From contig NZ_CP106855.1 in NCBI RefSeq assembly GCF_002209355.2, forward strand, positions 930,001-994,000: DNA of 64,000 nt. The letters are read 5' to 3'. Source of the stretch: Bdellovibrio sp. SKB1291214. GTDB lineage: Bacteria > Bdellovibrionota > Bdellovibrionia > Bdellovibrionales > Bdellovibrionaceae. A model generated the notes under the pieces. That model was not told where the DNA came from. It worked only from the letters and a program-made list of their open reading frames with translations, and made no database searches. Of this stretch, positions 1 to 64,000 are shown piece by piece (within the stretch, counting starts at the first letter, position 1; every line of letters begins with the position of its first letter). A program made the position numbers and the translations under genes.

Positions 1-93
1 CTTAGCTGCCTTAGCGGCAGGTTTCGCTGCAGGCTTAGCAGTTTTCTTTGCTTTTGCCGCAGGTGCTTCCTTTTTTGCTGCCTTTTTAGCCAT
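1..93 (-). CDS. Histone-like Lys/Ala-rich protein (5' part only)
   Basis: Only the first 31 codons are inside the window; the gene runs off the left edge. The visible protein is almost entirely Lys, Ala and Pro in AAK/PAAK-type repeats, as in bacterial histone H1-like DNA-compacting proteins. The ATG (91-93, complement) is preceded by an AGAGAGG-type ribosome site. It is divergent from lpxD, with a ~125-bp shared upstream region. Low-complexity composition makes exact family assignment unsafe; a ribosomal or ribosome-associated tail is the alternative. Confidence 0.6.
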   Translation of the reverse strand, partial: MAKKAAKKEAPAAKAKKTAKPAAKPAAKAAK

Positions 94-220
94 CTCAATT
101 CCTCTCTAAATTTAAAGGTGAGAAATGATCGAAACGTGTTTATGTATATGAGACTTATACTATCACCCAGTGACTTGACATCAAAAAAATACTGGGAAAA
201 TGTTAGCGCGAGGCATCACT

Positions 221-1267
221 ATGATTACAGCAGACGTTATTTATACTCTTCAATCACCCGACGTAACCTATTCATCTGGTTCCAAAGAATCCATCGCTAA
301 AAAAGTTCTTCCTCCAGATTTGGCCGACTCCGAAAGTTTGGTCTTTGTATCCAAACCGGATCAGTTGGAAAAAGCTTTGAAAGCAAGCTCTCCCATCATC
401 GTTGCGCATAAAGCCCTGACCTTGCCGACGGATTCTAAATCGACATTCTTTATTACCCACAGTGTTCAACTTGCGATGGCCACCATACTGCCCCTATTCG
501 ATGGCAAGATGAATCGCTTTAATCAAGAGACTAAAATCCATCCACAAGCTTTCATCCACCCGACTGCGCACCTAGGACAAAATGTTTCCGTAGGTCCCTT
601 TGCAGTGATTGGTGAACACGCCCGTATTGGTGACGGCGCCACCATCGGAGCCCAGGTCACAGTCGAGGCCTATGCGCAAGTCGGCGCATTAACAATCTTG
701 CACCCCCAGGTTTTCATCGGGGCATACTGCGAAATTGGAGCGCATTGCGAATTCCACCCGCATACAACCATTGGCGCGGACGGTTTTTCCTTTGCCGCAA
801 CAAAAGATGGCACCCATAAGAAGATTCCACAGATTGGCAAAGTCGTAATTGAAGATTATGTTGAGCTCGGTGCAAATTGCGCAATTGATCGCGCTGCTTT
901 GACTGAAACACGCGTAGGTCGTGGGACAAAGATGGATAATTTCTGTCACATCGCTCACAACGTCGTAATTGGTCAAAACAACGTGATGGCAGCCGGCTTT
1001 AAAGTCGCTGGCTCCAGCAAAATTGGCAGCAACTGTATGTTCGGGGGAGATGCCGCTGTTTCAGATCATATTACGATCTGTGACAAAGTTATCATCGCCG
1101 GTCGCTCTGGTATCACATCAGATATCACGCAACCGGGAGCCTACGGTGGTTATCCGATTGAGCCACTTCGCGATTCACTAAAAACACTGGCGAATCTGTC
1201 GCAACTGACTCGCATTAGAAAAGAACTTGCTCGCGTGGTAAAACACTTGGGCCTTAATGAGGAATAG
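221..1267 (+). CDS. lpxD: UDP-3-O-acylglucosamine N-acyltransferase LpxD
   Basis: Adds the N-linked 3-hydroxyacyl chain to UDP-3-O-acyl-glucosamine, the third step of lipid A synthesis, in the cytoplasm. The protein (~348 aa, close to the usual ~340) has an N-terminal uridine-binding part and then a long left-handed beta-helix of hexapeptide repeats (roughly residues 100-310). The HIAHN segment near residue 240 carries the expected catalytic histidine. I chose ATG 221 because CGAGG lies 7 nt upstream; ATG 200 is in frame but has a poorly spaced site. The downstream membrane gene begins 10 nt after the stop and may be cotranscribed. Presence implies a lipid A-containing outer membrane. Confidence 0.92.
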
Positions 1268-1277
1268 AGGATCACAT

Positions 1278-1643
1278 ATGACTTACGAATTTTACAAAAT
1301 CATTCACATGCTGGGCTTGATTACTTTGTTCTTTGGCTTTGGCGGCTTACTGGTAACTGCTTATGCCGGAGTTACCTTGACGGCAAAGGCTCGCATGATG
1401 GGCTTTGCCACTCATGGCTTGGGCTTGATGCTTTTGCTTTTGGGCGGCATGGGCATGCTTGGGAAAATGGGCTTGATGAAACAACTTCCAGGTTGGGCTT
1501 TAGCTAAACTTGGCATCTGGGTTCTAATGGGCGCAGCGATTTCCATCGTTAAGCGCAAAGGCCACATCGGCTGGCCTATCGCGATCCTGCTTTTCGGTTT
1601 GGGCACAACAGCCGCAATCCTAGCTATCACAAAACCATTCTAA
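1278..1643 (+). CDS. Small four-helix inner-membrane protein
   Basis: About 121 aa with four hydrophobic segments covering most of the chain and short charged loops (one contains KRKGH), so an integral membrane protein. A GAGG site precedes ATG 1278; an upstream in-frame ATG at 1257 overlaps lpxD and is less likely. Probably cotranscribed with lpxD. Its 3' end overlaps the convergent kinase gene by 4 bp. I do not recognise a specific family; no catalytic motif is visible. Confidence 0.75.
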   Translation: MTYEFYKIIHMLGLITLFFGFGGLLVTAYAGVTLTAKARMMGFATHGLGLMLLLLGGMGMLGKMGLMKQLPGWALAKLGIWVLMGAAISIVKRKGHIGWPIAILLFGLGTTAAILAITKPF

Positions 1644-3757
1644 AATTCTTGGTTTAACACTTCTTGCAAAGCCTCTCGCTTAAGAGGCTTTTGCAAGTAT
1701 CCATCGAACCCAGCCTCTAGGCATTTTTCTCGGTCCCCCTTCATCGCATGGGCGGTTAGCGCAATTACAGGTGCCACATAACCTCGGGATCGAAGCTCTT
1801 GTAAAGTCTGAAAGCCATCCATCTTAGGCATCTGAATATCCATTAAAATCAGACGATAAGTTGTCGAGGACGTTTTCCTTAAAGCCTCCTCACCATTTTC
1901 AGCCATTTCAATATCACTCGTTGCGATGCCGGCCTTTTGCAAATATCGTTTGAACAACTCGCGGTTATCGGAGGCATCATCAACCACTAGTATTTTTCCT
2001 CCCCGAGCCGCTGGCAGGCAGTCCTCTGCATGGTGAGCCCCTGGCTTGTGCGTATCGCCTGCTCCGGCATGAAAGACCGCATGAGCCATAACCGTAACGG
2101 TGAACTCACTGCCTTTTCCAGGAACACTGTTAAAAGTGATGTCTCCACCCAACAAGCGCGCAAGCTTTCGTGACAGGAAAAGTCCCAATCCTGTCCCCCC
2201 AAATCGACGTGTCATCGAACTATCGGCCTGGGAAAATGGTTGAAACAGATGGCCCCGCTGTTCCTTAGTAATTCCAATGCCGGTATCTTTAACGCTAAAT
2301 TGCAAAATGAATCTCCCGGGTGGACCATTGGGAATCGCATCCGCCCTCAACTCAACATATCCCTGTTCGGTGAACTTTATAGCGTTGCCCACCATGTTGA
2401 TTAAAATCTGACGAATGCGACTGGGATCTGAAATCAATACGTCCCGCACATTTCCCATTTTTAAGCGCAGATCGATACCCTTTTCCTCCGCTTGACCACG
2501 CAATAAATGAGTCACGTCCTCTAAAAGCTCCCGCGCTCCAAAGGGGATGTTTTCAATTTCAATTTTTTCAGATTCGATTTTTGAAATATCTAAGATTTCA
2601 TTTACTATTTTTAGGAGCTGATGCCCATTGCGAAGAATGGTATCCACGGAATGCTTTTGTTCAGTCGTCAAATGCCCATCGTCTTTCAAAATGTCGGCAA
2701 AACCCAACATCGCTCCCAAGGGAGTGCGAATTTCGTGACTGACGTTTGCCAGGAAATCAGACTTCGCACGACTGGCATCTTGAGCGCGGTCATACAGCCG
2801 CGAATTTTCGATCAAAACGGCCAAGCGTGAACAAATTTCTTCCGCCAGGGTTTGATCTCTTTCGCCGTACCGTCTTTTTGAAACGGAAGATACAAAGCTT
2901 ACGATGCCCAGTGGCTTGCGGTTTCTTGCCATCAAGGGAACAACCATGAAGGACTTCGACAGAACCTCGCCTCCCTTGATATCGATTTCGACGTTGTAGT
3001 GCTTTCCGATATGCTCACCGATTGTATCTAAACCGTTGACGATAATAGTTTTTCCAGAGCGAATATGCACCGGGCCTCCAAATTCGGAATCCCATTTTGG
3101 TAAATTTTCTGCCCGCCAACGCCTTACTAACTCTTCTTCATCTTTATTAACTCCACGAACTTCGACAGTTAAATAATCCATACCCTCTTCATCGATTGTT
3201 TCTATCGTACAAATATCTGCCAACATCGGAATGACTTTAGAGCTAAAAGTACGCAACATATCCTTCAGTTCGATGGATTGAGACAGCTCAAAAGTTAATT
3301 CAGAAACAAACTTCTCCTGTTGAACTCGCGCTTCAGCAGCTTCTTTTTCAGCCTGAGCGCGAACTAAATCTTCCCGTTGACGCTCCAGTTGAACACGCTC
3401 CGTAATATCTTGTGTGACTCCCAATAAATATTGAGCGCGCCCCGCTTTATCCCGAATCGGAATTTTAATCGTGTGAATAAGTCGAATCCCATTTCTGGTG
3501 GGAAGCTCGTCTTCAGTTATTGCGTGAGGTATTTCACCATTCAAAACTTGGCGATCAATCCCTCGAAAATGCTCTGCCAAGTCTTTCGAAAAAAAGTCAT
3601 AGTCCGTCTTACCAATAAATTCTTCTCTGGAAATGCCTAGCAATTTTTCCCCGGCCCGATTCAACCGCACGAATGCCAAGTTTTCAGCATCTTTGACGAA
3701 AACCATGGAAGGCATATTCTCAATGATTCCCAGCAAGAAAGCTTCGGACTCCGCCAA
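1640..3757 (-). CDS. Hybrid sensor histidine kinase (PAS-GAF-HisKA-HATPase-REC), probably missing its N-terminal sensor
   Basis: Order of domains: PAS (about 1-120), short coiled coil, GAF (about 150-320), HisKA with phospho-acceptor in NVSHEIRTP (about 340), HATPase with N box and GTGLGL-type G2 box (about 440-560), and a receiver domain with acceptor Asp in LMDIQMPKMDG and a C-terminal KPLKR. It should autophosphorylate and pass phosphate to its own receiver. The only start is a TTG (3757) without a convincing ribosome site. The frame stays open further upstream into a coiled coil (ELEAINNN), showing that the gene was originally longer; see the adjacent fragment. Function may be impaired. 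Confidence 0.85.
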   Translation of the reverse strand: MAESEAFLLGIIENMPSMVFVKDAENLAFVRLNRAGEKLLGISREEFIGKTDYDFFSKDLAEHFRGIDRQVLNGEIPHAITEDELPTRNGIRLIHTIKIPIRDKAGRAQYLLGVTQDITERVQLERQREDLVRAQAEKEAAEARVQQEKFVSELTFELSQSIELKDMLRTFSSKVIPMLADICTIETIDEEGMDYLTVEVRGVNKDEEELVRRWRAENLPKWDSEFGGPVHIRSGKTIIVNGLDTIGEHIGKHYNVEIDIKGGEVLSKSFMVVPLMARNRKPLGIVSFVSSVSKRRYGERDQTLAEEICSRLAVLIENSRLYDRAQDASRAKSDFLANVSHEIRTPLGAMLGFADILKDDGHLTTEQKHSVDTILRNGHQLLKIVNEILDISKIESEKIEIENIPFGARELLEDVTHLLRGQAEEKGIDLRLKMGNVRDVLISDPSRIRQILINMVGNAIKFTEQGYVELRADAIPNGPPGRFILQFSVKDTGIGITKEQRGHLFQPFSQADSSMTRRFGGTGLGLFLSRKLARLLGGDITFNSVPGKGSEFTVTVMAHAVFHAGAGDTHKPGAHHAEDCLPAARGGKILVVDDASDNRELFKRYLQKAGIATSDIEMAENGEEALRKTSSTTYRLILMDIQMPKMDGFQTLQELRSRGYVAPVIALTAHAMKGDREKCLEAGFDGYLQKPLKREALQEVLNQEF

Positions 3758-3797
3758 CTGCTGAGTGCGGGCTTCTACCCTGCTTTCTAAATTGTTA

Positions 3798-4085
3798 TTA
3801 ATGGCTTCCAGCTCTGAAGTACTCTTTTTCGAATGAAATCGAGGTGCCCGGATGAGCGAGCAGCTTTTTTTGAAATTCTAAACTTTCTTGCACAAGCTCA
3901 GGCGGAGTTAAAACTTTCCAGTTCAACTTTCGCTGCTCCAGGTCTTGCCGCGAGTAACCGATCATCTCTAAGAAGCAATCGTTCGCATCCAAAATCTCGC
4001 CATGATCATTGGTGGAAAGAATTCCGATAATCTTAGAATTAAATATGGTGAGATAGCGCCTTTGCAGCTCCCGATTATCGTCCAT
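3798..4085 (-). pseudogene. N-terminal PAS fragment severed from the hybrid kinase
   Basis: The 95-aa frame is a good PAS-domain start (DANDCFLEMIGYSRQDLE) that breaks off after FEKEYFR, where a PAS domain still needs about 30 residues of beta-strands. The kinase reading frame takes over in another frame immediately afterwards with a linker coiled coil. The simplest reading is one ancestral gene spanning 1640-4085 that lost roughly 100 bp plus a frame change near 3810. A sequencing artefact is less likely because domain sequence is missing, not just shifted. Confidence 0.7.
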
Positions 4086-4292
4086 AGGGTGATGTTACCC
4101 AGTCCTACAGGAGGGGTCTTCCAATCGCTCTTTCTCGTGTGAAGAATCAGGGTGCGGACAACTAAGATCTTCGGGGACGAAACAGGGCTTTGATCATTCT
4201 TTCGATCTAATAATCAAACTCAACACCAACTTATTTTACTTCAGTACTTACTTCCAGGAGGAAGGGTCCCCTTCGAGTACCATCACTTTTTG

Positions 4293-4319
4293 CTAAAAGA
4301 AAGCGCCCCGTGGGCGCTT
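4293..4319 (-). terminator. Rho-independent terminator of the 4323-4712 gene
   Basis: An 8-bp perfect stem (AAGCGCCC/GGGCGCTT, 4301-4319) with a 3-nt loop, followed on the minus strand by TTTCTTTT. It sits just after the stop of the exported protein gene. Confidence 0.8.
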
Positions 4320-4322
4320 GTC

Positions 4323-4712
4323 TTACTTCATGATTTTGCAGATTGAAGCAAAGTCTCCGTTGGTAGTCGATGCCTTTTCAACCGACTTCACAGTCTTTTC
4401 GACTGACGTTTCTTCGTCGTCGACTTTCAAATTTTGCAAGACGATCACTGACCCATCCACCGGAGTTTTTTTGGTTTCCTCGATCAAAACTTGCAATTGA
4501 ATTTGTGAACCATCTAATTCAAAACGCTCTTGAAAGAACTGACCGATATGGTCATCGATAGAGATACTCATGAAATAACCCGTCACATAGTGAGCGCCAC
4601 CACCATTACCCGTGATTTGGCAATCATAGGTACGGTACTCTTTAACATCTTTCACCGCGCCCAAAGCCATCGCAGGAAGAACCAGAGCCAGTGTCACCAT
4701 AAGTAGTTTCAT
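4323..4712 (-). CDS. Small exported protein, unknown function
   Basis: About 129 aa with a Sec signal peptide (MKLLMVTLALVLPAMALGA, cleavage after AMA or LGA) and two Cys residues in the mature part (DCQITGN and SICKIMK), which may pair. I chose the ATG at 4712 because AAGGAG lies 7-8 nt upstream; the longer frame up to 4778 adds an implausible leader. A dedicated terminator follows. No family recognised; periplasmic or surface location is inferred from the signal peptide. Confidence 0.75.
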   Translation of the reverse strand: MKLLMVTLALVLPAMALGAVKDVKEYRTYDCQITGNGGGAHYVTGYFMSISIDDHIGQFFQERFELDGSQIQLQVLIEETKKTPVDGSVIVLQNLKVDDEETSVEKTVKSVEKASTTNGDFASICKIMK

Positions 4713-4781
4713 AAAATCTCCTTTGAAATGAAAATGGCGACAAGCTTGCTTGCCGCCATTCAAACATGTTGGGACCACACA

Positions 4782-5906
4782 CTAGAACATGCTGTATTTC
4801 AAGAAACGGCATTCAATATTGCCGTTGAACACGAAATGTTTGCGAGTGGATTTCAATTTCAAATCCGCGATCAAATCTTTATTCCCGGAAAGAATCCAAG
4901 CATCCCAACCTTTGAATCTGTGTTTCAAAGTGAAAGAGAGGTCACGGTAAACATCGCGAAGATTGTCTTCGTCACCGATACGCGCACCGTATGGAGGATT
5001 GATGATGATCAAACCTTTTTCTACGGGTGGCTCCACCGTCGCAACTGATTCTTTTCTGAATTCAATCACGTCGTCAACGCCAGCGGCTTTCGCATTTTCT
5101 TTAGCAGATTTGATAACTTTGTTATCGATATCATATGCATAGAATTTGAAATCGATTTCTTCTTTCTCACCCGCGATAGCTTCATCAACAACTTTGTCCC
5201 AAGTTTCGCTCTCGAAGTTCAAAAGGTTCATGAAACCAAAACGTTTACGGTTAATACCTGGGGCGATGTTCTTAGCCATCATTGCAGCTTCGATCATGAA
5301 TGTTCCAGAACCGCACATGAAATCCACTAGTGGAGTTTTACCATCCCAGTCAGAAAGCTTGATCAAACCTGCCGCCAAGTTTTCTTTCAAGGGAGCATCC
5401 CCTACGTCTTTGCGGTAACCACGTTTAAACAATGAATCACCTGAAGTATCGATAGAGACGTTAAACTGGTTTTTCACGCAACGAACCACAACACGAAGTG
5501 CTGGGTTGTGGTTATCAACGTCAGGACGAACACCAAATTTATCACGGAATTGGTCCACGATAGCATCTTTGATTTTCATCGCGATAAACCGTTGGTCGTT
5601 CATTTTGGAATCCCCAACAGAAACGTCGATGCTCAATGTTTGGTTCGGTTTAATGTATTTTGTGAAATCGTGGCGCAGGATTTGCGCGTACAATTCTTCA
5701 GGTTGGTAGGCGAAGAAGTCTTGGATCGGTTTCAAGATACGGCTTGCCATGCGAGAGTGAAGATTCGCTTTGTAACAACCTTCCCAGTTGCTTTCAAAGT
5801 AAACGCCGCCGGCAGTTTTGCCTTTTACGTTCAGACCTAAATCTTTAAGTTCTTGTTCTAGAGGATCTACGAGACCGCGTGCTGTTGACGCGAAAAATTC
5901 TGCCAT
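4782..5906 (-). CDS. THUMP-domain 23S rRNA guanine-N2 methyltransferase (RlmL N-terminal-like)
   Basis: 374 aa: N-terminal THUMP RNA-binding region (about 1-155), then a Rossmann methyltransferase with the SAM-binding segment DFMCGSGTFMIEAA and the N6/N2-type catalytic motif NPPYG. This matches the UPF0020 family, whose members make m2G in 23S rRNA (RlmL N-half, RlmG-like). It is about half the size of E. coli RlmL, lacking the second methyltransferase half, as in many non-enteric bacteria. It is an isolated gene with no obvious operon partner. Confidence 0.87.
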   Translation of the reverse strand: MAEFFASTARGLVDPLEQELKDLGLNVKGKTAGGVYFESNWEGCYKANLHSRMASRILKPIQDFFAYQPEELYAQILRHDFTKYIKPNQTLSIDVSVGDSKMNDQRFIAMKIKDAIVDQFRDKFGVRPDVDNHNPALRVVVRCVKNQFNVSIDTSGDSLFKRGYRKDVGDAPLKENLAAGLIKLSDWDGKTPLVDFMCGSGTFMIEAAMMAKNIAPGINRKRFGFMNLLNFESETWDKVVDEAIAGEKEEIDFKFYAYDIDNKVIKSAKENAKAAGVDDVIEFRKESVATVEPPVEKGLIIINPPYGARIGDEDNLRDVYRDLSFTLKHRFKGWDAWILSGNKDLIADLKLKSTRKHFVFNGNIECRFLKYSMF

Positions 5907-5992
5907 GGGGTTGGGCCTTTCTGTTGGTTAAGAAAGCAGGGTCCCTCGCCCCACTTCCTGTACCGCCAGGCCCACCCATTGACTACAACCGG

Positions 5993-7759
5993 TTAGACCT
6001 CGCGATATTGTGGTCCGCCGCCACCTTCTGGCACCGTCCACTCGATGTTTTCGAATGGGCACTTAATATCACAAGTCTTACAGTGAATACAGTTGGTATA
6101 ATTGATTTGTAGGTCTTTCTTGCCTGCCTCTTTTGTAGACGGCACCATCTCGTAAACAGCGGCCGGGCAGAAATGATTACATGGTGATTTGTACTGAGGC
6201 TCACATACTGAGCGACAGATATCCCCATCTTTAAGGATTAGATGATTAGGAGAGTCCTCATCATGCATTGTCCCCGTCAAATAAACGCTAGAAAGCTTAT
6301 CAAAGAACAGTTGACCATCTGGTTTTGGAAGTTGTTCTAATTGCTCCTCAAAGCCATTAGGTCCCCAAACCTCAACAACCTTATTAGTTGTTGCCGCGTC
6401 CACGTGCTCGACAGGCATAGGATCCTGCAGGCCACGGCCCCCTGTGATCTCTTGAAGGGCGATCAAAGGCATACCCTCGATCATCCCCTTAGAAAGCGCC
6501 TGGTGGAAGTTTCTGACAGCCCATAGGTCTTTTTTAACGAAGCTGTTTTCGATGCGGGTTTCGTAAGCCTTAGTCACGGATTCATTGAACTCAGCGCCAG
6601 CAGCCAAGCCTTCGACGATCGTTTCAGCAGCCGACATACCGGCTTTCATTGACAGATGCAGACCTTTAAGTTTCTTAACGTCGACCATCGAAGCCGAGTC
6701 ACCGATAACCATCCAGCCATCACCGTAAAGTTTAGGCATTGAATACCAGCCCCCCGCAGGCAACGTTTTACCACCGTAAGCGATAACTTTACCGCCTTTA
6801 AGCATGTTCTGCATGAACGGATGAGTTTTCAATTTTTGAAGTTCACGGTGTGGGTCAAGCAATGGATCATTTGTGTCCAAGTATGCCACTAAGCCCACAA
6901 TGATTTTATCTTCAGGCAATGTGTAAATGAATGTACCACCGATGGATTTGCTTAAAGGGAAACCCATTGTGTGGATCACCTGACCCGCTTCAACAGTTCC
7001 CGCCGGCATCTGGATGATTTCTTTCACACCTTCTTCAAAGACTTCAGGATTTTTGCCTTCGCGAAGTTTCAGTTTCTCTGTTACTTTTTTGAACAATGAA
7101 CCGCGTGTCCCTTCGGCAAACACAGTCACTTTCGATTTCAAAATCAAACCTGGCTCGAAATTCCCTTTTGGATTTCCGTTTTTGTCACGACCCTTGTCGC
7201 CCGTGCGAACTCCAACGATTTTGTTACCTTCGTATAAAGCTTCAACTGCAGCGAAACCTGGGAAAATATTGATCCCTTTTTCTTCACACTTAGTACCCAA
7301 CCAACGGTTCAACTTACTTGCCGAAACAATGTAGTTACCTTCGTTATGAAATGGCGGAGGAGTGATAGGAAGTTTGAAAGAGTAATCAGTACCTAGATAG
7401 TAAACGGCATCTTTTTTAACTTCAGACTCAAGAGGACAGCCCTCATCCTTGAAGTTTGGAACCAGCTGACGAAGAGCCACTGGGTTTAGAACCGCACCAG
7501 ACAAGCTGTGTGCGCCCACTTCAGAAGCCTTTTCGATAACAACGATCATTTGTTCCGGAATAGGTTGGCCCTGTTTTTTTCCAGATGCCACGTCTTCATT
7601 GTGTTGATTGATTTGGTTTTGTAAATGAAGTGCGCAAGACAAACCTGCAGAACCACCACCCACGATCAGAACGTCACAGTCCATCGTTTCGCGAGTTACA
7701 CCTTCCGGCAAATGATCGTACACCATAGAATCTCCTACCGACTGATAAACAACGTCCAA
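5993..7759 (-). CDS. Electron transfer flavoprotein-ubiquinone oxidoreductase
   Basis: 588 aa, the normal size of ETF-QO. It passes electrons from reduced ETF (fatty-acid and amino-acid oxidation) to the quinone pool at the inner membrane. An FAD-binding GxGxxG motif is near residue 33 (VGGGSAGLSCAL), the central FAD/quinone region is intact, and the C-terminus carries the 4Fe-4S cluster motif CIHCKTCDIKCP together with an upstream Cys (HFC). The start is ATG 7759. Bacteria living on amino acids and lipids commonly have this enzyme, which fits a predatory lifestyle, but that link is inference. Confidence 0.95.
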   Translation of the reverse strand: MDVVYQSVGDSMVYDHLPEGVTRETMDCDVLIVGGGSAGLSCALHLQNQINQHNEDVASGKKQGQPIPEQMIVVIEKASEVGAHSLSGAVLNPVALRQLVPNFKDEGCPLESEVKKDAVYYLGTDYSFKLPITPPPFHNEGNYIVSASKLNRWLGTKCEEKGINIFPGFAAVEALYEGNKIVGVRTGDKGRDKNGNPKGNFEPGLILKSKVTVFAEGTRGSLFKKVTEKLKLREGKNPEVFEEGVKEIIQMPAGTVEAGQVIHTMGFPLSKSIGGTFIYTLPEDKIIVGLVAYLDTNDPLLDPHRELQKLKTHPFMQNMLKGGKVIAYGGKTLPAGGWYSMPKLYGDGWMVIGDSASMVDVKKLKGLHLSMKAGMSAAETIVEGLAAGAEFNESVTKAYETRIENSFVKKDLWAVRNFHQALSKGMIEGMPLIALQEITGGRGLQDPMPVEHVDAATTNKVVEVWGPNGFEEQLEQLPKPDGQLFFDKLSSVYLTGTMHDEDSPNHLILKDGDICRSVCEPQYKSPCNHFCPAAVYEMVPSTKEAGKKDLQINYTNCIHCKTCDIKCPFENIEWTVPEGGGGPQYREV

Positions 7760-7805
7760 CGGCTTTGTTGCCTTGGACCTTTTTTTATCAGTCTCAAACT
7801 TAGCT

Positions 7806-8057
7806 TTATTCTTCGGCAGGTTCTTCGTTTTGAATTTCTGCTTGAGGAGCTAGTTTACGCGTTGGATTTGTCACTTGAGCTTGTACCTTCAAGTCACCCT
7901 CATCGCGGCCGCCTGGATACAGACGTTTTTTCGCTCGTTGCGCCAATTCAGCTTCTTTGCTTTCATCGCGAACGGCACCAGCCATCACTTCCTCGGCATG
8001 TGCATTTGCAGCAAAAAAGGAAGTCATCAAAACAGAAACCAAGAAAAGACGGATCAT
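7806..8057 (-). CDS. Small exported charged protein
   Basis: About 83 aa: signal peptide (MIRLFLVSVLMTSFFAANAHA) followed by a short, highly charged mature chain rich in Glu, Arg and Gln, with no Cys. The ATG at 8057 has GGGG upstream; the frame continues 10 codons farther but that would bury the signal peptide. It lies between ETF-QO and the nitrilase gene on the same strand. No family recognised. Confidence 0.6.
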   Translation of the reverse strand: MIRLFLVSVLMTSFFAANAHAEEVMAGAVRDESKEAELAQRAKKRLYPGGRDEGDLKVQAQVTNPTRKLAPQAEIQNEEPAEE

Positions 8058-8148
8058 GATTACCCCGTTCCCTGCGCTTGTGTTCAACGCGCATTTAAAA
8101 ACTAATTGAGAAAGATGTCACCAGAAAATTGTGCAGAATTCTGCTGAT

Positions 8149-8979
8149 TTAGGCAACTGGAAGCCGTCTGTGGTACTTCATTGGGATTTGACGACGAACT
8201 CCGTCAATTCGCTCTTTGGTAAGAGTCATCACTGAATAACCGATTGAACGCTTCTCTACTTGGCCAATGATCGCTCCCCATGGGTCAATAATCAAACTGT
8301 GGCCGTACGTTTCACGCACTCCCCCGTTGATTCCTTGGTGAGTTCCGCCTTGAGCACTCGCCATTAAATAAGACTGACTCTCAATGGCACGCGCGCGCAG
8401 TAAGATTTCCCAATGTGCTTCCCCTGTTTTCACAAGGAAGGCCGCAGGGACCATGATCAAATCAACTTCTTTGCGAGCATATTGAGAGAACAATTCAGCA
8501 AAGCGAATGTCGTAACAAATCGTTTCACCGATTTTCCAACCATCGACTTCAATCACACTAGGACGTTGACCATGACGGAAAACATCAGATTCACGAATCG
8601 GCTTTTGGCCTTCAAGGTGAATGTCGAATAAATGCAATTTTTGATAAGTCGATTTCACTTCTCCTTTGGGAGTAACCAACACCGATGAGTTGTACAAGTG
8701 ACCTTCAAGCTGCAAAGGCACTGATCCCAAATGCAGATGTGTATCGTATTTTTTAGCTAAGGCTGCGACTTTATGAAAGGCCTCGTGATCCAGAGGAAAT
8801 CCGTGGATTTTTTCACCCTCTTTCACTCGCATGTAGAGGCAATTTTCTGGGAACCCCACCAAACGTGGTTTGTGAGATTTAAAGATGTCTTCCAAGAGCG
8901 CTTCGATTTGCATCAGGTTCGCATCGACGTCATCGATGGAGGTCATTTGCGCTACCGCAACTACCAGCTCCGAACTCAT
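8149..8979 (-). CDS. Carbon-nitrogen hydrolase (nitrilase superfamily, Nit-like omega-amidase)
   Basis: 276 aa, typical for the Nit/omega-amidase branch. The catalytic triad is visible: Glu in GFPENCLYM (about 44), Lys in YQKLHLFDI (about 115), Cys in GETICYDIRF (about 153). Such enzymes hydrolyse C-N bonds of small amides; bacterial Nit proteins often repair deaminated glutathione or act on 2-oxo acid amides, but substrate cannot be read from sequence. Start ATG 8979 has an AGGAGA-type site just upstream. Monocistronic as far as can be seen. Confidence 0.9.
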   Translation of the reverse strand: MSSELVVAVAQMTSIDDVDANLMQIEALLEDIFKSHKPRLVGFPENCLYMRVKEGEKIHGFPLDHEAFHKVAALAKKYDTHLHLGSVPLQLEGHLYNSSVLVTPKGEVKSTYQKLHLFDIHLEGQKPIRESDVFRHGQRPSVIEVDGWKIGETICYDIRFAELFSQYARKEVDLIMVPAAFLVKTGEAHWEILLRARAIESQSYLMASAQGGTHQGINGGVRETYGHSLIIDPWGAIIGQVEKRSIGYSVMTLTKERIDGVRRQIPMKYHRRLPVA

Positions 8980-9016
8980 AACATTCTCCTTCGCGCTCTT
9001 TTTTAAGAAGAGCGTA

Positions 9017-9364
9017 CTATTCGACGGAAATAACTGTAGAGGATCGCGCTTCTTTTACGTCGCGGCAGTTCCACTTAGCTTCTTCCAACGTCTTTCTGAC
9101 TCCGGCGATAACTTCAGAACAAGTATTTACATCACCAGATGAACCAATAGTCTGATCGACTCCTTGTTTTGTGTAAATAGCTTTACACTTGGAATCAGAT
9201 CCCGTTTCGACGCGAAGAGTACGAACAGTTTTGTTATGCTTACAGAGAACCATAGCATCGCCGATATCAGCGTAAGCTAGGGACGAAAAAAAAAGCACTG
9301 GCATCGCCATAGCGACCAGTGCTTTCTTGTATTTTTCCACTGTAGTTTGGTCTCTTTTAATCAA
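9017..9364 (-). CDS. Exported Cys-containing small protein (TTG start)
   Basis: About 115 aa. The signal-peptide hydrophobic core (ALVAMAMPVLFFSSLAYA) lies well inside the longest frame, so I prefer the TTG at 9364, which has AGGAG 6-7 nt upstream. The mature part has four Cys (LCKHN, SKCKA, NTCSE, WNCRD), probably two disulfides. No family recognised. The gene lies immediately upstream of the nitrilase gene on the same strand. Confidence 0.6.
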   Translation of the reverse strand: MIKRDQTTVEKYKKALVAMAMPVLFFSSLAYADIGDAMVLCKHNKTVRTLRVETGSDSKCKAIYTKQGVDQTIGSSGDVNTCSEVIAGVRKTLEEAKWNCRDVKEARSSTVISVE

Positions 9365-9513
9365 GCTGCTCTCCTGTTCTAGAAGTTGGGACTCAGGGCC
9401 TGTGTCAACAGTGTGTCCTGAATCCAACTTAATTTTACGCAGCTATGTAGGAGACTAAAACGAAGAGATCACCCTAGAGACCAAATTTAGGCTTTATCCC
9501 GGGAAGGAATTGC

Positions 9514-9771
9514 CTACGTGGACTTTTGTTTAGCTGTTTTTTTAGCTGGCTTTTTAGCAGCAGCTGCTTCAACCAATTTAACGTTAGAATAATCGATGAA
9601 GCCTTCTTTTTTCAAAAGACCATCTTTTTTATCGTAGTGTGTTTGAACTTTCACACCTTGAACGCTGATTTTCATCGCTTTAGCGTCTACAGCCAAAACT
9701 GTGCCCTTCTTACCTTTGTCAGAGCCAGAGATAACTTGTACAGTTGCGCCTTTTTTGATTTTCAATTTCAT
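9514..9771 (-). CDS. KOW-domain protein resembling ribosomal protein L24 (uL24)
   Basis: 85 aa. The KOW motif (VQVISGSDKGKKGTVLAV, about 10-27) and the basic Lys/Ala-rich tail resemble bacterial L24, which nucleates 50S assembly, though it is shorter than the usual ~103 aa. It sits 13 bp downstream of rpmB rather than in an S10/spc-type cluster. It could be the genuine L24 relocated or a paralogue; other ribosomal loci are outside the window. Confidence 0.75.
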   Translation of the reverse strand: MKLKIKKGATVQVISGSDKGKKGTVLAVDAKAMKISVQGVKVQTHYDKKDGLLKKEGFIDYSNVKLVEAAAAKKPAKKTAKQKST

Positions 9772-9784
9772 TTGTCAGCCTCGA

Positions 9785-10072
9785 TTATTTCTTAGAAGAG
9801 ATTTTCTTTTTGATTCTCATCTTAACTGCCATCGCTCTTTTAGAAAGAGTCGCGTCGTTAGCACCCAAGATATATGCATCAAAACCGCCAACGTGTTCCA
9901 TGTCACGAAGCGCAGAAGTTGCGATGTTCAAGCGAACCATAGAGTTCAAAGAACGGCTAAAGATGCGTTTTTTCTGAACATTTGGTTGTGCAGTTGTTTT
10001 AGTTTTGATGTTGGAGTGAGATACCAAGTTTTTTACAACTGGGCCTTTTCCAGTGATTTCACATTTGCTCAT
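9785..10072 (-). CDS. rpmB: 50S ribosomal protein L28
   Basis: 95 aa. The N-terminus MSKCEITGKGPVVKNLVSHS and the basic remainder with N(I/V)QKKR match bL28. First gene of a two-gene unit with the L24-like gene. ATG at 10072; GGAG is ~4 nt upstream on the minus strand. Confidence 0.92.
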   Translation of the reverse strand: MSKCEITGKGPVVKNLVSHSNIKTKTTAQPNVQKKRIFSRSLNSMVRLNIATSALRDMEHVGGFDAYILGANDATLSKRAMAVKMRIKKKISSKK

Positions 10073-10258
10073 TACGTGCTCCTACTAGCTACAAGTCGAG
10101 GTCAGCGCCGCCCGACCCCAGGATTCTTTCCTGAAATTCAATAGGGACGCCGCAAACAAGAAACAAGGATATAAAGTAAAAAGACACTTGATGGCAACTC
10201 TTTTTTCTTGTACACCCATTAACTCGCAAACCAAAAGGAACTCAAAAAGAGGTTACTC

Positions 10259-10528
10259 ATGAAAAAGACAACTCGTAGCAAATATAGACAAGAATTCTCT
10301 GGCGACCACGTATTCGATTACAAAGATCCAGCATCTTTGACTCGTTTTATCGGTGACGGTGGCAAAATCACTCCATCTCGCATCTCTAAATTGTCCGTAG
10401 CTCAACAAAAACGTGTAGCTGCAGCAGTTAAAAAAGCTCGTAACTTGGCTCTATTGCCATCTGGTACTGACGCTTACGACTCTTTCCACAGAGCAGAAGC
10501 TATCTCTCCAGTTCCTTTCGAGATCTAA
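10259..10528 (+). CDS. rpsR: 30S ribosomal protein S18
   Basis: 89 aa. The DYKDPASLTRFI start of the core, PSRISKLSVAQQK and the terminal ARNLALLP block are diagnostic of bS18. It stands alone here rather than in the common rpsF-ssb-rpsR-rplI cluster, diverging from rpmB, with a strong terminator after the stop. AAAGAGG lies ~6 nt before the ATG. Confidence 0.92.
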   Translation: MKKTTRSKYRQEFSGDHVFDYKDPASLTRFIGDGGKITPSRISKLSVAQQKRVAAAVKKARNLALLPSGTDAYDSFHRAEAISPVPFEI

Positions 10529-10566
10529 TTAGGTCTTAAATTAGAATAGGGTTCCTTTTGGAAACT

Positions 10567-10600
10567 AAAAAAGCCGGGCATCCCCCGGCTTTTTTATTTT
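10567..10600 (+). terminator. Rho-independent terminator of rpsR
   Basis: Stem AAAAGCCGGG / CCCGGCTTTT with a short loop, running into TTTTTTATTTT. The A-rich 5' side also allows use from the other strand. Confidence 0.9.
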
Positions 10601-10603
10601 AAA

Positions 10604-10682
10604 ACCCCGCATTTTACTCCCCGCACCTGCTCCTGCACCCGGCCCCGAGCCCGAGCCCGCTCCCATCCCCAAAACCACTCTC
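10604..10682. other. GC-rich, C-skewed low-complexity stretch
   Basis: Stretch rich in CCC and repeated GAGCCC/GCTCCT-like words between the rpsR terminator and the palindromic repeat. It stands out from the surrounding AT-richer DNA. A minus-strand frame through it gives only Gly/Ser/Ala repeats and I do not regard it as coding. Confidence 0.5.
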
Positions 10683-10802
10683 GACCGATCAAAAGCAGTC
10701 AGATGCAAGGCGGAGGGCTTACCCGCAACGCAGGCGGGCTGGAGGCCCGTCGGAGTGAGGACTAAGCCCGACAACGCAGCAGCTGGCTGCTTTTCATCGG
10801 TC
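10683..10802. repeat. 120-bp palindromic element with 19-bp terminal inverted repeats (MITE/REP-like)
   Basis: The ends GACCGATCAAAAGCAGTCA (10683-10701) and TGGCTGCTTTTCATCGGTC (10784-10802) are inverted copies matching at 17 of 19 positions. An inner pair GGGCTTA / TAAGCCC extends the symmetry, so the whole element can form a cruciform or RNA hairpin. It is GC-richer than its surroundings. The stop codon of the neighbouring membrane gene (10794-10796) lies within its right arm. Copy number in the genome cannot be assessed here. Confidence 0.7.
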
Positions 10803-11177
10803 AACCCGCCACCATCGAATGGCCGTAACTAACATCATCACCATGTAGGATTTACTCGACCAGCTGTGTAACAACGGCCCTGGAATTCCCCAGAAAAAGA
10901 GCTGATCAAAGGGCACTCCCCAGTTCAAGAGTCTGATACCCAATATAGGAAGCGCAAAGATCACCCAGAACTGCAACATTCCGGCAAACCAAGTCATTTC
11001 CTGAAAGCCTTCTTTTTTGTGCTCCCAGGCCATTAAGGAGATTGGCATCACCACAAATAAAACGCCGGCGATAGTTGCCGCGATCTGCTTGTTCTTAATA
11101 ACCGCAAAAATTAGCATCACGGCCGCGATCACAAGGACCTGCACCACCAAATATTCCAAAAATCTGTTTCGTCTCAT
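10794..11177 (-). CDS. Integral membrane protein, unknown, ending inside a palindromic repeat
   Basis: About 127 aa (start ATG 11177), with four predicted hydrophobic helices and a basic C-terminus (RWWRVDR). The last codons and stop lie in the right arm of the 120-bp repeat, so the natural C-terminus may have been altered by insertion of that repeat. No family recognised. The frame extends 12 codons upstream of the chosen start; no strong ribosome site distinguishes them. Confidence 0.6.
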   Translation of the reverse strand: MRRNRFLEYLVVQVLVIAAVMLIFAVIKNKQIAATIAGVLFVVMPISLMAWEHKKEGFQEMTWFAGMLQFWVIFALPILGIRLLNWGVPFDQLFFWGIPGPLLHSWSSKSYMVMMLVTAIRWWRVDR

Positions 11178-11319
11178 ATCCAAGAAGTTAGTCCACCCCA
11201 AAGGACAACTCAAGGGATGTCATTGTTCTTCTATCGATTATTTTGATTTGGAGTACTCCTGAGTTGGCCGTTCGGTTGCAATACAGGGAATTCGTCAACT
11301 TTAACTAAGGAAACGAATT

Positions 11320-11526
11320 ATGAATCACCAGCAAAACACACTTCTTAAATTACAAACTGATCTCAGCAAATTCGGGTTGAATCCGACGGAATGGACTCTC
11401 GAAAAAGTCCAAAACCTCTCTTACTTAATTAGAAATAAATTAGACAAAAGTTTCGCCCTCTATGGGCGACTTGAAATGAACAAAAACGTTCCCGCCTGGA
11501 AGTCCATTGACCTAGTGGCTCTCTAA
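11320..11526 (+). CDS. Small conserved-looking soluble protein
   Basis: 68 aa, with no signal peptide or membrane segment; predicted mostly helical (LLKLQTDLSKFG, LEKVQNLSYLIRNKLD). AAGGAAAC precedes the ATG at good spacing, which supports translation. Its end overlaps the convergent gene at 11523 by 4 bp. No family recognised. Confidence 0.6.
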   Translation: MNHQQNTLLKLQTDLSKFGLNPTEWTLEKVQNLSYLIRNKLDKSFALYGRLEMNKNVPAWKSIDLVAL

Positions 11527-12194
11527 AAAACGTCGCAGCGAACTGAAAACAAGCTGCGATTCCAAATATCAACCTCAGTAAGGACCGTTGTGGCCTTTCG
11601 AGCCTCCACAGTTGAGACTGTGCCCTCGGGAGTCAGCGGTACCTCCTCCCCCGGAAGCTTGGCAGCGACTCTTTGACGAAGAGCTGTCCAAGCTTCTTCT
11701 CCGTTAGCCCTGATGAATGTACTTTTCAAACGACAGAACGTTGCGATTTCCGCTTCAGACAACCAACCAAATCGATCATAGGTACCGGGCTCTGGCGGCT
11801 TCACTCCCCAAGCCAAACGGACCATCAATTCAATTCCATCATTCAAAGTCGAAGTGACTTCTTTCACCCCGAACATTTGCGATGCGCATTGGCTGGAACT
11901 TTTGTTCACAGCGTCCGCGATGTTTTTTAAAGTCGAAAAATATTCGTAGCAAGATCCCGCACTGTTCCCCAGCTGACATGCCTCTTTTTCGCGCACAATT
12001 GATGGTGGAATCGTATTTTTTTTCACCTGGGTCGAGAACAACTGCCCCTTGAGATATTCACGCATCGCCGCCTCTTCGGTGTCACAAACCGTGTGAGGTG
12101 GGTTTAAAAGCATAATAACGACCACTCCGATAACCAGAGCGCCAATGACTAGCACCGGCTTAGGCAGATCATTTAGAAACTTATCCAAATCCAT
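11523..12194 (-). CDS. Membrane-anchored periplasmic protein, unknown
   Basis: 223 aa: one N-terminal membrane helix (about 14-31, VLVIGALVIGVVVIMLL) followed by a soluble domain with six or so Cys (VCDT, ACQL, SCYEY, QCASQ, FCRL, VRCDVF), suggesting an oxidised periplasmic fold. It is the last chromosomal protein gene before tRNA-Pro and is transcribed away from it. No family recognised. Confidence 0.7.
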   Translation of the reverse strand: MDLDKFLNDLPKPVLVIGALVIGVVVIMLLNPPHTVCDTEEAAMREYLKGQLFSTQVKKNTIPPSIVREKEACQLGNSAGSCYEYFSTLKNIADAVNKSSSQCASQMFGVKEVTSTLNDGIELMVRLAWGVKPPEPGTYDRFGWLSEAEIATFCRLKSTFIRANGEEAWTALRQRVAAKLPGEEVPLTPEGTVSTVEARKATTVLTEVDIWNRSLFSVRCDVF

Positions 12195-12213
12195 GGAAAA
12201 AATGATACTTATA

Positions 12214-14017
<1,804 letters not shown>

Positions 14018-14028
<11 letters not shown>

Positions 14029-14218
14029 CGAGTAACTCCTCTCTTTCTTTTTTTAACCGTCCCCGCTTATGCGCTAGGACTATCATCTCAGAAATCAAAG
14101 ACTGGACTTCGGAAGACCTTTTAAAGTCATGAGGTCTCTGGTCCTTTTCATAAGTAGCTAGAACCAAACTTCCATGAGGCCCTACCTTAGGGTCCTTTGG
14201 GCTCTTCCTTCTACTCAC
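14018..14218 (-). CDS. Small basic ICE protein upstream of the integrase
   Basis: 66 aa, charged, no membrane segment; C-terminal half predicted helical (SLISEMIVLAHKRGRLKKEREELL). Its 3' end overlaps the recombinase start by 11 bp and its 5' end overlaps the HTH gene by 8 bp, so all are probably one operon. No family recognised; a role as accessory factor of recombination is possible from position only. Confidence 0.65.
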
Positions 14219-14456
14219 CAGAGTCCTCCTTGATCTTGCTCATTTGTTTTAGCAATAGATCAATCAGCTTCTGTGACTCCTTCTTTGGAAGCAACGCCAG
14301 CACTTCCATCACCGCACTCATCAAATTACTTGGACGGCGACCTCCGGCCTCATATCGACTGATAACAGTCTTATCCGCCACTCCAAGAATGAGGGCAGCA
14401 TCATCCTGGGTTAAGTCCAATCCCAAACGAATTTCTCTAAATCTCTTTGGACTCAC
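14211..14456 (-). CDS. XRE-type HTH regulator
   Basis: 81 aa. A helix-turn-helix of the lambda-Cro/MqsA type (LTQDDAALILGVADKTVISRYEAGGRRPS, about 15-43) occupies the N-terminal half, followed by a short helical tail. Lies between two overlapping ICE genes leading into the integrase, so it probably controls its own operon and thus integration/excision. Confidence 0.8.
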   Translation of the reverse strand: MSPKRFREIRLGLDLTQDDAALILGVADKTVISRYEAGGRRPSNLMSAVMEVLALLPKKESQKLIDLLLKQMSKIKEDSGE

Positions 14457-14839
14457 GCCGCATCCCCACTTTCATCATGTTGACCATTGGTCAACTTATT
14501 AGTCAAGCCTCTCTTGTTCTTTTTAGCGCCACCAAGACTTATATTGGCCTGCCCCATCAATGCCAACTTTAATTCTTCTGGGACTGAACCGCTTAGTTTG
14601 GCTTTCTTCAAAATGTTCTCCAACAAGGCAATTTCATTGAAAAACTCAGCCCTGATCTGGTGCACGTCACCATCGCCACATGTCTCATTGAATCGTGTCA
14701 AAACCCAACTTGCTACATCTTGTCTCGTTACTCTCCCCGCATCAAACCCCTCATTAACACGAGCCACAATTTGACTGACTGCCTCTTCGGCTTGCTTCGT
14801 TATGGTGATCTTCGTTACTAACTCCTCTTTTTCTTCCAT
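14453..14839 (-). CDS. ICE accessory protein, possible MobC-like relaxosome component
   Basis: 128 aa, soluble, N-terminal segment (KITITKQAEEAVSQIVARVNEGF) that could form a ribbon-helix-helix, then a helical middle (FFNEIALLENILKKAKLSG) and a polar tail. No cysteine motif. It is first in the operon leading to the integrase and lies directly next to the candidate oriT, which is where MobC-like DNA-binding helpers are found. Family assignment is inference; no relaxase domain. Confidence 0.5.
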   Translation of the reverse strand: MEEKEELVTKITITKQAEEAVSQIVARVNEGFDAGRVTRQDVASWVLTRFNETCGDGDVHQIRAEFFNEIALLENILKKAKLSGSVPEELKLALMGQANISLGGAKKNKRGLTNKLTNGQHDESGDAA

Positions 14840-14903
14840 GTATTTACCTCCCCGTATTCAAAATCGGGATGCGCCGCTTGTAGCATCCATCATTCGCAGA
14901 ATT

Positions 14904-15020
14904 TGAAATTATATGAGGTAGGTAGCCCCACTGTTTCAATTCGAAGCCTATCAATGACTAAATCTAAAACTGTTTTTTTAATCTCAACAGCACTTCAGCT
15001 ACCTGCCTCTTATAATTTCA
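14904..15020. repeat. Long-range inverted repeat in the candidate oriT region
   Basis: The 23-bp arms 14904-14926 and 14998-15020 are inverted copies matching at 21 of 23 positions (TGAAATTATA...GGTAGC), 71 bp apart. They border the first part of the 394-bp non-coding region 14840-15233. Confidence 0.75.
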
Positions 15021-15084
15021 AGTGTTTGTGTTTTGTATCTATCTAAATATTTTTTATCTATCTCTCATCTCCTCTTCCTCTCAG

Positions 15085-15157
15085 CTCCATCCCCCGTTTC
15101 GTGACCCCTTTCTCTCGTAGGGAGGGAGGGGTCACGAACCGTAGGAGGGGGATGGAG
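15085..15157. other. Nested palindrome, candidate origin of transfer (oriT)
   Basis: Outer arms CTCCATCCCCC (15085-15095) and GGGGGATGGAG (15147-15157) are perfect inverted copies. Immediately inside, GTTTCGTGACCCCT (15096-15109) pairs with AGGGGTCACGAAC (15127-15139) with a single bulged T. CGTAGG(G/A) occurs in both the loop and the right shoulder. This dense symmetry in the only large non-coding gap of the transfer region, next to possible relaxosome genes, is what oriT looks like. A replication origin or regulator site is the alternative. Confidence 0.55.
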
Positions 15158-15233
15158 GTGGGAGGAAGTCCCCTGTTTCTCTTCAAACTCCGAATACTTA
15201 CCCGCATTTCAGCATCCCTAGTTTTCTTGAAAA

Positions 15234-16004
15234 TCAGCCGGAAACATTCCGGTGATTTTCCGGCGCGCTCTTCACCGATACCGCCAGAGAATTGAAGAAC
15301 TTCCTCAGAATGGTTTTCCGTCCCGCAATCCGAAGCTCACAATCCAAATGCCTCCGAGAGAAATCATCCAAATCAAAAAATCCGATCTCTTGATTCGCCG
15401 AGCTCAATCCACCCGACCTAAATTCTTCCGAAATCACCATTTCGATTTTCTCGTCCGCAACACCGAAGAGAACCAAGTCTACATTTCGTGCTCTTTGATA
15501 TGCTCGCCTCATGGTTTTATACCGAGCTTGCGATTTCCTTGTCCGCTCGATCTCGAGAGCGCAACGAATGAAATTGCTACCTCCCGTTACATCAAAAAGT
15601 AAGTCTGGTAGCTTGGAGATAATTCCATCTCCCAATCCTTTTACAGCAATAACTCGATCCGATTTTAGCTCAGCCTCTGACCAGCTTTGCCTCAACATCT
15701 GCTGATTCTTGAGGTGAAGATAAAATCGCATAACAATCTCATCATGTAGCAAATAGGTTGGAACAATCTGGCCGATAGAATCCTGTCCCATTCGTTGCTT
15801 CCCCTTTGAACTCAGCGAAAGGAAATCAGGAACTCCCGAACCATTCGAATAAGCTGTAAAAAAAGATGAGTTTTTAAGCTCACTCCAATTTTGATAGCGG
15901 ACTGACTTTCCTTCTGAGCAATAGAAATCCCAAAAGACAGCTTTTGATATGAAACCGAACTTCTTCGAAAGCAGCAGCGCCTCTTCAATGGAACTACTTC
16001 TCAC
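15234..16004 (-). CDS. Replication-relaxation-like protein, candidate ICE relaxase
   Basis: 256 aa. N-terminal winged-helix-like part (about 5-75), then a middle and C-terminal region whose pattern PDLLFDV ... ALEIERTRKS ... RY (about 145-180) resembles the Replic_Relax family and the PD-(D/E)XK nuclease fold. There is no HUH relaxase motif. It precedes the candidate oriT and follows the coupling-protein gene in the transfer operon, a natural place for the DNA-processing protein. A non-catalytic DNA-binding role is equally possible. Confidence 0.5.
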   Translation of the reverse strand: MRSSSIEEALLLSKKFGFISKAVFWDFYCSEGKSVRYQNWSELKNSSFFTAYSNGSGVPDFLSLSSKGKQRMGQDSIGQIVPTYLLHDEIVMRFYLHLKNQQMLRQSWSEAELKSDRVIAVKGLGDGIISKLPDLLFDVTGGSNFIRCALEIERTRKSQARYKTMRRAYQRARNVDLVLFGVADEKIEMVISEEFRSGGLSSANQEIGFFDLDDFSRRHLDCELRIAGRKTILRKFFNSLAVSVKSAPENHRNVSG

Positions 16005-16293
16005 TATTCAGAACTCCAGTCCCCATCGGGACCAATGCAAAGTGCCCCAACTCCAAAACACCATTATGAAAATTAGTCTCTACCCACTGATAACTCCACT
16101 TCACTTCAGAGAGATTGAAATCTAAAGACTTTGGCAACTCCAACTCATAACCGATTACCACCTGCCTGACTCTAATCGAACATCCTCGCACAGGATCATA
16201 AATCGCACCGAAGCCGTCGCTACTGTTCGCACATGGCGATTTACTTACGCAGCCCGCGGCTACAAAAACATAAAACAAGATAAGTATTTTCAA
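15994..16293 (-). CDS. Small lipoprotein in the transfer operon
   Basis: 99 aa: lipoprotein signal peptide with lipobox VAAGC (Cys 15), then a short mature domain with two more Cys (SPCANS, RGCSIR). Entry-exclusion proteins and VirB7-like lipoproteins have this form, but no specific similarity is visible. It overlaps the downstream gene by 11 bp and follows the coupling-protein gene by 11 bp, so it belongs to the operon. Confidence 0.65.
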   Translation of the reverse strand: MKILILFYVFVAAGCVSKSPCANSSDGFGAIYDPVRGCSIRVRQVVIGYELELPKSLDFNLSEVKWSYQWVETNFHNGVLELGHFALVPMGTGVLNSEK

Positions 16294-16304
16294 TTGGCCT
16301 CCTT

Positions 16305-17894
16305 TCAGCTTGCCTCCAATATTGAAGATCTATTTTGAGAACCTTTAAGTTCAATGAACTCAACTTTCGCCTTCGCAATCCGAGGAAGCTTGTGTGCTTT
16401 CAAATCGGGTTGCATTTGAAACTTCAGGCGCTCCGTAAATGCACCGTCATTAAATGGAACGACAATAACTCCGTCCCCCGTACCAAGTTCTTTCTTGAAG
16501 GTATTGGGATGATAAATGAACTCCTCGACATCACGTACTGACCCATCTCCAGTCATCTCACTTCCAAACAATCCTTTCTTGGCTCTCTCAGTCATCTTGG
16601 TTCCCTCTTTGGTTCCGATCAGTCTTGAAAAATACTCAGCAGTTTCAGGCTCATTCGTTCGCATGAAAACTTTTAGGTTTGAATTTGTCTGGATTGTGTT
16701 CTTCACTTCCTCACCCAATGCACCAAGGTCTCCCTGAGCTTGATGCGCAAAAGTGATTCCAACATTTGCACTTCTAGATTTATTTAGGAGGCTGACGAAA
16801 CTCGGAATCAAGTACTCGGTAAAGTCATCCAGATAGACACCAAAAAATGGGAAGCTCTTGTCTTCATCCAAATGCCGACTTGATACTGAGCTTTGGATAC
16901 ATTGAAGTACCAACTTGGCTGTTGCCTTTCCGAGTGTTGGAGTTTTTAAAACAGGCAATTGGAAATATACGATCAATCCTTCACGCATCACATGCTCAAT
17001 GTCGATCTGGGGCATGTCAGAGTTAAAGAGAATCGCCGTTTCCCCCGAGGTAAAATGTCCCAACTGATTAACTAGGCCACTCGTTCTCTTTTCCCGATCT
17101 TCTTTTGACAGAGCAACGAAGCGATCCGCCCAGGCCGTTAAACCTGGGTCGTCAGTAGAATTCGCCAAAGACATAAGAACTGATGGATTCGTAATTGCCT
17201 GAATCAATTTATTGAAAGTCGGAATCACTTCAGCTCCTTCAAACAAATAAAGAGTCTGCTTTAAGATCTCGTATTGAAGATTTTTGTAATATTCATCTTC
17301 AAAAGAGAACGCAGCAAAGATTCGCTCCGTCACTTCGTCAGCAGATCCCCCCTTTAATGGATTAATACTTGAACTCGTTTCCGGATTTACTAGCGATAAC
17401 ATCCTGAAATCTTTAGATCGCTTATACTTCACAGCATAGGCGTATAATTTGTCCAACAAACCCTTGTCAGACTTTCCGTCAATCAAAATAAGTCCTCGGC
17501 CATTCTTGATATCATCAATTGCCCAAGGCAAAATCACCGACTCCGTTTTTCCGGCATTTGTCGTTCCGACAATCTGCGTGTGCATCCGTCTTGCCGTCAG
17601 TGGAATGTAGACTGGCTTCTGCTCTACCGACGTCCCAAGGAAAATGCTATCCTTCGCAGTAACACGATTCAGGCGGGTTTTGACCTCCTTCGCTTTCGAC
17701 CTTTCAGCAAACTCAGTTCTAAACTTCGCGAAAAAAAATACGACCACAAACGATATGACTGATGCAGTTATATATCGGTGTCTAACAATGGCACTCAGTA
17801 TTTGCGGCGCCAAATTATGAAACGCCAGTACCACAAATAGAACAATCAACATGACAATCCCGAATAGCTCTTTGCTATCGTTATTATTGTTCAA
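16305..17894 (-). CDS. Type IV coupling protein (VirD4/TraD-like)
   Basis: About 529 aa. Two N-terminal membrane helices, Walker A GTTNAGKT (about 110), Walker B in GVYLDDFTEYL (about 320), and a C-terminal RecA-like region with an arginine-finger segment (RTNEPETAEYF). It brings the relaxosome to the secretion channel and powers DNA export. I prefer the TTG at 17894 (CAGGA 7 nt upstream), which overlaps the VirB10 stop by 11 bp; the ATG at 17966 would overlap by 83 bp. Last of the channel genes. Confidence 0.88.
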   Translation of the reverse strand: MNNNNDSKELFGIVMLIVLFVVLAFHNLAPQILSAIVRHRYITASVISFVVVFFFAKFRTEFAERSKAKEVKTRLNRVTAKDSIFLGTSVEQKPVYIPLTARRMHTQIVGTTNAGKTESVILPWAIDDIKNGRGLILIDGKSDKGLLDKLYAYAVKYKRSKDFRMLSLVNPETSSSINPLKGGSADEVTERIFAAFSFEDEYYKNLQYEILKQTLYLFEGAEVIPTFNKLIQAITNPSVLMSLANSTDDPGLTAWADRFVALSKEDREKRTSGLVNQLGHFTSGETAILFNSDMPQIDIEHVMREGLIVYFQLPVLKTPTLGKATAKLVLQCIQSSVSSRHLDEDKSFPFFGVYLDDFTEYLIPSFVSLLNKSRSANVGITFAHQAQGDLGALGEEVKNTIQTNSNLKVFMRTNEPETAEYFSRLIGTKEGTKMTERAKKGLFGSEMTGDGSVRDVEEFIYHPNTFKKELGTGDGVIVVPFNDGAFTERLKFQMQPDLKAHKLPRIAKAKVEFIELKGSQNRSSILEAS

Positions 17895-18792
17895 TTGACG
17901 ATCCTGATTGTAGATCCATTGCCTCGGACAACTGAGCATCACATTCAGAGTTCGGCTGAAGCTCAATCCACTCGCGCTCTGCTTTTAGGTTCTCTCCATA
18001 AGTTTGAGCCTTGCCTCTCGCCGTTTCAGCTACAGCAGTCAGAATCCCATTTCCAATTCCACCTTGAGATCTGCCAAAAATGTCTGTCTGCACGCTGCCA
18101 GCCGCAAGCCCACCTACGAAAGATGTAATTACTTGCCCCGCCGTGTTTTTAGTTCCATCGGAATAGACTCTTCCCGAAATTCCGACCTGCCCATCTTTTC
18201 CAAGTGCTCTAGCATTTATCGGCTTCATCAGTCCATTTAGGAGGGAGATTTGTTTAAATTGGATTAAGGCCCGATCACTTCCTTTAATAAAGGTGGCCTC
18301 TCCATAAAACCTCGTCCCTGCTTGAAGCTTTAAACCAGACTCAGTCTCTCCATCCATAAGCAGCTCAGCGAGAACCGGAACCGATTCTTGCGACACGACG
18401 ACCTTATCTAAAATCCGAAGAGGCAATCTTAATCCTGGATGAAGTCTCGATTTCGCGTTTCGACCTGATCCAATGACCATTGCCGTATTATAGTTAATTT
18501 GTCTGCTGTCGCCTCCTACTCCAAAGCTTTCTCTCTTGGGGGCTGACCAGAGTTGTTTCGAATCAGATTTGGCCTGGGTATTTCGGGAGCTTTCAATTCC
18601 CGGTTCGATTGATGGCTCGATCTTCTCAGAGAATTCTACCGGAAGCTCGTTAGGCATTAACAAAACGACGACTACAAATACCGCCAAACCCACAATCCCC
18701 AACCACTTGAATGAAGACAGGTTCAATTCAATCTTTGAGCCAAAACTACCCTTCCGAATAAATATCGCCTTTAGCTTAGCTATTAGTTCTAT
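17884..18792 (-). CDS. VirB10/TrbI/TraB-like channel protein, probable ATA start
   Basis: VirB10-family protein spanning the envelope: short cytoplasmic N-terminus, one membrane helix (WLGIVGLAVFVVVVLL), Pro/Glu-rich linker, and the C-terminal beta-barrel domain with RLPLRILDKVVVS and the DGQVGISGRV segment. A conventional TTG start exists at 18726, but it lacks a ribosome site and removes the cytoplasmic part. The frame is open 22 codons further to an ATA (18790-18792) with AAGGAGG 4 nt upstream, overlapping the stop of the preceding gene; the added residues (MELIAKLKAIFIRKG if initiated there) look like a genuine VirB10 N-terminus. Length 280 or 302 aa. Confidence 0.8.
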   Translation of the reverse strand: MELIAKLKAIFIRKGSFGSKIELNLSSFKWLGIVGLAVFVVVVLLMPNELPVEFSEKIEPSIEPGIESSRNTQAKSDSKQLWSAPKRESFGVGGDSRQINYNTAMVIGSGRNAKSRLHPGLRLPLRILDKVVVSQESVPVLAELLMDGETESGLKLQAGTRFYGEATFIKGSDRALIQFKQISLLNGLMKPINARALGKDGQVGISGRVYSDGTKNTAGQVITSFVGGLAAGSVQTDIFGRSQGGIGNGILTAVAETARGKAQTYGENLKAEREWIELQPNSECDAQLSEAMDLQSGSSIEQ

Positions 18793-19484
18793 AGGGCCTC
18801 CTTGGGAATCTCAATTCTGAGGTTTTTAGAAGAAGTTTGAAGTTCCAACACGACTTCCTGAATTTTGAGATCAGCCTTTCTAATTGAAATGCCAATCATA
18901 GACTGTTGGCCTTTCCGCAATTCCTTGCGTGAAAGAAAAAGACTCTGGATTGGCTTCGAGTCCTTTCCTTGCCAAATCCAAAAGTTTGCCGGCAACAGAG
19001 TTTGTGAAGCCTTCGCGGTTACCTCAGCATCCAAAAGCACGAATCCGTCTGCTGTAGTGGAGGTCCTCAAAAGCTTCATTGAGAGATCAGGAGTTGAGAC
19101 AGTCTTCCCATTACTCGTCCAACGTAGGACCGTCCCAGAGTCTCTGTTCTTGATATAAACAACGTAGTTAGCAAGGTTTTGAGGAACCACGGCAAGACGA
19201 AGTATGTACCTACGAGACTTCGTAAAAAGATACAGATTCGTCTTTGCGCTACCACGCAATGGCTTAATCGTTACCGCTTGATCTAAATATTCAATGCGAT
19301 ACGCAGACAGGTCTCCCGAAATAGCGGACTGAACTGTTTCAGGCATTTGCACGATAGTTGCGATACCAAGAGCAGTCTTGATATCGACAATTTCATCAGT
19401 CTTTGGTGTCAGAGTTTTGATGTTTGCGAACGAATGACACGTCAGGAAAATAGCAGCGAAATGAATTAGGAAAGCAACCCTCAA
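18789..19484 (-). CDS. VirB9/TraK-like outer-membrane channel protein
   Basis: 231 aa with a signal peptide (MRVAFLIHFAAIFLTCHSFA). Mature N-terminal region follows the TraK/VirB9 pattern: the VQSAISGD step, YRIEYLDQAVTIKPLRGSAKTNL and then YLFTKSRRYILRL. VirB9 binds VirB10 and forms the outer-membrane ring of the channel. The ATG overlaps the previous stop (ATGA type), and the stop overlaps the VirB10 start. Confidence 0.78.
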   Translation of the reverse strand: MRVAFLIHFAAIFLTCHSFANIKTLTPKTDEIVDIKTALGIATIVQMPETVQSAISGDLSAYRIEYLDQAVTIKPLRGSAKTNLYLFTKSRRYILRLAVVPQNLANYVVYIKNRDSGTVLRWTSNGKTVSTPDLSMKLLRTSTTADGFVLLDAEVTAKASQTLLPANFWIWQGKDSKPIQSLFLSRKELRKGQQSMIGISIRKADLKIQEVVLELQTSSKNLRIEIPKEAL

Positions 19485-20068
19485 CGGATTTCCCCTTCAG
19501 TTTCCTTACGGATGTAAATCCCCCAAGGATTCAGACTTGTTCGATCTCCCGATGAGAAATCAAAAACTACCTTCAGCTTTGTTGCTGCACTCAAACTGTC
19601 AAATTCGGTAATTCGGTCCGCCAAAACCGTGACTTTCATCTGTTTCAAGTCGACTTTGACATCGCTCGGATAGACTCTCTGATTCACCTTCTTCTCTTTA
19701 ACAAACTTTTGAACATCCAACATCGCCTTTTGAAACGAAGGAATTAGGCTCGGGTCAATAAAGACCTCTGCTTTCTTCATCTGAAAAGCAACAGTGTCTG
19801 GAGTCCATTTGTAGCGATATGAAAGATACTCTTCAATCGCGGAAGCAATCTGCGCATCAGTAATTTTTAACTCGAGCTTTGCAACAGCACCAGTCGCATC
19901 AAGCGCAATTACCTCTGGGCCTCTCTTAACCAAATAGGCAATCAGGCCCGACATGATGAAGAGAATTGCCAAAAGCGCTGCCGAAAGAACTTTAAGGTCA
20001 AAGTTCTCACGCGCAAACTCTTGCACAATCTTCGGATAGTTTTTAATAATCAGTGATTTAGTTTCCAT
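19481..20068 (-). CDS. VirB8/TraE-like inner-membrane channel protein
   Basis: 195 aa: short cytoplasmic N-terminus, one membrane helix (about 29-48), and a periplasmic domain of the TraE/VirB8 type containing YLSYRYKWTPDTV and a C-terminal beta-rich part. TraE proteins form the periplasmic core platform. Lies between VirB6 and VirB9 homologues, the order found in F-like systems (TraL-E-K-B). Confidence 0.78.
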   Translation of the reverse strand: METKSLIIKNYPKIVQEFARENFDLKVLSAALLAILFIMSGLIAYLVKRGPEVIALDATGAVAKLELKITDAQIASAIEEYLSYRYKWTPDTVAFQMKKAEVFIDPSLIPSFQKAMLDVQKFVKEKKVNQRVYPSDVKVDLKQMKVTVLADRITEFDSLSAATKLKVVFDFSSGDRTSLNPWGIYIRKETEGEIR

Positions 20069-20085
20069 AATTTCTACCTCCTTTT

Positions 20086-20925
20086 TTAATTCTTAGATGA
20101 AAAGTATTTAAAGCTGTTTGAGAGAACCTCCCTCGATGTCGTCGAAACCTTGATAGCCCTAGTTGGAATTGCGATCATAGCTGCCGCAGCGGCAGTGCCC
20201 ATTGTTGAAGCTGCACTTTGCAAGCCCTCACCAACAATTGATTTTACGAGCATCGGCGTACAGAGCAGACCAATCGCAATTACAAAATTGAGAACTGTCA
20301 GCGTGATATACGATCCTTCAGTCTTATAGATGTTTCCTACCGATAAGGCCGCAAGCATAGCCGACTGCACAGCCCATATAATTTTCCAAGAGGCGACTTC
20401 GATTAATCCCCGATACAGTCCTTTCGTAATTCCCGCAGTTGCAGGGAATATGTAACAAAGGATCAGAATCGGCGAAAGAACCGACAGCATCACCCAAAAG
20501 AAGTAATACAGAGCAATCGTCAAATATCTGGCGACGTAAAGGATCACGTAACTAGCAAAACTCAAAACCGCTATAAACAGATCGTTAAACTTCAGTAGTA
20601 AAACACTCTGCGCTCCTGCATAGCTTCTCGATTTTTCCTCCGCCATCTTCATGAAGGCATCTAATCCAGCCATTGAATCAATCTTTCCTGCAAGCCCATC
20701 GCAGATATCCAAAATCCAGCCTGAAACTTCAGGAAATGAGACAAGCAGAAGAGTCGCTATCAACGCCCTTCGAACTATATCCATGTAGTCAGGACTTCCA
20801 CCTTTAACGAAGCTGATGCAAACAGACAGCAAAATCGCAACAGGTAGTGCAACATAGAAGAGGTTCGCAAGCATGTGATGCAAATCCCGAATCAAAGAGC
20901 CAAGTACATCCATATTGGGCATCAC
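20086..20925 (-). CDS. VirB6/TrbL-like polytopic channel protein
   Basis: 279 aa with five or more membrane helices, including FYVALPVAILLSVCISF and a central pair; hydrophobic Ala/Gly-rich C-terminal part. Position between VirB5 and VirB8 homologues and topology identify it as the VirB6-type inner-membrane subunit. GTG 20925 (AAGGTGG 6 nt upstream) overlaps the previous stop; ATG 20922 is the alternative. Confidence 0.72.
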   Translation of the reverse strand: MMPNMDVLGSLIRDLHHMLANLFYVALPVAILLSVCISFVKGGSPDYMDIVRRALIATLLLVSFPEVSGWILDICDGLAGKIDSMAGLDAFMKMAEEKSRSYAGAQSVLLLKFNDLFIAVLSFASYVILYVARYLTIALYYFFWVMLSVLSPILILCYIFPATAGITKGLYRGLIEVASWKIIWAVQSAMLAALSVGNIYKTEGSYITLTVLNFVIAIGLLCTPMLVKSIVGEGLQSAASTMGTAAAAAMIAIPTRAIKVSTTSREVLSNSFKYFSSKN

Positions 20926-21626
20926 TAGCCACCACCTTGCAGACGTGGAAGATTAGTTTCCGTCGGAAGCTTCTTAAGGCCATCAGACAGGTCTCGATAG
21001 TTTTCCTGAAACCCTTTTGTCTGAATCTTTTCCCTACGGTTCTCCATCGCCATGTTTTGTGCGAGGAGCTTTAGCATCTGACTTTGAGTACGCAGTAACT
21101 GAGTCGTTACTCCGATCAAGACACTCAGAGCCTGATTCTGAAGTTTTCCAGCTCCCTGAGGGCTTACGACTTGAGAGTGATATAGTATCCGCTCACGCTC
21201 CCGATCAACTTCATCAGCATAGTCGTAAAGCCTTCTATTCATGGAGATAGTCTCGGCAACACTCTGATCCTGCGAAGTCATAAGATCCTGGTCCATTCCA
21301 CGAGGGACTTCCCCGTAGACCTCTTGTATCGCACGCAAAACCGAATCTGAGTTGTTCAAGTCACCATAGACTCCGGGATTGAATTTCGGATTGATAATTC
21401 GAATGACATCAAGGCCGGATCGCACTCCAGAGTTCAAATCCCTCATTAAATTCAAAGTATCCTGCCCATTTGAAAGAATGGACTTCAACTGAATAACCGT
21501 TTGAATGGTTTGGACCAGGATTTGAGTTAGGACGACAACATCCCCGCCAAAAAGATCAGCACGTGCTGACATTGGCGCCAGCAACATCATAGATGACACT
21601 AGCAATGCAAGAAGCCTCCTCCTCAC
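20925..21626 (-). CDS. VirB5/TrbJ-like periplasmic protein
   Basis: 233 aa with a signal peptide (MRRRLLALLVSSMMLLAPMSARA) and a mostly helical, Gln-rich mature chain (VLVQTIQTVIQLKSIL; LSVLIGVTTQLLRTQSQMLKLLAQN). TrbJ/VirB5 proteins are pilus-tip or assembly factors with this profile. GTG start overlapping the VirB4 stop. Confidence 0.72.
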   Translation of the reverse strand: MRRRLLALLVSSMMLLAPMSARADLFGGDVVVLTQILVQTIQTVIQLKSILSNGQDTLNLMRDLNSGVRSGLDVIRIINPKFNPGVYGDLNNSDSVLRAIQEVYGEVPRGMDQDLMTSQDQSVAETISMNRRLYDYADEVDRERERILYHSQVVSPQGAGKLQNQALSVLIGVTTQLLRTQSQMLKLLAQNMAMENRREKIQTKGFQENYRDLSDGLKKLPTETNLPRLQGGG

Positions 21627-24088
21627 GCAGCCACCTTTGTCGCCGATGAATCAACTCCAAAAGGAGCTTCTTTCGCAGCTTTCAGAATTGCTCCTTCAAG
21701 CGAGACGCCACTATCTATAATTCCTTGCAAATAGCAGTTGTCAGAAGCATCACTCGTTGAAATCCAGTATTCCACTGGCGACGGTTGGATTCGCAGCACT
21801 TGCCTTGAGTCTCCATTCATCACAAAAACATCGCTAAAGGCGCCTTTCCTACGATCTAAACTTTCAATTAATCGAACCTCTTGAGATTTTAAGCGCAGAG
21901 CCTCTTTCAATATCTTTGTGTCTCCTTGTTGCTGAAGAATCATTTTGGTTGCCGTGTTATTAAGAATTGCCGAACCAATCGCACTCTCAACGATCTCTTC
22001 AACTCCCTGAGTAATAAACGTGATTCCTGAGCCCGTTTTCCTGAGGGCTCTCGCCGCATACTCCATGAACGTGCTTGCGGCTTTGCTCTGAAGGAAGGAC
22101 CAAGCTTCATCAAGCAAAACACGCTTTGGTACGCCCTTGTTTAACTCCACCTGATCCAAAATAAATCCCGTGAGAATCAAAGTTACGACTGACTGAAGAT
22201 CAGGATACTGCGCAAGCCCCTTCAAATCGAAAGCAACTACAGGACTATCAGCATTAATCTTCCCCTGACGATCAATGAGCTTGCCGTAGGCACTGTTTCC
22301 AATCCAAGGATACAAAAGCTTTCCAATACGCTTAAGAGTCTCCTCCTTAGACTTTTCACAATGTCTAGCGAAGTCAGAAATCTGTGGCGATCTCTGAGGA
22401 GTCTTAGTACGAATATCCTCGAATACAGCCGCCAATGCCTCCTCAATCAAAACACGGTCAAAACGTAGAAGCTTCTCCCCTTCATCTACGATCATTTGCT
22501 CTATGATATTAACTAGAGCCTTAATGCGTTCCGAAGAAACTTTTTCTCCGGGATTCTGAAGTTGAAAGGGATTAAGGGCATACTCAGCGGTCAAATTGAT
22601 TTCAAAGTATTGACCCTTCATAATATTCGTTAGCTTTTTATAACTTCCTCCAACGTCAATAACGAAAAGCTTCACTCCGCGAGCTATTTGCTGAAGCATG
22701 AAGAAATTGTTGGTAAAACTCTTCCCTGCGCCGCTAGAACCAGTCACTAATGAGTTGTAGTTATTTAGTTTGGAATCATACGAATCAAGTGCATAAAGAG
22801 AACCCGACCGAGTATGAGTCAGCACCAGTGGTCGATCATCCCCGGCATCACTTCCATACAGGGGAAGAAAGTCAGCCAAGTTGTTTGACTTCATCTTTTT
22901 GCCACGAACAAGCGCCATAGGACTTCCTATGAGCTCATTCGAGAATATCTTCCAGGCTCCAACAGTTTCTTGAATTCCCTCTGCTCCACTGAGTTTCCTA
23001 AAGCATGACAGGATTTCTTTGCTGCGAAGATTAATTCGTTTGTTCCCTTGGGCCGTATTTTCCTCACGAAGTATCAATAGCAGTTCACCGACGAACACTC
23101 TTTGGCCAGTATCAATAATCTCCCTAATCAAATCAGTAGTCTGTGCGAGGCGAGATTCGCCTTCCAAATCACTTACACGACCATGGTTATTAGTTGTAAG
23201 CGAGTGAGCCATACGCCGCTTCTGCTCTAAGCCTTTAATCTCTGAGGCCTGATCTGGAATATGGAAAGAAAAGATCATTTCGTATTTGAATGCTACATTT
23301 GCAAAGAGGCTCATCATGCCCGCAAATGTTGATTCCGGGAGAGTTTTTAGCGTCAAAACCCTTGTAAGAGTTCGATCCAAAACAAAGTCCTCTTGATTAA
23401 GAATTAAATCTCCGAAAATCAATTGATTTCTCGGAGACTCGCTCTCCAGCGACTCGGGTCTCGCGGCAATTGTCGGAGCATCTACTTCCCGGGACCTTTT
23501 TGGATTTAAGTGTTTGTATGCAAGTGAAATCAATTGTTCACGAGATAGAACTTTGCTCTGGAAGCCCGCTGAACCCAAAATTGATTGAGCATTCTGCAAA
23601 GCCTGCATTAAACTTTGAATCGCTGACGACATGTCATTTCCGTACGTCACAGCAAACTTCTGTGTTTTCTTCAGGGCGAGTGCAGATGGCTTTTCAGGCG
23701 ACTCGGTTTTCAGGAAAAAGAAAACCCTCGGGCGATAAACTTCCTCTCGCTGAACTTGGCCACTTAACTCACTGATACGATCATCATCCAAAGTCATTAA
23801 AAACTCATTATCTGTAATTCTAAGATTCGAGTGTCTCTCCAGAACATCACCGAATTCAGCCTCTACCTTTACACAAACTTGGGCCGTCATCTTCTCCGGC
23901 AAGGAATTAACCAACGTCCTTAGATTCAAAGTGATTTGGTTAATGGCAGGAGCATCCAGACAGCCAATATCTTTTGGAACGATTTCGATTCCACTTGATA
24001 GCGATCCATCCCAAAGTAAAAGATGAGGGTTTGAACCAGATTCAAACTCCCAATATGGAAGCGACTCACATAAAGCGTTGCTACTCAT
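21623..24088 (-). CDS. Conjugation ATPase VirB4/TraC
   Basis: 821 aa, the usual VirB4/TraC size. Walker A GSSGAGKS (about 450), Walker B VLLDEAWSFL (about 690), preceded by the N-terminal TraC-type domain (PYWEFESG). Energises pilus and channel assembly on the cytoplasmic side of the inner membrane. Overlaps its upstream partner by 8 bp and its downstream partner by 4 bp. Confidence 0.93.
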   Translation of the reverse strand: MSSNALCESLPYWEFESGSNPHLLLWDGSLSSGIEIVPKDIGCLDAPAINQITLNLRTLVNSLPEKMTAQVCVKVEAEFGDVLERHSNLRITDNEFLMTLDDDRISELSGQVQREEVYRPRVFFFLKTESPEKPSALALKKTQKFAVTYGNDMSSAIQSLMQALQNAQSILGSAGFQSKVLSREQLISLAYKHLNPKRSREVDAPTIAARPESLESESPRNQLIFGDLILNQEDFVLDRTLTRVLTLKTLPESTFAGMMSLFANVAFKYEMIFSFHIPDQASEIKGLEQKRRMAHSLTTNNHGRVSDLEGESRLAQTTDLIREIIDTGQRVFVGELLLILREENTAQGNKRINLRSKEILSCFRKLSGAEGIQETVGAWKIFSNELIGSPMALVRGKKMKSNNLADFLPLYGSDAGDDRPLVLTHTRSGSLYALDSYDSKLNNYNSLVTGSSGAGKSFTNNFFMLQQIARGVKLFVIDVGGSYKKLTNIMKGQYFEINLTAEYALNPFQLQNPGEKVSSERIKALVNIIEQMIVDEGEKLLRFDRVLIEEALAAVFEDIRTKTPQRSPQISDFARHCEKSKEETLKRIGKLLYPWIGNSAYGKLIDRQGKINADSPVVAFDLKGLAQYPDLQSVVTLILTGFILDQVELNKGVPKRVLLDEAWSFLQSKAASTFMEYAARALRKTGSGITFITQGVEEIVESAIGSAILNNTATKMILQQQGDTKILKEALRLKSQEVRLIESLDRRKGAFSDVFVMNGDSRQVLRIQPSPVEYWISTSDASDNCYLQGIIDSGVSLEGAILKAAKEAPFGVDSSATKVAA

Positions 24089-24407
24089 TCAATTCCCCTT
24101 TCTTGATACGATAGTTTTCATCGGTCCCATTCGCCGAGCGTACAGTTGGAGCAAGCAAATGCTCAAAATAGTGTCGAATATGGTTTTCAGGCTTCCCTTT
24201 CTTAAAAAAGAAAAGCATAAGCCCAATAACAGCACTCGTTCCAAAGACCATTGGAATCTTGACCGGAGTGCTCCCGAAAATCAGATTTTGAATCGAAAGA
24301 TTCAGAAGCAAAATCAGCACATCAGACAATTCAAATCCCATAATTTTGCTTTTTGTTTCTAGGGTTCGCGGCACATTTGAAGTAAGTAATTCATCGTTAT
24401 TACTCAT
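24081..24407 (-). CDS. VirB3/TraL-like membrane protein
   Basis: 108 aa with one or two hydrophobic segments (FELSDVLILLLNLSIQNLIF; PMVFGTSAVIGLMLFFF), ending in a polar tail with PENHIRHYFEHL, characteristic of TraL. Sits between the pilin and VirB4 genes exactly as virB3/traL does. Confidence 0.75.
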   Translation of the reverse strand: MSNNDELLTSNVPRTLETKSKIMGFELSDVLILLLNLSIQNLIFGSTPVKIPMVFGTSAVIGLMLFFFKKGKPENHIRHYFEHLLAPTVRSANGTDENYRIKKGELNE

Positions 24408-24409
24408 AG

Positions 24410-24724
24410 CTACCTGACCGTTTGGGAAATCATGTCTGCAATAGACTGAGCCCCAAATCCAATGGCAGTTCCTATGATCGCATAGATAATGTGTTTCTTA
24501 GCGTTCTCGTGCCCGGTAATAAAGGAAAGCCCGGCAAGAGCAATTCCAATTACGGAAAGAACAGGCAGGATTACCCTCGTAAGTTTTGTCTGAACTCCCA
24601 TGAGCGAGGATTCGACACTTGCTTGCGCAACAATAGGAATCATCAAGATGCTCAACATGAAAAGTAAGATAACCAAAGCTACTTTCACCAAGTCGATTTT
24701 CTTGAAGCTCCTAGCTTGCAGCAT
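24410..24724 (-). CDS. Conjugative pilin VirB2/TrbC
   Basis: About 104 aa: long signal/first helix ending near AQA, then two hydrophobic segments (LTRVILPVLSVIGIALAGLS; HIIYAIIGTAIGFGAQ) separated by a short charged loop, as in VirB2-type pilins. ATG 24724 has AGGAG 4-5 nt upstream and overlaps the previous gene by 14 bp. Forms the pilus or channel lining. Confidence 0.8.
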   Translation of the reverse strand: MLQARSFKKIDLVKVALVILLFMLSILMIPIVAQASVESSLMGVQTKLTRVILPVLSVIGIALAGLSFITGHENAKKHIIYAIIGTAIGFGAQSIADMISQTVR

Positions 24725-25115
24725 AGAACTCCTCTGCTTGCTTCTCATCAGGAAAAAGACACAGAAAAACCTCTTCAGACAAAAGATTGAACTTCATCCT
24801 GATATGCAATCCGACGAAATCCCCTTTCCCAATGCATTGCCAAGAAGCCTTCTTCTCTTTCAATTGAGATTCAAATTCTTCCAAAGACAAGATTTTGTAC
24901 GCCGTGGATTTATCGTTAGAAGGAGAAAGGAAATATTGTTCATTCGGGAACATCCAAAGTTTAATTCGGAATGTTTTGGAGCCCGGCTTTAGATAAGCAA
25001 CGCCTACTTGCTCGTACTCGATGAGTTCATCATCTGGCCCCATAGTTCCCCGACAGAGGGCAAATTTATCGAGCTTCTTTAAAGGAATAACGTTCTGATT
25101 AAAAGTCACTGACAC
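24711..25115 (-). CDS. ICE protein of unknown function at the head of the transfer operon
   Basis: 134 aa, soluble, no signal peptide or obvious motif; contains a LEEFESQLKEKKASWQCIG stretch and ends in a Glu-rich helix. Cotranscribed with the pilin gene (overlap) and the zinc-ribbon gene (7-bp gap). No family recognised. Confidence 0.6.
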   Translation of the reverse strand: MSVTFNQNVIPLKKLDKFALCRGTMGPDDELIEYEQVGVAYLKPGSKTFRIKLWMFPNEQYFLSPSNDKSTAYKILSLEEFESQLKEKKASWQCIGKGDFVGLHIRMKFNLLSEEVFLCLFPDEKQAEEFYAAS

Positions 25116-25122
25116 CTCCTCT

Positions 25123-25389
25123 TTACGCCGCCATTGGATATTCTAATGGTTCAAAATCTTCTTCCAATCCATTTGCAGGATAGAAATTCCCCCAGCCACA
25201 TTTTGAACAAGTAAGAAGACCCGATTCAAAATCTGTCGGAAAACTGCATTCAGGACAGAAATCCAACTCTTGGTTTTTTTCTTCATCGCCTTCGAGTTTC
25301 TTGATCTCGAACTTCTTCGTCCAAAGCACTTGCTTGAACTTCTTTCTCTTCACTTTGACTTCTCGTTTGTCCTTGAAAGTGCGCGACAT
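25123..25389 (-). CDS. Small zinc-ribbon protein, first gene of the transfer operon
   Basis: 88 aa: basic N-terminal third (KREVKVKRKKFKQV) then a four-Cys zinc ribbon (CPEC ... CSKCGW, about 45-65) and an acidic tail. Might bind DNA or RNA or regulate the operon. Start ATG 25389. No specific family recognised. Confidence 0.6.
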   Translation of the reverse strand: MSRTFKDKREVKVKRKKFKQVLWTKKFEIKKLEGDEEKNQELDFCPECSFPTDFESGLLTCSKCGWGNFYPANGLEEDFEPLEYPMAA

Positions 25390-25932
25390 TAATATTTCCC
25401 GTCCCAGTAGATTTGATCTTTGTGTTTGCTATTTACTTTTTTGCTCTCCATTTTCTCCCACTCCTCTCTCGTCATATCTTTTTGGATTGCAAAAAGACCT
25501 GTGACGAAATTCCCCGATTTTTTTATACTCCCTAGTAACCGCGTAAGTGATTTTCCCCCAGTCACGCGACCCGATTGATGACCATTATTTGGTTTGTTAT
25601 TTTTCTTAACCTCCTTGGTGTTTTGCTGATCTCAGGCAATACAATGCCCTCGCCGAAAAATCTCATTTTCAACATCCATTCGATCAGTTCGGTTTTTGGA
25701 ACTGGCGCGGAATGCGCCTGCCTTGTGAGCCTAGTGGTATGGGCTTTTCAGCCTTAAAGAAACCACGAACTTCGGGAGATTAAAGATCCGTCGCCGCGAC
25801 GATTAAGCGGAGCGTAAAGAATTTGCCATAAGCAAATAAACAGATTTTTGATGGAAATCCGTCGTCACGACGACGATTTCTGTTGATATGTGTCATTGAA
25901 GGGGCTATTTCGACACTATTCCTGGGGGTTAT
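25390..25932. promoter_or_regulatory. Divergent control region of the ICE transfer operon and regulator
   Basis: 543 bp without a convincing gene between the leftward transfer operon and the rightward regulator. It contains two related inverted-repeat sites (25786-25804, 25857-25879). A 60-aa frame at 25575-25757 (two hydrophobic helices) exists but I found no clear ribosome site for it. Confidence 0.6.
25786..25879. promoter_or_regulatory. Two related palindromic sites (candidate operators)
   Basis: ATCCGTCGCCGCGACGAT (25786-25803) and ATCCGTCGTCACGACGACGAT (25857-25877) are both inverted repeats of CGTCG/CGACG and share the ATCCGTCG start. Their centres are about 73 bp apart, or about seven helical turns, upstream of the HTH regulator. 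They could be its binding sites. Confidence 0.55.
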
Positions 25933-26706
25933 TTGGATCGAGCGAACTTGGTCACTGAGGTTAAGGGTCAGATCGACACTTGGCTATCAGCAAAAGAGAG
26001 TCGTAGTGTGACTGCTTTAGCGCGTGCTGCTGGAGTTAGTGAGTCATGCGTGCGCAGATTGTGCAACGACGACCGCTCGCCCCTTCCAGATAACATGCTA
26101 AAGATTCTAATGGCTGTTTCTCAAAAGTCTTCAATTGAAGATTTGAAAACACATTTCGTATCTTCGAATGGTATTCAAAAATTCCTCCTCAGCAATTATT
26201 CATTCCTTGAGAAAGCAACATACATTGATAGCTGTACTCCTCTGCTTGAAAAAGAAAAGAGCATTGATGAGTATCTTCCGTTTGTCGTTTACTTGATGTC
26301 CGCGAATCGCACTAAAATTCACAAAAATGAAATCAGTCGCTTACTTGGCCTTATGGGCGAGATGGCGCTTGATTCACTTGTATCTAACGAATTCTTGAAG
26401 ATTGAATCAGATGGTATCATTACGGCTCTAGTGACAGATGTTCGCCCATCCAAAGAGCTAATCAGAAAGCACCTTCCCGATTTAACGAAGATGTTTTTCA
26501 AACTCGATCACGATTTCAATGGCTTCGCTCTAATGTCAGAATCTGTCAGCAAAACGGGCTATGGCCTTGCTATGGATATCTACGAGAAATTCCTTGCAGA
26601 CATGGGTGAGGTCATCCAAAATAACCCAGGTGAAGTTCCATTAATCGTGAGTGGCTTCATGGATACTTTAACAATTGAGCCTTACTTCAGAAAGGAGCAG
26701 AACTAA
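25933..26706 (+). CDS. HTH regulator of the ICE, coupled to a small exported protein
   Basis: 257 aa. N-terminal helix-turn-helix (SVTALARAAGVSESCVRRLCN, about 23-43) and a ~190-aa helical C-terminal domain. The overall plan resembles Bdellovibrio-type transcriptional regulators with a helical sensory domain; no catalytic motif. TTG start with GGGGG 5-6 nt upstream. The next gene's ATG overlaps its stop (TAATG), so the two are translationally coupled. Probably controls the divergent transfer operon. Confidence 0.7.
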   Translation: MDRANLVTEVKGQIDTWLSAKESRSVTALARAAGVSESCVRRLCNDDRSPLPDNMLKILMAVSQKSSIEDLKTHFVSSNGIQKFLLSNYSFLEKATYIDSCTPLLEKEKSIDEYLPFVVYLMSANRTKIHKNEISRLLGLMGEMALDSLVSNEFLKIESDGIITALVTDVRPSKELIRKHLPDLTKMFFKLDHDFNGFALMSESVSKTGYGLAMDIYEKFLADMGEVIQNNPGEVPLIVSGFMDTLTIEPYFRKEQN

Positions 26707-26987
26707 TGAAAAAGATAATGCTTCTTACTTTGCTCTTGATTCCGGTTAGTTCAATTGCTGGTGTGGGCGGTGGCGGTGTTGGGCCGCGCCCGACAAATAT
26801 GATGTCATTAGATTTTGTGAAAACAATAGCAATGGATAATGAACAGGTAACGTTCATGTACAAACCATTTGATCAAAATCAAGTATCAAAGAAGTCCGTT
26901 GCTATTTCTGAAGTGAATGATGCCTATTTGAATGCATTGGCCGTTTCAGAAATTTCGAAAACTTGGACCCCGGTTCAAGGCGACTAA
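26706..26987 (+). CDS. Small exported Gly-rich protein coupled to the HTH regulator
   Basis: 93 aa: signal peptide (MKKIMLLTLLLIPVSSIAG), a Gly-rich opening (VGGGGVGPRP), then a short domain without Cys. Its ATG overlaps the regulator stop codon. A small secreted partner of a helical-domain regulator could be a signal or sensor component; that is inference. No family recognised. Confidence 0.65.
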   Translation: MKKIMLLTLLLIPVSSIAGVGGGGVGPRPTNMMSLDFVKTIAMDNEQVTFMYKPFDQNQVSKKSVAISEVNDAYLNALAVSEISKTWTPVQGD

Positions 26988-27016
26988 AGTAACTATTAAG
27001 GTGTTTAAAATCAGAT

Positions 27017-27036
27017 GCGGCCTTAAAAAAGGCCGC
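27017..27036. repeat. Perfect 8-bp hairpin after the regulator pair
   Basis: GCGGCCTT / AAGGCCGC with an AAAA loop, about 30 bp after the exported-protein stop. No T run follows in either direction, so a factor-independent terminator is uncertain. Confidence 0.45.
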
Positions 27037-27127
27037 GAGATGGTCGGCGAAATAAGTACCGCAAACTACTCGAAGTCATAATAAATATTCGAGCGTAAAC
27101 GGGAATTCCTAAAACTATACTTTTCTT

Positions 27128-27508
27128 TTACTTGCTCTTTGAATCAATGGCCCCGTCATCTCTACATTTTTCGGCATTACCTTCACAATGCATCGCAAAC
27201 TTAAAGTAATAACCCTCTTTGAAAATGAGATCTCTATCCGGTTCAACGATCGAATAAGTATCTTTAACTTCTCTAACCGTGAGCGTTCCGATTGGTTCAA
27301 ACTTGCAAAGAGGCACTTTTGGAGTTTTTTCAACACATTTACGCTCAAGCAAATAAATCTTATCACTCACGTGAACATTTTCTTTCGAACCAAGAGCAAC
27401 CTTGATGACCCCACTTTTTACAGTATCAGAGTCGTACTTTACTACTTGCCCAGCACAACCAGAAAGTAGCATCGAAATAGCCGCAAATAAAATCGTTCTA
27501 TTTTTCAT
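27128..27508 (-). CDS. Lipoprotein, unknown, downstream of the cation ATPase
   Basis: About 126 aa with a clear lipobox (LLSGC) near residue 18 and four more Cys in the mature part, two of them around the HCEGNAEKCRD segment near the C-terminus. GGAG 7 nt upstream of ATG 27508. The gap to the P-type ATPase gene is ~20 bp, so the two may be cotranscribed. A periplasmic metal-binding helper is plausible but not shown. Confidence 0.65.
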   Translation of the reverse strand: MKNRTILFAAISMLLSGCAGQVVKYDSDTVKSGVIKVALGSKENVHVSDKIYLLERKCVEKTPKVPLCKFEPIGTLTVREVKDTYSIVEPDRDLIFKEGYYFKFAMHCEGNAEKCRDDGAIDSKSK

Positions 27509-27528
27509 TTCCAATCTCCAAACTTTGA

Positions 27529-29721
27529 TTAGTCGTTAATTTTTAGAAGTCTTAGCGCATTTATAATCACTATCAATGTCGCACCAGTGTCGGCAGCTAT
27601 CGCCATCCACATACTCGAATAACCACTTAATGCTAAAATCAAAAAGATCGCTTTGAGAACAAGAGCAAATCCAATATTAAATCGAATAATGCCCAACGTG
27701 CGTTTTCCTTGTATGATGGCAACTGAAAGCTGACGAAGATCGTCCTTCATCAAAGCAACATCCGCAGTCTCAATTGCAGCATCCGTTCCAATGGCACCCA
27801 TTGCAATACCAATCGATGCTTGCGCCAAAGCTGGGGCATCATTTACTCCATCGCCAACCATTCCGACATATTTGTATTCCGAAACCAACTCTTTGATTTT
27901 GCTGACTTTGCCATCAGGCAAAAGCTCTCCAAAGACCTTATCAATGCCTACTTGTTTTGAGATAGCCGATACAGTTCTATTGTTGTCTCCGCTAAGCATA
28001 ACGACTGCTTCACAGCCTGCCTTGTGAATATCTTGAATTGCGCCTTTGGCTTCCTCTCGAATTTTATCACCGATTCCGAAAACTCCTAGAACTTCGCCGC
28101 TACAATTGTCATGAGGCTTATGTCCCACCACAACAACCGACATAGCCTGCTCCTCCAACGACTGAAGATATTTCTCCAAATCGGGCGAACAAACACCTAG
28201 CTCATGAGTGAAACGATGGTTTCCAAGAAAATACTCATGACCCTCGACGGTAGCAAAGATACCACGCCCCTGCTCAGTGTGACTTTGCTCTACTGACACA
28301 ACAGAAACCCCACTCTTTGCTGCATAACGAACAACTGCTTGGGCCAGGGGATGATTTGATAGCTTTTCGATCGAAGCAGCGATCTTGATGATTTCATTTT
28401 CCTGAAGTTGATTCCATTTCTTTAAAACCAAAACCTGTGGCACGCCCTCCGTAATCGTCCCTGTCTTGTCGACAGCAACCGCCTTCAATCTGCCTAGAGT
28501 CTCTAAAAATATTCCACCTTTAACCAGAACTCCCCTACGAGCCATTGCAGTGAGTCCCGATACAATCGACACTGGAGTAGAAATTACCAGTGCACACGGG
28601 CAGGCGATTACAAGAAGAACTAAAGCCTTGTAAATCCAATCTTCCCAACGTCCGCCAAAGAATATTGGAGGAACAAAACAAATCAAAAGACCTAGAACAA
28701 ATACCGCTGGTGTATAAACCTTCGCAAACTGATCAACAAATCTCTGTGAAGGGGCTTTCGACTTTTGCGCATCTTCTACCATTCTAATTATTTGTGAAAC
28801 TTTTGAATCGCTTAAGATTTTAGTAACCTGAACTTCCACTGAACCAGATAGGTTTACGGTTCCTGCATAAACACTGTCACCCTCTCGCTTTTTAACGGGA
28901 GTTGACTCTCCGGTTAATGGGGCCTGATTGACCTCTGTTTTTCCAGAGATGACATTCCCGTCTGTTGGGAAAAGATCACCGGCTCGTACGACGACCGTAT
29001 CACCAACCTTTACGCTATCAACTGGTACACTATTCAATTCACCGTTAGCGGCTTTTAGAAGCGCAACTTTTGGGCTAACATTAATAACTTCTTGGATCGC
29101 TTTGCGAGCTCTTACCACACTAAAGGCTTCCAATAGCTCAGAGAATGCGAACAAAAACACTACCATTGCCGCCTCAGTGTAGTCTCCAAGATACACAGCA
29201 CCAGCTACGGCAACCGTCATAAGAACATTCATATCCAAATGTCCTTGCCGAATTGCCCGAAGGCCTTTTGGAAAAACCAAAAGGCCACCGCAGAAAATGG
29301 AGACCAAACAAAGAACGATGGTCAGCAAATTCAATTCTTTTGCAAAAAAACTAATCAGTATTGCCAATCCTACCAAAACTCCAGATGCAATAACCAGTGC
29401 AATACGTTGCCCCGATATCGACTTGGCATTTTTATTTGGATCAACTACCTTTACGCCGGACTTATTAATCAATCTGCGAATTTCATTTTCATCAAGTTGC
29501 GGTGAATACCAAACTTGTACCGTTGAGGACATCAATTTAGCCTCAACCTTGAAAACTTGCTCTATCCTCAATGAGCTTTGAATCGCGGCAATCTCATCAG
29601 CGCAGTCCATTCCACTGACTTTGAATGTAGATTCGACAGTACCGGCAGGCAAATCTAGATCCATTTTTCCTGAAACTCTATTGGCTCCCTGTTCATCAGA
29701 GCCACAACAAGCCTTACTCAT
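27529..29721 (-). CDS. cadA: Zn/Cd/Pb-exporting P1B-type ATPase (CadA/ZntA-like)
   Basis: 730 aa. One N-terminal HMA domain with a single-Cys variant (GMDCADE), preceded by ACCG; eight membrane helices with the metal-gating CPC in ACPCALVIS; phosphorylation motif DKTGTITEG; HP-type segment SNHPLAQ; hinge GDGVNDAPAL. CPC with this C-terminal helix type is typical of Zn2+/Cd2+/Pb2+ efflux to the periplasm, where the adjacent RND system would take over. AGGAG precedes the ATG. Gap of ~10 bp to the CzcA gene. Confidence 0.92.
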   Translation of the reverse strand: MSKACCGSDEQGANRVSGKMDLDLPAGTVESTFKVSGMDCADEIAAIQSSLRIEQVFKVEAKLMSSTVQVWYSPQLDENEIRRLINKSGVKVVDPNKNAKSISGQRIALVIASGVLVGLAILISFFAKELNLLTIVLCLVSIFCGGLLVFPKGLRAIRQGHLDMNVLMTVAVAGAVYLGDYTEAAMVVFLFAFSELLEAFSVVRARKAIQEVINVSPKVALLKAANGELNSVPVDSVKVGDTVVVRAGDLFPTDGNVISGKTEVNQAPLTGESTPVKKREGDSVYAGTVNLSGSVEVQVTKILSDSKVSQIIRMVEDAQKSKAPSQRFVDQFAKVYTPAVFVLGLLICFVPPIFFGGRWEDWIYKALVLLVIACPCALVISTPVSIVSGLTAMARRGVLVKGGIFLETLGRLKAVAVDKTGTITEGVPQVLVLKKWNQLQENEIIKIAASIEKLSNHPLAQAVVRYAAKSGVSVVSVEQSHTEQGRGIFATVEGHEYFLGNHRFTHELGVCSPDLEKYLQSLEEQAMSVVVVGHKPHDNCSGEVLGVFGIGDKIREEAKGAIQDIHKAGCEAVVMLSGDNNRTVSAISKQVGIDKVFGELLPDGKVSKIKELVSEYKYVGMVGDGVNDAPALAQASIGIAMGAIGTDAAIETADVALMKDDLRQLSVAIIQGKRTLGIIRFNIGFALVLKAIFLILALSGYSSMWMAIAADTGATLIVIINALRLLKIND

Positions 29722-29730
29722 ATAGATCTC

Positions 29731-32700
29731 CTAGTGAGCCACTCGGCCAATAAATTTCTTTTCAAAGATGGAATAGAGTGTTGGCAAAACAATCAAAGTT
29801 AAGATTGTCGATGAAACAATTCCTCCGATTACGACAGAAGCTAGAGGTCGTTGAACTTCAGCACCAATTCCGGTTGAAAGCATCATTGGCAAGAAACCAA
29901 AGATCGCAACTAATGCAGTCATTAATACAGGTCGCAATCGAATCAACGTGCCCGTCATTACCAAGTCTTTGCCAGTCTTGCCTTGATTCTTGAGCTGGTT
30001 AAAATAGTTCACCAATACCACTCCATTTAATACCGCAATCCCTGATAAGGCGATAAATCCGACTCCGGCGGAAATACTGAAGGGAAGTCCATTCGCAATT
30101 AACCCCACGACCCCGCCGACAAGTGCAAACGGAATACATGAGAAAATCAACATTGTCTGGCCGACACTTCTAAATGCTGCATAGATCATTAACAACACCA
30201 AAATAAGCGCAATTGGAGTCAGAACCAATAATCTGCTACGAGCCTCTTGTAAGTTTTTAAAGTTGCCACCCCACTGTAGATAATAACCTTGAGGTAATTT
30301 GACCTTCTGTTCAACAACTTGCTTCGCTTCGTTAACGAAGCTTTCTGTATCACGACCTCTTAAGTTGATAAGAACTGCAGAGCGACGATTTGAATCTTCT
30401 CGATTGATAGACCCAAATGTCTCAGAAAATTTAGATGTAGCTAAGTTCGAAAGCGGAGTCGTCGAATTTGTACCCAAGCCAACCGGCAAATTCCTGATGG
30501 TGTTTAAATTTGAGCGCTCATCGTCACCCAAACGAACCACGATTGGGTATTTTCTTTCGTTTTCATATAGGAAACCGCTCTCCTGTCCCCCAAGTGCTAT
30601 GGAGACAGTATTCAAAACATCCGAAATGTTGGCACCATATCTCTGTATCGCATCTTCATTCGGTTGAATTCTAAGAACAGGACTTGTTCCCGCTAGATCA
30701 ACTTCGACGTCGCCTGCCCCAGCCACCTTAGAGACAATTCCTTGAACTTCTTTTGCTAAATTCATATTTGTCTGTAAGTCAGGACCAAATATTTTTACCG
30801 AAACATCTGCTCTAGTACCCTCAAGCAGTTCATTGAATCGCATTTGGATAGGCTGTGATGCCAGATAATTTTGACCTGGAAGCTCTTTCTCAAGTCGCGC
30901 AACTAGCGCATTCACCAATGTTTCATAGGAATGACGTTTGCCATTGTTAGATTTTGGCCATTCGGACTTATCTTTGAGCATAATATATGTATCGGAGATA
31001 TTGACGCCCATAGGATCAGTTGCCACCTCACTGGTACCGATACGGGAAAATACATTATCAACTTCCGGAAAACCTTTAACAATTTTATCGGCCTTTTGCT
31101 GAAAGGCGATTGACTGATCAAGGCTTAAATTAACCGGGCGGATCATATGAAATGCAAATGAACCCTCACTCAACTGAGGTAAAAATTCTGCCCCGCGAGT
31201 TGCAAACAATACTCCTCCGACAATCACTGCAATCACCGCTGTCGCTAAAGTCGCCACCCTGTGCTTAAATGACAACTCAAACAATGGTTTATAGGCTCTG
31301 CGTATCCATTCCATGAATTTAGGTTCTTTGTCTTCAGAGTTACCTTTCAAAATCAAAGATGCAAGCGCTGGAGCGGTCGTAAACGACAACACTAGAGCAG
31401 ATGCGACCGCAATTGCGAACGTCGCAGCCATAGGCCCAAACATCTTACCCTCAACTCCGGTTAAAGCAAAAATTGGAAGGAATACTACTACGACGATCAA
31501 TTCGCCAAATCCTGCAGCGACACGTACTTCAACAGCAGCCTCATAGACCGCAGCCTGAACCTCATCCCTTGTTAGCTTACGGCCATACTCTTTACTTCTC
31601 TCATGAACATACCGAACACAATTATCAATAAGAATGACAGTTCCATCGACGATTATACCAAAATCCAAGGCACCCAAACTCATCAAATTTCCAGATATTC
31701 CCAATGGCTTCATGATCAGAAACGTAGCCAAGAGAGATAATGGAATTGTAACCGCTGTAATAATTGCTGCGCGGATATTTCCAATCAGCAAAAACAACAC
31801 CACGATTACCAGAGTAGCACCCATCATCAAATTGTGCTCAACCGTTCCCAGAGTAGCATTTACCAAATCCGACCTATTATAAACGGTCACCATCTCGATA
31901 TCGGGGGGAAGATTTTTTTTGATCTCATCTACCTTGTCTTTAACCCTTGTAGCAACAGTTCGGCTGTTCTCCCCAAGAAGCATCATAACCGTGCCCAAAA
32001 CCGTCTCACGCCCGTTATGAGTTGCAGCGCCTGTTCTTAATTCTTTTCCTAATTTAACCTCTGCAACATCGCCGATGCGAACCATACGGAAAGAATCCAG
32101 TTGCTTAACTGGTACTTTTTCAATATCGCTAGCAGTCTTAAATAGCCCCACGCCTTGAACTAAGAATTGTTCCGCGGTTTGCGCAATATAACCACCGCCA
32201 ACATTTTTATTAACTTTCTCAAGAGATTCCACGATATCTTCAAAATGAATTCCATAAGAAGCCATCTTTTTAATATTTGGTTGCACATGATATTGCTTTT
32301 CGTATCCACCAGTCGTATTAATTTCCGCAACACCTTCAACGGTCAACAGCCTAGGTTTAACAAACCAGTCTTGAAGAGCCTTAATCTCCATAAGTTGCTT
32401 TAGACGCTCTTCTGAATTTTCTGCTGGTTTTTTAAAGTCCAACGTATACTGGAATATTTCTCCCAGTCCCGTAGAAATAGGGCCAAGCCTCGCCTCCGCG
32501 CCTTTCGGAAGATCTGACAAAACACCTTGCAATCTTTCCGTTACCATTTGACGAGCGCGATAGACATCCACTGCGTCTTTGAAAACAACAGTCACTTGAG
32601 ACAAGCCAAATCTTGTAATGGAACGAACCTCGAGAACTCCCGCAATCCCCCTCATAGAAGATTCGACAGGAAAAGTTATGGCTCGCTCAATTTCCTCAGG

Positions 32701-32871
32701 TGCCAGCCCCTCAATTGTGGTATTAATTTGCACTTGATTGTTCGTAATATCAGGTACCGCATCAATTGGAAGATGCTGAAATGAATAGAAACCCGCGAAT
32801 GCAAGTATACCTGTAAAAAGTAAGACAAGCGTTCGATTATAAACTGAAAAATGAATAATTTTATTAATCAT
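29731..32871 (-). CDS. czcA: RND heavy-metal efflux pump CzcA (module 1)
   Basis: 1046 aa, 12 membrane helices with two large periplasmic loops. The proton-relay helix reads LGALDFGIIVDGTVILIDN: both Asp residues of CzcA are kept, while the third acidic position (Glu in the classical pump) is Asp. This matches the HME subfamily for divalent Zn/Co/Cd. Second gene of a CzcA-B-C set read leftward from the czcC promoter. About 70% of the length resembles the module 2 CzcA by eye, so the two are paralogues. Confidence 0.92.
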   Translation of the reverse strand: MINKIIHFSVYNRTLVLLFTGILAFAGFYSFQHLPIDAVPDITNNQVQINTTIEGLAPEEIERAITFPVESSMRGIAGVLEVRSITRFGLSQVTVVFKDAVDVYRARQMVTERLQGVLSDLPKGAEARLGPISTGLGEIFQYTLDFKKPAENSEERLKQLMEIKALQDWFVKPRLLTVEGVAEINTTGGYEKQYHVQPNIKKMASYGIHFEDIVESLEKVNKNVGGGYIAQTAEQFLVQGVGLFKTASDIEKVPVKQLDSFRMVRIGDVAEVKLGKELRTGAATHNGRETVLGTVMMLLGENSRTVATRVKDKVDEIKKNLPPDIEMVTVYNRSDLVNATLGTVEHNLMMGATLVIVVLFLLIGNIRAAIITAVTIPLSLLATFLIMKPLGISGNLMSLGALDFGIIVDGTVILIDNCVRYVHERSKEYGRKLTRDEVQAAVYEAAVEVRVAAGFGELIVVVVFLPIFALTGVEGKMFGPMAATFAIAVASALVLSFTTAPALASLILKGNSEDKEPKFMEWIRRAYKPLFELSFKHRVATLATAVIAVIVGGVLFATRGAEFLPQLSEGSFAFHMIRPVNLSLDQSIAFQQKADKIVKGFPEVDNVFSRIGTSEVATDPMGVNISDTYIMLKDKSEWPKSNNGKRHSYETLVNALVARLEKELPGQNYLASQPIQMRFNELLEGTRADVSVKIFGPDLQTNMNLAKEVQGIVSKVAGAGDVEVDLAGTSPVLRIQPNEDAIQRYGANISDVLNTVSIALGGQESGFLYENERKYPIVVRLGDDERSNLNTIRNLPVGLGTNSTTPLSNLATSKFSETFGSINREDSNRRSAVLINLRGRDTESFVNEAKQVVEQKVKLPQGYYLQWGGNFKNLQEARSRLLVLTPIALILVLLMIYAAFRSVGQTMLIFSCIPFALVGGVVGLIANGLPFSISAGVGFIALSGIAVLNGVVLVNYFNQLKNQGKTGKDLVMTGTLIRLRPVLMTALVAIFGFLPMMLSTGIGAEVQRPLASVVIGGIVSSTILTLIVLPTLYSIFEKKFIGRVAH

Positions 32872-32882
32872 GAATTTAAACC

Positions 32883-33470
32883 TTAATGGCTATGCCCCTC
32901 AGGGGCTCCGCCAGTTGCGACAATTTCAGCAGTTCTAAGAAATGCGACACCTTGTATGACTATCTCGTCACCGGATTTTAGCTCCGGAGTTCTGATTTTC
33001 ATCTCTTTTGCGCCCTTAGATACGATAGAAAAATCAATTCTTTTAAAGAATCCATTACGCATACGATAAATATTAATTTCTTCTCCAGAATACAGAACAG
33101 AGGAATTCGGAATATTCCACGGCTCAACATTTTTTATTTTGAATGTCTGTAGTTCAAAATTCTTAACTGCTTCTGGAGACAATTTGAAGCCGTCCGCCTC
33201 ACTATATGTCGTTATTCCTTTGTCCGGACCGATACTAGAGCTCTCTTCTTCATGCTGACCGTGAGCGCCATCTTCATTTCCATGTTCATCATGATGATCC
33301 TCGTCCTCTTTCTCATGATCCTTGCCTTCACTTGAATGAGTATGCCCCTCTTTGGTCTTTTCATCATGATGATGACCTGCTTCTTGGGCTTCTTGATTCT
33401 GAAGATTTTCCTTAGCGGCAGAAATAGTTCCACCAAACAAAACTAGAATAACCACTACAATCTTTTTCAT
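32883..33470 (-). CDS. czcB: Short His-rich CzcB-type adaptor (module 1)
   Basis: 195 aa, half the usual ~350-500 aa. Signal peptide, then a His/Asp/Glu-rich stretch (residues 30-75, HHHDEKTK, HDEHGNE) that should bind divalent metal, then only the C-terminal part of a membrane-fusion protein (LSPEAVKNFELQT to IVIQGVAFLRTAEI). The lipoyl and alpha-hairpin domains that normally bridge to the outer-membrane channel are absent. Overlaps czcC by 4 bp. Function may be as a periplasmic metal funnel. Confidence 0.75.
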   Translation of the reverse strand: MKKIVVVILVLFGGTISAAKENLQNQEAQEAGHHHDEKTKEGHTHSSEGKDHEKEDEDHHDEHGNEDGAHGQHEEESSSIGPDKGITTYSEADGFKLSPEAVKNFELQTFKIKNVEPWNIPNSSVLYSGEEINIYRMRNGFFKRIDFSIVSKGAKEMKIRTPELKSGDEIVIQGVAFLRTAEIVATGGAPEGHSH

Positions 33471-34708
33471 ATTTCTATCCCCGTGATATCCCCATCAATG
33501 ACTTGAATATCCAAATAAGACTCTACAGCTCTCATTTCTCTCTCATTTCGAGTTTTTTCGAAATCTACCAATGAACGATGAGCCTCAATCACTAGAGAGC
33601 TTGGAACCAGTCCTCTCAAAAACAACCCTTCCACTTTCTTGTGCTTACTTTCAAGCGTATGCCCGTTAGGTGTTTCTTCCAAAGCAACCACCGACTTGCG
33701 ATATGATTTTTTTAAAGAATTACGCTCAGACTCGAGCTTTAGGACAGCCAGCTCTCTCTTTTGCTCGGCTGACTTTACAGAGATGCTTGCCACTGTTCTC
33801 CCTGCTCCATTCACATTTAGCAATGGCAATGGCATACTAAGATTAAGCCCCCATTGTTGATACTCTCGGCCACTCTCACGTGAAAATTTTGCCGAAGGTC
33901 CAAGACTCATGGTTGGCCAAGACTCGCTTTGGGCTTTACTCAATTCACCCCTCGCCACTTGAATATCAGCGTCGTATAAAGACACCAGTGGTGAATTCCT
34001 TATGTCTTGGTTATCTGCTTTGACAGTCGGCCACTTCTCAATCCGCGGCGGAAGGGCCTTTTTAACATTTTCTAATTCAAGTCCAGTCGTAATCTTGAAA
34101 AAGGCCTCAATAGAGGAAAGCTCCTCATCAAACTCCATACGCTTAAAACTGTATTCACCTTTTGCGATCTTGAAGACCGTTAAAGTAACTTCCTGTTCCG
34201 GCGAAAGTGTTGGGCGAGATTCATACTGCTTTACCAATTTTGTAAAGGTCTGGAGAGATTCATCAATGAGGTTTAGCTCCCCTTCAATTTGTCGCAATCG
34301 CAATAGTTTAAGAAAAACTGCTTTCCTAATTTCGGCTTTGGCTCGAAAGAGTTCGACTTCTGACTTTGAAGCTTCTGCTCCGGCAATCTCTTTACGGGCA
34401 GATCTTTTCCCGCCTAATTCAATTGGAAAAGAGAGCGAAACATCTGTTTCATTTTTCTTTTCAGAATCGACTTCTCCGGTCAATGCTACCACTGAAAGTT
34501 CAGGGTTTTGAAATTGCGCAGCTACGTCCTTCTGAGCAGATCTTTCGCTTACTGATAGTTCAGCTTTTACAACGTCAGGAGATCTACTTTCGGCACATGC
34601 TAGAATCTGTTTATAATTTACAATAGAGCCACATTCTTTATCAGATTTACTCCACGCGATTGCAGGAGCAAACAAAAATACGATGGCCAGTCTCGAACAA
34701 ATAGACAT
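33467..34708 (-). CDS. czcC: Outer-membrane efflux channel CzcC (module 1)
   Basis: 413 aa with signal peptide; two TolC-type repeats of long helices (e.g. SLQTFTKLVKQYES, LAVLKLESERNSLKKSYRK). Forms the outer-membrane exit of the CzcCBA pump. First gene of the czcCBA-cadA operon, with a 47-bp gap from the CzcI-like gene upstream. Confidence 0.85.
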   Translation of the reverse strand: MSICSRLAIVFLFAPAIAWSKSDKECGSIVNYKQILACAESRSPDVVKAELSVSERSAQKDVAAQFQNPELSVVALTGEVDSEKKNETDVSLSFPIELGGKRSARKEIAGAEASKSEVELFRAKAEIRKAVFLKLLRLRQIEGELNLIDESLQTFTKLVKQYESRPTLSPEQEVTLTVFKIAKGEYSFKRMEFDEELSSIEAFFKITTGLELENVKKALPPRIEKWPTVKADNQDIRNSPLVSLYDADIQVARGELSKAQSESWPTMSLGPSAKFSRESGREYQQWGLNLSMPLPLLNVNGAGRTVASISVKSAEQKRELAVLKLESERNSLKKSYRKSVVALEETPNGHTLESKHKKVEGLFLRGLVPSSLVIEAHRSLVDFEKTRNEREMRAVESYLDIQVIDGDITGIEI

Positions 34709-34755
34709 AATACACCTTAAATTTTTATTAAATTTTATTTAGCGAAAAAAAATAA

Positions 34756-35100
34756 CTAGACAGCTCGAGGTGGCTGAAAAGGCCCCTCAAGAACACGCTC
34801 AAGGGCTCCACGGAGCTCTGATTCTTTCGGTTCAAATACTTTATGCTCAAATGAGAAGAAAACGAATGTTGGCAAAATTAGCTTTGCACAATGACCCAAA
34901 TGACAATATCCACTTGTACAAGGATCACCCACATCGGAAAAGCTAGTTGAGGCATCACCTTGTAAAATATTAAATGAAGCACCGACTTGAGAAGCACTTC
35001 CTACATCATCCGTATGAATGAAAACCGAACTCCCAACCAACACAGTCAGAAGGCAAAATACTAAAGCTCCCAAAAAGAATCTTTCATACTTTCGTTTCAC
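34756..35100 (-). CDS. CzcI-like small exported metal-associated protein (GTG start)
   Basis: About 114 aa. N-terminal hydrophobic segment, mature part with a Cys/His cluster (CTSGYCHLGHCAK) and a C-terminus rich in Pro (FQPPRAV), resembling CzcI-type proteins encoded upstream of czcC. GTG 35100 has AAGG 7-8 nt upstream; a longer frame reaches 35136. Probably binds or senses metal in the periplasm and heads the czc operon. Specific activity unknown. Confidence 0.6.
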   Translation of the reverse strand: MKRKYERFFLGALVFCLLTVLVGSSVFIHTDDVGSASQVGASFNILQGDASTSFSDVGDPCTSGYCHLGHCAKLILPTFVFFSFEHKVFEPKESELRGALERVLEGPFQPPRAV

Positions 35101-35420
35101 AAAATCGACCTTAGATCTCAATAATAGTAGTATCAAGTGCTTTTTTGGTAATTTAGCACTCTCCGCTGAATTTTGTCGACTGGACTAGCTCAATCCTTTC
35201 GATCAATGCAGATAACTTGCATTAGCGAACACTTGGAGTATCCCATTTGTCATGTTTATCTTAACCGCCTAAATTATAGATCATTTTGTAAAATGCCAAA
35301 GCTTCTTTTTCATACTCGAATCACTAAATCTTCAAATATAGGATCGTCATAGACTCACATCTAGAAGCAATTTAACTCTACGATGAGAGCGCGCAAAATC
35401 ACCCAAGGAAATATACGAAG
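35101..35420. promoter_or_regulatory. Divergent promoter region between czc module 1 and the L,D-transpeptidase
   Basis: 320 bp of AT-rich non-coding DNA. Promoters for both directions must lie here, but I could not single out convincing -35/-10 pairs, and saw no strong inverted repeat. Confidence 0.5.
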
Positions 35421-36962
35421 ATGCTTTTACCCTTAATACTGTCTGCAAGTTTGTTGTTTATTGTTTCTCTAAGTGAAATCTCAAAAGCATCCACTCCTTC
35501 TTCCGCTTCTACTGAGAATCCCTATTTGGACATGCTTGATGTATACTCCACTAAAGACATTAGAAACACCCTCCTCCTATTATGGAATCACGGACTCAAA
35601 CCGACATACTATTGGACACCGGCAATGGAAGAGGTATTTAAGAAAAATTCAAATAGCCTGACTCTACGGGCTTTAGCGAAGCGGTCATTCCTTCTAGCTT
35701 TAGACAACGTGGCAAATGGCAGCGTAAACCCAGAGGAACTCACTCCTGATATAAAGTTTAAGAGAAAAAGTTTCGTGCCACTTGAAACCTTCAAATCGTT
35801 GGTCGTATCCACCAACCAACACCCTGAACTTCTTATCGAAAAGATGGCTCCACAGAATATTCTTTATAAATCAGTGCAAGCAGGAGTAAGAACTCTCTAT
35901 AACTCTTGTAAAAACGGAACATTCGCAACGATTAAACCAAGCAGAAAATTGCTGAAAATCGGAAGCCAGGATAGCTCTGTAGCCACCATTAAAATGCGAC
36001 TTAAAGCACTCAATTATAATATTTCCTCCAATAACAACACCGTCGATGCCGAGTTTGTCAAAGCTATCAATACTATAAAATGGACTCTTCGTGAGCCCCC
36101 AGACGGTACAATTAGGCCAAAAGACATTCTATGGAAATATTTCGCCGTATCCTGCACTGATAGACTTCGGCAACTTCAAGCAGACTTAGAGAAAGTTCGC
36201 TGGTTACCACAACGCCTTGAGGATCGATTCATTTTTCTAAACCTAGCTTTAAACTATCTTGCCCTCTACGACAGCCCCAATAACTACATGATGAGCTTTC
36301 GAACAATCAATGGACGTGCAGATCGAAGAACTCCTACAATGCATGACCATCTCTATCAGGTTGTATTAAACCCTGCATGGATAGTTCCTCCCACAATATT
36401 TCTTGAAGACAAAGTCGAGGAAATAAAAAAACTTCGCAAGGATCAAATACGCCCTTATTTCGAATCAAAATTCTTCGAGGTATGGAATCTAGATCTCACC
36501 GCAACCATCCCACCAGAAACTATCGACTGGAAGAGCATCACTCCCGAATCAGACAAAACTTTCTATATTAGGCAAAAGCCTCACTACATGAATACCTTGG
36601 GAGTAACAAAATTCGAACTTTCAAACCCAGATTCCATTTACCTTCATGATACAAATCAAAGGGACCTTTTTGTTGAGCCAAATAGACTGTTAAGCTCGGG
36701 ATGCATTCGAGTTGAACGCCCCATCGAACTCGCGGAATATCTTTTGAAAGGAACTGAATGGGATTTATCTTTGATACAAAATACTGTCGCTAAACCTTTT
36801 GATCCACCTGGGAAACCAACAAAAATAAAACTAAATAGTCCAATGGCAATTTATATGATTTTTTTAACATCTCAGACATCGGGAAATGGCACCGTGTATT
36901 TCACCCACGACGAGTACAATCAAAATAACCTTATACTTAGTAAACTTGCGGCGGCCTTTTAA
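35421..36962 (+). CDS. L,D-transpeptidase (YcbB/LdtD-type)
   Basis: 513 aa. Signal peptide, N-terminal scaffold, a peptidoglycan-binding-like segment (LLKIGSQDSSVATIKMRLKALNY, about 175-197), and a YkuD catalytic domain ending in HDTNQRDLF (His) and SSGCIRVERP (nucleophilic Cys). Forms 3-3 cross-links or attaches proteins to peptidoglycan in the periplasm. In the ICE it stands alone, diverging from the metal operon. It could alter the recipient wall during transfer or be general cargo. Confidence 0.88.
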   Translation: MLLPLILSASLLFIVSLSEISKASTPSSASTENPYLDMLDVYSTKDIRNTLLLLWNHGLKPTYYWTPAMEEVFKKNSNSLTLRALAKRSFLLALDNVANGSVNPEELTPDIKFKRKSFVPLETFKSLVVSTNQHPELLIEKMAPQNILYKSVQAGVRTLYNSCKNGTFATIKPSRKLLKIGSQDSSVATIKMRLKALNYNISSNNNTVDAEFVKAINTIKWTLREPPDGTIRPKDILWKYFAVSCTDRLRQLQADLEKVRWLPQRLEDRFIFLNLALNYLALYDSPNNYMMSFRTINGRADRRTPTMHDHLYQVVLNPAWIVPPTIFLEDKVEEIKKLRKDQIRPYFESKFFEVWNLDLTATIPPETIDWKSITPESDKTFYIRQKPHYMNTLGVTKFELSNPDSIYLHDTNQRDLFVEPNRLLSSGCIRVERPIELAEYLLKGTEWDLSLIQNTVAKPFDPPGKPTKIKLNSPMAIYMIFLTSQTSGNGTVYFTHDEYNQNNLILSKLAAAF

Positions 36963-36999
36963 GACTATAGAAAATCCGCATAAGAATGCTGTGCAATTC

Positions 37000-37179
37000 T
37001 TATCCAAATAACTTTGCACAGTCTTCCCCCCACCGCTCATTTGTGCCAATCCTAATAGAATCGCTAACATCTGCAATAAAAATATTCCCGTCTTCTCGCA
37101 GTCCACTATGGGCATTCTTTTGTTTAGTCGAAACAACAGTTCCGAGCTGATGTAGGGCCCAGACTACGTCTCGCAGCAT
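37000..37179 (-). CDS. Small protein of 59 aa, too short for a standard ORF cut-off
   Basis: ATG 37179 with AGGG 5 nt upstream; reads MLRDVVWALHQLGTVVST ... RIGTNERWGEDCAKLFG and stops at 37000. The composition (balanced hydrophobic and charged residues, single Cys) is protein-like rather than random. It could be a fragment of a larger gene or a genuine small protein. No family recognised. Confidence 0.4.
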   Translation of the reverse strand: MLRDVVWALHQLGTVVSTKQKNAHSGLREDGNIFIADVSDSIRIGTNERWGEDCAKLFG

Positions 37180-37375
37180 ATTTTCCCTAACAATTGTTTT
37201 TAAACACTGCAGTCGACTTTATCCGAACTCATTGATATTTATTATCTTTCGGACGCGGATCATAGACGAGGCATACATGATGATAAAGCCGAACTGGAGA
37301 GTTGCTTGCAAGCAATTCTAAAATTGATACTTAATTTTAAATAACTTAGTCGACATTTCACAACTAAATACCTGC

Positions 37376-37898
37376 TTAAGCGAAGAGTGGACGAACGCGC
37401 GCGCCCGCCTCCAAAGAGAACACACTTCCCACTCCTGCGCCAAAAACCCAAATTAATCCCATTGTTCCCACAACATCCGCTCCTAACAACAAGAAGCTGA
37501 ATATTGAAATCATGATCGCTGTTCCAAAAAACAAAAAACGTCTCTTTTCGATTAGATCAACTTCTTCAAGCGATAAGAAAAACTGAACAACAGAAACTGT
37601 TCCCGCCATATAAAAAAGACCACATGCAAACATACAGAAATTATGACCAGCTAAATTCATAAACCAGTTAGACAAAGACCAAGCTGTTCCAAAAGGATTT
37701 ACACCAAACTGATGGCATACTAAAAGAGAAACACCGCCGAATACTATCTGGCTCACCAGAAGTTTTAGGAAGACCAGGTAAGGATTGGGGAACACTTTTT
37801 TTAATCCTTTCAAGCAACATAGCTGAAGCAACCAATCCATCGCCGGAATCTACAAAATCAGTAAAGTCTTTTGAAACATTGGATTTCTTTGTATTCAC
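37376..37898 (-). pseudogene. Membrane protein gene frameshifted in an A7 run
   Basis: The first frame (37898 downward) gives MNTKKSNVSKDF ... AMLLERIKK; the second frame (to 37376) continues as VFPNPYLVFLKLLVSQIVFG and four hydrophobic segments. They join if one A is removed from the run of seven A (complement of T7 at 37796-37802). The joined protein (~173 aa) looks like a polytopic membrane protein with a polar N-terminus. Slippage or a sequencing error could restore it. No family recognised. Confidence 0.65.
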
Positions 37899-38096
37899 GG
37901 CATAACCTACCTTGGTTGTTATTTCCTCGGCATACCTATATTAGATTAGGTGAAGAATCCTGACTTTGTGACAAAATACTTCAGAGATTACAATTATGAA
38001 CGATATATGGTGTCTCAATAAGAGCCGCAATGACTCCAGGCAGTTTCTTCCGAAAATACTTGTCACAGGTCTGCTTCCCATCTCCTATTGTCAGTT

Positions 38097-39308
38097 ATGA
38101 GAATCTTCATGGTACTCTTTCTAAAGCTAACACTTCTTTCTCCCTTCGCTAGCGCGGAGGACAAGCTGAGCATTCACGCCTTTCTAGATAAGGTACAGGC
38201 TCAAAATCTTGACCTAAAAGTAGAACAAGCGAAGCTAGAGTCTGCCGAAGCACAAAGCTCTGCCATCGGCTTACCACCTCCTATGGTCAGCATTTCTAAA
38301 CTGACAGAAAAAGAAGGTAGTTCCGCTCAGGGGTTTGAAGTTTCGCAAATGATCCCATTCCCCGGGAAACTCATTAAAGATAAGTCGTCAAGAAACCTCG
38401 AAGCTCAAACTCAGAAACTCGTATTTTCAACAAAGCAGAAAGAATTGCAAAGTGAAGCAATACTGGCTTTTTACGAATACTGGGCCACTTCTGAAAAAAT
38501 ACTAATTCTAAAACAACGAAATAGAATTCTTTCCAATCACCTTAAACTCGCTCGCTCGGGAGTCCGTTCAGACAGCAGCTTGAAACTTCACTTGCTCAAG
38601 ACGGAATCTGATCTCGACCTTTTAGAAAATGATCTTGAGACTGCTAATCAAGATTTAGAAGAAAAACGATTGAAGATGGCCGTCTTGATGAATCTTCCCT
38701 CTTCTACTAAAATTCCTGAGCCTGAGGAGCCACCCCTAAGCTCTCTTCCAGCAGAACCCGAATCCACAATAGATCTTCCTCAGCTAAAAGTCAGCGAGCT
38801 CCAACTTCAAACTTTGACTACGCGTGAATCCGAAGCAAAGCAATCATGGTTTCCCGACTTCACACTCTCTTATAAAGAAATGGGCGCCACTCAGATGATG
38901 CCTCAATACTCCGAAATTATGGTAGGCATGACCTTACCATTCCTTTTCGCTTGGGAGCCTTCATCTGAAGTAAAAAAGGCCAGCGCTCAAAGGCACGAAG
39001 CAGAACTACAGTATGAAAAAATGAAGCAAGAGACCAATTCTTTAAGGTCAATTTCTTGGACCCGCGCACGTTCTATAAGAAAACAACTGACTACCTTGCA
39101 AGAAAAAATAATTCCAAAAGCACACAAGCGTATGCAGCTAATTAACAATATTGCTCCAAGAGACATGGAATCCCTCCAGGATCATCGCGAAACCATGGAG
39201 ACCTTCAGCGATTTACAACTCAAAGTGCTGGACCTTCGCTTGTCCTACGAAAAGAGTCTTTCGGAATTAGAAAAATGGATACCCATTTCGGGAGCTGCAA
39301 ATGAGTAA
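38097..39308 (+). CDS. Outer-membrane efflux channel, CusC/CzcC-like
   Basis: About 403 aa: signal peptide (MRIFMVLFLKLTLLSPFASA), then TolC-type helical repeats (e.g. EAQSSAIGLPPPMVSISK, QLTTLQEKIIPKAHKRMQL). Overlaps the adaptor gene by 8 bp. ATG 38097 chosen; TTG 38088 is the other possibility, neither has a good ribosome site. Outer-membrane component of the Cus-type pump that follows. Confidence 0.82.
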   Translation: MRIFMVLFLKLTLLSPFASAEDKLSIHAFLDKVQAQNLDLKVEQAKLESAEAQSSAIGLPPPMVSISKLTEKEGSSAQGFEVSQMIPFPGKLIKDKSSRNLEAQTQKLVFSTKQKELQSEAILAFYEYWATSEKILILKQRNRILSNHLKLARSGVRSDSSLKLHLLKTESDLDLLENDLETANQDLEEKRLKMAVLMNLPSSTKIPEPEEPPLSSLPAEPESTIDLPQLKVSELQLQTLTTRESEAKQSWFPDFTLSYKEMGATQMMPQYSEIMVGMTLPFLFAWEPSSEVKKASAQRHEAELQYEKMKQETNSLRSISWTRARSIRKQLTTLQEKIIPKAHKRMQLINNIAPRDMESLQDHRETMETFSDLQLKVLDLRLSYEKSLSELEKWIPISGAANE

Positions 39309-40140
39309 GAAACAACTTCTTATAATAATTGGAATTCTCGCTGTAGTCGGCTTTTGGATAGGCAAAAAGTATCTCGCTTCAAAAGCGAAAGTTACGAAGT
39401 CCACAATCAGTATGGCTGAAGGAAGCTCCTACTTTACCTGCCCCATGCATCCGTTTATCCATATAGATAAGCCTGGCAAATGTCCCATTTGTCATATGGA
39501 TCTTGTAAAGGTGGAGGCAAAGGCTGCGGAAATCCAAACTGCAAAAAATGCGCTAACTCAAAGTCGCGGCAATGTGGTATCGCCTCCAAACCTTTTATCC
39601 TTAGTTGGCGTTACAAAACACAAAGTTGAAAAAATGGATCTCACAATCAAACTTCCCGTTGGAGGACGATTTAACTCTTCTCGCAGTGTATCCTTCCAGG
39701 TCTACGAACAAGATCTTGGTTTTTTAAAATCCGGTTTGAAATTTAAAGGCATATCTCCTTCGCGACCTGATGAAATCCTAAATGGAATCATCACATATAT
39801 TGATAGCATCATTGATCCCAGCAGCCGCACCGTACGAGTTGTTGGACAACTTAGCGACGGTAGATCAGTACCTGCCGAAGCAACCTTTGAGGGCAGCATT
39901 GAAATTGCCCTCAAGAATAGAATTGCAATACCAGAAAGCGCCGTCTTACACACTGGGACGCAAGATTTAGTCTATGTTTTCTCGTCGGATAATGTATTAA
40001 CCGCAAGAGCTGTAAAATTGGGAGCGCACTCTCAAGATTATTATGAAATCACTGACGGACTTCTTGAAGGCGAAGAGATTTCGAGTGGTCCAAACTTCCT
40101 TATCGATTCTGAAGCAAGAATCAGAGGAACTTCACAATGA
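39301..40140 (+). CDS. cusB: CusB-like adaptor with heavy-metal-binding domain, short form
   Basis: 279 aa versus ~400 for CusB. One N-terminal membrane/signal segment, then the heavy-metal-binding motif YFTCPMHPFIH ... CPICHMDL (about 40-65), then the membrane-fusion C-terminal barrels. The lipoyl/alpha-hairpin part between them is missing, as in the other two adaptors in this cargo. Overlaps both neighbours by a few bp (ATGA type). Confidence 0.78.
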   Translation: MSKKQLLIIIGILAVVGFWIGKKYLASKAKVTKSTISMAEGSSYFTCPMHPFIHIDKPGKCPICHMDLVKVEAKAAEIQTAKNALTQSRGNVVSPPNLLSLVGVTKHKVEKMDLTIKLPVGGRFNSSRSVSFQVYEQDLGFLKSGLKFKGISPSRPDEILNGIITYIDSIIDPSSRTVRVVGQLSDGRSVPAEATFEGSIEIALKNRIAIPESAVLHTGTQDLVYVFSSDNVLTARAVKLGAHSQDYYEITDGLLEGEEISSGPNFLIDSEARIRGTSQ

Positions 40141-43100
40141 TTAAAAGAATTATTGAGTTCTCGGCGCACAGTCGTTTTCTTGTCCTTACGGTGGTCGCCA
40201 TTTTTATGGCAATTGGATACTATTCTCTCAAACGCATTCCTGTCGACGCTATTCCTGATCTTTCAGATACCCAAGTCATTATCTATTCACGCTGGGACCG
40301 TTCTCCTGATGTGGTAGAAAATCAAGTCACCTATCCTATTGTATCGTCTCTCTTAGGAGCGCCAAAGATAAAATCCGTTCGTGGTTTTTCAGATTACGGA
40401 TACTCTTACGTTTACGTTATTTTCGAGGATGGAACTGATCTTTATTGGGCGCGAAGTCGCGTTCTTGAAAATCTCAATCGCATTTCCTCTCAACTGCCTC
40501 AAGGAGTTAAAACAGAAATCGGGCCCGATGCCACGAGTGTGGGCTGGGTTTACCAATATGTTCTACAAGATCAATCAGGAAAATTAAATCCGGCAGAGCT
40601 TCGCAGCCTTCAAGACTGGAATCTTCGCTTTCAGCTTCAATCAGTTCCCGGAGTGGCCGAAGTCGCCTCGGTCGGTGGCTTTGTTAAGCAATATCAAGTC
40701 AAAGTTGACCCCCGAAAACTTGATCTTTATCAGGTGACTTTTTCACAGGTCATGGATGCCATAAAAAATGCCAATCAAGAAAGCGGCGCTAGAACTATCG
40801 AGTATTCTGGAACGGAAGCGATGATTCGAAGCAGAGGTCTTGTTGAAAACACTGAGGACCTTGAAAAAGCTGTCGTCACCTACAACTTAAAAAGTAGAGC
40901 CCCTATTTTAGTAAAACAAGTTGCTACAGTTTCTGTTGGTCCTGAAATACGTCGAGGAATCACTGACTTTAATGGTCTTGGCGATGCAGTTGGCGGAATC
41001 ATTGTTATGCGCCAAGGAGAAGATGCACCTGCCGTAATTCAAAGAGTTAAAGACAAGCTCACCGACATCCAAAAGACCCTTCCTGAAGGAGTCAAAGTCA
41101 TCTCTGTCTATGATCGCTCAGACCTTATTGACCGAGCTATCAAGACTTTACGTGGAACTCTCGTCGAAGAGCTAATTGTCGTTAGCATTATCATTCTAAT
41201 ATTTCTATGGCACATTCCATCTGCCTTGGTTCCCATTGTTACCATTCCCATCTCTGTCCTTCTTGCATTCATTCCACTTTATCTCATGGGCCAAAGCTCA
41301 AATATTATGTCCCTTGCAGGTATCGCAATTTCTATTGGGGTGTTAGTCGACGGAGCCATCGTTGAGGTAGAGAACGCCTATCGGAAAATTCAACATTGGG
41401 ACGAGGGCGGGCGAAAGGAGGACTTCTTTCATGTCCGTCTAGAGGCTTTAAAAGAAGTTGGGCCTTCGGTCTTTTTCTCTCTTTTAGTGATTGCTGTTGC
41501 TTTCATTCCTATATTCACTCTCGTGGACCAAGAAGGCCGTCTCTTTCGCCCTTTAGCTCTTTCAAAAAACTTAGCAATGGCAATTGCTGCGATTTTGGCC
41601 ATCACTCTTGATCCTGCTATGCGAATGATGTTTGCGAGAGCAGACAAATTTAAAGGCCCTTATCCGTGGCTTAATAAGATTGGCGACGCCACTCTTGTCG
41701 GAACCTACTACTCCGAACATAAACATCCCATTAGCCGTCGTTTGTTTGCTTGGTACGAGCCTGCCATTCACTGGGTGCTTGATCACAAAAAAACAACCCT
41801 CTCCTTAGCATTTGTGGGCGTCTTATCCATAATTCCAGGCTTTATGATGCTAGGCTCTGAATTCATGCCGACTCTTCATGAGGGAAGTCTTCTGTATATG
41901 CCGACTGCACTTCCCGGGCTTTCTGTGAGTGAGGCACAAAAGATTTTAACAACCCAGGATCAGATACTCAAATCCTTCCCCGAGGTAGACACCGTCTTTG
42001 GAAAAGCAGGAAGAGCCGAGACCTCAACAGATACAGCTCCGATTAGCATGGTGGAAACAACCATAGTCTTAAAACCAAAATCAGAATGGAGAAGGTTCGA
42101 CCGTTGGTATTCCTTTTTACCAAATTTTTTGAAACCACCATTTGAGAGAATTTGGCCTGAGACCATTAGTGAAGAAATACTTGTCGAAGAAATGAATGAG
42201 CAGCTCGCGTTCATTGGTATGCCCAATATTTGGACGATGCCAATTAAAAACAGAATCGACATGCTTTCCACTGGAATCCGCAGTCCCATCGGTGTGAAAA
42301 TTTTTGGAAAAGACTTAAGAGAAATACAAAAGATCGGCCAGAACATTGAGCGTATCTTAAAGCCTCTAGATGGAACCCGCACAGTCGTCGCCGAGCGCAT
42401 TGCCAGTGGTTATTTCCTCGATGTTGATTTTAACCGAAATTCGCTTCAACAATACGGTCTCTCTCTAAAGGATGCACAAGATCAGGCGATGGCAGCTATC
42501 GGCGGTGAAAACGTTTCTCAAACTCTTTCCTCTAGAGAGCGCTATCCAATTCAGGTTCGGTTCGCCCCAGCTTTCAGGCAGGATATTGAATCTATTAAAA
42601 GGGTTCTGATTTCATCTCCAACCGGAGCGCAAATACCACTTTCACAAATAGCAAAGGTTCATTACGTGGAAGGCGCTTCGATGATTCGGGATGAAAATGC
42701 CCAACTCGTAGGCTATGTTTATGTGGACATTGATCCCGATAAAGTAGACATCGGATCTTATGTAAATACGGCAAAAAAAGCTTTGTCAGAACAACTGAAA
42801 ATTCCAGAAGGATATCTAATCTCATGGAGCGGTCAGTTTGAAAATATGGAACGCGTAAAAGAGCGTCTCAAAATCGTCATTCCACTGACACTTCTGCTCA
42901 TAATTTTTCTCCTTCATCTAAATACAAAATCCTGGCCTAAAACGGGCATTATCCTTCTTGCTATCCCATTTTCCCTCGTTGGGGCTGTATGGCTACTGGT
43001 GGCTTTGGGATACAATATGTCGATTGCTGCATGGGTAGGAATGATCGCACTAATGGGGCTCGATGCAGAAACAGGCGTTTTCATGCTGATGTATTTAGAT

Positions 43101-43415
43101 CTGGCCTATGAGGATCACGTTCGTAAAGGCCAGATGAATAATCATGAAGATCTGAAAAATGCCATCATCGAAGGGGCCGTTCACCGCGTAAGACCAAAGC
43201 TAATGACTGTCTCTGCCCTCTTTGTAGGACTAATTCCTATTATGTGGTCAGTGGGAGCTGGCGCTGATGTGATGAAACGAATAGCGGCCCCTATGATCGG
43301 AGGTCTTATCACTTCATTCCTTTTAGAGCTACTGATCTATCCAGTTATTTACTATATTTGGAAGTCCAAAGAACAATTCAAAATCAAATTTAATTTTATG
43401 GGAGAACAAAAATGA
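40137..43415 (+). CDS. cusA: Copper/silver RND efflux pump CusA
   Basis: 1092 aa, 12 membrane helices. The three Met residues that shuttle Cu(I)/Ag(I) in E. coli CusA are all recognisable: LLYMPTALPG, ISMVETTI and RIDMLSTGI. The proton-relay helix reads IGVLVDGAIVEVENA. This identifies monovalent Cu/Ag transport and separates it from the two Czc-type pumps. Overlaps cusB and the cupredoxin gene. Confidence 0.93.
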   Translation: MIKRIIEFSAHSRFLVLTVVAIFMAIGYYSLKRIPVDAIPDLSDTQVIIYSRWDRSPDVVENQVTYPIVSSLLGAPKIKSVRGFSDYGYSYVYVIFEDGTDLYWARSRVLENLNRISSQLPQGVKTEIGPDATSVGWVYQYVLQDQSGKLNPAELRSLQDWNLRFQLQSVPGVAEVASVGGFVKQYQVKVDPRKLDLYQVTFSQVMDAIKNANQESGARTIEYSGTEAMIRSRGLVENTEDLEKAVVTYNLKSRAPILVKQVATVSVGPEIRRGITDFNGLGDAVGGIIVMRQGEDAPAVIQRVKDKLTDIQKTLPEGVKVISVYDRSDLIDRAIKTLRGTLVEELIVVSIIILIFLWHIPSALVPIVTIPISVLLAFIPLYLMGQSSNIMSLAGIAISIGVLVDGAIVEVENAYRKIQHWDEGGRKEDFFHVRLEALKEVGPSVFFSLLVIAVAFIPIFTLVDQEGRLFRPLALSKNLAMAIAAILAITLDPAMRMMFARADKFKGPYPWLNKIGDATLVGTYYSEHKHPISRRLFAWYEPAIHWVLDHKKTTLSLAFVGVLSIIPGFMMLGSEFMPTLHEGSLLYMPTALPGLSVSEAQKILTTQDQILKSFPEVDTVFGKAGRAETSTDTAPISMVETTIVLKPKSEWRRFDRWYSFLPNFLKPPFERIWPETISEEILVEEMNEQLAFIGMPNIWTMPIKNRIDMLSTGIRSPIGVKIFGKDLREIQKIGQNIERILKPLDGTRTVVAERIASGYFLDVDFNRNSLQQYGLSLKDAQDQAMAAIGGENVSQTLSSRERYPIQVRFAPAFRQDIESIKRVLISSPTGAQIPLSQIAKVHYVEGASMIRDENAQLVGYVYVDIDPDKVDIGSYVNTAKKALSEQLKIPEGYLISWSGQFENMERVKERLKIVIPLTLLLIIFLLHLNTKSWPKTGIILLAIPFSLVGAVWLLVALGYNMSIAAWVGMIALMGLDAETGVFMLMYLDLAYEDHVRKGQMNNHEDLKNAIIEGAVHRVRPKLMTVSALFVGLIPIMWSVGAGADVMKRIAAPMIGGLITSFLLELLIYPVIYYIWKSKEQFKIKFNFMGEQK

Positions 43416-43750
43416 AAAGTATAATGTTTTTGATTGCCGTTGTATTTGCAGGCCCAAGCCTTTTTGCAGCAAAGGATGTTACGCCTGCACAAATCATAGA
43501 AATCTCAGTAACCGAAAATGGGTTCGAGCCAAGTCAAATTGATGTAAAGGCCGGGGTTCCTGTCATACTCAAGGTAACTAGAAAGACTGATGCTACTTGT
43601 GCTACCGAATTACAAATTCCGTCAAAAAAGATTAAAAAAGATCTTCCCTTAAATAAAACAGTGACATTTGATATAGGAAAGCTCGACAAAGGCAATCTCC
43701 CTTATGCTTGCGGGATGGATATGCTTAAAGGAAACTTGCATATTAAATAA
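43412..43750 (+). CDS. Periplasmic cupredoxin-like protein (CusF role)
   Basis: 112 aa with signal peptide. Cupredoxin-type beta-sandwich (VTENGFEPSQIDVKAGVPVILKV), a Cys (TCATEL) and a C-terminal segment PYACGMDMLKG with Cys and Met residues near the copper-site position. Last gene of the cusCBA set; likely carries copper to the pump like CusF. A terminator follows. Confidence 0.8.
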   Translation: MKSIMFLIAVVFAGPSLFAAKDVTPAQIIEISVTENGFEPSQIDVKAGVPVILKVTRKTDATCATELQIPSKKIKKDLPLNKTVTFDIGKLDKGNLPYACGMDMLKGNLHIK

Positions 43751-43760
43751 AAAAACTAAA

Positions 43761-43785
43761 GGGCGCGGTAAACCGCAGCCCTTTT
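43761..43785 (+). terminator. Terminator of the Cus operon (bidirectional)
   Basis: Stem GGGC-GCGG / CCGC-a-GCCC with a TAAA loop and TTTT after it. It also lies at the end of the convergent CzcA gene, on the minus strand, so may serve both. Confidence 0.75.
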
Positions 43786-43791
43786 CCCACT

Positions 43792-46700
43792 CTACTTATC
43801 TGAGTTTTTCAAAGTCTCGGTTTTCATAAACCGCTCGAACATCAAATACAGTACTGGCAATACCACCAATGTCAGGATTGTTGCAGAAAACAATCCCCCA
43901 ATCACAACGCTGGCTAGAGGACGCTGAACTTCAGCCCCGACACCCGTTGAAAGCATCATCGGTATAAAGCCGAAAATGGCAACTAAAGCAGTCATCAATA
44001 CAGGTCGAATTCGCAAAGATGTCCCTCTTCGCACAAGTTCAAGACCGCTGAGTCCCTGGCGTTGTAAATCATTGAAGCAATTAACAAGAACTACACCGTT
44101 CAAAACAGAAATACCTGAGAGAGCAATAAATCCGATCCCTGCAGAAATACTAAATGGAAGACCATTAAGCTTAAGGCCCAAAACTCCACCAACCAACGCA
44201 AGTGGAACTCCGACAAAAACCAAAATGGTTTGCATAACATTTCCAAATGCCCAGAATACCATCGCAAGAACAAGGAAAAGCGCCACTGGAGCAAAAATCA
44301 TTAACCTTGCGCGCGCCTCTTGAAGGTTTTGGAAGTTCCCACCCCACTCCAAATAATAACCAGGTGGAAGCTTCATTTCCTTATTCACAACCGTTTGAGC
44401 ATTCTTGACGAATGTTTCTGTATCCACTCCACGCGGATTTATCATTACAGCCGCTCTACGCTTAGATTGTTCGCGATTGATAACGCCATAAGTCTCATCA
44501 AACTGTATCGAAGCGACTTGCTTAAGAGGGATTGTAGAGCGCTCTCCAATCTGCACGGGAAGAGTCTTTAGCTTCACTAAGTCCGAACGATCATCCTCAT
44601 TCAAACGAACAAGAATAGGATAGCGTCTCACACCATCAAACAGATAACCGGCCTCTTCACCGCCCAGGGCGATTTGTACCGTTTCTAAAACTTCACGCTT
44701 TGGTACTCCAAGATTTGCAAGCAGACCTGTATCAGGGCTGACTTTCAGAATAGGTGATGTTCCCTGCATCTCCGCCTCTACGTCTCCTGCTCCAGGAACT
44801 TTACGAATGACGTCTGCAAGTTTTTGGGTCAGTTCAGTTAGCTTCTCCATATCGTCACCAAATACTTTGACGGAGATATCGGCTCTTGTACCCTCTAGCA
44901 TTTCGTTAAAACGCATTTGGATAGGCTGACTGACAAGCACGCGTTGTCCGGGAATCTCTTCCTCCAACCTCTCTACGATATGTTGTGTAACTTGGGACCA
45001 AGTTTTTGCGCCGTTATCTTTGGGCCACAGTGACCGATCTTTAAACATCACAAATGTGTCGGAAAGATTTACTCCCATCGGATCAGTTGCAACTTCACCT
45101 GTACCAATGCGACTAAAAACAGATTCTACTTGTGGAAATTCCTCGATAATTTTTTGCGACTTCCTTTGAAGATCAATTGATCTATCCAAACCAATATTAA
45201 CTGGTCTCACAAACTGAATCGTTCTTGAAGCTTCATCCATTTGCGGAACGAACTCGCCTCCGAGAGTCGTAAAGACTATACCGGCTACGACGACTGACAA
45301 AATACCCATACCAATCGTAATAGCTCGCTGCTTTAAGAAGAAATTAAGCACTGGGCGGTAAAGTCTTTCTGCTTGCCTCATTAACCATGGATCTTTTTCT
45401 TTTGCACTTCCGCCCAGCCAAAGACTTGCAAGAGCTGGAACGGTAGAAAATGACAAAATGAGTGCTGAGAACACCGCAATAGCAAATGTTGCTGCCATCG
45501 GCTTAAACATCTTGCCTTCAATACCAGCAAGAGCAAGCACAGGAAGGAAAACCACTACAACAATAAGCTCTCCGAAACCAGCTGCAGTTCGAATCTCCAC
45601 AGTTGCTTCATAGACCGTTGATTGAACTTCTTCCTTTGTCAGACTACGCTTGCGGGCCTTCACAGCATCGTGAATTTTTCGCACGCTATGATCTAGAACA
45701 ATAACCGCGCCATCCACGATAATCCCGAAATCCAATGCTCCCAAGCTCAAAAGATTTCCAGAGATACCAAAATACTTCATCGCAATAAAAGTTATGAGCA
45801 GCGACAATGGAATTACGAACGCCGTGATAACGGCAGCACGGATATTACCCAATAGAAGCAAAAGGACAATAATCACCAGGCTCGCACCGAAAAGCAGGTT
45901 GTGTTCAATCGTCCCAAGCGTCTTATTCACAAGCTCGGAGCGATCATAAAGCACTTTGATTTCCATTCCTTCTGGCAAACCCTTTTTGATTTCCTCAAGG
46001 CGCTCAGCTACACGAATTGAAACATCACGGCTATTTTCCCCCATTAGCATGAGCACAGTTCCAAGAACTGCTTCATTTGAACCGATAATTGCAGCACCCG
46101 TTCTCAACTCAGAAGCGAGTGTGACCTTTGCAACGTCCTTGATAAGGATCGTTTTGAGTGCATCCAAATTCTTGATAGGGGTATTTTCAATCTCATCAAT
46201 ATCAGAAAGAAGGCCACTTCCTTGAACTAAAAATTGCTCACTTGTCTGTTGAATGTAGCCGCCGCCAACATTTTGGTTGGTGGCATTGAGTGCCTCTACG
46301 ATTTCGTGAAAACTAATTCCATAGCGAGCAAGCTTCACAGGATCTGGCTGGACATGATATTGCTTTTCGAAACCACCGATTGTGTTGATTTCAGCAACTC
46401 CAGGAACAGTCAAGAGTCGTGGTTTTACATACCACTCCTGAATGGATCTTTCTTCCATCAATTGCGCTAATCGTTTTTCGCCCTTTTCAGGATTTTTAGA
46501 TTCAATTGAATAAAAGAAGACTTCGCCAAGTCCCGTGCTGATTGGACCTAACTTTGGATGAACTCCTTTCGGAAGCTCATTTGAGAGCCCTTGTAGGCGC
46601 TCAGAGACCATTTGGCGCGCGCGATAAATATCTGCACCATCATGAAAAACAACATTTACAACTGACAGCCCAAAGCGACTTAGTGATCGAACCTGTTTAA

Positions 46701-46935
46701 CACCCGCGATACCCGCCATAGAGTTTTCAACAGGGAAGGTAACATTCCTTTCAACTTCTTCAGCGGACAGGCCTCCAATAGTTGAAAATACTTGAACTTG
46801 GGTATCAGTAATATCCGGAACTGCATCAATTGAAAGATGGCTAAAACTATACCAGCCCAGACCCGCGAGAAGCGCGGTCATAAAAAGAACTACGCCACGA
46901 TGATAGACAGAGAAATGAATAATTCGATTTATCAT
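43792..46935 (-). CDS. czcA: RND heavy-metal efflux pump CzcA (module 2)
   Basis: 1047 aa, same layout as module 1. Proton-relay helix LGALDFGIIVDGAVIVLDHSV: both Asp kept, third acidic position is Asp. Divalent-cation type. Paralogous to the module 1 pump but with a different codon texture. Read leftward in the operon arsR-czcC-czcB-czcA. Confidence 0.92.
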   Translation of the reverse strand: MINRIIHFSVYHRGVVLFMTALLAGLGWYSFSHLSIDAVPDITDTQVQVFSTIGGLSAEEVERNVTFPVENSMAGIAGVKQVRSLSRFGLSVVNVVFHDGADIYRARQMVSERLQGLSNELPKGVHPKLGPISTGLGEVFFYSIESKNPEKGEKRLAQLMEERSIQEWYVKPRLLTVPGVAEINTIGGFEKQYHVQPDPVKLARYGISFHEIVEALNATNQNVGGGYIQQTSEQFLVQGSGLLSDIDEIENTPIKNLDALKTILIKDVAKVTLASELRTGAAIIGSNEAVLGTVLMLMGENSRDVSIRVAERLEEIKKGLPEGMEIKVLYDRSELVNKTLGTIEHNLLFGASLVIIVLLLLLGNIRAAVITAFVIPLSLLITFIAMKYFGISGNLLSLGALDFGIIVDGAVIVLDHSVRKIHDAVKARKRSLTKEEVQSTVYEATVEIRTAAGFGELIVVVVFLPVLALAGIEGKMFKPMAATFAIAVFSALILSFSTVPALASLWLGGSAKEKDPWLMRQAERLYRPVLNFFLKQRAITIGMGILSVVVAGIVFTTLGGEFVPQMDEASRTIQFVRPVNIGLDRSIDLQRKSQKIIEEFPQVESVFSRIGTGEVATDPMGVNLSDTFVMFKDRSLWPKDNGAKTWSQVTQHIVERLEEEIPGQRVLVSQPIQMRFNEMLEGTRADISVKVFGDDMEKLTELTQKLADVIRKVPGAGDVEAEMQGTSPILKVSPDTGLLANLGVPKREVLETVQIALGGEEAGYLFDGVRRYPILVRLNEDDRSDLVKLKTLPVQIGERSTIPLKQVASIQFDETYGVINREQSKRRAAVMINPRGVDTETFVKNAQTVVNKEMKLPPGYYLEWGGNFQNLQEARARLMIFAPVALFLVLAMVFWAFGNVMQTILVFVGVPLALVGGVLGLKLNGLPFSISAGIGFIALSGISVLNGVVLVNCFNDLQRQGLSGLELVRRGTSLRIRPVLMTALVAIFGFIPMMLSTGVGAEVQRPLASVVIGGLFSATILTLVVLPVLYLMFERFMKTETLKNSDK

Positions 46936-46938
46936 AAA

Positions 46939-47370
46939 TTAATCCGCGCAAGCATCAGCTTCAGGCCCAAATACGTCGAGATCTATAACTCGAATCAGCC
47001 CAGCATTTTTAATTACAATTCGATCCCCAGGTAAAATATCTTTCGATGTAAAATGAGCGAGCGATCCTTGAATACCTGGCTCAATTTCTACCATCTTAAA
47101 CCACCCTGCCCGTTCTCTATAAACAGCAGAGAAATCTTGAAAGTGAACCAACGATGAAGCTGGAACTACCAAAGCGGATTTTTCAGCGACCTTCAAAAAC
47201 TCGAGCTCCAGATTATTGAGTGCCTTTTCTGAAAGCTTAAGACCTTCTTTTTCGGAGGCTTCAATCACAGCTTTTCCAGGGCCAACCCTGCCCTTTTTTC
47301 CTTCTTCCGCTTCCTCTGCAAAACCTTTAAAAGTGAAAAGAATCATTGCAACAAGTAAAAAATATTTCAT
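46939..47370 (-). CDS. czcB: Very short CzcB-type adaptor (module 2)
   Basis: 143 aa. Signal peptide (MKYFLLVAMILFTFKGFA), a few Glu/Gly/Lys residues instead of the His-rich run of module 1, then the same C-terminal membrane-fusion core (GLKLSEKALNNLELEFLKV to GDRIVIKNAGLIRVI). AAAGGA precedes ATG 47370; a longer frame begins at 47418. No hairpin or lipoyl domain. Confidence 0.72.
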   Translation of the reverse strand: MKYFLLVAMILFTFKGFAEEAEEGKKGRVGPGKAVIEASEKEGLKLSEKALNNLELEFLKVAEKSALVVPASSLVHFQDFSAVYRERAGWFKMVEIEPGIQGSLAHFTSKDILPGDRIVIKNAGLIRVIDLDVFGPEADACAD

Positions 47371-48569
47371 GGTAGTTCCTTTGGAAATGAACCTTTCAAG
47401 TTTTCGGCTGTTGACCACATCAGCATTGCCTGAATTTCGTTTCTATGAATTTCTTCGATAAGTTCGAAAGTCGAGCGATACATCTCAATAAGTGATGCGG
47501 GAGAGATCAGAGATCTATCAAACAGCCGCTCACTATCCTTAACAGAGCGAGTTAGCTCAGTTACCGGCTCCATTTCTCTCAATATTTTTATCAAGTCTTC
47601 ATATTGTTTCTGAAGACTATTGATCTGACTCATTTGTTGACGTTTGGTTGATTCATGCATCGCTTGCGCAGAATTCATGCGGGCTTTAGCGAGATCTTTG
47701 CCAGCACCATTTATATTCCAAAGAGGAATAGTCACTCCAACTTTTATACCCCACGACGCCTCACTCTCATCAGGCTGGCGTTCAAAACTAGGTCCAACTC
47801 GAAAATCCGGCCAACTTTCACTCTGAGCCAATTTCATTTCTGATTTTGCAAGCTCCAATTCGGCCATTGAAGTCCTAAGAGCTGTCGTTTGCGTGGAGGC
47901 TGTTGCTAAATCAAGACTTGGCCACTTTTTAAAAGCTGCTACATCAAGATGATCATTCTTAGTGATGGGCCTTCCAATGGCGCCTTCAATAAATGCATTT
48001 GTTTTTTGGACATCTTTCTCGATATTGAGTTTTCTAAAAAGCAAAGTCTTTTCAAATGTAGAGAACAAACGAAGTGTCGTTTTTTGCTCCGGCGACAGAG
48101 CTGGTCGAGATTTCAACTTTCGATTCACTCGATCAAGAATTGAAAGACTATCTTTGACCAAATCAGCTTCAGCCTTAAGCTGTCTAAGACGAATTAATGA
48201 TTCAAGAGCCGCATTTGAAGCTTCTATGCGCGTCTCAAGATCTTTTGCCGACAAAAACGAAGCTTCGGCTTGGGCTCGCTCTACACGAGAACCTCTTTTG
48301 CCTCCGATTTCAAATGGCTGAAGTAGACTTACCTCGAGCTTCTTCTCGCCAGTAAATTCCAGACCGGCATCAAGCTCAGGATTCGGGATTTGCTTTGCTT
48401 TTGCAGAGAGGGCTTTAACCTCATCCTCCCTAAAGCGTAACGCTTGCATCCCGGGACTTTGCTCGAAAATACATTGGTAAGCATCAAATCCTGACTTCAG
48501 TGGTTCGGGGCATGAGGCCCGACTTTGAATAGAAAAGAAAAACGATAGAGCAATTATAGTCTTTTTCAT
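47367..48569 (-). CDS. czcC: Outer-membrane efflux channel CzcC (module 2)
   Basis: 400 aa with signal peptide and TolC-type helices (LSAKAKQIPNPELDAGLEF; LIEASNAALESLIRLRQLK-like pattern). Overlaps the arsR stop by 4 bp and the adaptor by 4 bp, giving a tight arsR-czcCBA operon. Confidence 0.83.
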   Translation of the reverse strand: MKKTIIALSFFFSIQSRASCPEPLKSGFDAYQCIFEQSPGMQALRFREDEVKALSAKAKQIPNPELDAGLEFTGEKKLEVSLLQPFEIGGKRGSRVERAQAEASFLSAKDLETRIEASNAALESLIRLRQLKAEADLVKDSLSILDRVNRKLKSRPALSPEQKTTLRLFSTFEKTLLFRKLNIEKDVQKTNAFIEGAIGRPITKNDHLDVAAFKKWPSLDLATASTQTTALRTSMAELELAKSEMKLAQSESWPDFRVGPSFERQPDESEASWGIKVGVTIPLWNINGAGKDLAKARMNSAQAMHESTKRQQMSQINSLQKQYEDLIKILREMEPVTELTRSVKDSERLFDRSLISPASLIEMYRSTFELIEEIHRNEIQAMLMWSTAENLKGSFPKELP

Positions 48570-48985
48570 ACGGTTACTTTGCGAGGTGAACGAGGTGCTT
48601 GACGCTCAAAATCCGATCCATCTTTGGTACAAAGTTTGTTGGAACGCTTTGCTAGCTCGTTTTTAAAACGTTTTAAGTCTTTAGCGAATGTTTGATCTAG
48701 ATCTGGAATCTCGGCGATGAGCCTATAAAATGGCTTCACTGATTTTTCAGAGCTTAAACTCTGATACACCCATCGCCCATCTTTGCGAGAACTTAAGAGT
48801 CCCGCATTCCTTAGAACTTTGAGATGCCTTGAAACATTATACTCTGGTTCCTGTAGGCTATCCGTTAAATCACATAGGCAAGCCTCCTCTTTAGGAAGAG
48901 ACACCAGAATGCGAAGAATCCGTAGTCTTGTTTTATCCGCTATTGCTTGAAGCAGCGCCGTAGGTTCAATATTAATTGAGTGCAT
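48566..48985 (-). CDS. ArsR/SmtB-family metal repressor
   Basis: About 139 aa. The winged helix runs through LLQAIADKTRLRILRIL and the recognition region NVSRHLKVLRNAGLL; the metal motif ACLCDL lies in helix 3, as in ArsR/CmtR-type sensors. Releases DNA when it binds metal. I take ATG 48985 because the promoter places its start site there (see 48983-49021), which makes a leaderless message; the longer frame (49021) begins within the -35. First gene of the czc module 2 operon. Confidence 0.82.
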   Translation of the reverse strand: MHSINIEPTALLQAIADKTRLRILRILVSLPKEEACLCDLTDSLQEPEYNVSRHLKVLRNAGLLSSRKDGRWVYQSLSSEKSVKPFYRLIAEIPDLDQTFAKDLKRFKNELAKRSNKLCTKDGSDFERQAPRSPRKVTV

Positions 48986-49021
48986 ACTTGCATCATAGTG
49001 CAAGTATGTTAGTAATGTCAA
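48983..49021 (-). promoter_or_regulatory. Promoter and ArsR operator of the arsR-czcCBA operon
   Basis: TTGACA (49016-49021) and TATGAT (48992-48997) with an 18-bp spacer on the minus strand. The perfect inverted repeat CATACTTGCA / TGCAAGTATG (48983-49008, 6-bp centre) covers the -10 and the start codon. The predicted +1 is at the ATG itself. Confidence 0.82.
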
Positions 49022-49061
49022 TAAACCGTACCTTAATGAAAATCAAAAAAAGGAGTCACAT

Positions 49062-49301
49062 TTGAAAAGCCTATTAGTACTTACATCCCTTCTCATTTCA
49101 CTTTCATCTTACGCACAAGAAAGCGCTGACGTGGTCGCCGCTTGCAAAAAGGACTGCCCCAAAGCAACAAACAACGAAGAAGCTCATAAATGTGCAGAAA
49201 AAAAAGGAAGACTCAATAAAGAATTTAGAAAGTCTCAATGTTGGGAAGTGAATGAGAAATACGAAGCCGCACAAGCTAAAGAAAAAGCAGAGACTCACTA
49301 G
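49062..49301 (+). CDS. Small exported Cys protein near the metal regulators
   Basis: 79 aa (TTG start, AAGGAG 5 nt upstream): signal peptide, then four Cys (ACKKDC, KCAEK, QCWEV) and many Lys/Glu. Probably periplasmic; a metal-binding or disulfide-stabilised role is possible. Diverges from arsR and may share its operator. No family recognised. Confidence 0.65.
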   Translation: MKSLLVLTSLLISLSSYAQESADVVAACKKDCPKATNNEEAHKCAEKKGRLNKEFRKSQCWEVNEKYEAAQAKEKAETH

Positions 49302-49312
49302 GGAGCCTTAAT

Positions 49313-50134
49313 TTGAAACAGACAGTCTTTGATATTCCTCAGATGGATTGCCCATCTGAGGAGAAAATCATTCGCATGGCACTTGATGGCAATGATGCTA
49401 TCAAGGATTTGGCCTTTAATCTCAAGTCTCGACAACTAACCATCTCGCACGAAGGAGATTCTACTAATCTTCTAAGGGCTTTAGAGCCGTTGGGGTTTGG
49501 CGCGAAGATTTCAAATTCACGGGACCTTTCAGAAATGGAAGAAGCATTACTCGGCCCGGCAGAAGTAGACAGCAAAACTGCAGCGTCCGAAGCAACAGTC
49601 TTGCGGCAGCTTCTTGCAATTAATGGCTTTATGTTCATTGTCGAACTCTCAATAGGCCTCTACGCCCAGTCAACTGGATTGATTGCCGACTCTCTTGATA
49701 TGTTCGCAGATGCTGCCGTATACGGCCTTAGCCTTTATGCAGTTGGTAAGACAATCCAACTAAAAAAGAAAGCCGCCCACCTGAGTGGATATCTCCAAAT
49801 TATACTGGCCGTTGGTGCCTTAGTGGAGGTTTCCCGCAGACTTGCATTCGGCAGTGAACCCGAAGAGTTTCTGATGATGGGAGTCGCCTCAGTTGCACTC
49901 ATCGCAAACACCTTTTGTCTTTGGCTACTTTCAAAACATCGCGACGGCGAAGTACACATGAAAGCGAGTTGGATTTTCTCAACAAATGACGTTATTGCGA
50001 ACGCCGGAGTTATCATAGCTGGCGCCCTAGTTTGGCTTCTACAGTCTAACTGGCCAGACTTGATCGTCGGTCTAATCATAGCGATCATTGTTTTAAGGGG
50101 CGGACTTCGAATCCTGGCCATCTCAAAGCCTTAA
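49313..50134 (+). CDS. Cation-diffusion-facilitator transporter with N-terminal HMA domain
   Basis: 273 aa (TTG start with AGGGAG at good spacing). N-terminal HMA-like domain (MKQTVFDIPQMDCPSEEKIIR, about 1-70, one Cys), then six CDF membrane helices with metal-site motifs DSLDMFAD and HMKASWIFSTND. Exports divalent cations from the cytoplasm by proton antiport. Separated by 12 bp from the small exported gene, so likely the same operon. Confidence 0.82.
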   Translation: MKQTVFDIPQMDCPSEEKIIRMALDGNDAIKDLAFNLKSRQLTISHEGDSTNLLRALEPLGFGAKISNSRDLSEMEEALLGPAEVDSKTAASEATVLRQLLAINGFMFIVELSIGLYAQSTGLIADSLDMFADAAVYGLSLYAVGKTIQLKKKAAHLSGYLQIILAVGALVEVSRRLAFGSEPEEFLMMGVASVALIANTFCLWLLSKHRDGEVHMKASWIFSTNDVIANAGVIIAGALVWLLQSNWPDLIVGLIIAIIVLRGGLRILAISKP

Positions 50135-50144
50135 AAACCTAAAC

Positions 50145-50176
50145 TTGACTCCGTACCATAGTACGGAGTTTAAGAT
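50145..50176 (+). promoter_or_regulatory. MerR-type promoter/operator of the arsenic operon
   Basis: -35 TTGACT (50145-50150) and -10 TAAGAT (50171-50176) with the extended 19-20 bp spacer typical of MerR control, filled by the perfect palindrome ACTCCGTAC-CATA-GTACGGAGT (50148-50169). The predicted start site falls on the ATG at 50183. Confidence 0.88.
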
Positions 50177-50182
50177 TGAGAT

Positions 50183-50587
50183 ATGAAAACACTTACCATC
50201 GGAAAACTAGCAATTGAAGCCTCCGTCGGAGTAGAAACAGTTCGCTTCTATGAACGCAAGGGTCTTATAAAAAAGCCTTCTGCAAAAGCTGGTTATCGAC
50301 AGTATCCGCTAGCGGATGTTCAAACAATTCGATTTATAAAAAGAGCTCAAGAGCTTGGTTTTACTCTGAAAGAAGTCCAAGAGCTTCTAAAAGTTAATAC
50401 GAATCCTAAGGCAACTTGTGGAGACGTGCAAAAACTTGCTGGGACTAAGCTAATGAAGGTCGAAGAAAAGATTCGAGATCTCCAAAAAATTCAAACTGCA
50501 CTTAAGAAAATTGATCGTGCTTGTGAAGATAGCAAAGAAGCAGTTGCTTGCTGTCGAATCACAGACTGTTTTGAAGGGAAATGCTGA
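50183..50587 (+). CDS. MerR-family regulator (MerR/PbrR type)
   Basis: 134 aa. N-terminal MerR winged helix ([22 protein letters not shown]), dimerisation helix, and Cys79, Cys114, Cys123, which keep the 35 and 9 residue spacings of the MerR/PbrR metal triad, plus a Cys-rich tail ([12 protein letters not shown]). Activates its own overstretched promoter on binding Hg, Pb or a related thiophilic metal. It precedes acr3, an unusual pairing, since arsenic genes are normally under ArsR. The stop overlaps the next start. Confidence 0.88.
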
Positions 50588-51636
50588 TGAAAACAAAACA
50601 ACTGTCCTTTTTAGACCGTTACTTAACTGTTTGGATTTTTCTTGCGATGTTCTTCGGTGTGGCCCTTGGATATTTCTTTCCAGGAATTGTACCTGCCCTG
50701 AATAAGATGAGCGTTGGCTCCACGTCTATTCCAATTGCAATTGGCCTCATACTAATGATGTATCCTCCCCTAGCCAAAGTGAAATACGAAGAACTTAAAT
50801 TCGTTTTCCAGAATAAAAAAATTCTGACTCTCTCGCTTGTGCAGAATTGGATTCTGGGACCAGCGTTAATGTTCGCTCTAGCTTTAGTCTTCTTAAAAGA
50901 CTATCCGGAATACATGATTGGTTTAATATTAATTGGACTGGCTCGATGTATTGCAATGGTACTAGTTTGGAATGAATTAGCCGAAGGAAGTCCCGAGTAT
51001 TGTGCCGGGCTTGTCGCATTTAATTCTATTTTTCAAATACTACTATTTCCCGCCTATGCCGTCTTCTTTCTAAAAGTCCTTCCTGGCTGGCTAGGCATTC
51101 AGCAAACCGAAATCCATCTTTCAATGTCTGAAGTTGCTCATTCCGTTCTTCTCTATCTTGGTGTTCCATTCGTCGCAGGCTATTTAACTCGAAAAACTTT
51201 ACGCAAGAAAAATGGCGATAATTGGTACGAGACTATATTCCTGCCAAAAATTAGTCCCGTTACGTTGATAGCACTTCTTTTAACGATCGTTTTAATGTTC
51301 TCCCTTAAAGGCGAACAAATGATTCAACTTCCTCTCGATGTCGTTCGCATCGCGATTCCCCTCGCCGTTTACTTCGTAATCATGTTTCTATTTTCATTCA
51401 TGATGAGCAAGAAAACAGGAGCTAACTACAAACAATCCGCGACCTTATCTTTTACGGCCGCTTCGAATAATTTCGAGCTAGCTATTGCAATCGCTATTGC
51501 CACTTTTGGGATTGGTCATGGGGCTGCATTCGCGGCGGTCATTGGCCCCCTCGTGGAAGTACCTGTTTTGATCGCATTGGTTTCAGTGTCTTTGTGGATT
51601 AAAAGAAAATATTTTTCCTCCACAGTCAAAGTTTAG
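50587..51636 (+). CDS. acr3: Arsenite efflux transporter ACR3
   Basis: About 349 aa with ten membrane helices. Family landmarks: [48 protein letters not shown] (the conserved Cys) and [17 protein letters not shown]. Exports As(III)/Sb(III). ATG 50587 overlaps the merR stop with AGGG upstream; ATG 50581 is also in frame. Followed by arsH after 10 bp. Confidence 0.94.
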
Positions 51637-51646
51637 GAGAATCAGC

Positions 51647-52342
51647 ATGAACAATGAATCTAACTTTTTAAAAGATGAGAAATTTGCTCTTAAACCTGAC
51701 GCACACCAAATACTTTCATCAACTCACGCGGCAAAAATTCTAATCCTCCACGGCTCTCTCAGACCGAAATCCTTCTCAAGACTCTTAGCTGCTGAGGCTG
51801 GACGTATCCTTTCTTACATGGGTGCAGAGGTGAAATTCTTCGATCCCGCAGATCTTCCGCTATTCGATCAAGAGTCTCATACCCACCCCAAGGTGACGGA
51901 ACTCAGAGAACTGAGCCAGTGGTCGGAAGGACAAGTATGGGTTTCACCTGAAATGCATGGCAACGTATCGGGCGTGATGAAAAATCAAGTTGATTGGATC
52001 CCCCTCAGTATCGGAGCAGTTCGCCCAACACAAGGTCGCACACTAGCAGTAATGGAAGTTTCTGGCGGATCACAATCCTTCAACGCAGTAAATACCCTGA
52101 GAGTCCTTGGTAGATGGATGCGGATGATCACTATTCCGAATCAGTCTTCCGTGCCTCAGGCCTACAATGAATTCAACGAAGATGGTACAATGAAGGAATC
52201 TTCTTACCGCGACCGTGTCGTTGATGTCCTAGAAGAGCTTTTACGAATGACTTATCTCACTCGTGATGTTCGTGATTTTTTGGTAGATCGCTACAGTGAG
52301 CGCAAAGAACATCAACTCAAAGTTGACCTCAAAAAAATGTAA
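51647..52342 (+). CDS. arsH: ArsH, NADPH-dependent FMN reductase of arsenic resistance
   Basis: 231 aa. Flavodoxin-like FMN-binding [17 protein letters not shown], then [23 protein letters not shown] and [19 protein letters not shown], all ArsH signatures. Oxidises trivalent organoarsenicals (or acts as quinone/FMN reductase). AGGAG 7 nt before the ATG. Confidence 0.93.
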
Positions 52343-52361
52343 CTCAGCCTTTGGAGGCCCC

Positions 52362-52783
52362 ATGAAGATCCTATTTTTGTGTGTAGCAAACTCAGCCAGA
52401 AGCCAACTCGCAGAAGGGCTCGCTAAATCAATTTTCGGGTCTGCCGCGGAAATTGAAAGTGCAGGCTCACAGCCAGTGGAGTAGTTCAACCTTTTGCTGT
52501 CGTTGCATTGAAAGAAGTTGGAATAGACATCTCGGCCAACACTTCGAAGTCGATTCCCGACCTTTCTCCCAATTTTTTAAATTCTTTAGACTATGTAATC
52601 ACTCTTTGCGCTGAAGAGGTCTGCACCGTGCTTCCCTCAAAAACTGCCAAAAAACTCCATTGGCCAATTCCAGATCCCGCTTCGGCGCCAGAGAATGATA
52701 AACTCACTGCGTTCAGAGAGGCACGCGAATCCATTCAATTGAAATTGAAAGAATTTAAAAGTAGCCTCCCACCAAGCCGCTAG
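52362..52783 (+). pseudogene. arsC: Arsenate reductase (LMW-phosphatase type), frameshifted
   Basis: Begins [19 protein letters not shown], with the CX5R active-site loop, and stops at codon 41 (TAG). One base earlier-phase, the frame continues as [20 protein letters not shown] and reaches a normal end (52783) with the shuttle-Cys pair (LCAEEVC). A single missing base between AGSQP and SGVV explains it. The gene is probably dead unless the base is a read error; then arsenate reduction would need another enzyme. Confidence 0.85.
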
Positions 52784-52964
52784 TTCCTTTCGCGGCCAAG
52801 AAGGGATCGCCAAGCCTTGGCGATCCCCAAGTCTCAGTTCGTGATTCGTAAATTAATCTAACTTGGGCCTTTAAAATGGCGGCATGGATGTCATTCACGT
52901 GTTTACCGACCGCCCACATTGATACGACCGTGAAGGACCACAGTATTATATTTGTGAAGTTCAT
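52755..52964 (-). CDS. Small membrane protein coupled to the recombinase-like ORF
   Basis: 69 aa with one N-terminal membrane helix (TNIILWSFTVVSMWAVG). ATG overlaps the previous stop (ATGA) with GGAGAG upstream, supporting translation. The second half passes through a strong hairpin (52803-52827) and may be shorter or spurious. No family recognised. Confidence 0.45.
   Translation of the reverse strand: MNFTNIILWSFTVVSMWAVGKHVNDIHAAILKAQVRLIYESRTETWGSPRLGDPFLAAKGTSGLVGGYF
52803..52827 (+). terminator. Hairpin after the arsenic operon
   Basis: GGGATCGCCA / TGGCGATCCC, 10 bp perfect with a 5-nt loop, ~20 bp after the arsC remnant. No T run follows, so a factor-dependent terminator or mRNA-stabilising end is more likely than a classical one. 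Confidence 0.5.
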
Positions 52965-53347
52965 AACTTCTCTCCTTTGATAATAATTTTCTTAGATTCA
53001 AAACGTGCGACGATCTTTTTGACCGCCTTGTTGTGCCACTCCTTGGCCTTTCGAGGCTTGATCTTCTTTCCATTCAGATATCGAGTGATGTCATTGGCGT
53101 TCATGCCTAACTTCCAATGGCGGTGGATTTTCATTAGTGCGTCGTATTCGATTGGGTTCTTAACTAGCTCACCCTGGAAGTAACAGTAGCCAAATGGTGG
53201 CGGCGCCTTGGTCTTCCGGATGCGCCATTGCGCCACCTGTTCTGGGGTTGGACTTGAAGGACGAAGTTCCAAGCCCGCCTTCAATAGCAGGTCTCGGACC
53301 TTCGTTTTCGAGATATTAAGCTCTTTAGCGACATCCCTTAACGTCAT
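52961..53347 (-). CDS. Recombinase-like DNA-binding ORF at the right end of the ICE (no catalytic domain)
   Basis: 128 aa from ATG 53347: helix-turn-helix (TLRDVAKELNISKTKVRDLL), then a part like the recombinase domain of large serine recombinases (PPFGYCYFQGELVKNP ... ITRYLNGKKIKPRKAKEWH ... VKKIVARF). The resolvase domain is absent. The frame is open upstream as far as attR (GRPKPVLCEPFQ ... ECIELYKKG) and, in the circular ICE, is in frame with the integrase at 12214. So it is either the C-terminal part of the episomal integrase, a directionality factor, or a remnant of an older recombinase. Confidence 0.7.
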   Translation of the reverse strand: MTLRDVAKELNISKTKVRDLLLKAGLELRPSSPTPEQVAQWRIRKTKAPPPFGYCYFQGELVKNPIEYDALMKIHRHWKLGMNANDITRYLNGKKIKPRKAKEWHNKAVKKIVARFESKKIIIKGEKL

Positions 53348-53432
53348 GCCTTTTTTATAAAGCTCGATACATTCTCTCGAATTATCTTTCTTTATTTGAA
53401 AATTTATCTTAATAAAATCAACGAGTTGAAAA

Positions 53433-53447
53433 GGTTCGCATAATACA
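53433..53447. repeat. Right arm of the attP inverted repeat
   Basis: GGTTCGCATAATACA, exact reverse complement of 12358-12372. See the left arm. Confidence 0.8.
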
Positions 53448-53456
53448 GGCTTTGGG

Positions 53457-53465
53457 CGACCATTT
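53457..53465. other. attR core of the ICE (CGACCATTT)
   Basis: Direct copy of the attL core. Chromosome resumes on the right with a hairpin that would have followed tRNA-Pro before insertion. Confidence 0.8.
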
Positions 53466-53496
53466 TTCTTATCCAGCCTTTGGCTGGGAAAAATGG
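53460..53496 (+). repeat. Hairpin at the right flank of attR, formerly downstream of tRNA-Pro
   Basis: CCATTTTTC + CCAGCC pair with GGCTGG + GAAAAATGG, interrupted by a 4-nt TTAT bulge, around a TTT loop. Before ICE insertion this would lie directly after the tRNA CCA end. A second perfect hairpin (ACTTCTGC/GCAGAAGT) follows at 53505-53523. Confidence 0.6.
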
Positions 53497-53541
53497 CTGT
53501 CTACACTTCTGCTCCGCAGAAGTACTTTCTAAAGTTATTTT

Positions 53542-53574
53542 AAAGCCTTTTGAATTGCTTCAAAAGGCTTTTTT
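53542..53574 (+). terminator. Strong rho-independent terminator right of attR
   Basis: 13-bp perfect stem AAAGCCTTTTGAA / TTCAAAAGGCTTT, TTGC loop, then TTT. Likely the original end of the tRNA-Pro transcript, now separated from the tRNA by the ICE. Confidence 0.85.
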
Positions 53575-53637
53575 CATTTATGGCGCTGGGGACCCCAAAA
53601 GTTCGCATTCGCTCACTTTATTTTTTTCGGAGGTTTT

Positions 53638-53832
53638 GTGTCTCAGTCTTTGGATCCTAAAAATTTAGCGCTGACAGCTGACACTTCTGAAGAGCTTACT
53701 GCTGAGGCTGAGTTGCTTGAGGAGACTTTTGGAGCGGCGGATACACTTGAGGATTTTACGAAGGCTTTGATGGAGAGTCTTACTTCGAAACTTCATGCAA
53801 ATATTGACGATATTTTTAAGCAGAATAAATAG
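53638..53832 (+). CDS. Small acidic protein (GTG start)
   Basis: 64 aa, strongly acidic and helical (TSEELTAEAELLEETFGAAD), no signal peptide. GGAGG 4 nt before the GTG. First chromosomal gene right of the ICE. No family recognised. Confidence 0.6.
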   Translation: MSQSLDPKNLALTADTSEELTAEAELLEETFGAADTLEDFTKALMESLTSKLHANIDDIFKQNK

Positions 53833-53842
53833 TGATCACTTC

Positions 53843-54577
53843 CTAAGGGAAGTTGGCGTCTTGTGCGTTTCCGTTCTTAAATATTGAACGAAGCATTTTA
53901 CAGCGTGATGGATCGTCTGAGTCGTCACAGCTGGCCGTTTGTAGCTTCATTTTTAAAGCTGTTTGTCGCCCTGCGGAGCCAGGGCGAAGTATTGGTGAAG
54001 CGTAGGCTTCGCCTGCAAAGCCAGAAACAGATCTTTCCCCTAAATGACAAACACGACAACTAGTTCCGAACGATTCCCGAATAGAATCGTAGGGGGCTGC
54101 TACATCAAGTTCCGAAACCACTGGAAACTTGATTTCGCCCTTTACTGACTCGGTTGATGAAATAACCTGACTAAACTCGACCAATTCACGCCCAATACCT
54201 TTGGGGGTTACACTGACAATCAGGTTATTAACGAAAATAAAAATTCTTGGGTTATTCGAATCAACGGAAGGCTGTGCACTGCCGGTGCTTTCGAAAGAAT
54301 AAACCTTCAATGGCTGTGGAAGATTTTCTATCAGACAGGGAATGCTTAAAGGTTTAGGCAACACATTGATCAGACTTGTCACCTCGTCGATACCTTTTGG
54401 GTTTCGATATTGGGCGGGAGCCAAAACGCAATTGTCGCTGGATACAACATCCGACGATCCTGACTCAAGTTCGTCATTCAAAGTGTTAGCAAGCTCAAAA
54501 CCATCACAATTAACAAATGCGGTCACCAACAACGACGCTAAGATCATCCATTTAATAATTGTTACTGTTTTTTGCAA
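53843..54577 (-). CDS. Exported protein with a single CxxCH haem-binding motif
   Basis: About 244 aa. TTG 54577 has GGGGG upstream and starts a signal peptide (KWMILASLLVTAFVNC, lipobox-like). Near the C-terminus TSCRVCHLGE is a CxxCH motif for covalent haem c, followed by other Cys pairs (SCDDSDDPSRC). No other cytochrome feature is clear; it might instead be a lipoprotein with a redox Cys pair. Confidence 0.6.
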   Translation of the reverse strand: MQKTVTIIKWMILASLLVTAFVNCDGFELANTLNDELESGSSDVVSSDNCVLAPAQYRNPKGIDEVTSLINVLPKPLSIPCLIENLPQPLKVYSFESTGSAQPSVDSNNPRIFIFVNNLIVSVTPKGIGRELVEFSQVISSTESVKGEIKFPVVSELDVAAPYDSIRESFGTSCRVCHLGERSVSGFAGEAYASPILRPGSAGRQTALKMKLQTASCDDSDDPSRCKMLRSIFKNGNAQDANFP

Positions 54578-54649
54578 ACCATTCCCCCGGAAGTGATCTT
54601 TAGTGTACCAACAGATCAACAGGGGCCGCCAGAGTCGTGTGTCAAATTG

Positions 54650-54672
54650 GGACGGATTTTCATCCGTCCCAT
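54650..54672. repeat. Hairpin between the haem-motif gene and the DUF465 gene
   Basis: Perfect GGGACGGAT / ATCCGTCCC, 9 bp, TTTC loop. A weakly T-rich flank on the minus strand suggests termination of the DUF465 gene, without certainty. Confidence 0.5.
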
Positions 54673-54712
54673 GAATTTTCAGTCTGGGGTGGAGTCATCC
54701 CCCCGCGAGTAA

Positions 54713-54967
54713 TTAGTTTTTCTTGTAAGCCTCTGCCGCTTTTTGCATCGACTCTTTAAGATGAAGGCGTTTGATTTTAAGTTCCTTCATCACTTCGTCT
54801 GTCAGAAATTCTAAACCCTCTTCGCTTTTTGTGATTTGCGAATCGATTTTGTCGTGGTCATGCATTAGTTTTTGAAAATGAGCATCAGATGTTTTTAGGT
54901 GATGAATAGCATCAGCCAGTTCAGGAAATTCGACGGCAAGATTGTGTGATAATAAATTTGTTTTCAT
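54713..54967 (-). CDS. DUF465/YdcH-type small helical protein
   Basis: 84 aa, entirely helical coiled-coil-like: HHLKTSDAHFQKLMHDHDKIDSQI and LKIKRLHLKESM. This is the YdcH (DUF465) pattern of small soluble proteins of unknown function. Monocistronic. Confidence 0.8.
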   Translation of the reverse strand: MKTNLLSHNLAVEFPELADAIHHLKTSDAHFQKLMHDHDKIDSQITKSEEGLEFLTDEVMKELKIKRLHLKESMQKAAEAYKKN

Positions 54968-55004
54968 AGGTAAAACGCTAACACCGAACTACCGCTTTTG
55001 CCAA

Positions 55005-56153
55005 CTAATCAGCCGCAAGTTGGAATTTTTCAAAGCGATTTAACTCGGCCTCAATCAATTGTTTATTAGATTTTGATTTGTGTTTCGCCAACCAACTCCA
55101 CTGCTGGATTAACAATTGTCGATTTTGCCGATCCGTTTTTAAATCTAAAACAGCAACAGCCTGATCGCCGATGATGACTGGCAAAGTGAAATATCCGTAC
55201 TTGCGCTTTTCTTTGGGCAAATAAGCCTCGAACCGATGGTCATAGCCAAAGAACATATTGAAGCGCTTACGCTGGATAACCAGCGGATCAAAGGGCGATA
55301 AAATATGGGTCAAATGACTTACATCGGGAATTTCGGATTCTAAAAGCTTCCCATCAATCCAGAACTGATGCTTCTGGACGCCTTCAACTTCCACTGGCAG
55401 CAAAGCTCCTTTACGAACTTTCACATCAAGGCACTTTAAAATTTCTTTTTTATGTGCTGCCTTTTCCATATAACAAATTGAATCTAGGCTAACGACACCT
55501 TGCGATTGTAAAGCACGATTGATGTGGTATTCAGAAACCTCTGAGGGTCTTGCAGCCTTGGGACATTTGCTCCATCCGAAATGGCGATTAGTTAGTTGGT
55601 ATTTCTTTAACATTCCCACGCGTTCCGAAATGACAAGGTCACCGCCGTTAAAGGCGGCTTGCAGGTGTCGTTTGGATGGTTTTTTACTCGCCCAGGGGTG
55701 ATTTTTTTCAATCAACTCTTCGTCATTCACATCTCGAATGGAAATAGGTCCTTCTTTTTTAATCTTTGCGACGACCTTCTTGATATCTGATGTTGTGACA
55801 TCTGAATACCAGCTTGAAGGATTATCCTTACGGCGCTTCATATCGTTCATGAAGTACTTAAAGTCATCGGTGGCGATATATGCCAGCGCATGAGTCCAAT
55901 ATTCAAATACTGTTTTATCTTTAGTTTGCGCCTGATGCAGATAAGACCTTTTGTAATCCGGAATGCGGGAATACAAAATGTGGTGATGCGAACGTTCGAT
56001 CACGTGAATCGTGTCTATCTGCACGTACCCCAAGTGTTTGATGGCTTTAACAACAGCCCTTTTACCACTTCCAAACGAATGCGTCTGATCCAGGCCTTGA
56101 GCCTGCAGCCAAATCGCGCGCACTTGTGCTGGAGTGAGAATTACTTTAGACAT
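55005..56153 (-). CDS. Winged-helix DNA glycosylase-like protein (YcaQ/AlkZ family, HTH_42)
   Basis: 382 aa, whole-length match to the HTH_42 family. LGYVQIDTIHVIERSHHHILYSR near residue 45 contains the QxD motif of YcaQ-type interstrand-crosslink glycosylases. C-terminal part with LSPFDPLVIQRKRFNMFFGYDHRFEAY is also typical. Unhooks alkylated or cross-linked bases. Confidence 0.85.
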   Translation of the reverse strand: MSKVILTPAQVRAIWLQAQGLDQTHSFGSGKRAVVKAIKHLGYVQIDTIHVIERSHHHILYSRIPDYKRSYLHQAQTKDKTVFEYWTHALAYIATDDFKYFMNDMKRRKDNPSSWYSDVTTSDIKKVVAKIKKEGPISIRDVNDEELIEKNHPWASKKPSKRHLQAAFNGGDLVISERVGMLKKYQLTNRHFGWSKCPKAARPSEVSEYHINRALQSQGVVSLDSICYMEKAAHKKEILKCLDVKVRKGALLPVEVEGVQKHQFWIDGKLLESEIPDVSHLTHILSPFDPLVIQRKRFNMFFGYDHRFEAYLPKEKRKYGYFTLPVIIGDQAVAVLDLKTDRQNRQLLIQQWSWLAKHKSKSNKQLIEAELNRFEKFQLAAD

Positions 56154-56302
56154 TGCTCTTTTAGAAATACCTTATTTATTGTCACAAGACACCTCTATTC
56201 TGTATCAACGCCGTGAGCACCGTGTATGTTGATAAATGTGTTCTAAATGTTTTTGGCCTCATGTAAAAATAAATGGTGGGCACTAATAAAGAATCGTGAT
56301 TC

Positions 56303-57220
56303 ATTCGCGCACTTCACTGGCACAGATGGTGTCTTGATTATTTCAAGCTGCTTCTTGGGTTACTCCTGCTAGTGCCTTCGATAACCTATGCGGATGGGGC
56401 GCGGGATTGGCAAAGCATACCGTTCGATACCAACCTGCTTTTTATATATTACACATACTCTAACAATGAAGTCTCCATTGATCCTTCGCTGCCGATTGAT
56501 GGAGTTTCAGTCAATGCAAACGTACCAATCATTCGTTATGCGCGCAGTTTTGCTATCAATGGAAAAATTGGAGGCATCCAGTTGATCGTCCCTTATGGTT
56601 TTGTTGATGCGCGAATCACCGGTACGAACATGACGACATCCGCGCAGGGCTGGGGTGATGTTAACACCATATTGTTCGCTAACTTATTTGGAGCGCCTGC
56701 CTTGACTCGAGCACAGTTTGTAAAGTGGACACCGGAGGACTATTTAACAGCAGCGGTCGGCATTACAGCTCCAACCGGCTCTTATCACGAGGACAGCATT
56801 CTGAATATTGGTAAAAATAGATGGAGCTTTAAACCACAGCTCTCGTACGGAACTTATCTTTCCCGGCGCACGCTTCTTGCCATCAATGCCAATGTTCAGA
56901 TATTCACCGACAACGATGGATATAAAAATAGGGAGAGATTGAGCCAAGACCTTCTTTACGGTCTGGAACTCCATCTAAGTCGCGACATCAATAATACCAT
57001 TTGGGTTGCTGGCGACGGCTTTTATGCTTATGGCGGCGAAACAAAAATCGATGGCGCTCATCAGAATAACTGGCAAAGAACTTTGCGAGTGGGGCTAAGT
57101 GCTGGATTAAAAATAGATTCTGCAACAGCGATGAGTGCCTCTGCCACGCGTTCGGTATTACGGGAAGATTACACTCCTTCGACTACTACTTTTTCTATAA
57201 ACTTAAATCGAGCCTACTAA
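56303..57220 (+). CDS. Outer-membrane beta-barrel-like protein, start codon uncertain
   Basis: The body looks like an outer-membrane porin/transporter of the phenol-degradation MetA type, with alternating strands (GLQLIVPYGFVDARI; RTLLAINANVQIFTDNDG) ending in an aromatic residue (NLNRAY). The signal peptide (DYFKLLLGLLLLVPSITYA) lies upstream of the first usual start (GTG 56372). The frame is open to a stop before 56300 and the only start-like codon is ATT 56303, so initiation is unclear; a missing base or rare start is possible. Confidence 0.6.
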   Translation: MRALHWHRWCLDYFKLLLGLLLLVPSITYADGARDWQSIPFDTNLLFIYYTYSNNEVSIDPSLPIDGVSVNANVPIIRYARSFAINGKIGGIQLIVPYGFVDARITGTNMTTSAQGWGDVNTILFANLFGAPALTRAQFVKWTPEDYLTAAVGITAPTGSYHEDSILNIGKNRWSFKPQLSYGTYLSRRTLLAINANVQIFTDNDGYKNRERLSQDLLYGLELHLSRDINNTIWVAGDGFYAYGGETKIDGAHQNNWQRTLRVGLSAGLKIDSATAMSASATRSVLREDYTPSTTTFSINLNRAY

Positions 57221-57225
57221 CACTC

Positions 57226-58071
57226 TTAAATTTCCAGATCGACAACCACGGGTTGGTGATCTGAAACCAAAAATCCCAATTTAGTTCGAGGCATCTGTAC
57301 TTCGTAGGCACAGGCCGTCGTGTTGACGTCTGTTAAAATATAATCAAAGCGCCACCCACCGATAATAAATGTACTTTCCGAACCTTTAGGTGGGGTCACT
57401 GAACTCGAACGTGTGTCGAGCATTCTTGCCTTCAACAATGCTTGGGTCTGCTCACCCGACTTCACATTCAAGTCACCCATCAACACCACTGAGCGATTGC
57501 CTGCAATTCGATCGATACTTTGAAGCATCAGCTTGGCACTTTCTTCTCGAGCTATTTTGCTTTTATGGTCAAAGTGAGCATCGAAAACAAATATGTCTTT
57601 GCCGGTCCGCTTATCTTGTAAGTGGGCCCATACTGATCGGCGCGCTGTGGAAGTTCCCCAGCTTTCACTATTTGGAACATCTGGTGTTAGAGACAGCCAA
57701 ATCTCCCCTTGGTCCAGCAGCTGAAATTTACAGGGATTGTAGAACAAAGTAGTGTACTCGGTCTTATAATCCGAGGCTGGCCTTGGACGAAAAATTTTTT
57801 GGAGTTTAAGATTCTTGGCGGAAAGGGACTCTAGCATGGCTTCCGTGCCTTCTTGAGTCGCCAATACGTCAATTTGCTGATGGAAGCTCCATTCTGCAAT
57901 AGCAGTGGATCGACTTTCCCAGGTACCGAAAAACTTTGAATGAGATACTTCTGTCGTCATCAAGTTAAGAGTAGCGACGCGTACTGAATTCAGGCTCCCC
58001 GTCTGACAAACAGGGACATCACTCGCCATAGACTGCGCCATCAGAAACGCTAATATTCCGATCCAACTCAT
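57226..58071 (-). CDS. Exported endonuclease/exonuclease/phosphatase-family protein
   Basis: 281 aa with signal peptide. EEP-fold motifs: VRVATLNLMT, LATQEGTEAM (catalytic Glu), FDAHFDHKS, LMGDLNVKSGE (Asp/Asn) and SDHQPVVVDL (terminal His). Secreted DNase or phosphodiesterase; nucleic acid breakdown during predation is conceivable but not shown. Confidence 0.87.
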   Translation of the reverse strand: MSWIGILAFLMAQSMASDVPVCQTGSLNSVRVATLNLMTTEVSHSKFFGTWESRSTAIAEWSFHQQIDVLATQEGTEAMLESLSAKNLKLQKIFRPRPASDYKTEYTTLFYNPCKFQLLDQGEIWLSLTPDVPNSESWGTSTARRSVWAHLQDKRTGKDIFVFDAHFDHKSKIAREESAKLMLQSIDRIAGNRSVVLMGDLNVKSGEQTQALLKARMLDTRSSSVTPPKGSESTFIIGGWRFDYILTDVNTTACAYEVQMPRTKLGFLVSDHQPVVVDLEI

Positions 58072-58254
58072 ACGTTTAATGCTCCAGAAGAAATACGTTC
58101 AGCGATCCGAAATACTTTGTCGACAGAAAAACAGTTTCTAAAAGAGTAAATGATGCAGGTGGTGATGACTGCAATATCGCAAATTTGACTGCAATGAGGT
58201 CCCACTTTAGAAAATTCCTGCGAAAATACCTTTTGATTCAACAAGGGAGTTAAA

Positions 58255-58620
58255 ATGTTGACCTACCGCGAAGATCGAGATCAAAAATTTATCGAGTTCA
58301 AAGTTTCAGGCAAAGTCACTCGAGAAGAGTTTCAAGCTTTCACAGAAAAAATCCAACCCCGATTAGAAAAATGGAAAGGCATTCGCCTTGTGGAAGTTAT
58401 AGAGAACCTGGATGGTGTGGAAATTTCGGCCTTGATGAAGGACATTCAATTTGGACTAAAAAATTGGGGCCTTTTCAACCGCCTGGAAAAATGCGCCGTC
58501 GTAGCCGATCAAAAATGGATTCGCGTCCTTGCCGACTCTATCGATCCACTTTTCAAACCTGAAATTAAAGTTTTTCAGCCTGCACAAATTGAAGAAGCTC
58601 GAGACTGGGCACTCCACTGA
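58255..58620 (+). CDS. SpoIIAA-like (STAS-like) protein
   Basis: 121 aa, whole-length resemblance to the SpoIIAA-like family (WKGIRLVEVIENLDGVEISALMKDIQFGLKNWG; KCAVVADQKWIRVLADSIDP). Small soluble alpha/beta protein of unclear role, perhaps lipid-binding. AAGGGAG precedes the ATG. Confidence 0.82.
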   Translation: MLTYREDRDQKFIEFKVSGKVTREEFQAFTEKIQPRLEKWKGIRLVEVIENLDGVEISALMKDIQFGLKNWGLFNRLEKCAVVADQKWIRVLADSIDPLFKPEIKVFQPAQIEEARDWALH

Positions 58621-58650
58621 AGATTTTGATCAGTGATTAGAAAGACAGTC

Positions 58651-58674
58651 GTAGCGCCCTCACCCGGGCGCTAC
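58651..58674. terminator. Hairpin between convergent genes
   Basis: Perfect GTAGCGCCC / GGGCGCTAC, 9 bp, 6-nt loop, without a T run. Probably ends both converging messages. Confidence 0.55.
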
Positions 58675-58688
58675 ATAACTGCTAAGAT

Positions 58689-59516
58689 TTATTGAGAACT
58701 AACAAGCAACGCTCGTAATTCCTTCATACGCTCTTTTACCAGAGCCGAATGGGCCGGACCTATTCTGAATAAGACTTTTTGCACAGCCGGAGCTGCTTCA
58801 AGCTCTGCATCTTCAAAAACAAAACGCCCTCCATCGATCACAAGCGAAGTATCCAAGCTCGGGTCCTTGGCACCGATGATTTGGTCCAAAACATCGACGA
58901 CTCGGTCATTGAAATAACCTTTGCGTCCCATTTCGGCATAACCTGCCTGCAACAAGGGGTACATGCGTTGGTAGAAGGATACGAGCTTTTTCAAATCTGC
59001 GGATTTCAAAAGTTCTGCATAAGAATCGTAACGACGGAAATTCTGTTCACTGATCTGAACTTTATCACCAAGGGTCGTCGTTTTGAAATCACCATTCACA
59101 GATTCAAAAATCGAAGCCTGAGCGGGAATTTTAGTTTCTGTGGCGTTTTCAAACATCAGCACGAAATGTCGAACGAAGTTCTCAAGGCGTAATAGTTCTT
59201 GGCCCTCTTCTTTGCCAAAGAAAGATTTCCAACGGGCTGCGATCTCTGTCCCCATATTTTGCTGAGTCAATGCTGCGGGTTTGGCTCCACCGACTGTTTC
59301 ATCAGAAGATTCGTTGGCAGCTGGGACAGGATGCTGAGGGCTGCTTGATGTGTCATCGCTGGCTACACCTGAAGCAGGCTCTGGAGTTGCAGTCGCTTCT
59401 GTTGCTGTCTCTGGAACAGCCGCCGGATTGAATCGCACATAAAGGGCAACACCCAGTGCAAGAACTGCAAGGACCAAAATGGCAGAAACTATTTTAACGT
59501 CGGTTTTATTGCGCAT
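58689..59516 (-). CDS. Membrane-anchored protein with Ala/Pro/Ser-rich linker
   Basis: About 275 aa. GGAGGTGAGT places the start at ATG 59516. One N-terminal helix (VSAILVLAVLALGVALYVRF), a low-complexity Ala/Thr/Glu/Ser linker (about 30-75), then a helical periplasmic domain (FRRYDSYAELLKSADLKKLVSFYQRM). No family recognised. Confidence 0.7.
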   Translation of the reverse strand: MRNKTDVKIVSAILVLAVLALGVALYVRFNPAAVPETATEATATPEPASGVASDDTSSSPQHPVPAANESSDETVGGAKPAALTQQNMGTEIAARWKSFFGKEEGQELLRLENFVRHFVLMFENATETKIPAQASIFESVNGDFKTTTLGDKVQISEQNFRRYDSYAELLKSADLKKLVSFYQRMYPLLQAGYAEMGRKGYFNDRVVDVLDQIIGAKDPSLDTSLVIDGGRFVFEDAELEAAPAVQKVLFRIGPAHSALVKERMKELRALLVSSQ

Positions 59517-59572
59517 ACTCACCTCCATCATATTTCAGCTTGTGAAGAGGTAAATTGTCACGACAATAGGCA

Positions 59573-59607
59573 GAATAAAAAAGGGAGCATCACGGCCGTG
59601 TGCTCCC
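59573..59607 (-). terminator. Terminator of the S8 protease gene
   Basis: Stem GGGAGCA / TGCTCCC (inner bases extend pairing) followed on the minus strand by TTTTTTATTC. Confidence 0.8.
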
Positions 59608-59632
59608 CCGGGAAATTTTTAAAACTTAATTC

Positions 59633-61237
59633 TTATTCCTTAATTTTTTTATACTTTTTGCGAACAGCGTATGCGCCATCAACGGCAGCTTTGGCATTTA
59701 CCAAGCCCTTACCTGTTTGGTTTGGAATGTCTGTTTTAATAGGTGTTGCAGTTCCTTCCATGATTTGGCGCAATTTCCAGGCGGTAAGCCCCGGAACGGT
59801 TGCCCTCATCAAGGCGGTCACACCCGCGACATACGGCGATGCCATTGAAGTGCCGCTGAATTCCGCATAATCGGATGCTTGAACCTCAAGGCGAACATTC
59901 ATACCGGGAGACTTCATCAGGTTAAGGATCAGATTTTCACCGGCGGCAGTTTCCACCATGATAACTGGAATTTTGATGGGTTCATCGGTCAAGGACCCAC
60001 TGACTAATGCAGAATCATTATTCGCAATGATGATGGCAGCAGCACCCGCGGTTGCCGCATTTTTGATTTTATCAAGCAATGGCAAGTTGCCACGTTTTAC
60101 AACCAAGATTTTTCCTGCCACTGCAACTTTGGAAAGGTCATCCACTGTACCGAACTCAGCATACACTGCAGACTGGTTTAAAGAAGCCGTTGGAACGCCC
60201 GTGAAAGTGACGGATGGAAGAGATTGGAATGTTCCCGCTTCGGTTTGAAAGCTAGCAACAGACATACGACCCATTCCCATTGGAACAGATGAACGAATGC
60301 TTACACCTGGAGCCATGACATCCAGAGCTGCACTCCAATTAGAAAAAGCGGCCCGCTTACCATCGAAATCGACAGCACCAACTGCTTCAACGGAAGGATA
60401 GCCAGCTGGCAAAGGAGTCGCCTCCATCCCATTATTGCCCATGGCTGCAACGACGGGAACTTGAATCCCGTCCAATTGGTTGATCATGAATCTTTCTGGC
60501 ACGCTTCCACCACCACCTAAAGACATATTCACAACGTCAACCTTTTCACGGTAAGCCCAACCCAACGCTTTTGGGACTGCATCGTTTGTGCACCCTTTAA
60601 CTCCGCAAACTTTAGCGATCAACAAAGTGGCTTCTGGAGCCACTCCCACGGCTTCAACGGAAGCCAGGCCTGCAATGATTCCAGCCACGTGGGTACCGTG
60701 ACCTTCCTTATCAGTCGCATCCGTTGGATCACCGTCTTCAGTAAAGTTTTTCATTTGCTCAATACGGCCTGCAAATGCAGGATGATTTTTATCGATACCG
60801 GTATCGATCACCATCACACGAGCACCTTTACCACGTGTCGTGGCCCACGCCTCTGGAACCTTCAACATTTTTAGACCGGGGGATGCAGGAACTTCCGCAC
60901 TCATTAAAGTCATACGGGGCATGCCGGAAGTCGCTGTGACCGCTAGCTGCGTACGAGGAGCCGCGAACACAGTTTGTTTTTCGATGAAGTTCAAATCTTT
61001 TGCATCAATATATTTCAGTATTTGCTCTTGGGATTCTGCTTTGATCACTAGAACTTTAATTTCAGAAAGATCAGAATCAAGTTTGATTCCTGTTGATGAA
61101 TTTTGGATCAGAGCTTTAAAAGCTTGCGCACGAGTTTGCTCTTTGAAGGAAACAAGGAATTTAGAGGCATTCGCTGAAGTGGCCGCCAATGACAAGACCA
61201 GGACGGCGAACAAAGCAGATAATTTAGGCGTGTTCAT
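59633..61237 (-). CDS. Exported subtilisin-like serine protease (S8) with PA domain
   Basis: 534 aa. Signal peptide, inhibitor-type propeptide (about 25-95), and catalytic Asp in VIDTGIDKNHP, His in GHGTHVAGI and Ser in SGTSMASPYVAGV. A PA-type insertion (SLPSVTFTGVPTASLNQS to IPVIMVETAAG) sits between His and Ser. Secreted endoprotease. Confidence 0.92.
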   Translation of the reverse strand: MNTPKLSALFAVLVLSLAATSANASKFLVSFKEQTRAQAFKALIQNSSTGIKLDSDLSEIKVLVIKAESQEQILKYIDAKDLNFIEKQTVFAAPRTQLAVTATSGMPRMTLMSAEVPASPGLKMLKVPEAWATTRGKGARVMVIDTGIDKNHPAFAGRIEQMKNFTEDGDPTDATDKEGHGTHVAGIIAGLASVEAVGVAPEATLLIAKVCGVKGCTNDAVPKALGWAYREKVDVVNMSLGGGGSVPERFMINQLDGIQVPVVAAMGNNGMEATPLPAGYPSVEAVGAVDFDGKRAAFSNWSAALDVMAPGVSIRSSVPMGMGRMSVASFQTEAGTFQSLPSVTFTGVPTASLNQSAVYAEFGTVDDLSKVAVAGKILVVKRGNLPLLDKIKNAATAGAAAIIIANNDSALVSGSLTDEPIKIPVIMVETAAGENLILNLMKSPGMNVRLEVQASDYAEFSGTSMASPYVAGVTALMRATVPGLTAWKLRQIMEGTATPIKTDIPNQTGKGLVNAKAAVDGAYAVRKKYKKIKE

Positions 61238-61246
61238 TTCAATTCC

Positions 61247-61696
61247 TTATTTACGTTTGCAAGTATAGATGTGGCGAATATTTGTTGGAGCTTTATCTGG
61301 ACAAGACAGAATCGTCTGATCATCCATTTCGATGTCGGTTCCTTTAATCGTGAAAACAGTGATGGAATCCACCGCTAATGGCAATGACGGACAAAAAGCC
61401 GAGGATACATGCGTCTGCATGCGAGCGCGCAAACTTTGACCCTCGCAAGATGTTGTATAAGTCGTTGGAAATCCATCACCCTTATTGCGAGTTTCCGGAA
61501 TACCGTTAGCAACAAGCTTGGTTCCATTGATTTGATAAATGACCTGGCCACCTTCAGTACCTTTACCGATACTAAAAGAGTTCACTGGACCCGAATCATC
61601 CTGGGTTGCACAATCAAAATTGCCCTGAAGTTCGGGACAAGAGAAAGCAGGAATAGCCAAAAATATGATTAGTAGATTCAAAGTAAATTTAAGCAT
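61247..61696 (-). CDS. Small exported Cys-rich protein, unknown
   Basis: 149 aa: signal peptide (TLNLLIIFLAIPAFSC), then several Cys (NFDCATQ, SCEGQ, FCPSLP, LSCPDK, YTCKRK). ATG at 61696; probably monocistronic or behind the protease gene (10-bp gap). No family recognised. Confidence 0.65.
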   Translation of the reverse strand: MLKFTLNLLIIFLAIPAFSCPELQGNFDCATQDDSGPVNSFSIGKGTEGGQVIYQINGTKLVANGIPETRNKGDGFPTTYTTSCEGQSLRARMQTHVSSAFCPSLPLAVDSITVFTIKGTDIEMDDQTILSCPDKAPTNIRHIYTCKRK

Positions 61697-61878
61697 GCGC
61701 AGGGGTTAAAGGTTCGCCTGGGGCTTGTCAATAACTCTAAAACCCACGCAACTTGTTGATGCGGTTATTGCGACCTTTGCGCCGCGTCAGTTGCTCAACA
61801 AATCATGGATTCAATTTAATCCGCAATACATTGACCGAGAGCCGCCAATTTGAAAGAACACCTGCTTAAGGAGTATTC

Positions 61879-62304
61879 ATGAAATTCATCGCATTTCTTA
61901 CGGTTTTGTTGTCCCTAGCACCTCAAGCATTCAGCGCCACAGTTACCATCGAAGGCTTTAGAAATACCAAAGGCTTTGCTGCCGTTAGCGTTTTTCATGA
62001 AAGAGAACAAAGAGCTTTCCCTGGTGACGCAGAAAAAGCCATCAAAACTCTTTATGTTCCCGTTCCAAAAAATTCTAAATTAGAATTCACTCTGGATAAT
62101 ATGCCGGCTGGAAAATATGCGGTGGCGATTCTTCATGATGAAGATGGAAACAAAAAACTAAATACGGTTTTGGGTTATCCCCGTGAAGGCTTTGGCTTCT
62201 CTAACAACCCAACGATCCTTGTGGGCGCACCTGCATTTTCAAAATGCGCGGTGGAGTTGCGTGACGACTCTGTTGTGAAAATCAAAATGAAGTACTTCTA
62301 CTAA
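61879..62304 (+). CDS. Exported DUF2141-family protein
   Basis: 141 aa: signal peptide (MKFIAFLTVLLSLAPQAFSA), DUF2141 core (GFRNTKGFAAVSVFHEREQ; MPAGKYAVAILHDEDGNKKLNT; GYPREGFGFSNNP). Function of the family unknown. AAGGAG precedes the ATG. Ends near a bidirectional terminator. Confidence 0.88.
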   Translation: MKFIAFLTVLLSLAPQAFSATVTIEGFRNTKGFAAVSVFHEREQRAFPGDAEKAIKTLYVPVPKNSKLEFTLDNMPAGKYAVAILHDEDGNKKLNTVLGYPREGFGFSNNPTILVGAPAFSKCAVELRDDSVVKIKMKYFY

Positions 62305-62331
62305 AGCTGCTTCGATCAAATCTTGTAAAAT

Positions 62332-62362
62332 AAAAAGGGGCTGCTAAACAGCCCTTTTTATT
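62332..62362. terminator. Bidirectional terminator
   Basis: GGGCTG / CAGCCC with a CTAAA loop and A/T runs on both sides; ends the DUF2141 gene and the convergent EamA gene. Confidence 0.85.
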
Positions 62363-62366
62363 TCAA

Positions 62367-63368
62367 TTATGGAGTCCTAGGGTGCGAGGAGCCTGTAATA
62401 GAGATCATCCGATAGTTCAATAAGACAATCGCAATGATGATAACGGCGACACCCAGCCATTGTTTTGCAATGACCGTCTCATTCAAGAAAATAAAAGCAA
62501 TCGTCACGGCAAATGGCAATTCAACAGATGACAAAATACTACCAAGACCCACCCCCACAATCGGGAAACCTTTATTCAACATGATCGGCGGAATAATCGT
62601 TCCAAAGATCGCTACGATTAAACCATAGGTCAAAAAGATGTTGGGATTAAAAGCTTGATTGCGGATGAATTCTTCACCCACTAAATGCAGATTCAAGTAA
62701 AATGGCAAAATCTGGGTAAGTAATCCAAAGACCAATACAATGAATGAACCACTGTATAGCATATACTGACTGCGCTTCACGGAATGTAGATGGGACGCAA
62801 CCGTGCTAGTGGCAAACATCGTCCAACTGAAAGACATTGCCGCCATAAGCCCCAGAATCACGCCACGAATATCCAACGAGACTTTCGTTGCACCTAACAC
62901 ATTTGTCGCAAGTAAAGTTCCGAACAGAACTAAGACCACCGCCAAAATTTTATCTGCTTTGGGAAAGGTTTTTTTCTGAAAGGCTTCCACCACAACTCCC
63001 ATCCACACCGTTTGCATAAGCAAGACCACGGCGACGGATGCATCAATGTATTTCACAGCAAGATAATAGAACACACTGGTAAGCCCAACGGGAATACCTG
63101 CAATCATCAAACTCACAATATCGGAGCGTGACGGTTTCGGAGAACTTTTTTTAAGGAACTGACTCATGATCGTAAGAACCAAAGCCCCCCAACCAAACTG
63201 CGCCATTGTCACTTCGGCAGTTGTAAAGTTTTGCTTGTAAGCAAGCTTTACGAAAGTAGAAAGCATACCATAGCTGGATGAGCCAAGAATGATAAAAAGA
63301 ATACCGATCGCTAGACCGTTTACACGTGTTGAAGATTGAATTTCGAAAGATCCAGATTGAGCTGCCAT
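62367..63368 (-). CDS. EamA/DMT-family transporter
   Basis: 333 aa with ten membrane helices in two EamA repeats, beginning LAIGILFIILGSSSYGMLSTFV. Exports or imports small metabolites across the inner membrane; substrate unknown. Confidence 0.87.
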   Translation of the reverse strand: MAAQSGSFEIQSSTRVNGLAIGILFIILGSSSYGMLSTFVKLAYKQNFTTAEVTMAQFGWGALVLTIMSQFLKKSSPKPSRSDIVSLMIAGIPVGLTSVFYYLAVKYIDASVAVVLLMQTVWMGVVVEAFQKKTFPKADKILAVVLVLFGTLLATNVLGATKVSLDIRGVILGLMAAMSFSWTMFATSTVASHLHSVKRSQYMLYSGSFIVLVFGLLTQILPFYLNLHLVGEEFIRNQAFNPNIFLTYGLIVAIFGTIIPPIMLNKGFPIVGVGLGSILSSVELPFAVTIAFIFLNETVIAKQWLGVAVIIIAIVLLNYRMISITGSSHPRTP

Positions 63369-63658
63369 TTTCCCGTACTACCACTGACTAGAGTTAATTT
63401 TGTCAGTTAATATTTCGTTCCAATAGTCAACTCTTAGAGGGAGTTGGTAGAGACGTTCAACCAATCTTGAACTTATATCGTTACGTATTAACAGCTCGAA
63501 AATATCACAGTCCGTAGAGATGGCAAATTGCAAATGCAATTTCGACCTTTATTCGAATCTGAACGTCTCAAATTCTATCTATTAGTTAAAAGGCTTGATG
63601 TAGCGCGTGAGAATTCCCCGGGGCGTATCGACTGCGCCCCAGGGTTGGGATGAAAATG

Positions 63659-64000
63659 TTAAAGTGCTGGTTTCAAAGGTGGAAGGGTTGCAAAACCATT
63701 CTTCACTGCATCTTTCGTAACACCAGGAACTTCCGAGAACACAGGCTTCGTATACTCTTTGTTATAACGACCAGCCATAGATGTCGTCGTGTACTTCACG
63801 TTATAAGAAGACATGTATGTATTGTTGATTGAGTAATTCATCTCAACACCTGCACCTGCAATCTCGAGAATCGTCTGGAACAGGAATGGACTTCTTAGCA
63901 TTTCTTTACCAAAACTTGCGTAAGAATTTGCAAAAGCTTTGTCATTGCGATTCACATGCATCGCCATATCGCCCACTGCCGTGTGCATTTTCTCTGCAGA
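63659..64000 (-). CDS. Partial CDS at right edge, unknown
   Basis: The frame is open to the window edge (the codons before the inner ATG read SAEK), so the start lies beyond 64000. Visible C-terminal 113 residues are polar with aromatic repeats (MNYSINNTYMSSYNVKYTTTSMAGRYNKEY). No family recognised. The 290 bp between this gene and the EamA start hold nothing I can assign. Confidence 0.55.
   Translation of the reverse strand, partial: SAEKMHTAVGDMAMHVNRNDKAFANSYASFGKEMLRSPFLFQTILEIAGAGVEMNYSINNTYMSSYNVKYTTTSMAGRYNKEYTKPVFSEVPGVTKDAVKNGFATLPPLKPAL

Follow-up and report, generated by a model that had tools for sequence, protein, structure and literature searches.

The window, by which we mean the whole 64,000-nucleotide stretch of DNA that was analysed, contains an ICE of ~41.1 kb (12347-53465, no strand assigned) lying between 9-bp direct repeats, CGACCATTT, of which one copy (12347-12355) is the 3′ end of a tRNA-Pro gene and the other lies at 53457-53465. 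A 15-bp inverted repeat is present inside these att repeats (12358-12372 / 53433-53447) and, as both kinds of repeat are found at both ends, the entire ~41-kb ICE lies inside the window. The attachment site is tRNA-Pro(TGG), called by ARAGORN at 12276-12352 on the plus strand, with its 3′ end as the left att repeat. On the left flank, the ORF at 11523-12194 was found in 23 of the 24 genomes of the genus, and this flank is therefore chromosomal. A large serine recombinase, the integrase, is encoded next to the attachment site at 12214-14028 on the minus strand (Pfam Resolvase, 6.8e-35, with Recombinase and Zn_ribbon_recom). Note that its ORF runs across tRNA-Pro, which lies on the other strand (12214-12352 part, RGDRIRTYDPLVPNQMRYQTALLP), so that the called C-terminus of the recombinase is a product of the attachment site. 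Just within the right end, 52961-53347 (minus strand) encodes a small HTH_17 protein with a weak match to the Recombinase domain, possibly a candidate excision factor; the DNA of this interval is ~76% identical in another element located at the same tRNA in genome G011. The cargo at 27529-51636 comprises a P-type ATPase, a cation efflux protein, a cupredoxin, regulators of the MerR and ArsR kinds, three RND pumps accompanied by outer-membrane and fusion partners, and an SBF-family transporter, possibly Acr3-like, followed by an FMN reductase; it looks like heavy-metal resistance.

The conjugation genes lie on the minus strand to the right of the integrase. In the order of transcription, we recognised a VirB2/TrbC pilin (24410-24748; Pfam TrbC, 1.1e-10), a VirB3-like protein (24081-24407), the VirB4/TraC ATPase (21623-24088; Pfam and NCBIfam), a VirB5-like protein (20925-21626), a VirB6/TrbL-like protein (20086-20925; weak Pfam match, 0.0035), a VirB8/TraE-like protein (19481-20068; Pfam, 2.5e-5, slightly below the curated cut-off), a VirB9/CagX-like protein (18789-19484; Pfam), a VirB10/TrbI-like protein (17884-18726; Pfam, 8.2e-8, again slightly below the curated cut-off) and a type IV coupling protein of the VirD4/TraD/TraG-like kind (16305-17966; Pfam TraG-D_C, 2.4e-12; NCBIfam SXT_TraD, 8e-33), the VirB3-like and VirB5-like assignments being made by position and conserved synteny only. 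Between the coupling protein and the relaxase gene, a small lipoprotein-like ORF (15994-16293, minus strand) is possibly VirB7-like. The relaxase gene, which encodes a 256-aa protein (15234-16004, minus strand, GTG start), belongs to an operon in which the T4SS genes, of the VirB2/B3/B4/B5/B6/B8/B9/B10 type, and the gene of the TraD/TraG-type coupling protein lie directly upstream of it. The original prediction spoke of a complete secretion system with its coupling protein; the VirB2-VirB10-type genes and the coupling protein are indeed there, but “complete” is slightly generous, as no VirB11 was noticed.

On the other side of the relaxase gene, a gap (14840-15233) holding an oriT-like structure is followed by two conserved neighbours, both on the minus strand. 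One is a 128-aa protein (14453-14839), recognised by synteny in most loci and by alignment, and possibly a candidate relaxosome accessory protein; its N-terminus appears ribbon-helix-helix-like by eye, but its model (pLDDT 70) gave no significant fold match. The other is a small HTH protein (14211-14456; Pfam HTH_3, 1.2e-5, and synteny). The same arrangement recurs in 20 or more loci, where the VirB2-...-VirB10 genes are followed by the coupling protein, in some cases the small lipoprotein-like ORF, and the relaxase, then by the gap with its hairpin, the 128-aa protein, the HTH protein and the serine recombinase. The adjacency of coupling protein and relaxase persists even at ~20% relaxase identity.

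We searched for an HUH relaxase at several levels. No HUH-type (H-x-H) motif was found in the ORFs of at least 120 aa between 12.2 and 54 kb, and Pfam scans of the main ICE ORFs returned no HUH, Rep or tyrosine-recombinase relaxase. Over the whole genome, the Relaxase (PF03432), TrwC (PF08751) and MobA_MobL (PF03389) profiles gave no match at E ≤ 0.1, each of the three exceeding its cut-off in a control genome. These empty scans bear out the claim that the ICE has no HUH relaxase, and a tyrosine-recombinase-like relaxase, looked for among its main ORFs, was not found either.

The protein proposed to take its place, 256 aa long, containing PDLLF...ALEIERT and lying beside a candidate oriT, is present as described. 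Searches with its single sequence gave no match in Pfam, nothing useful in PHROGs or among PDB sequences, and no homologue by tblastn in plasmid and phage collections; NCBIfam MobC (NF041423 MobC_subf) was matched at E 0.04 with 13.2 bits for a cut-off of 200 bits, which is a detection threshold and no biological feature. The single-sequence search did detect one further gene of this genome (E 2.9e-5), the product of which scores 38.9 bits against Pfam PF13814 Replic_Relax, above the curated cut-off of 25.3 bits, and relatives in 19 of 60 near genomes. Among 29 relatives, NF041423 matches 25 and PF13814 matches 6 (E ≤ 0.1). A profile of the 12 closest relatives, built without the bridging sequence from the same genome, aligns with CloDF13-type MobC with an hhalign probability of 94.7% and an E-value of 6e-8 (ALEIERTRKSQARY over AFEVERTVKSRRRY); with all 29 relatives these values become 97.8% and 9.7e-13, and the relatives' profile also matches the relaxase of pTEF1 (pAD1-type) at E 9.8e-7. 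Comparison with Replic_Relax and the relaxase families thus places the protein by way of its relatives, whose profile matches CloDF13-type MobC and one of which passes Replic_Relax.

Eight residues, H87, D88, P133, D134, E151, E153, K157 and Y162, are invariant in the 29 relatives; the codons of five of them lie on the minus strand within 15534-15746 (H87 15744-15746, D134 15603-15605, E151 15552-15554, E153 15546-15548, K157 15534-15536). The pattern H, D, E-x-E, K, R, Y is invariant in the Bdellovibrionota relatives, in CloDF13-type MobC and in the pTEF1 protein alike. The AlphaFold model of the 256-aa protein (pLDDT 88, pTM 0.88) predicts a winged helix over residues ~3-64 (H3-16 H21-28 H33-44 E49-51 E61-64) and an alpha/beta PD-(D/E)XK-like domain over residues ~82-232. 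Residues 2-76 of the model resemble MarR winged helices, with Z up to 6.8, and residues ~82-243 resemble PD-(D/E)XK nucleases, the best matches being YaeQ, FokI, VC1899, Can2, R.BspD6I2, Nt.BspD6I, PaqCI and BsaWI, with every Z below 8 and Foldseek E-values of 0.003 or worse, which are modest structural scores.

Taken together, profile grouping with MOBC, catalytic residues, predicted fold, synteny and the neighbouring oriT-like hairpin make the 256-aa protein the best relaxase candidate in the ICE, as had been proposed. It is best read as a divergent MOBC (MobC/TraX, Replic_Relax) relaxase, for which we infer relaxase activity, and the ICE most likely does without the ordinary conjugation nickase, using instead a restriction-enzyme-like one of the MobC/TraX kind. 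The further suggestion of a non-canonical relaxase outside its usual hosts has to be qualified twice. MOBC, which is PD-(D/E)XK-related, is already established on plasmids and ICEs of both Gram-negative and Gram-positive hosts (PMC12857230, a 2025 review), so that the kind of relaxase is known. Nor is the protein an oddity away from its hosts, as our profile search found relatives in 55 genomes out of a phylum-wide sample of 291.

We then turn to the gap between the relaxase and the 128-aa genes. Located ~65 bp downstream of the relaxase gene, a long covarying hairpin (15074-15168) carries an extra-helical insert on its 5′ arm, as read in the sense of mobC, and we read it as the oriT. Its inner stem (15099-15137), the proposed nic region, has the arms TCGTGACCCC (15099-15108) and GGGGTCACGA (15128-15137). 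A second inverted repeat (14903-15021, arms 14903-14926 / 14998-15021) lies between the hairpin and the 128-aa gene; it encloses a variable 70-100 nt, and its sequence covaries in close relatives (e.g. L035, L036, L038, L039). An equivalent of the main hairpin, of different sequence, is present in the corresponding gap of 15 relatives. In an alignment of 11 hairpins, standard pairs occupy 98.1% of the pair cells and 18 pairs have changed on both sides, a number reached in none of 500 shuffles; the covariation signal vanished when the pairing partner was shifted by a single column. Stem mismatches are strongly biased, with C.A in 93 cases vs G.T in 9 on the mobC-sense strand, mostly at a conserved spot near the apex; on the window plus strand they count as G.T wobbles and leave the inner stem without a break. 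Since C.A on one strand is G.T on the other, the plus strand would be the folded one, as single-stranded DNA or RNA, but this is a hint only, as the mismatch cases are not independent. In Rfam, the hairpin matched no curated bacterial RNA family; matches to eukaryotic miRNA families, far below their gathering scores, were discarded as an effect that any long hairpin would have.

The covariance model found two sites in the 3.68-Mb genome, one beside each MobC gene, the distance being ~35 bp at the second of these genes. In 60 relatives it found 54 distinct sites, and for 40 of them a MobC gene is located within 400 bp. As 11 of these 40 formed the training set of the model, the figure to consider is that of the non-training sites, 29 of 43 being MobC-adjacent vs roughly 0.1% expected. 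Overlap by chance was rejected, ~0.1% of the genomes being that close to a MobC gene. Among the 14 non-adjacent sites, four border the end of a contig, beyond which a MobC gene would be lost (L110, L112, L118, L119), five adjoin a serine recombinase with no MobC-like ORF (L106, L107, L108, L109, L111), two adjoin tyrosine-integrase-like genes (L113 and L117, the latter by a weak match) and three have no explanation (L114-L116). Two of these three (L114:2888-2950 and L115:3254-3316), on two contigs of genome G047, are 63-nt hairpins of identical sequence that contain the MOBC core, and no relaxase or integrase was recognised nearby. The seven integrase-side hairpins without MobC show the pattern expected of oriT-only hitchers; integrated elements that carry an oriT but lack a relaxase form a recognised class, iOriT (PMC11389934). 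The second MobC gene of the genome studied here, the Replic_Relax-positive relaxase gene at 1,368 kb, belongs to a second integrated element (G000:C1, about 1365800-1368730; L033:7803-10728), with a serine recombinase over tRNA-Ser and a short-form hairpin. No T4SS homologue was found there within a 20-kb stretch, and this element could be a hitchhiker using the channel of the 41-kb ICE.

In the mechanism that we propose, the N-terminal winged helix would bind oriT and the PD-(D/E)XK domain (H87, D134, E151, E153, K157), presumably with a metal, would cut one strand. The hairpin at 15074-15168 would serve as the oriT, with the cut placed in the inner stem, in GGGGTCACGA, and the nicked strand, of a polarity that we can suggest but tentatively, would pass to the adjacent coupling protein and then to the VirB-type channel, allowing the ICE to transfer. 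We consider it very probable that the 256-aa protein is the MOBC relaxase of the ICE and acts on this hairpin oriT.

The proposal is best judged against other readings of the same data. If the protein were a DNA-binding regulator, or a restriction- or defence-like nuclease, with the relaxase supplied in trans, one would understand why its best structural matches are winged helices of the MarR family and why no curated family is matched directly. Catalytic residues that are invariant across the relatives, a gene position fixed beside the coupling protein and the close profile match to CloDF13-type MobC all argue against such a role; moreover, the genome has no HUH relaxase of the three families, and the sole other candidate, the second MobC gene at 1,368 kb, is of the same family. 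We thus regard this reading as highly improbable. One may also take the hairpin not as an oriT but as an attP or accessory site of the serine recombinase, the gene of which lies within 0.2-1.5 kb of the hairpin in most ICEs and hairpin-only elements. The att repeats at the tRNA are, however, ~2.7 kb off, the hairpin also adjoins tyrosine integrases (L113, L117), and there are MobC-side hairpins with no serine recombinase found nearby (L025, L027, L031, L032, L120-L122). As the hairpin occurs with differing integrase types and also without any nearby, we rejected the recombinase-site reading, to which we give hardly any credence.

One may, lastly, accept the protein as the relaxase and take the hairpin for an RNA element, be it the 3′ terminus of the transcript of the relaxase gene or an antisense RNA, or else for a palindrome that regulates the T4SS operon; we find this unlikely. 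Strong covariation suits RNA as well as single-stranded DNA, the mismatch bias (93 vs 9) suggests that the antisense strand folds in one form or the other, and SGI1 reportedly needs a self-encoded small RNA for its mobilization (PMC9299015). On the other hand, the hairpin accompanies the relaxase gene whether it lies downstream or upstream of that gene, it is also carried by integrated elements that have no relaxase, and its matches among RNA families are chance miRNA-like ones. Beside their coupling or relaxase genes, furthermore, known MOBC plasmids carry inverted repeats that share this core, and in pMET1 two nic sites were placed inside such a repeat (PMC2262945). An oriT is therefore the reading of the hairpin that we retain.

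The less expected result is this hairpin, which covaries, tracks the relaxase family, occurs on relaxase-less islands and has a core common to the oriT regions of MOBC elements from other phyla. Few relaxases are as poorly understood as those of MOBC and, in a search that covered few subscription journals, we found no paper describing them in Bdellovibrio. As many divergent Bdellovibrionota relaxases each come with a hairpin of their own, relaxase-oriT recognition becomes open to co-variation study. The hairpin also marks relaxase-less islands that these ICEs could mobilize and that would otherwise be taken as immobile, and single-sequence Pfam relaxase screens miss conjugative elements in Bdellovibrionota.

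Among known MOBC systems, MobC of CloDF13 and its plasmid relatives has the same layout, with a winged helix and the PD-(D/E)XK motifs H...D...E-x-E...K...RY; it adjoins the coupling protein (MobB), and an inverted repeat with the core GACCACCC / GGGTGGTC is found near the module. It differs in sequence (19-24% identity) and in setting, the relaxase gene being carried here by an ICE that is self-sufficient and encodes a T4SS of its own, and the proposed oriT being downstream of mobC whereas in CloDF13 it is upstream of mobB. For this comparison we used the intact relative NZ_CP093273, because mobC is frame-broken in the CloDF13 record NC_002119 (L053); at 6840-7513 of that record the gene is split over several frames, it is intact in relatives with 96% DNA identity, and the breaks are probably old sequencing errors. 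CloDF13 is reportedly nicked at GGGTG/GTCGGG, a site said to come from work of Nunez and de la Cruz in 2001; the core of this decamer occurs exactly once in CloDF13, inside the inverted repeat. By analogy, nic would lie here near 15130/15131 (plus strand) or 15106/15105 (minus strand), which is a prediction only.

In Bacillota, pAD1 TraX and the replication-relaxation protein of pTEF1 share the catalytic residues and the winged helix, and in pTEF1 a nested inverted repeat, its core being TTCCTGACCA, lies between the coupling and relaxase genes. These are very distant in sequence and come from Gram-positive pheromone plasmids, and the direct repeats reported as the binding site of pAD1 TraX were not identified here. 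For TraX, mutagenesis supports a restriction-endonuclease-like site and the N-terminus is a winged HTH (PMC12857230); no 3D structure of a MOBC relaxase was known as of 2019 (PMC6499999). The enterobacterial pMET1, pCRY, HPI-ECOR31 and ICEKp1 are similar in organization, being ICEs or plasmids with a VirB-type T4SS and a mobB-mobC module, but their order is oriT-mobB-mobC, their integration system is another one and they belong to another phylum. As for the PF13814 Replic_Relax family itself, relatives including the second gene of the same genome are above its cut-off whereas the 256-aa protein is below single-sequence detection.

In the few MOBC plasmids examined, from which the Vibrio and Shigella ones of the match list were left out, inverted repeats adjoin the gene of the coupling protein or that of the relaxase. 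They read TTCCTGACCATTTT in the enterococcal plasmids, GCGCGACCACCCCC in the enterobacterial ones and GACCACCCGCAAAA in CloDF13, in most cases with an outer repeat as well, and the hairpin core TGACC(A/C)C recurs in the enterococcal and enterobacterial ones. Scanned with a matrix built from 59 Bdellovibrionota hairpin arms, the repeat arms rank 2nd-3rd of 99,974 sites in pTEF1, 1st-2nd in the enterococcal L134 and L136, 1st and 2nd in the enterobacterial L137 and L139, respectively, 4th in L140, 9th of 19,888 in CloDF13 and, poorly, 18th in the enterobacterial plasmid L138. We lean, by a modest degree, towards the view that MOBC relaxases of different phyla share one kind of oriT, a long and often nested inverted repeat with (T)GACC(A/C) in its inner arm, read as the folded strand, and that this motif can serve to detect ICEs driven by MOBC as well as hitchhiker islands that have no relaxase, among them a hidden conjugation network of the predatory Bdellovibrionota.
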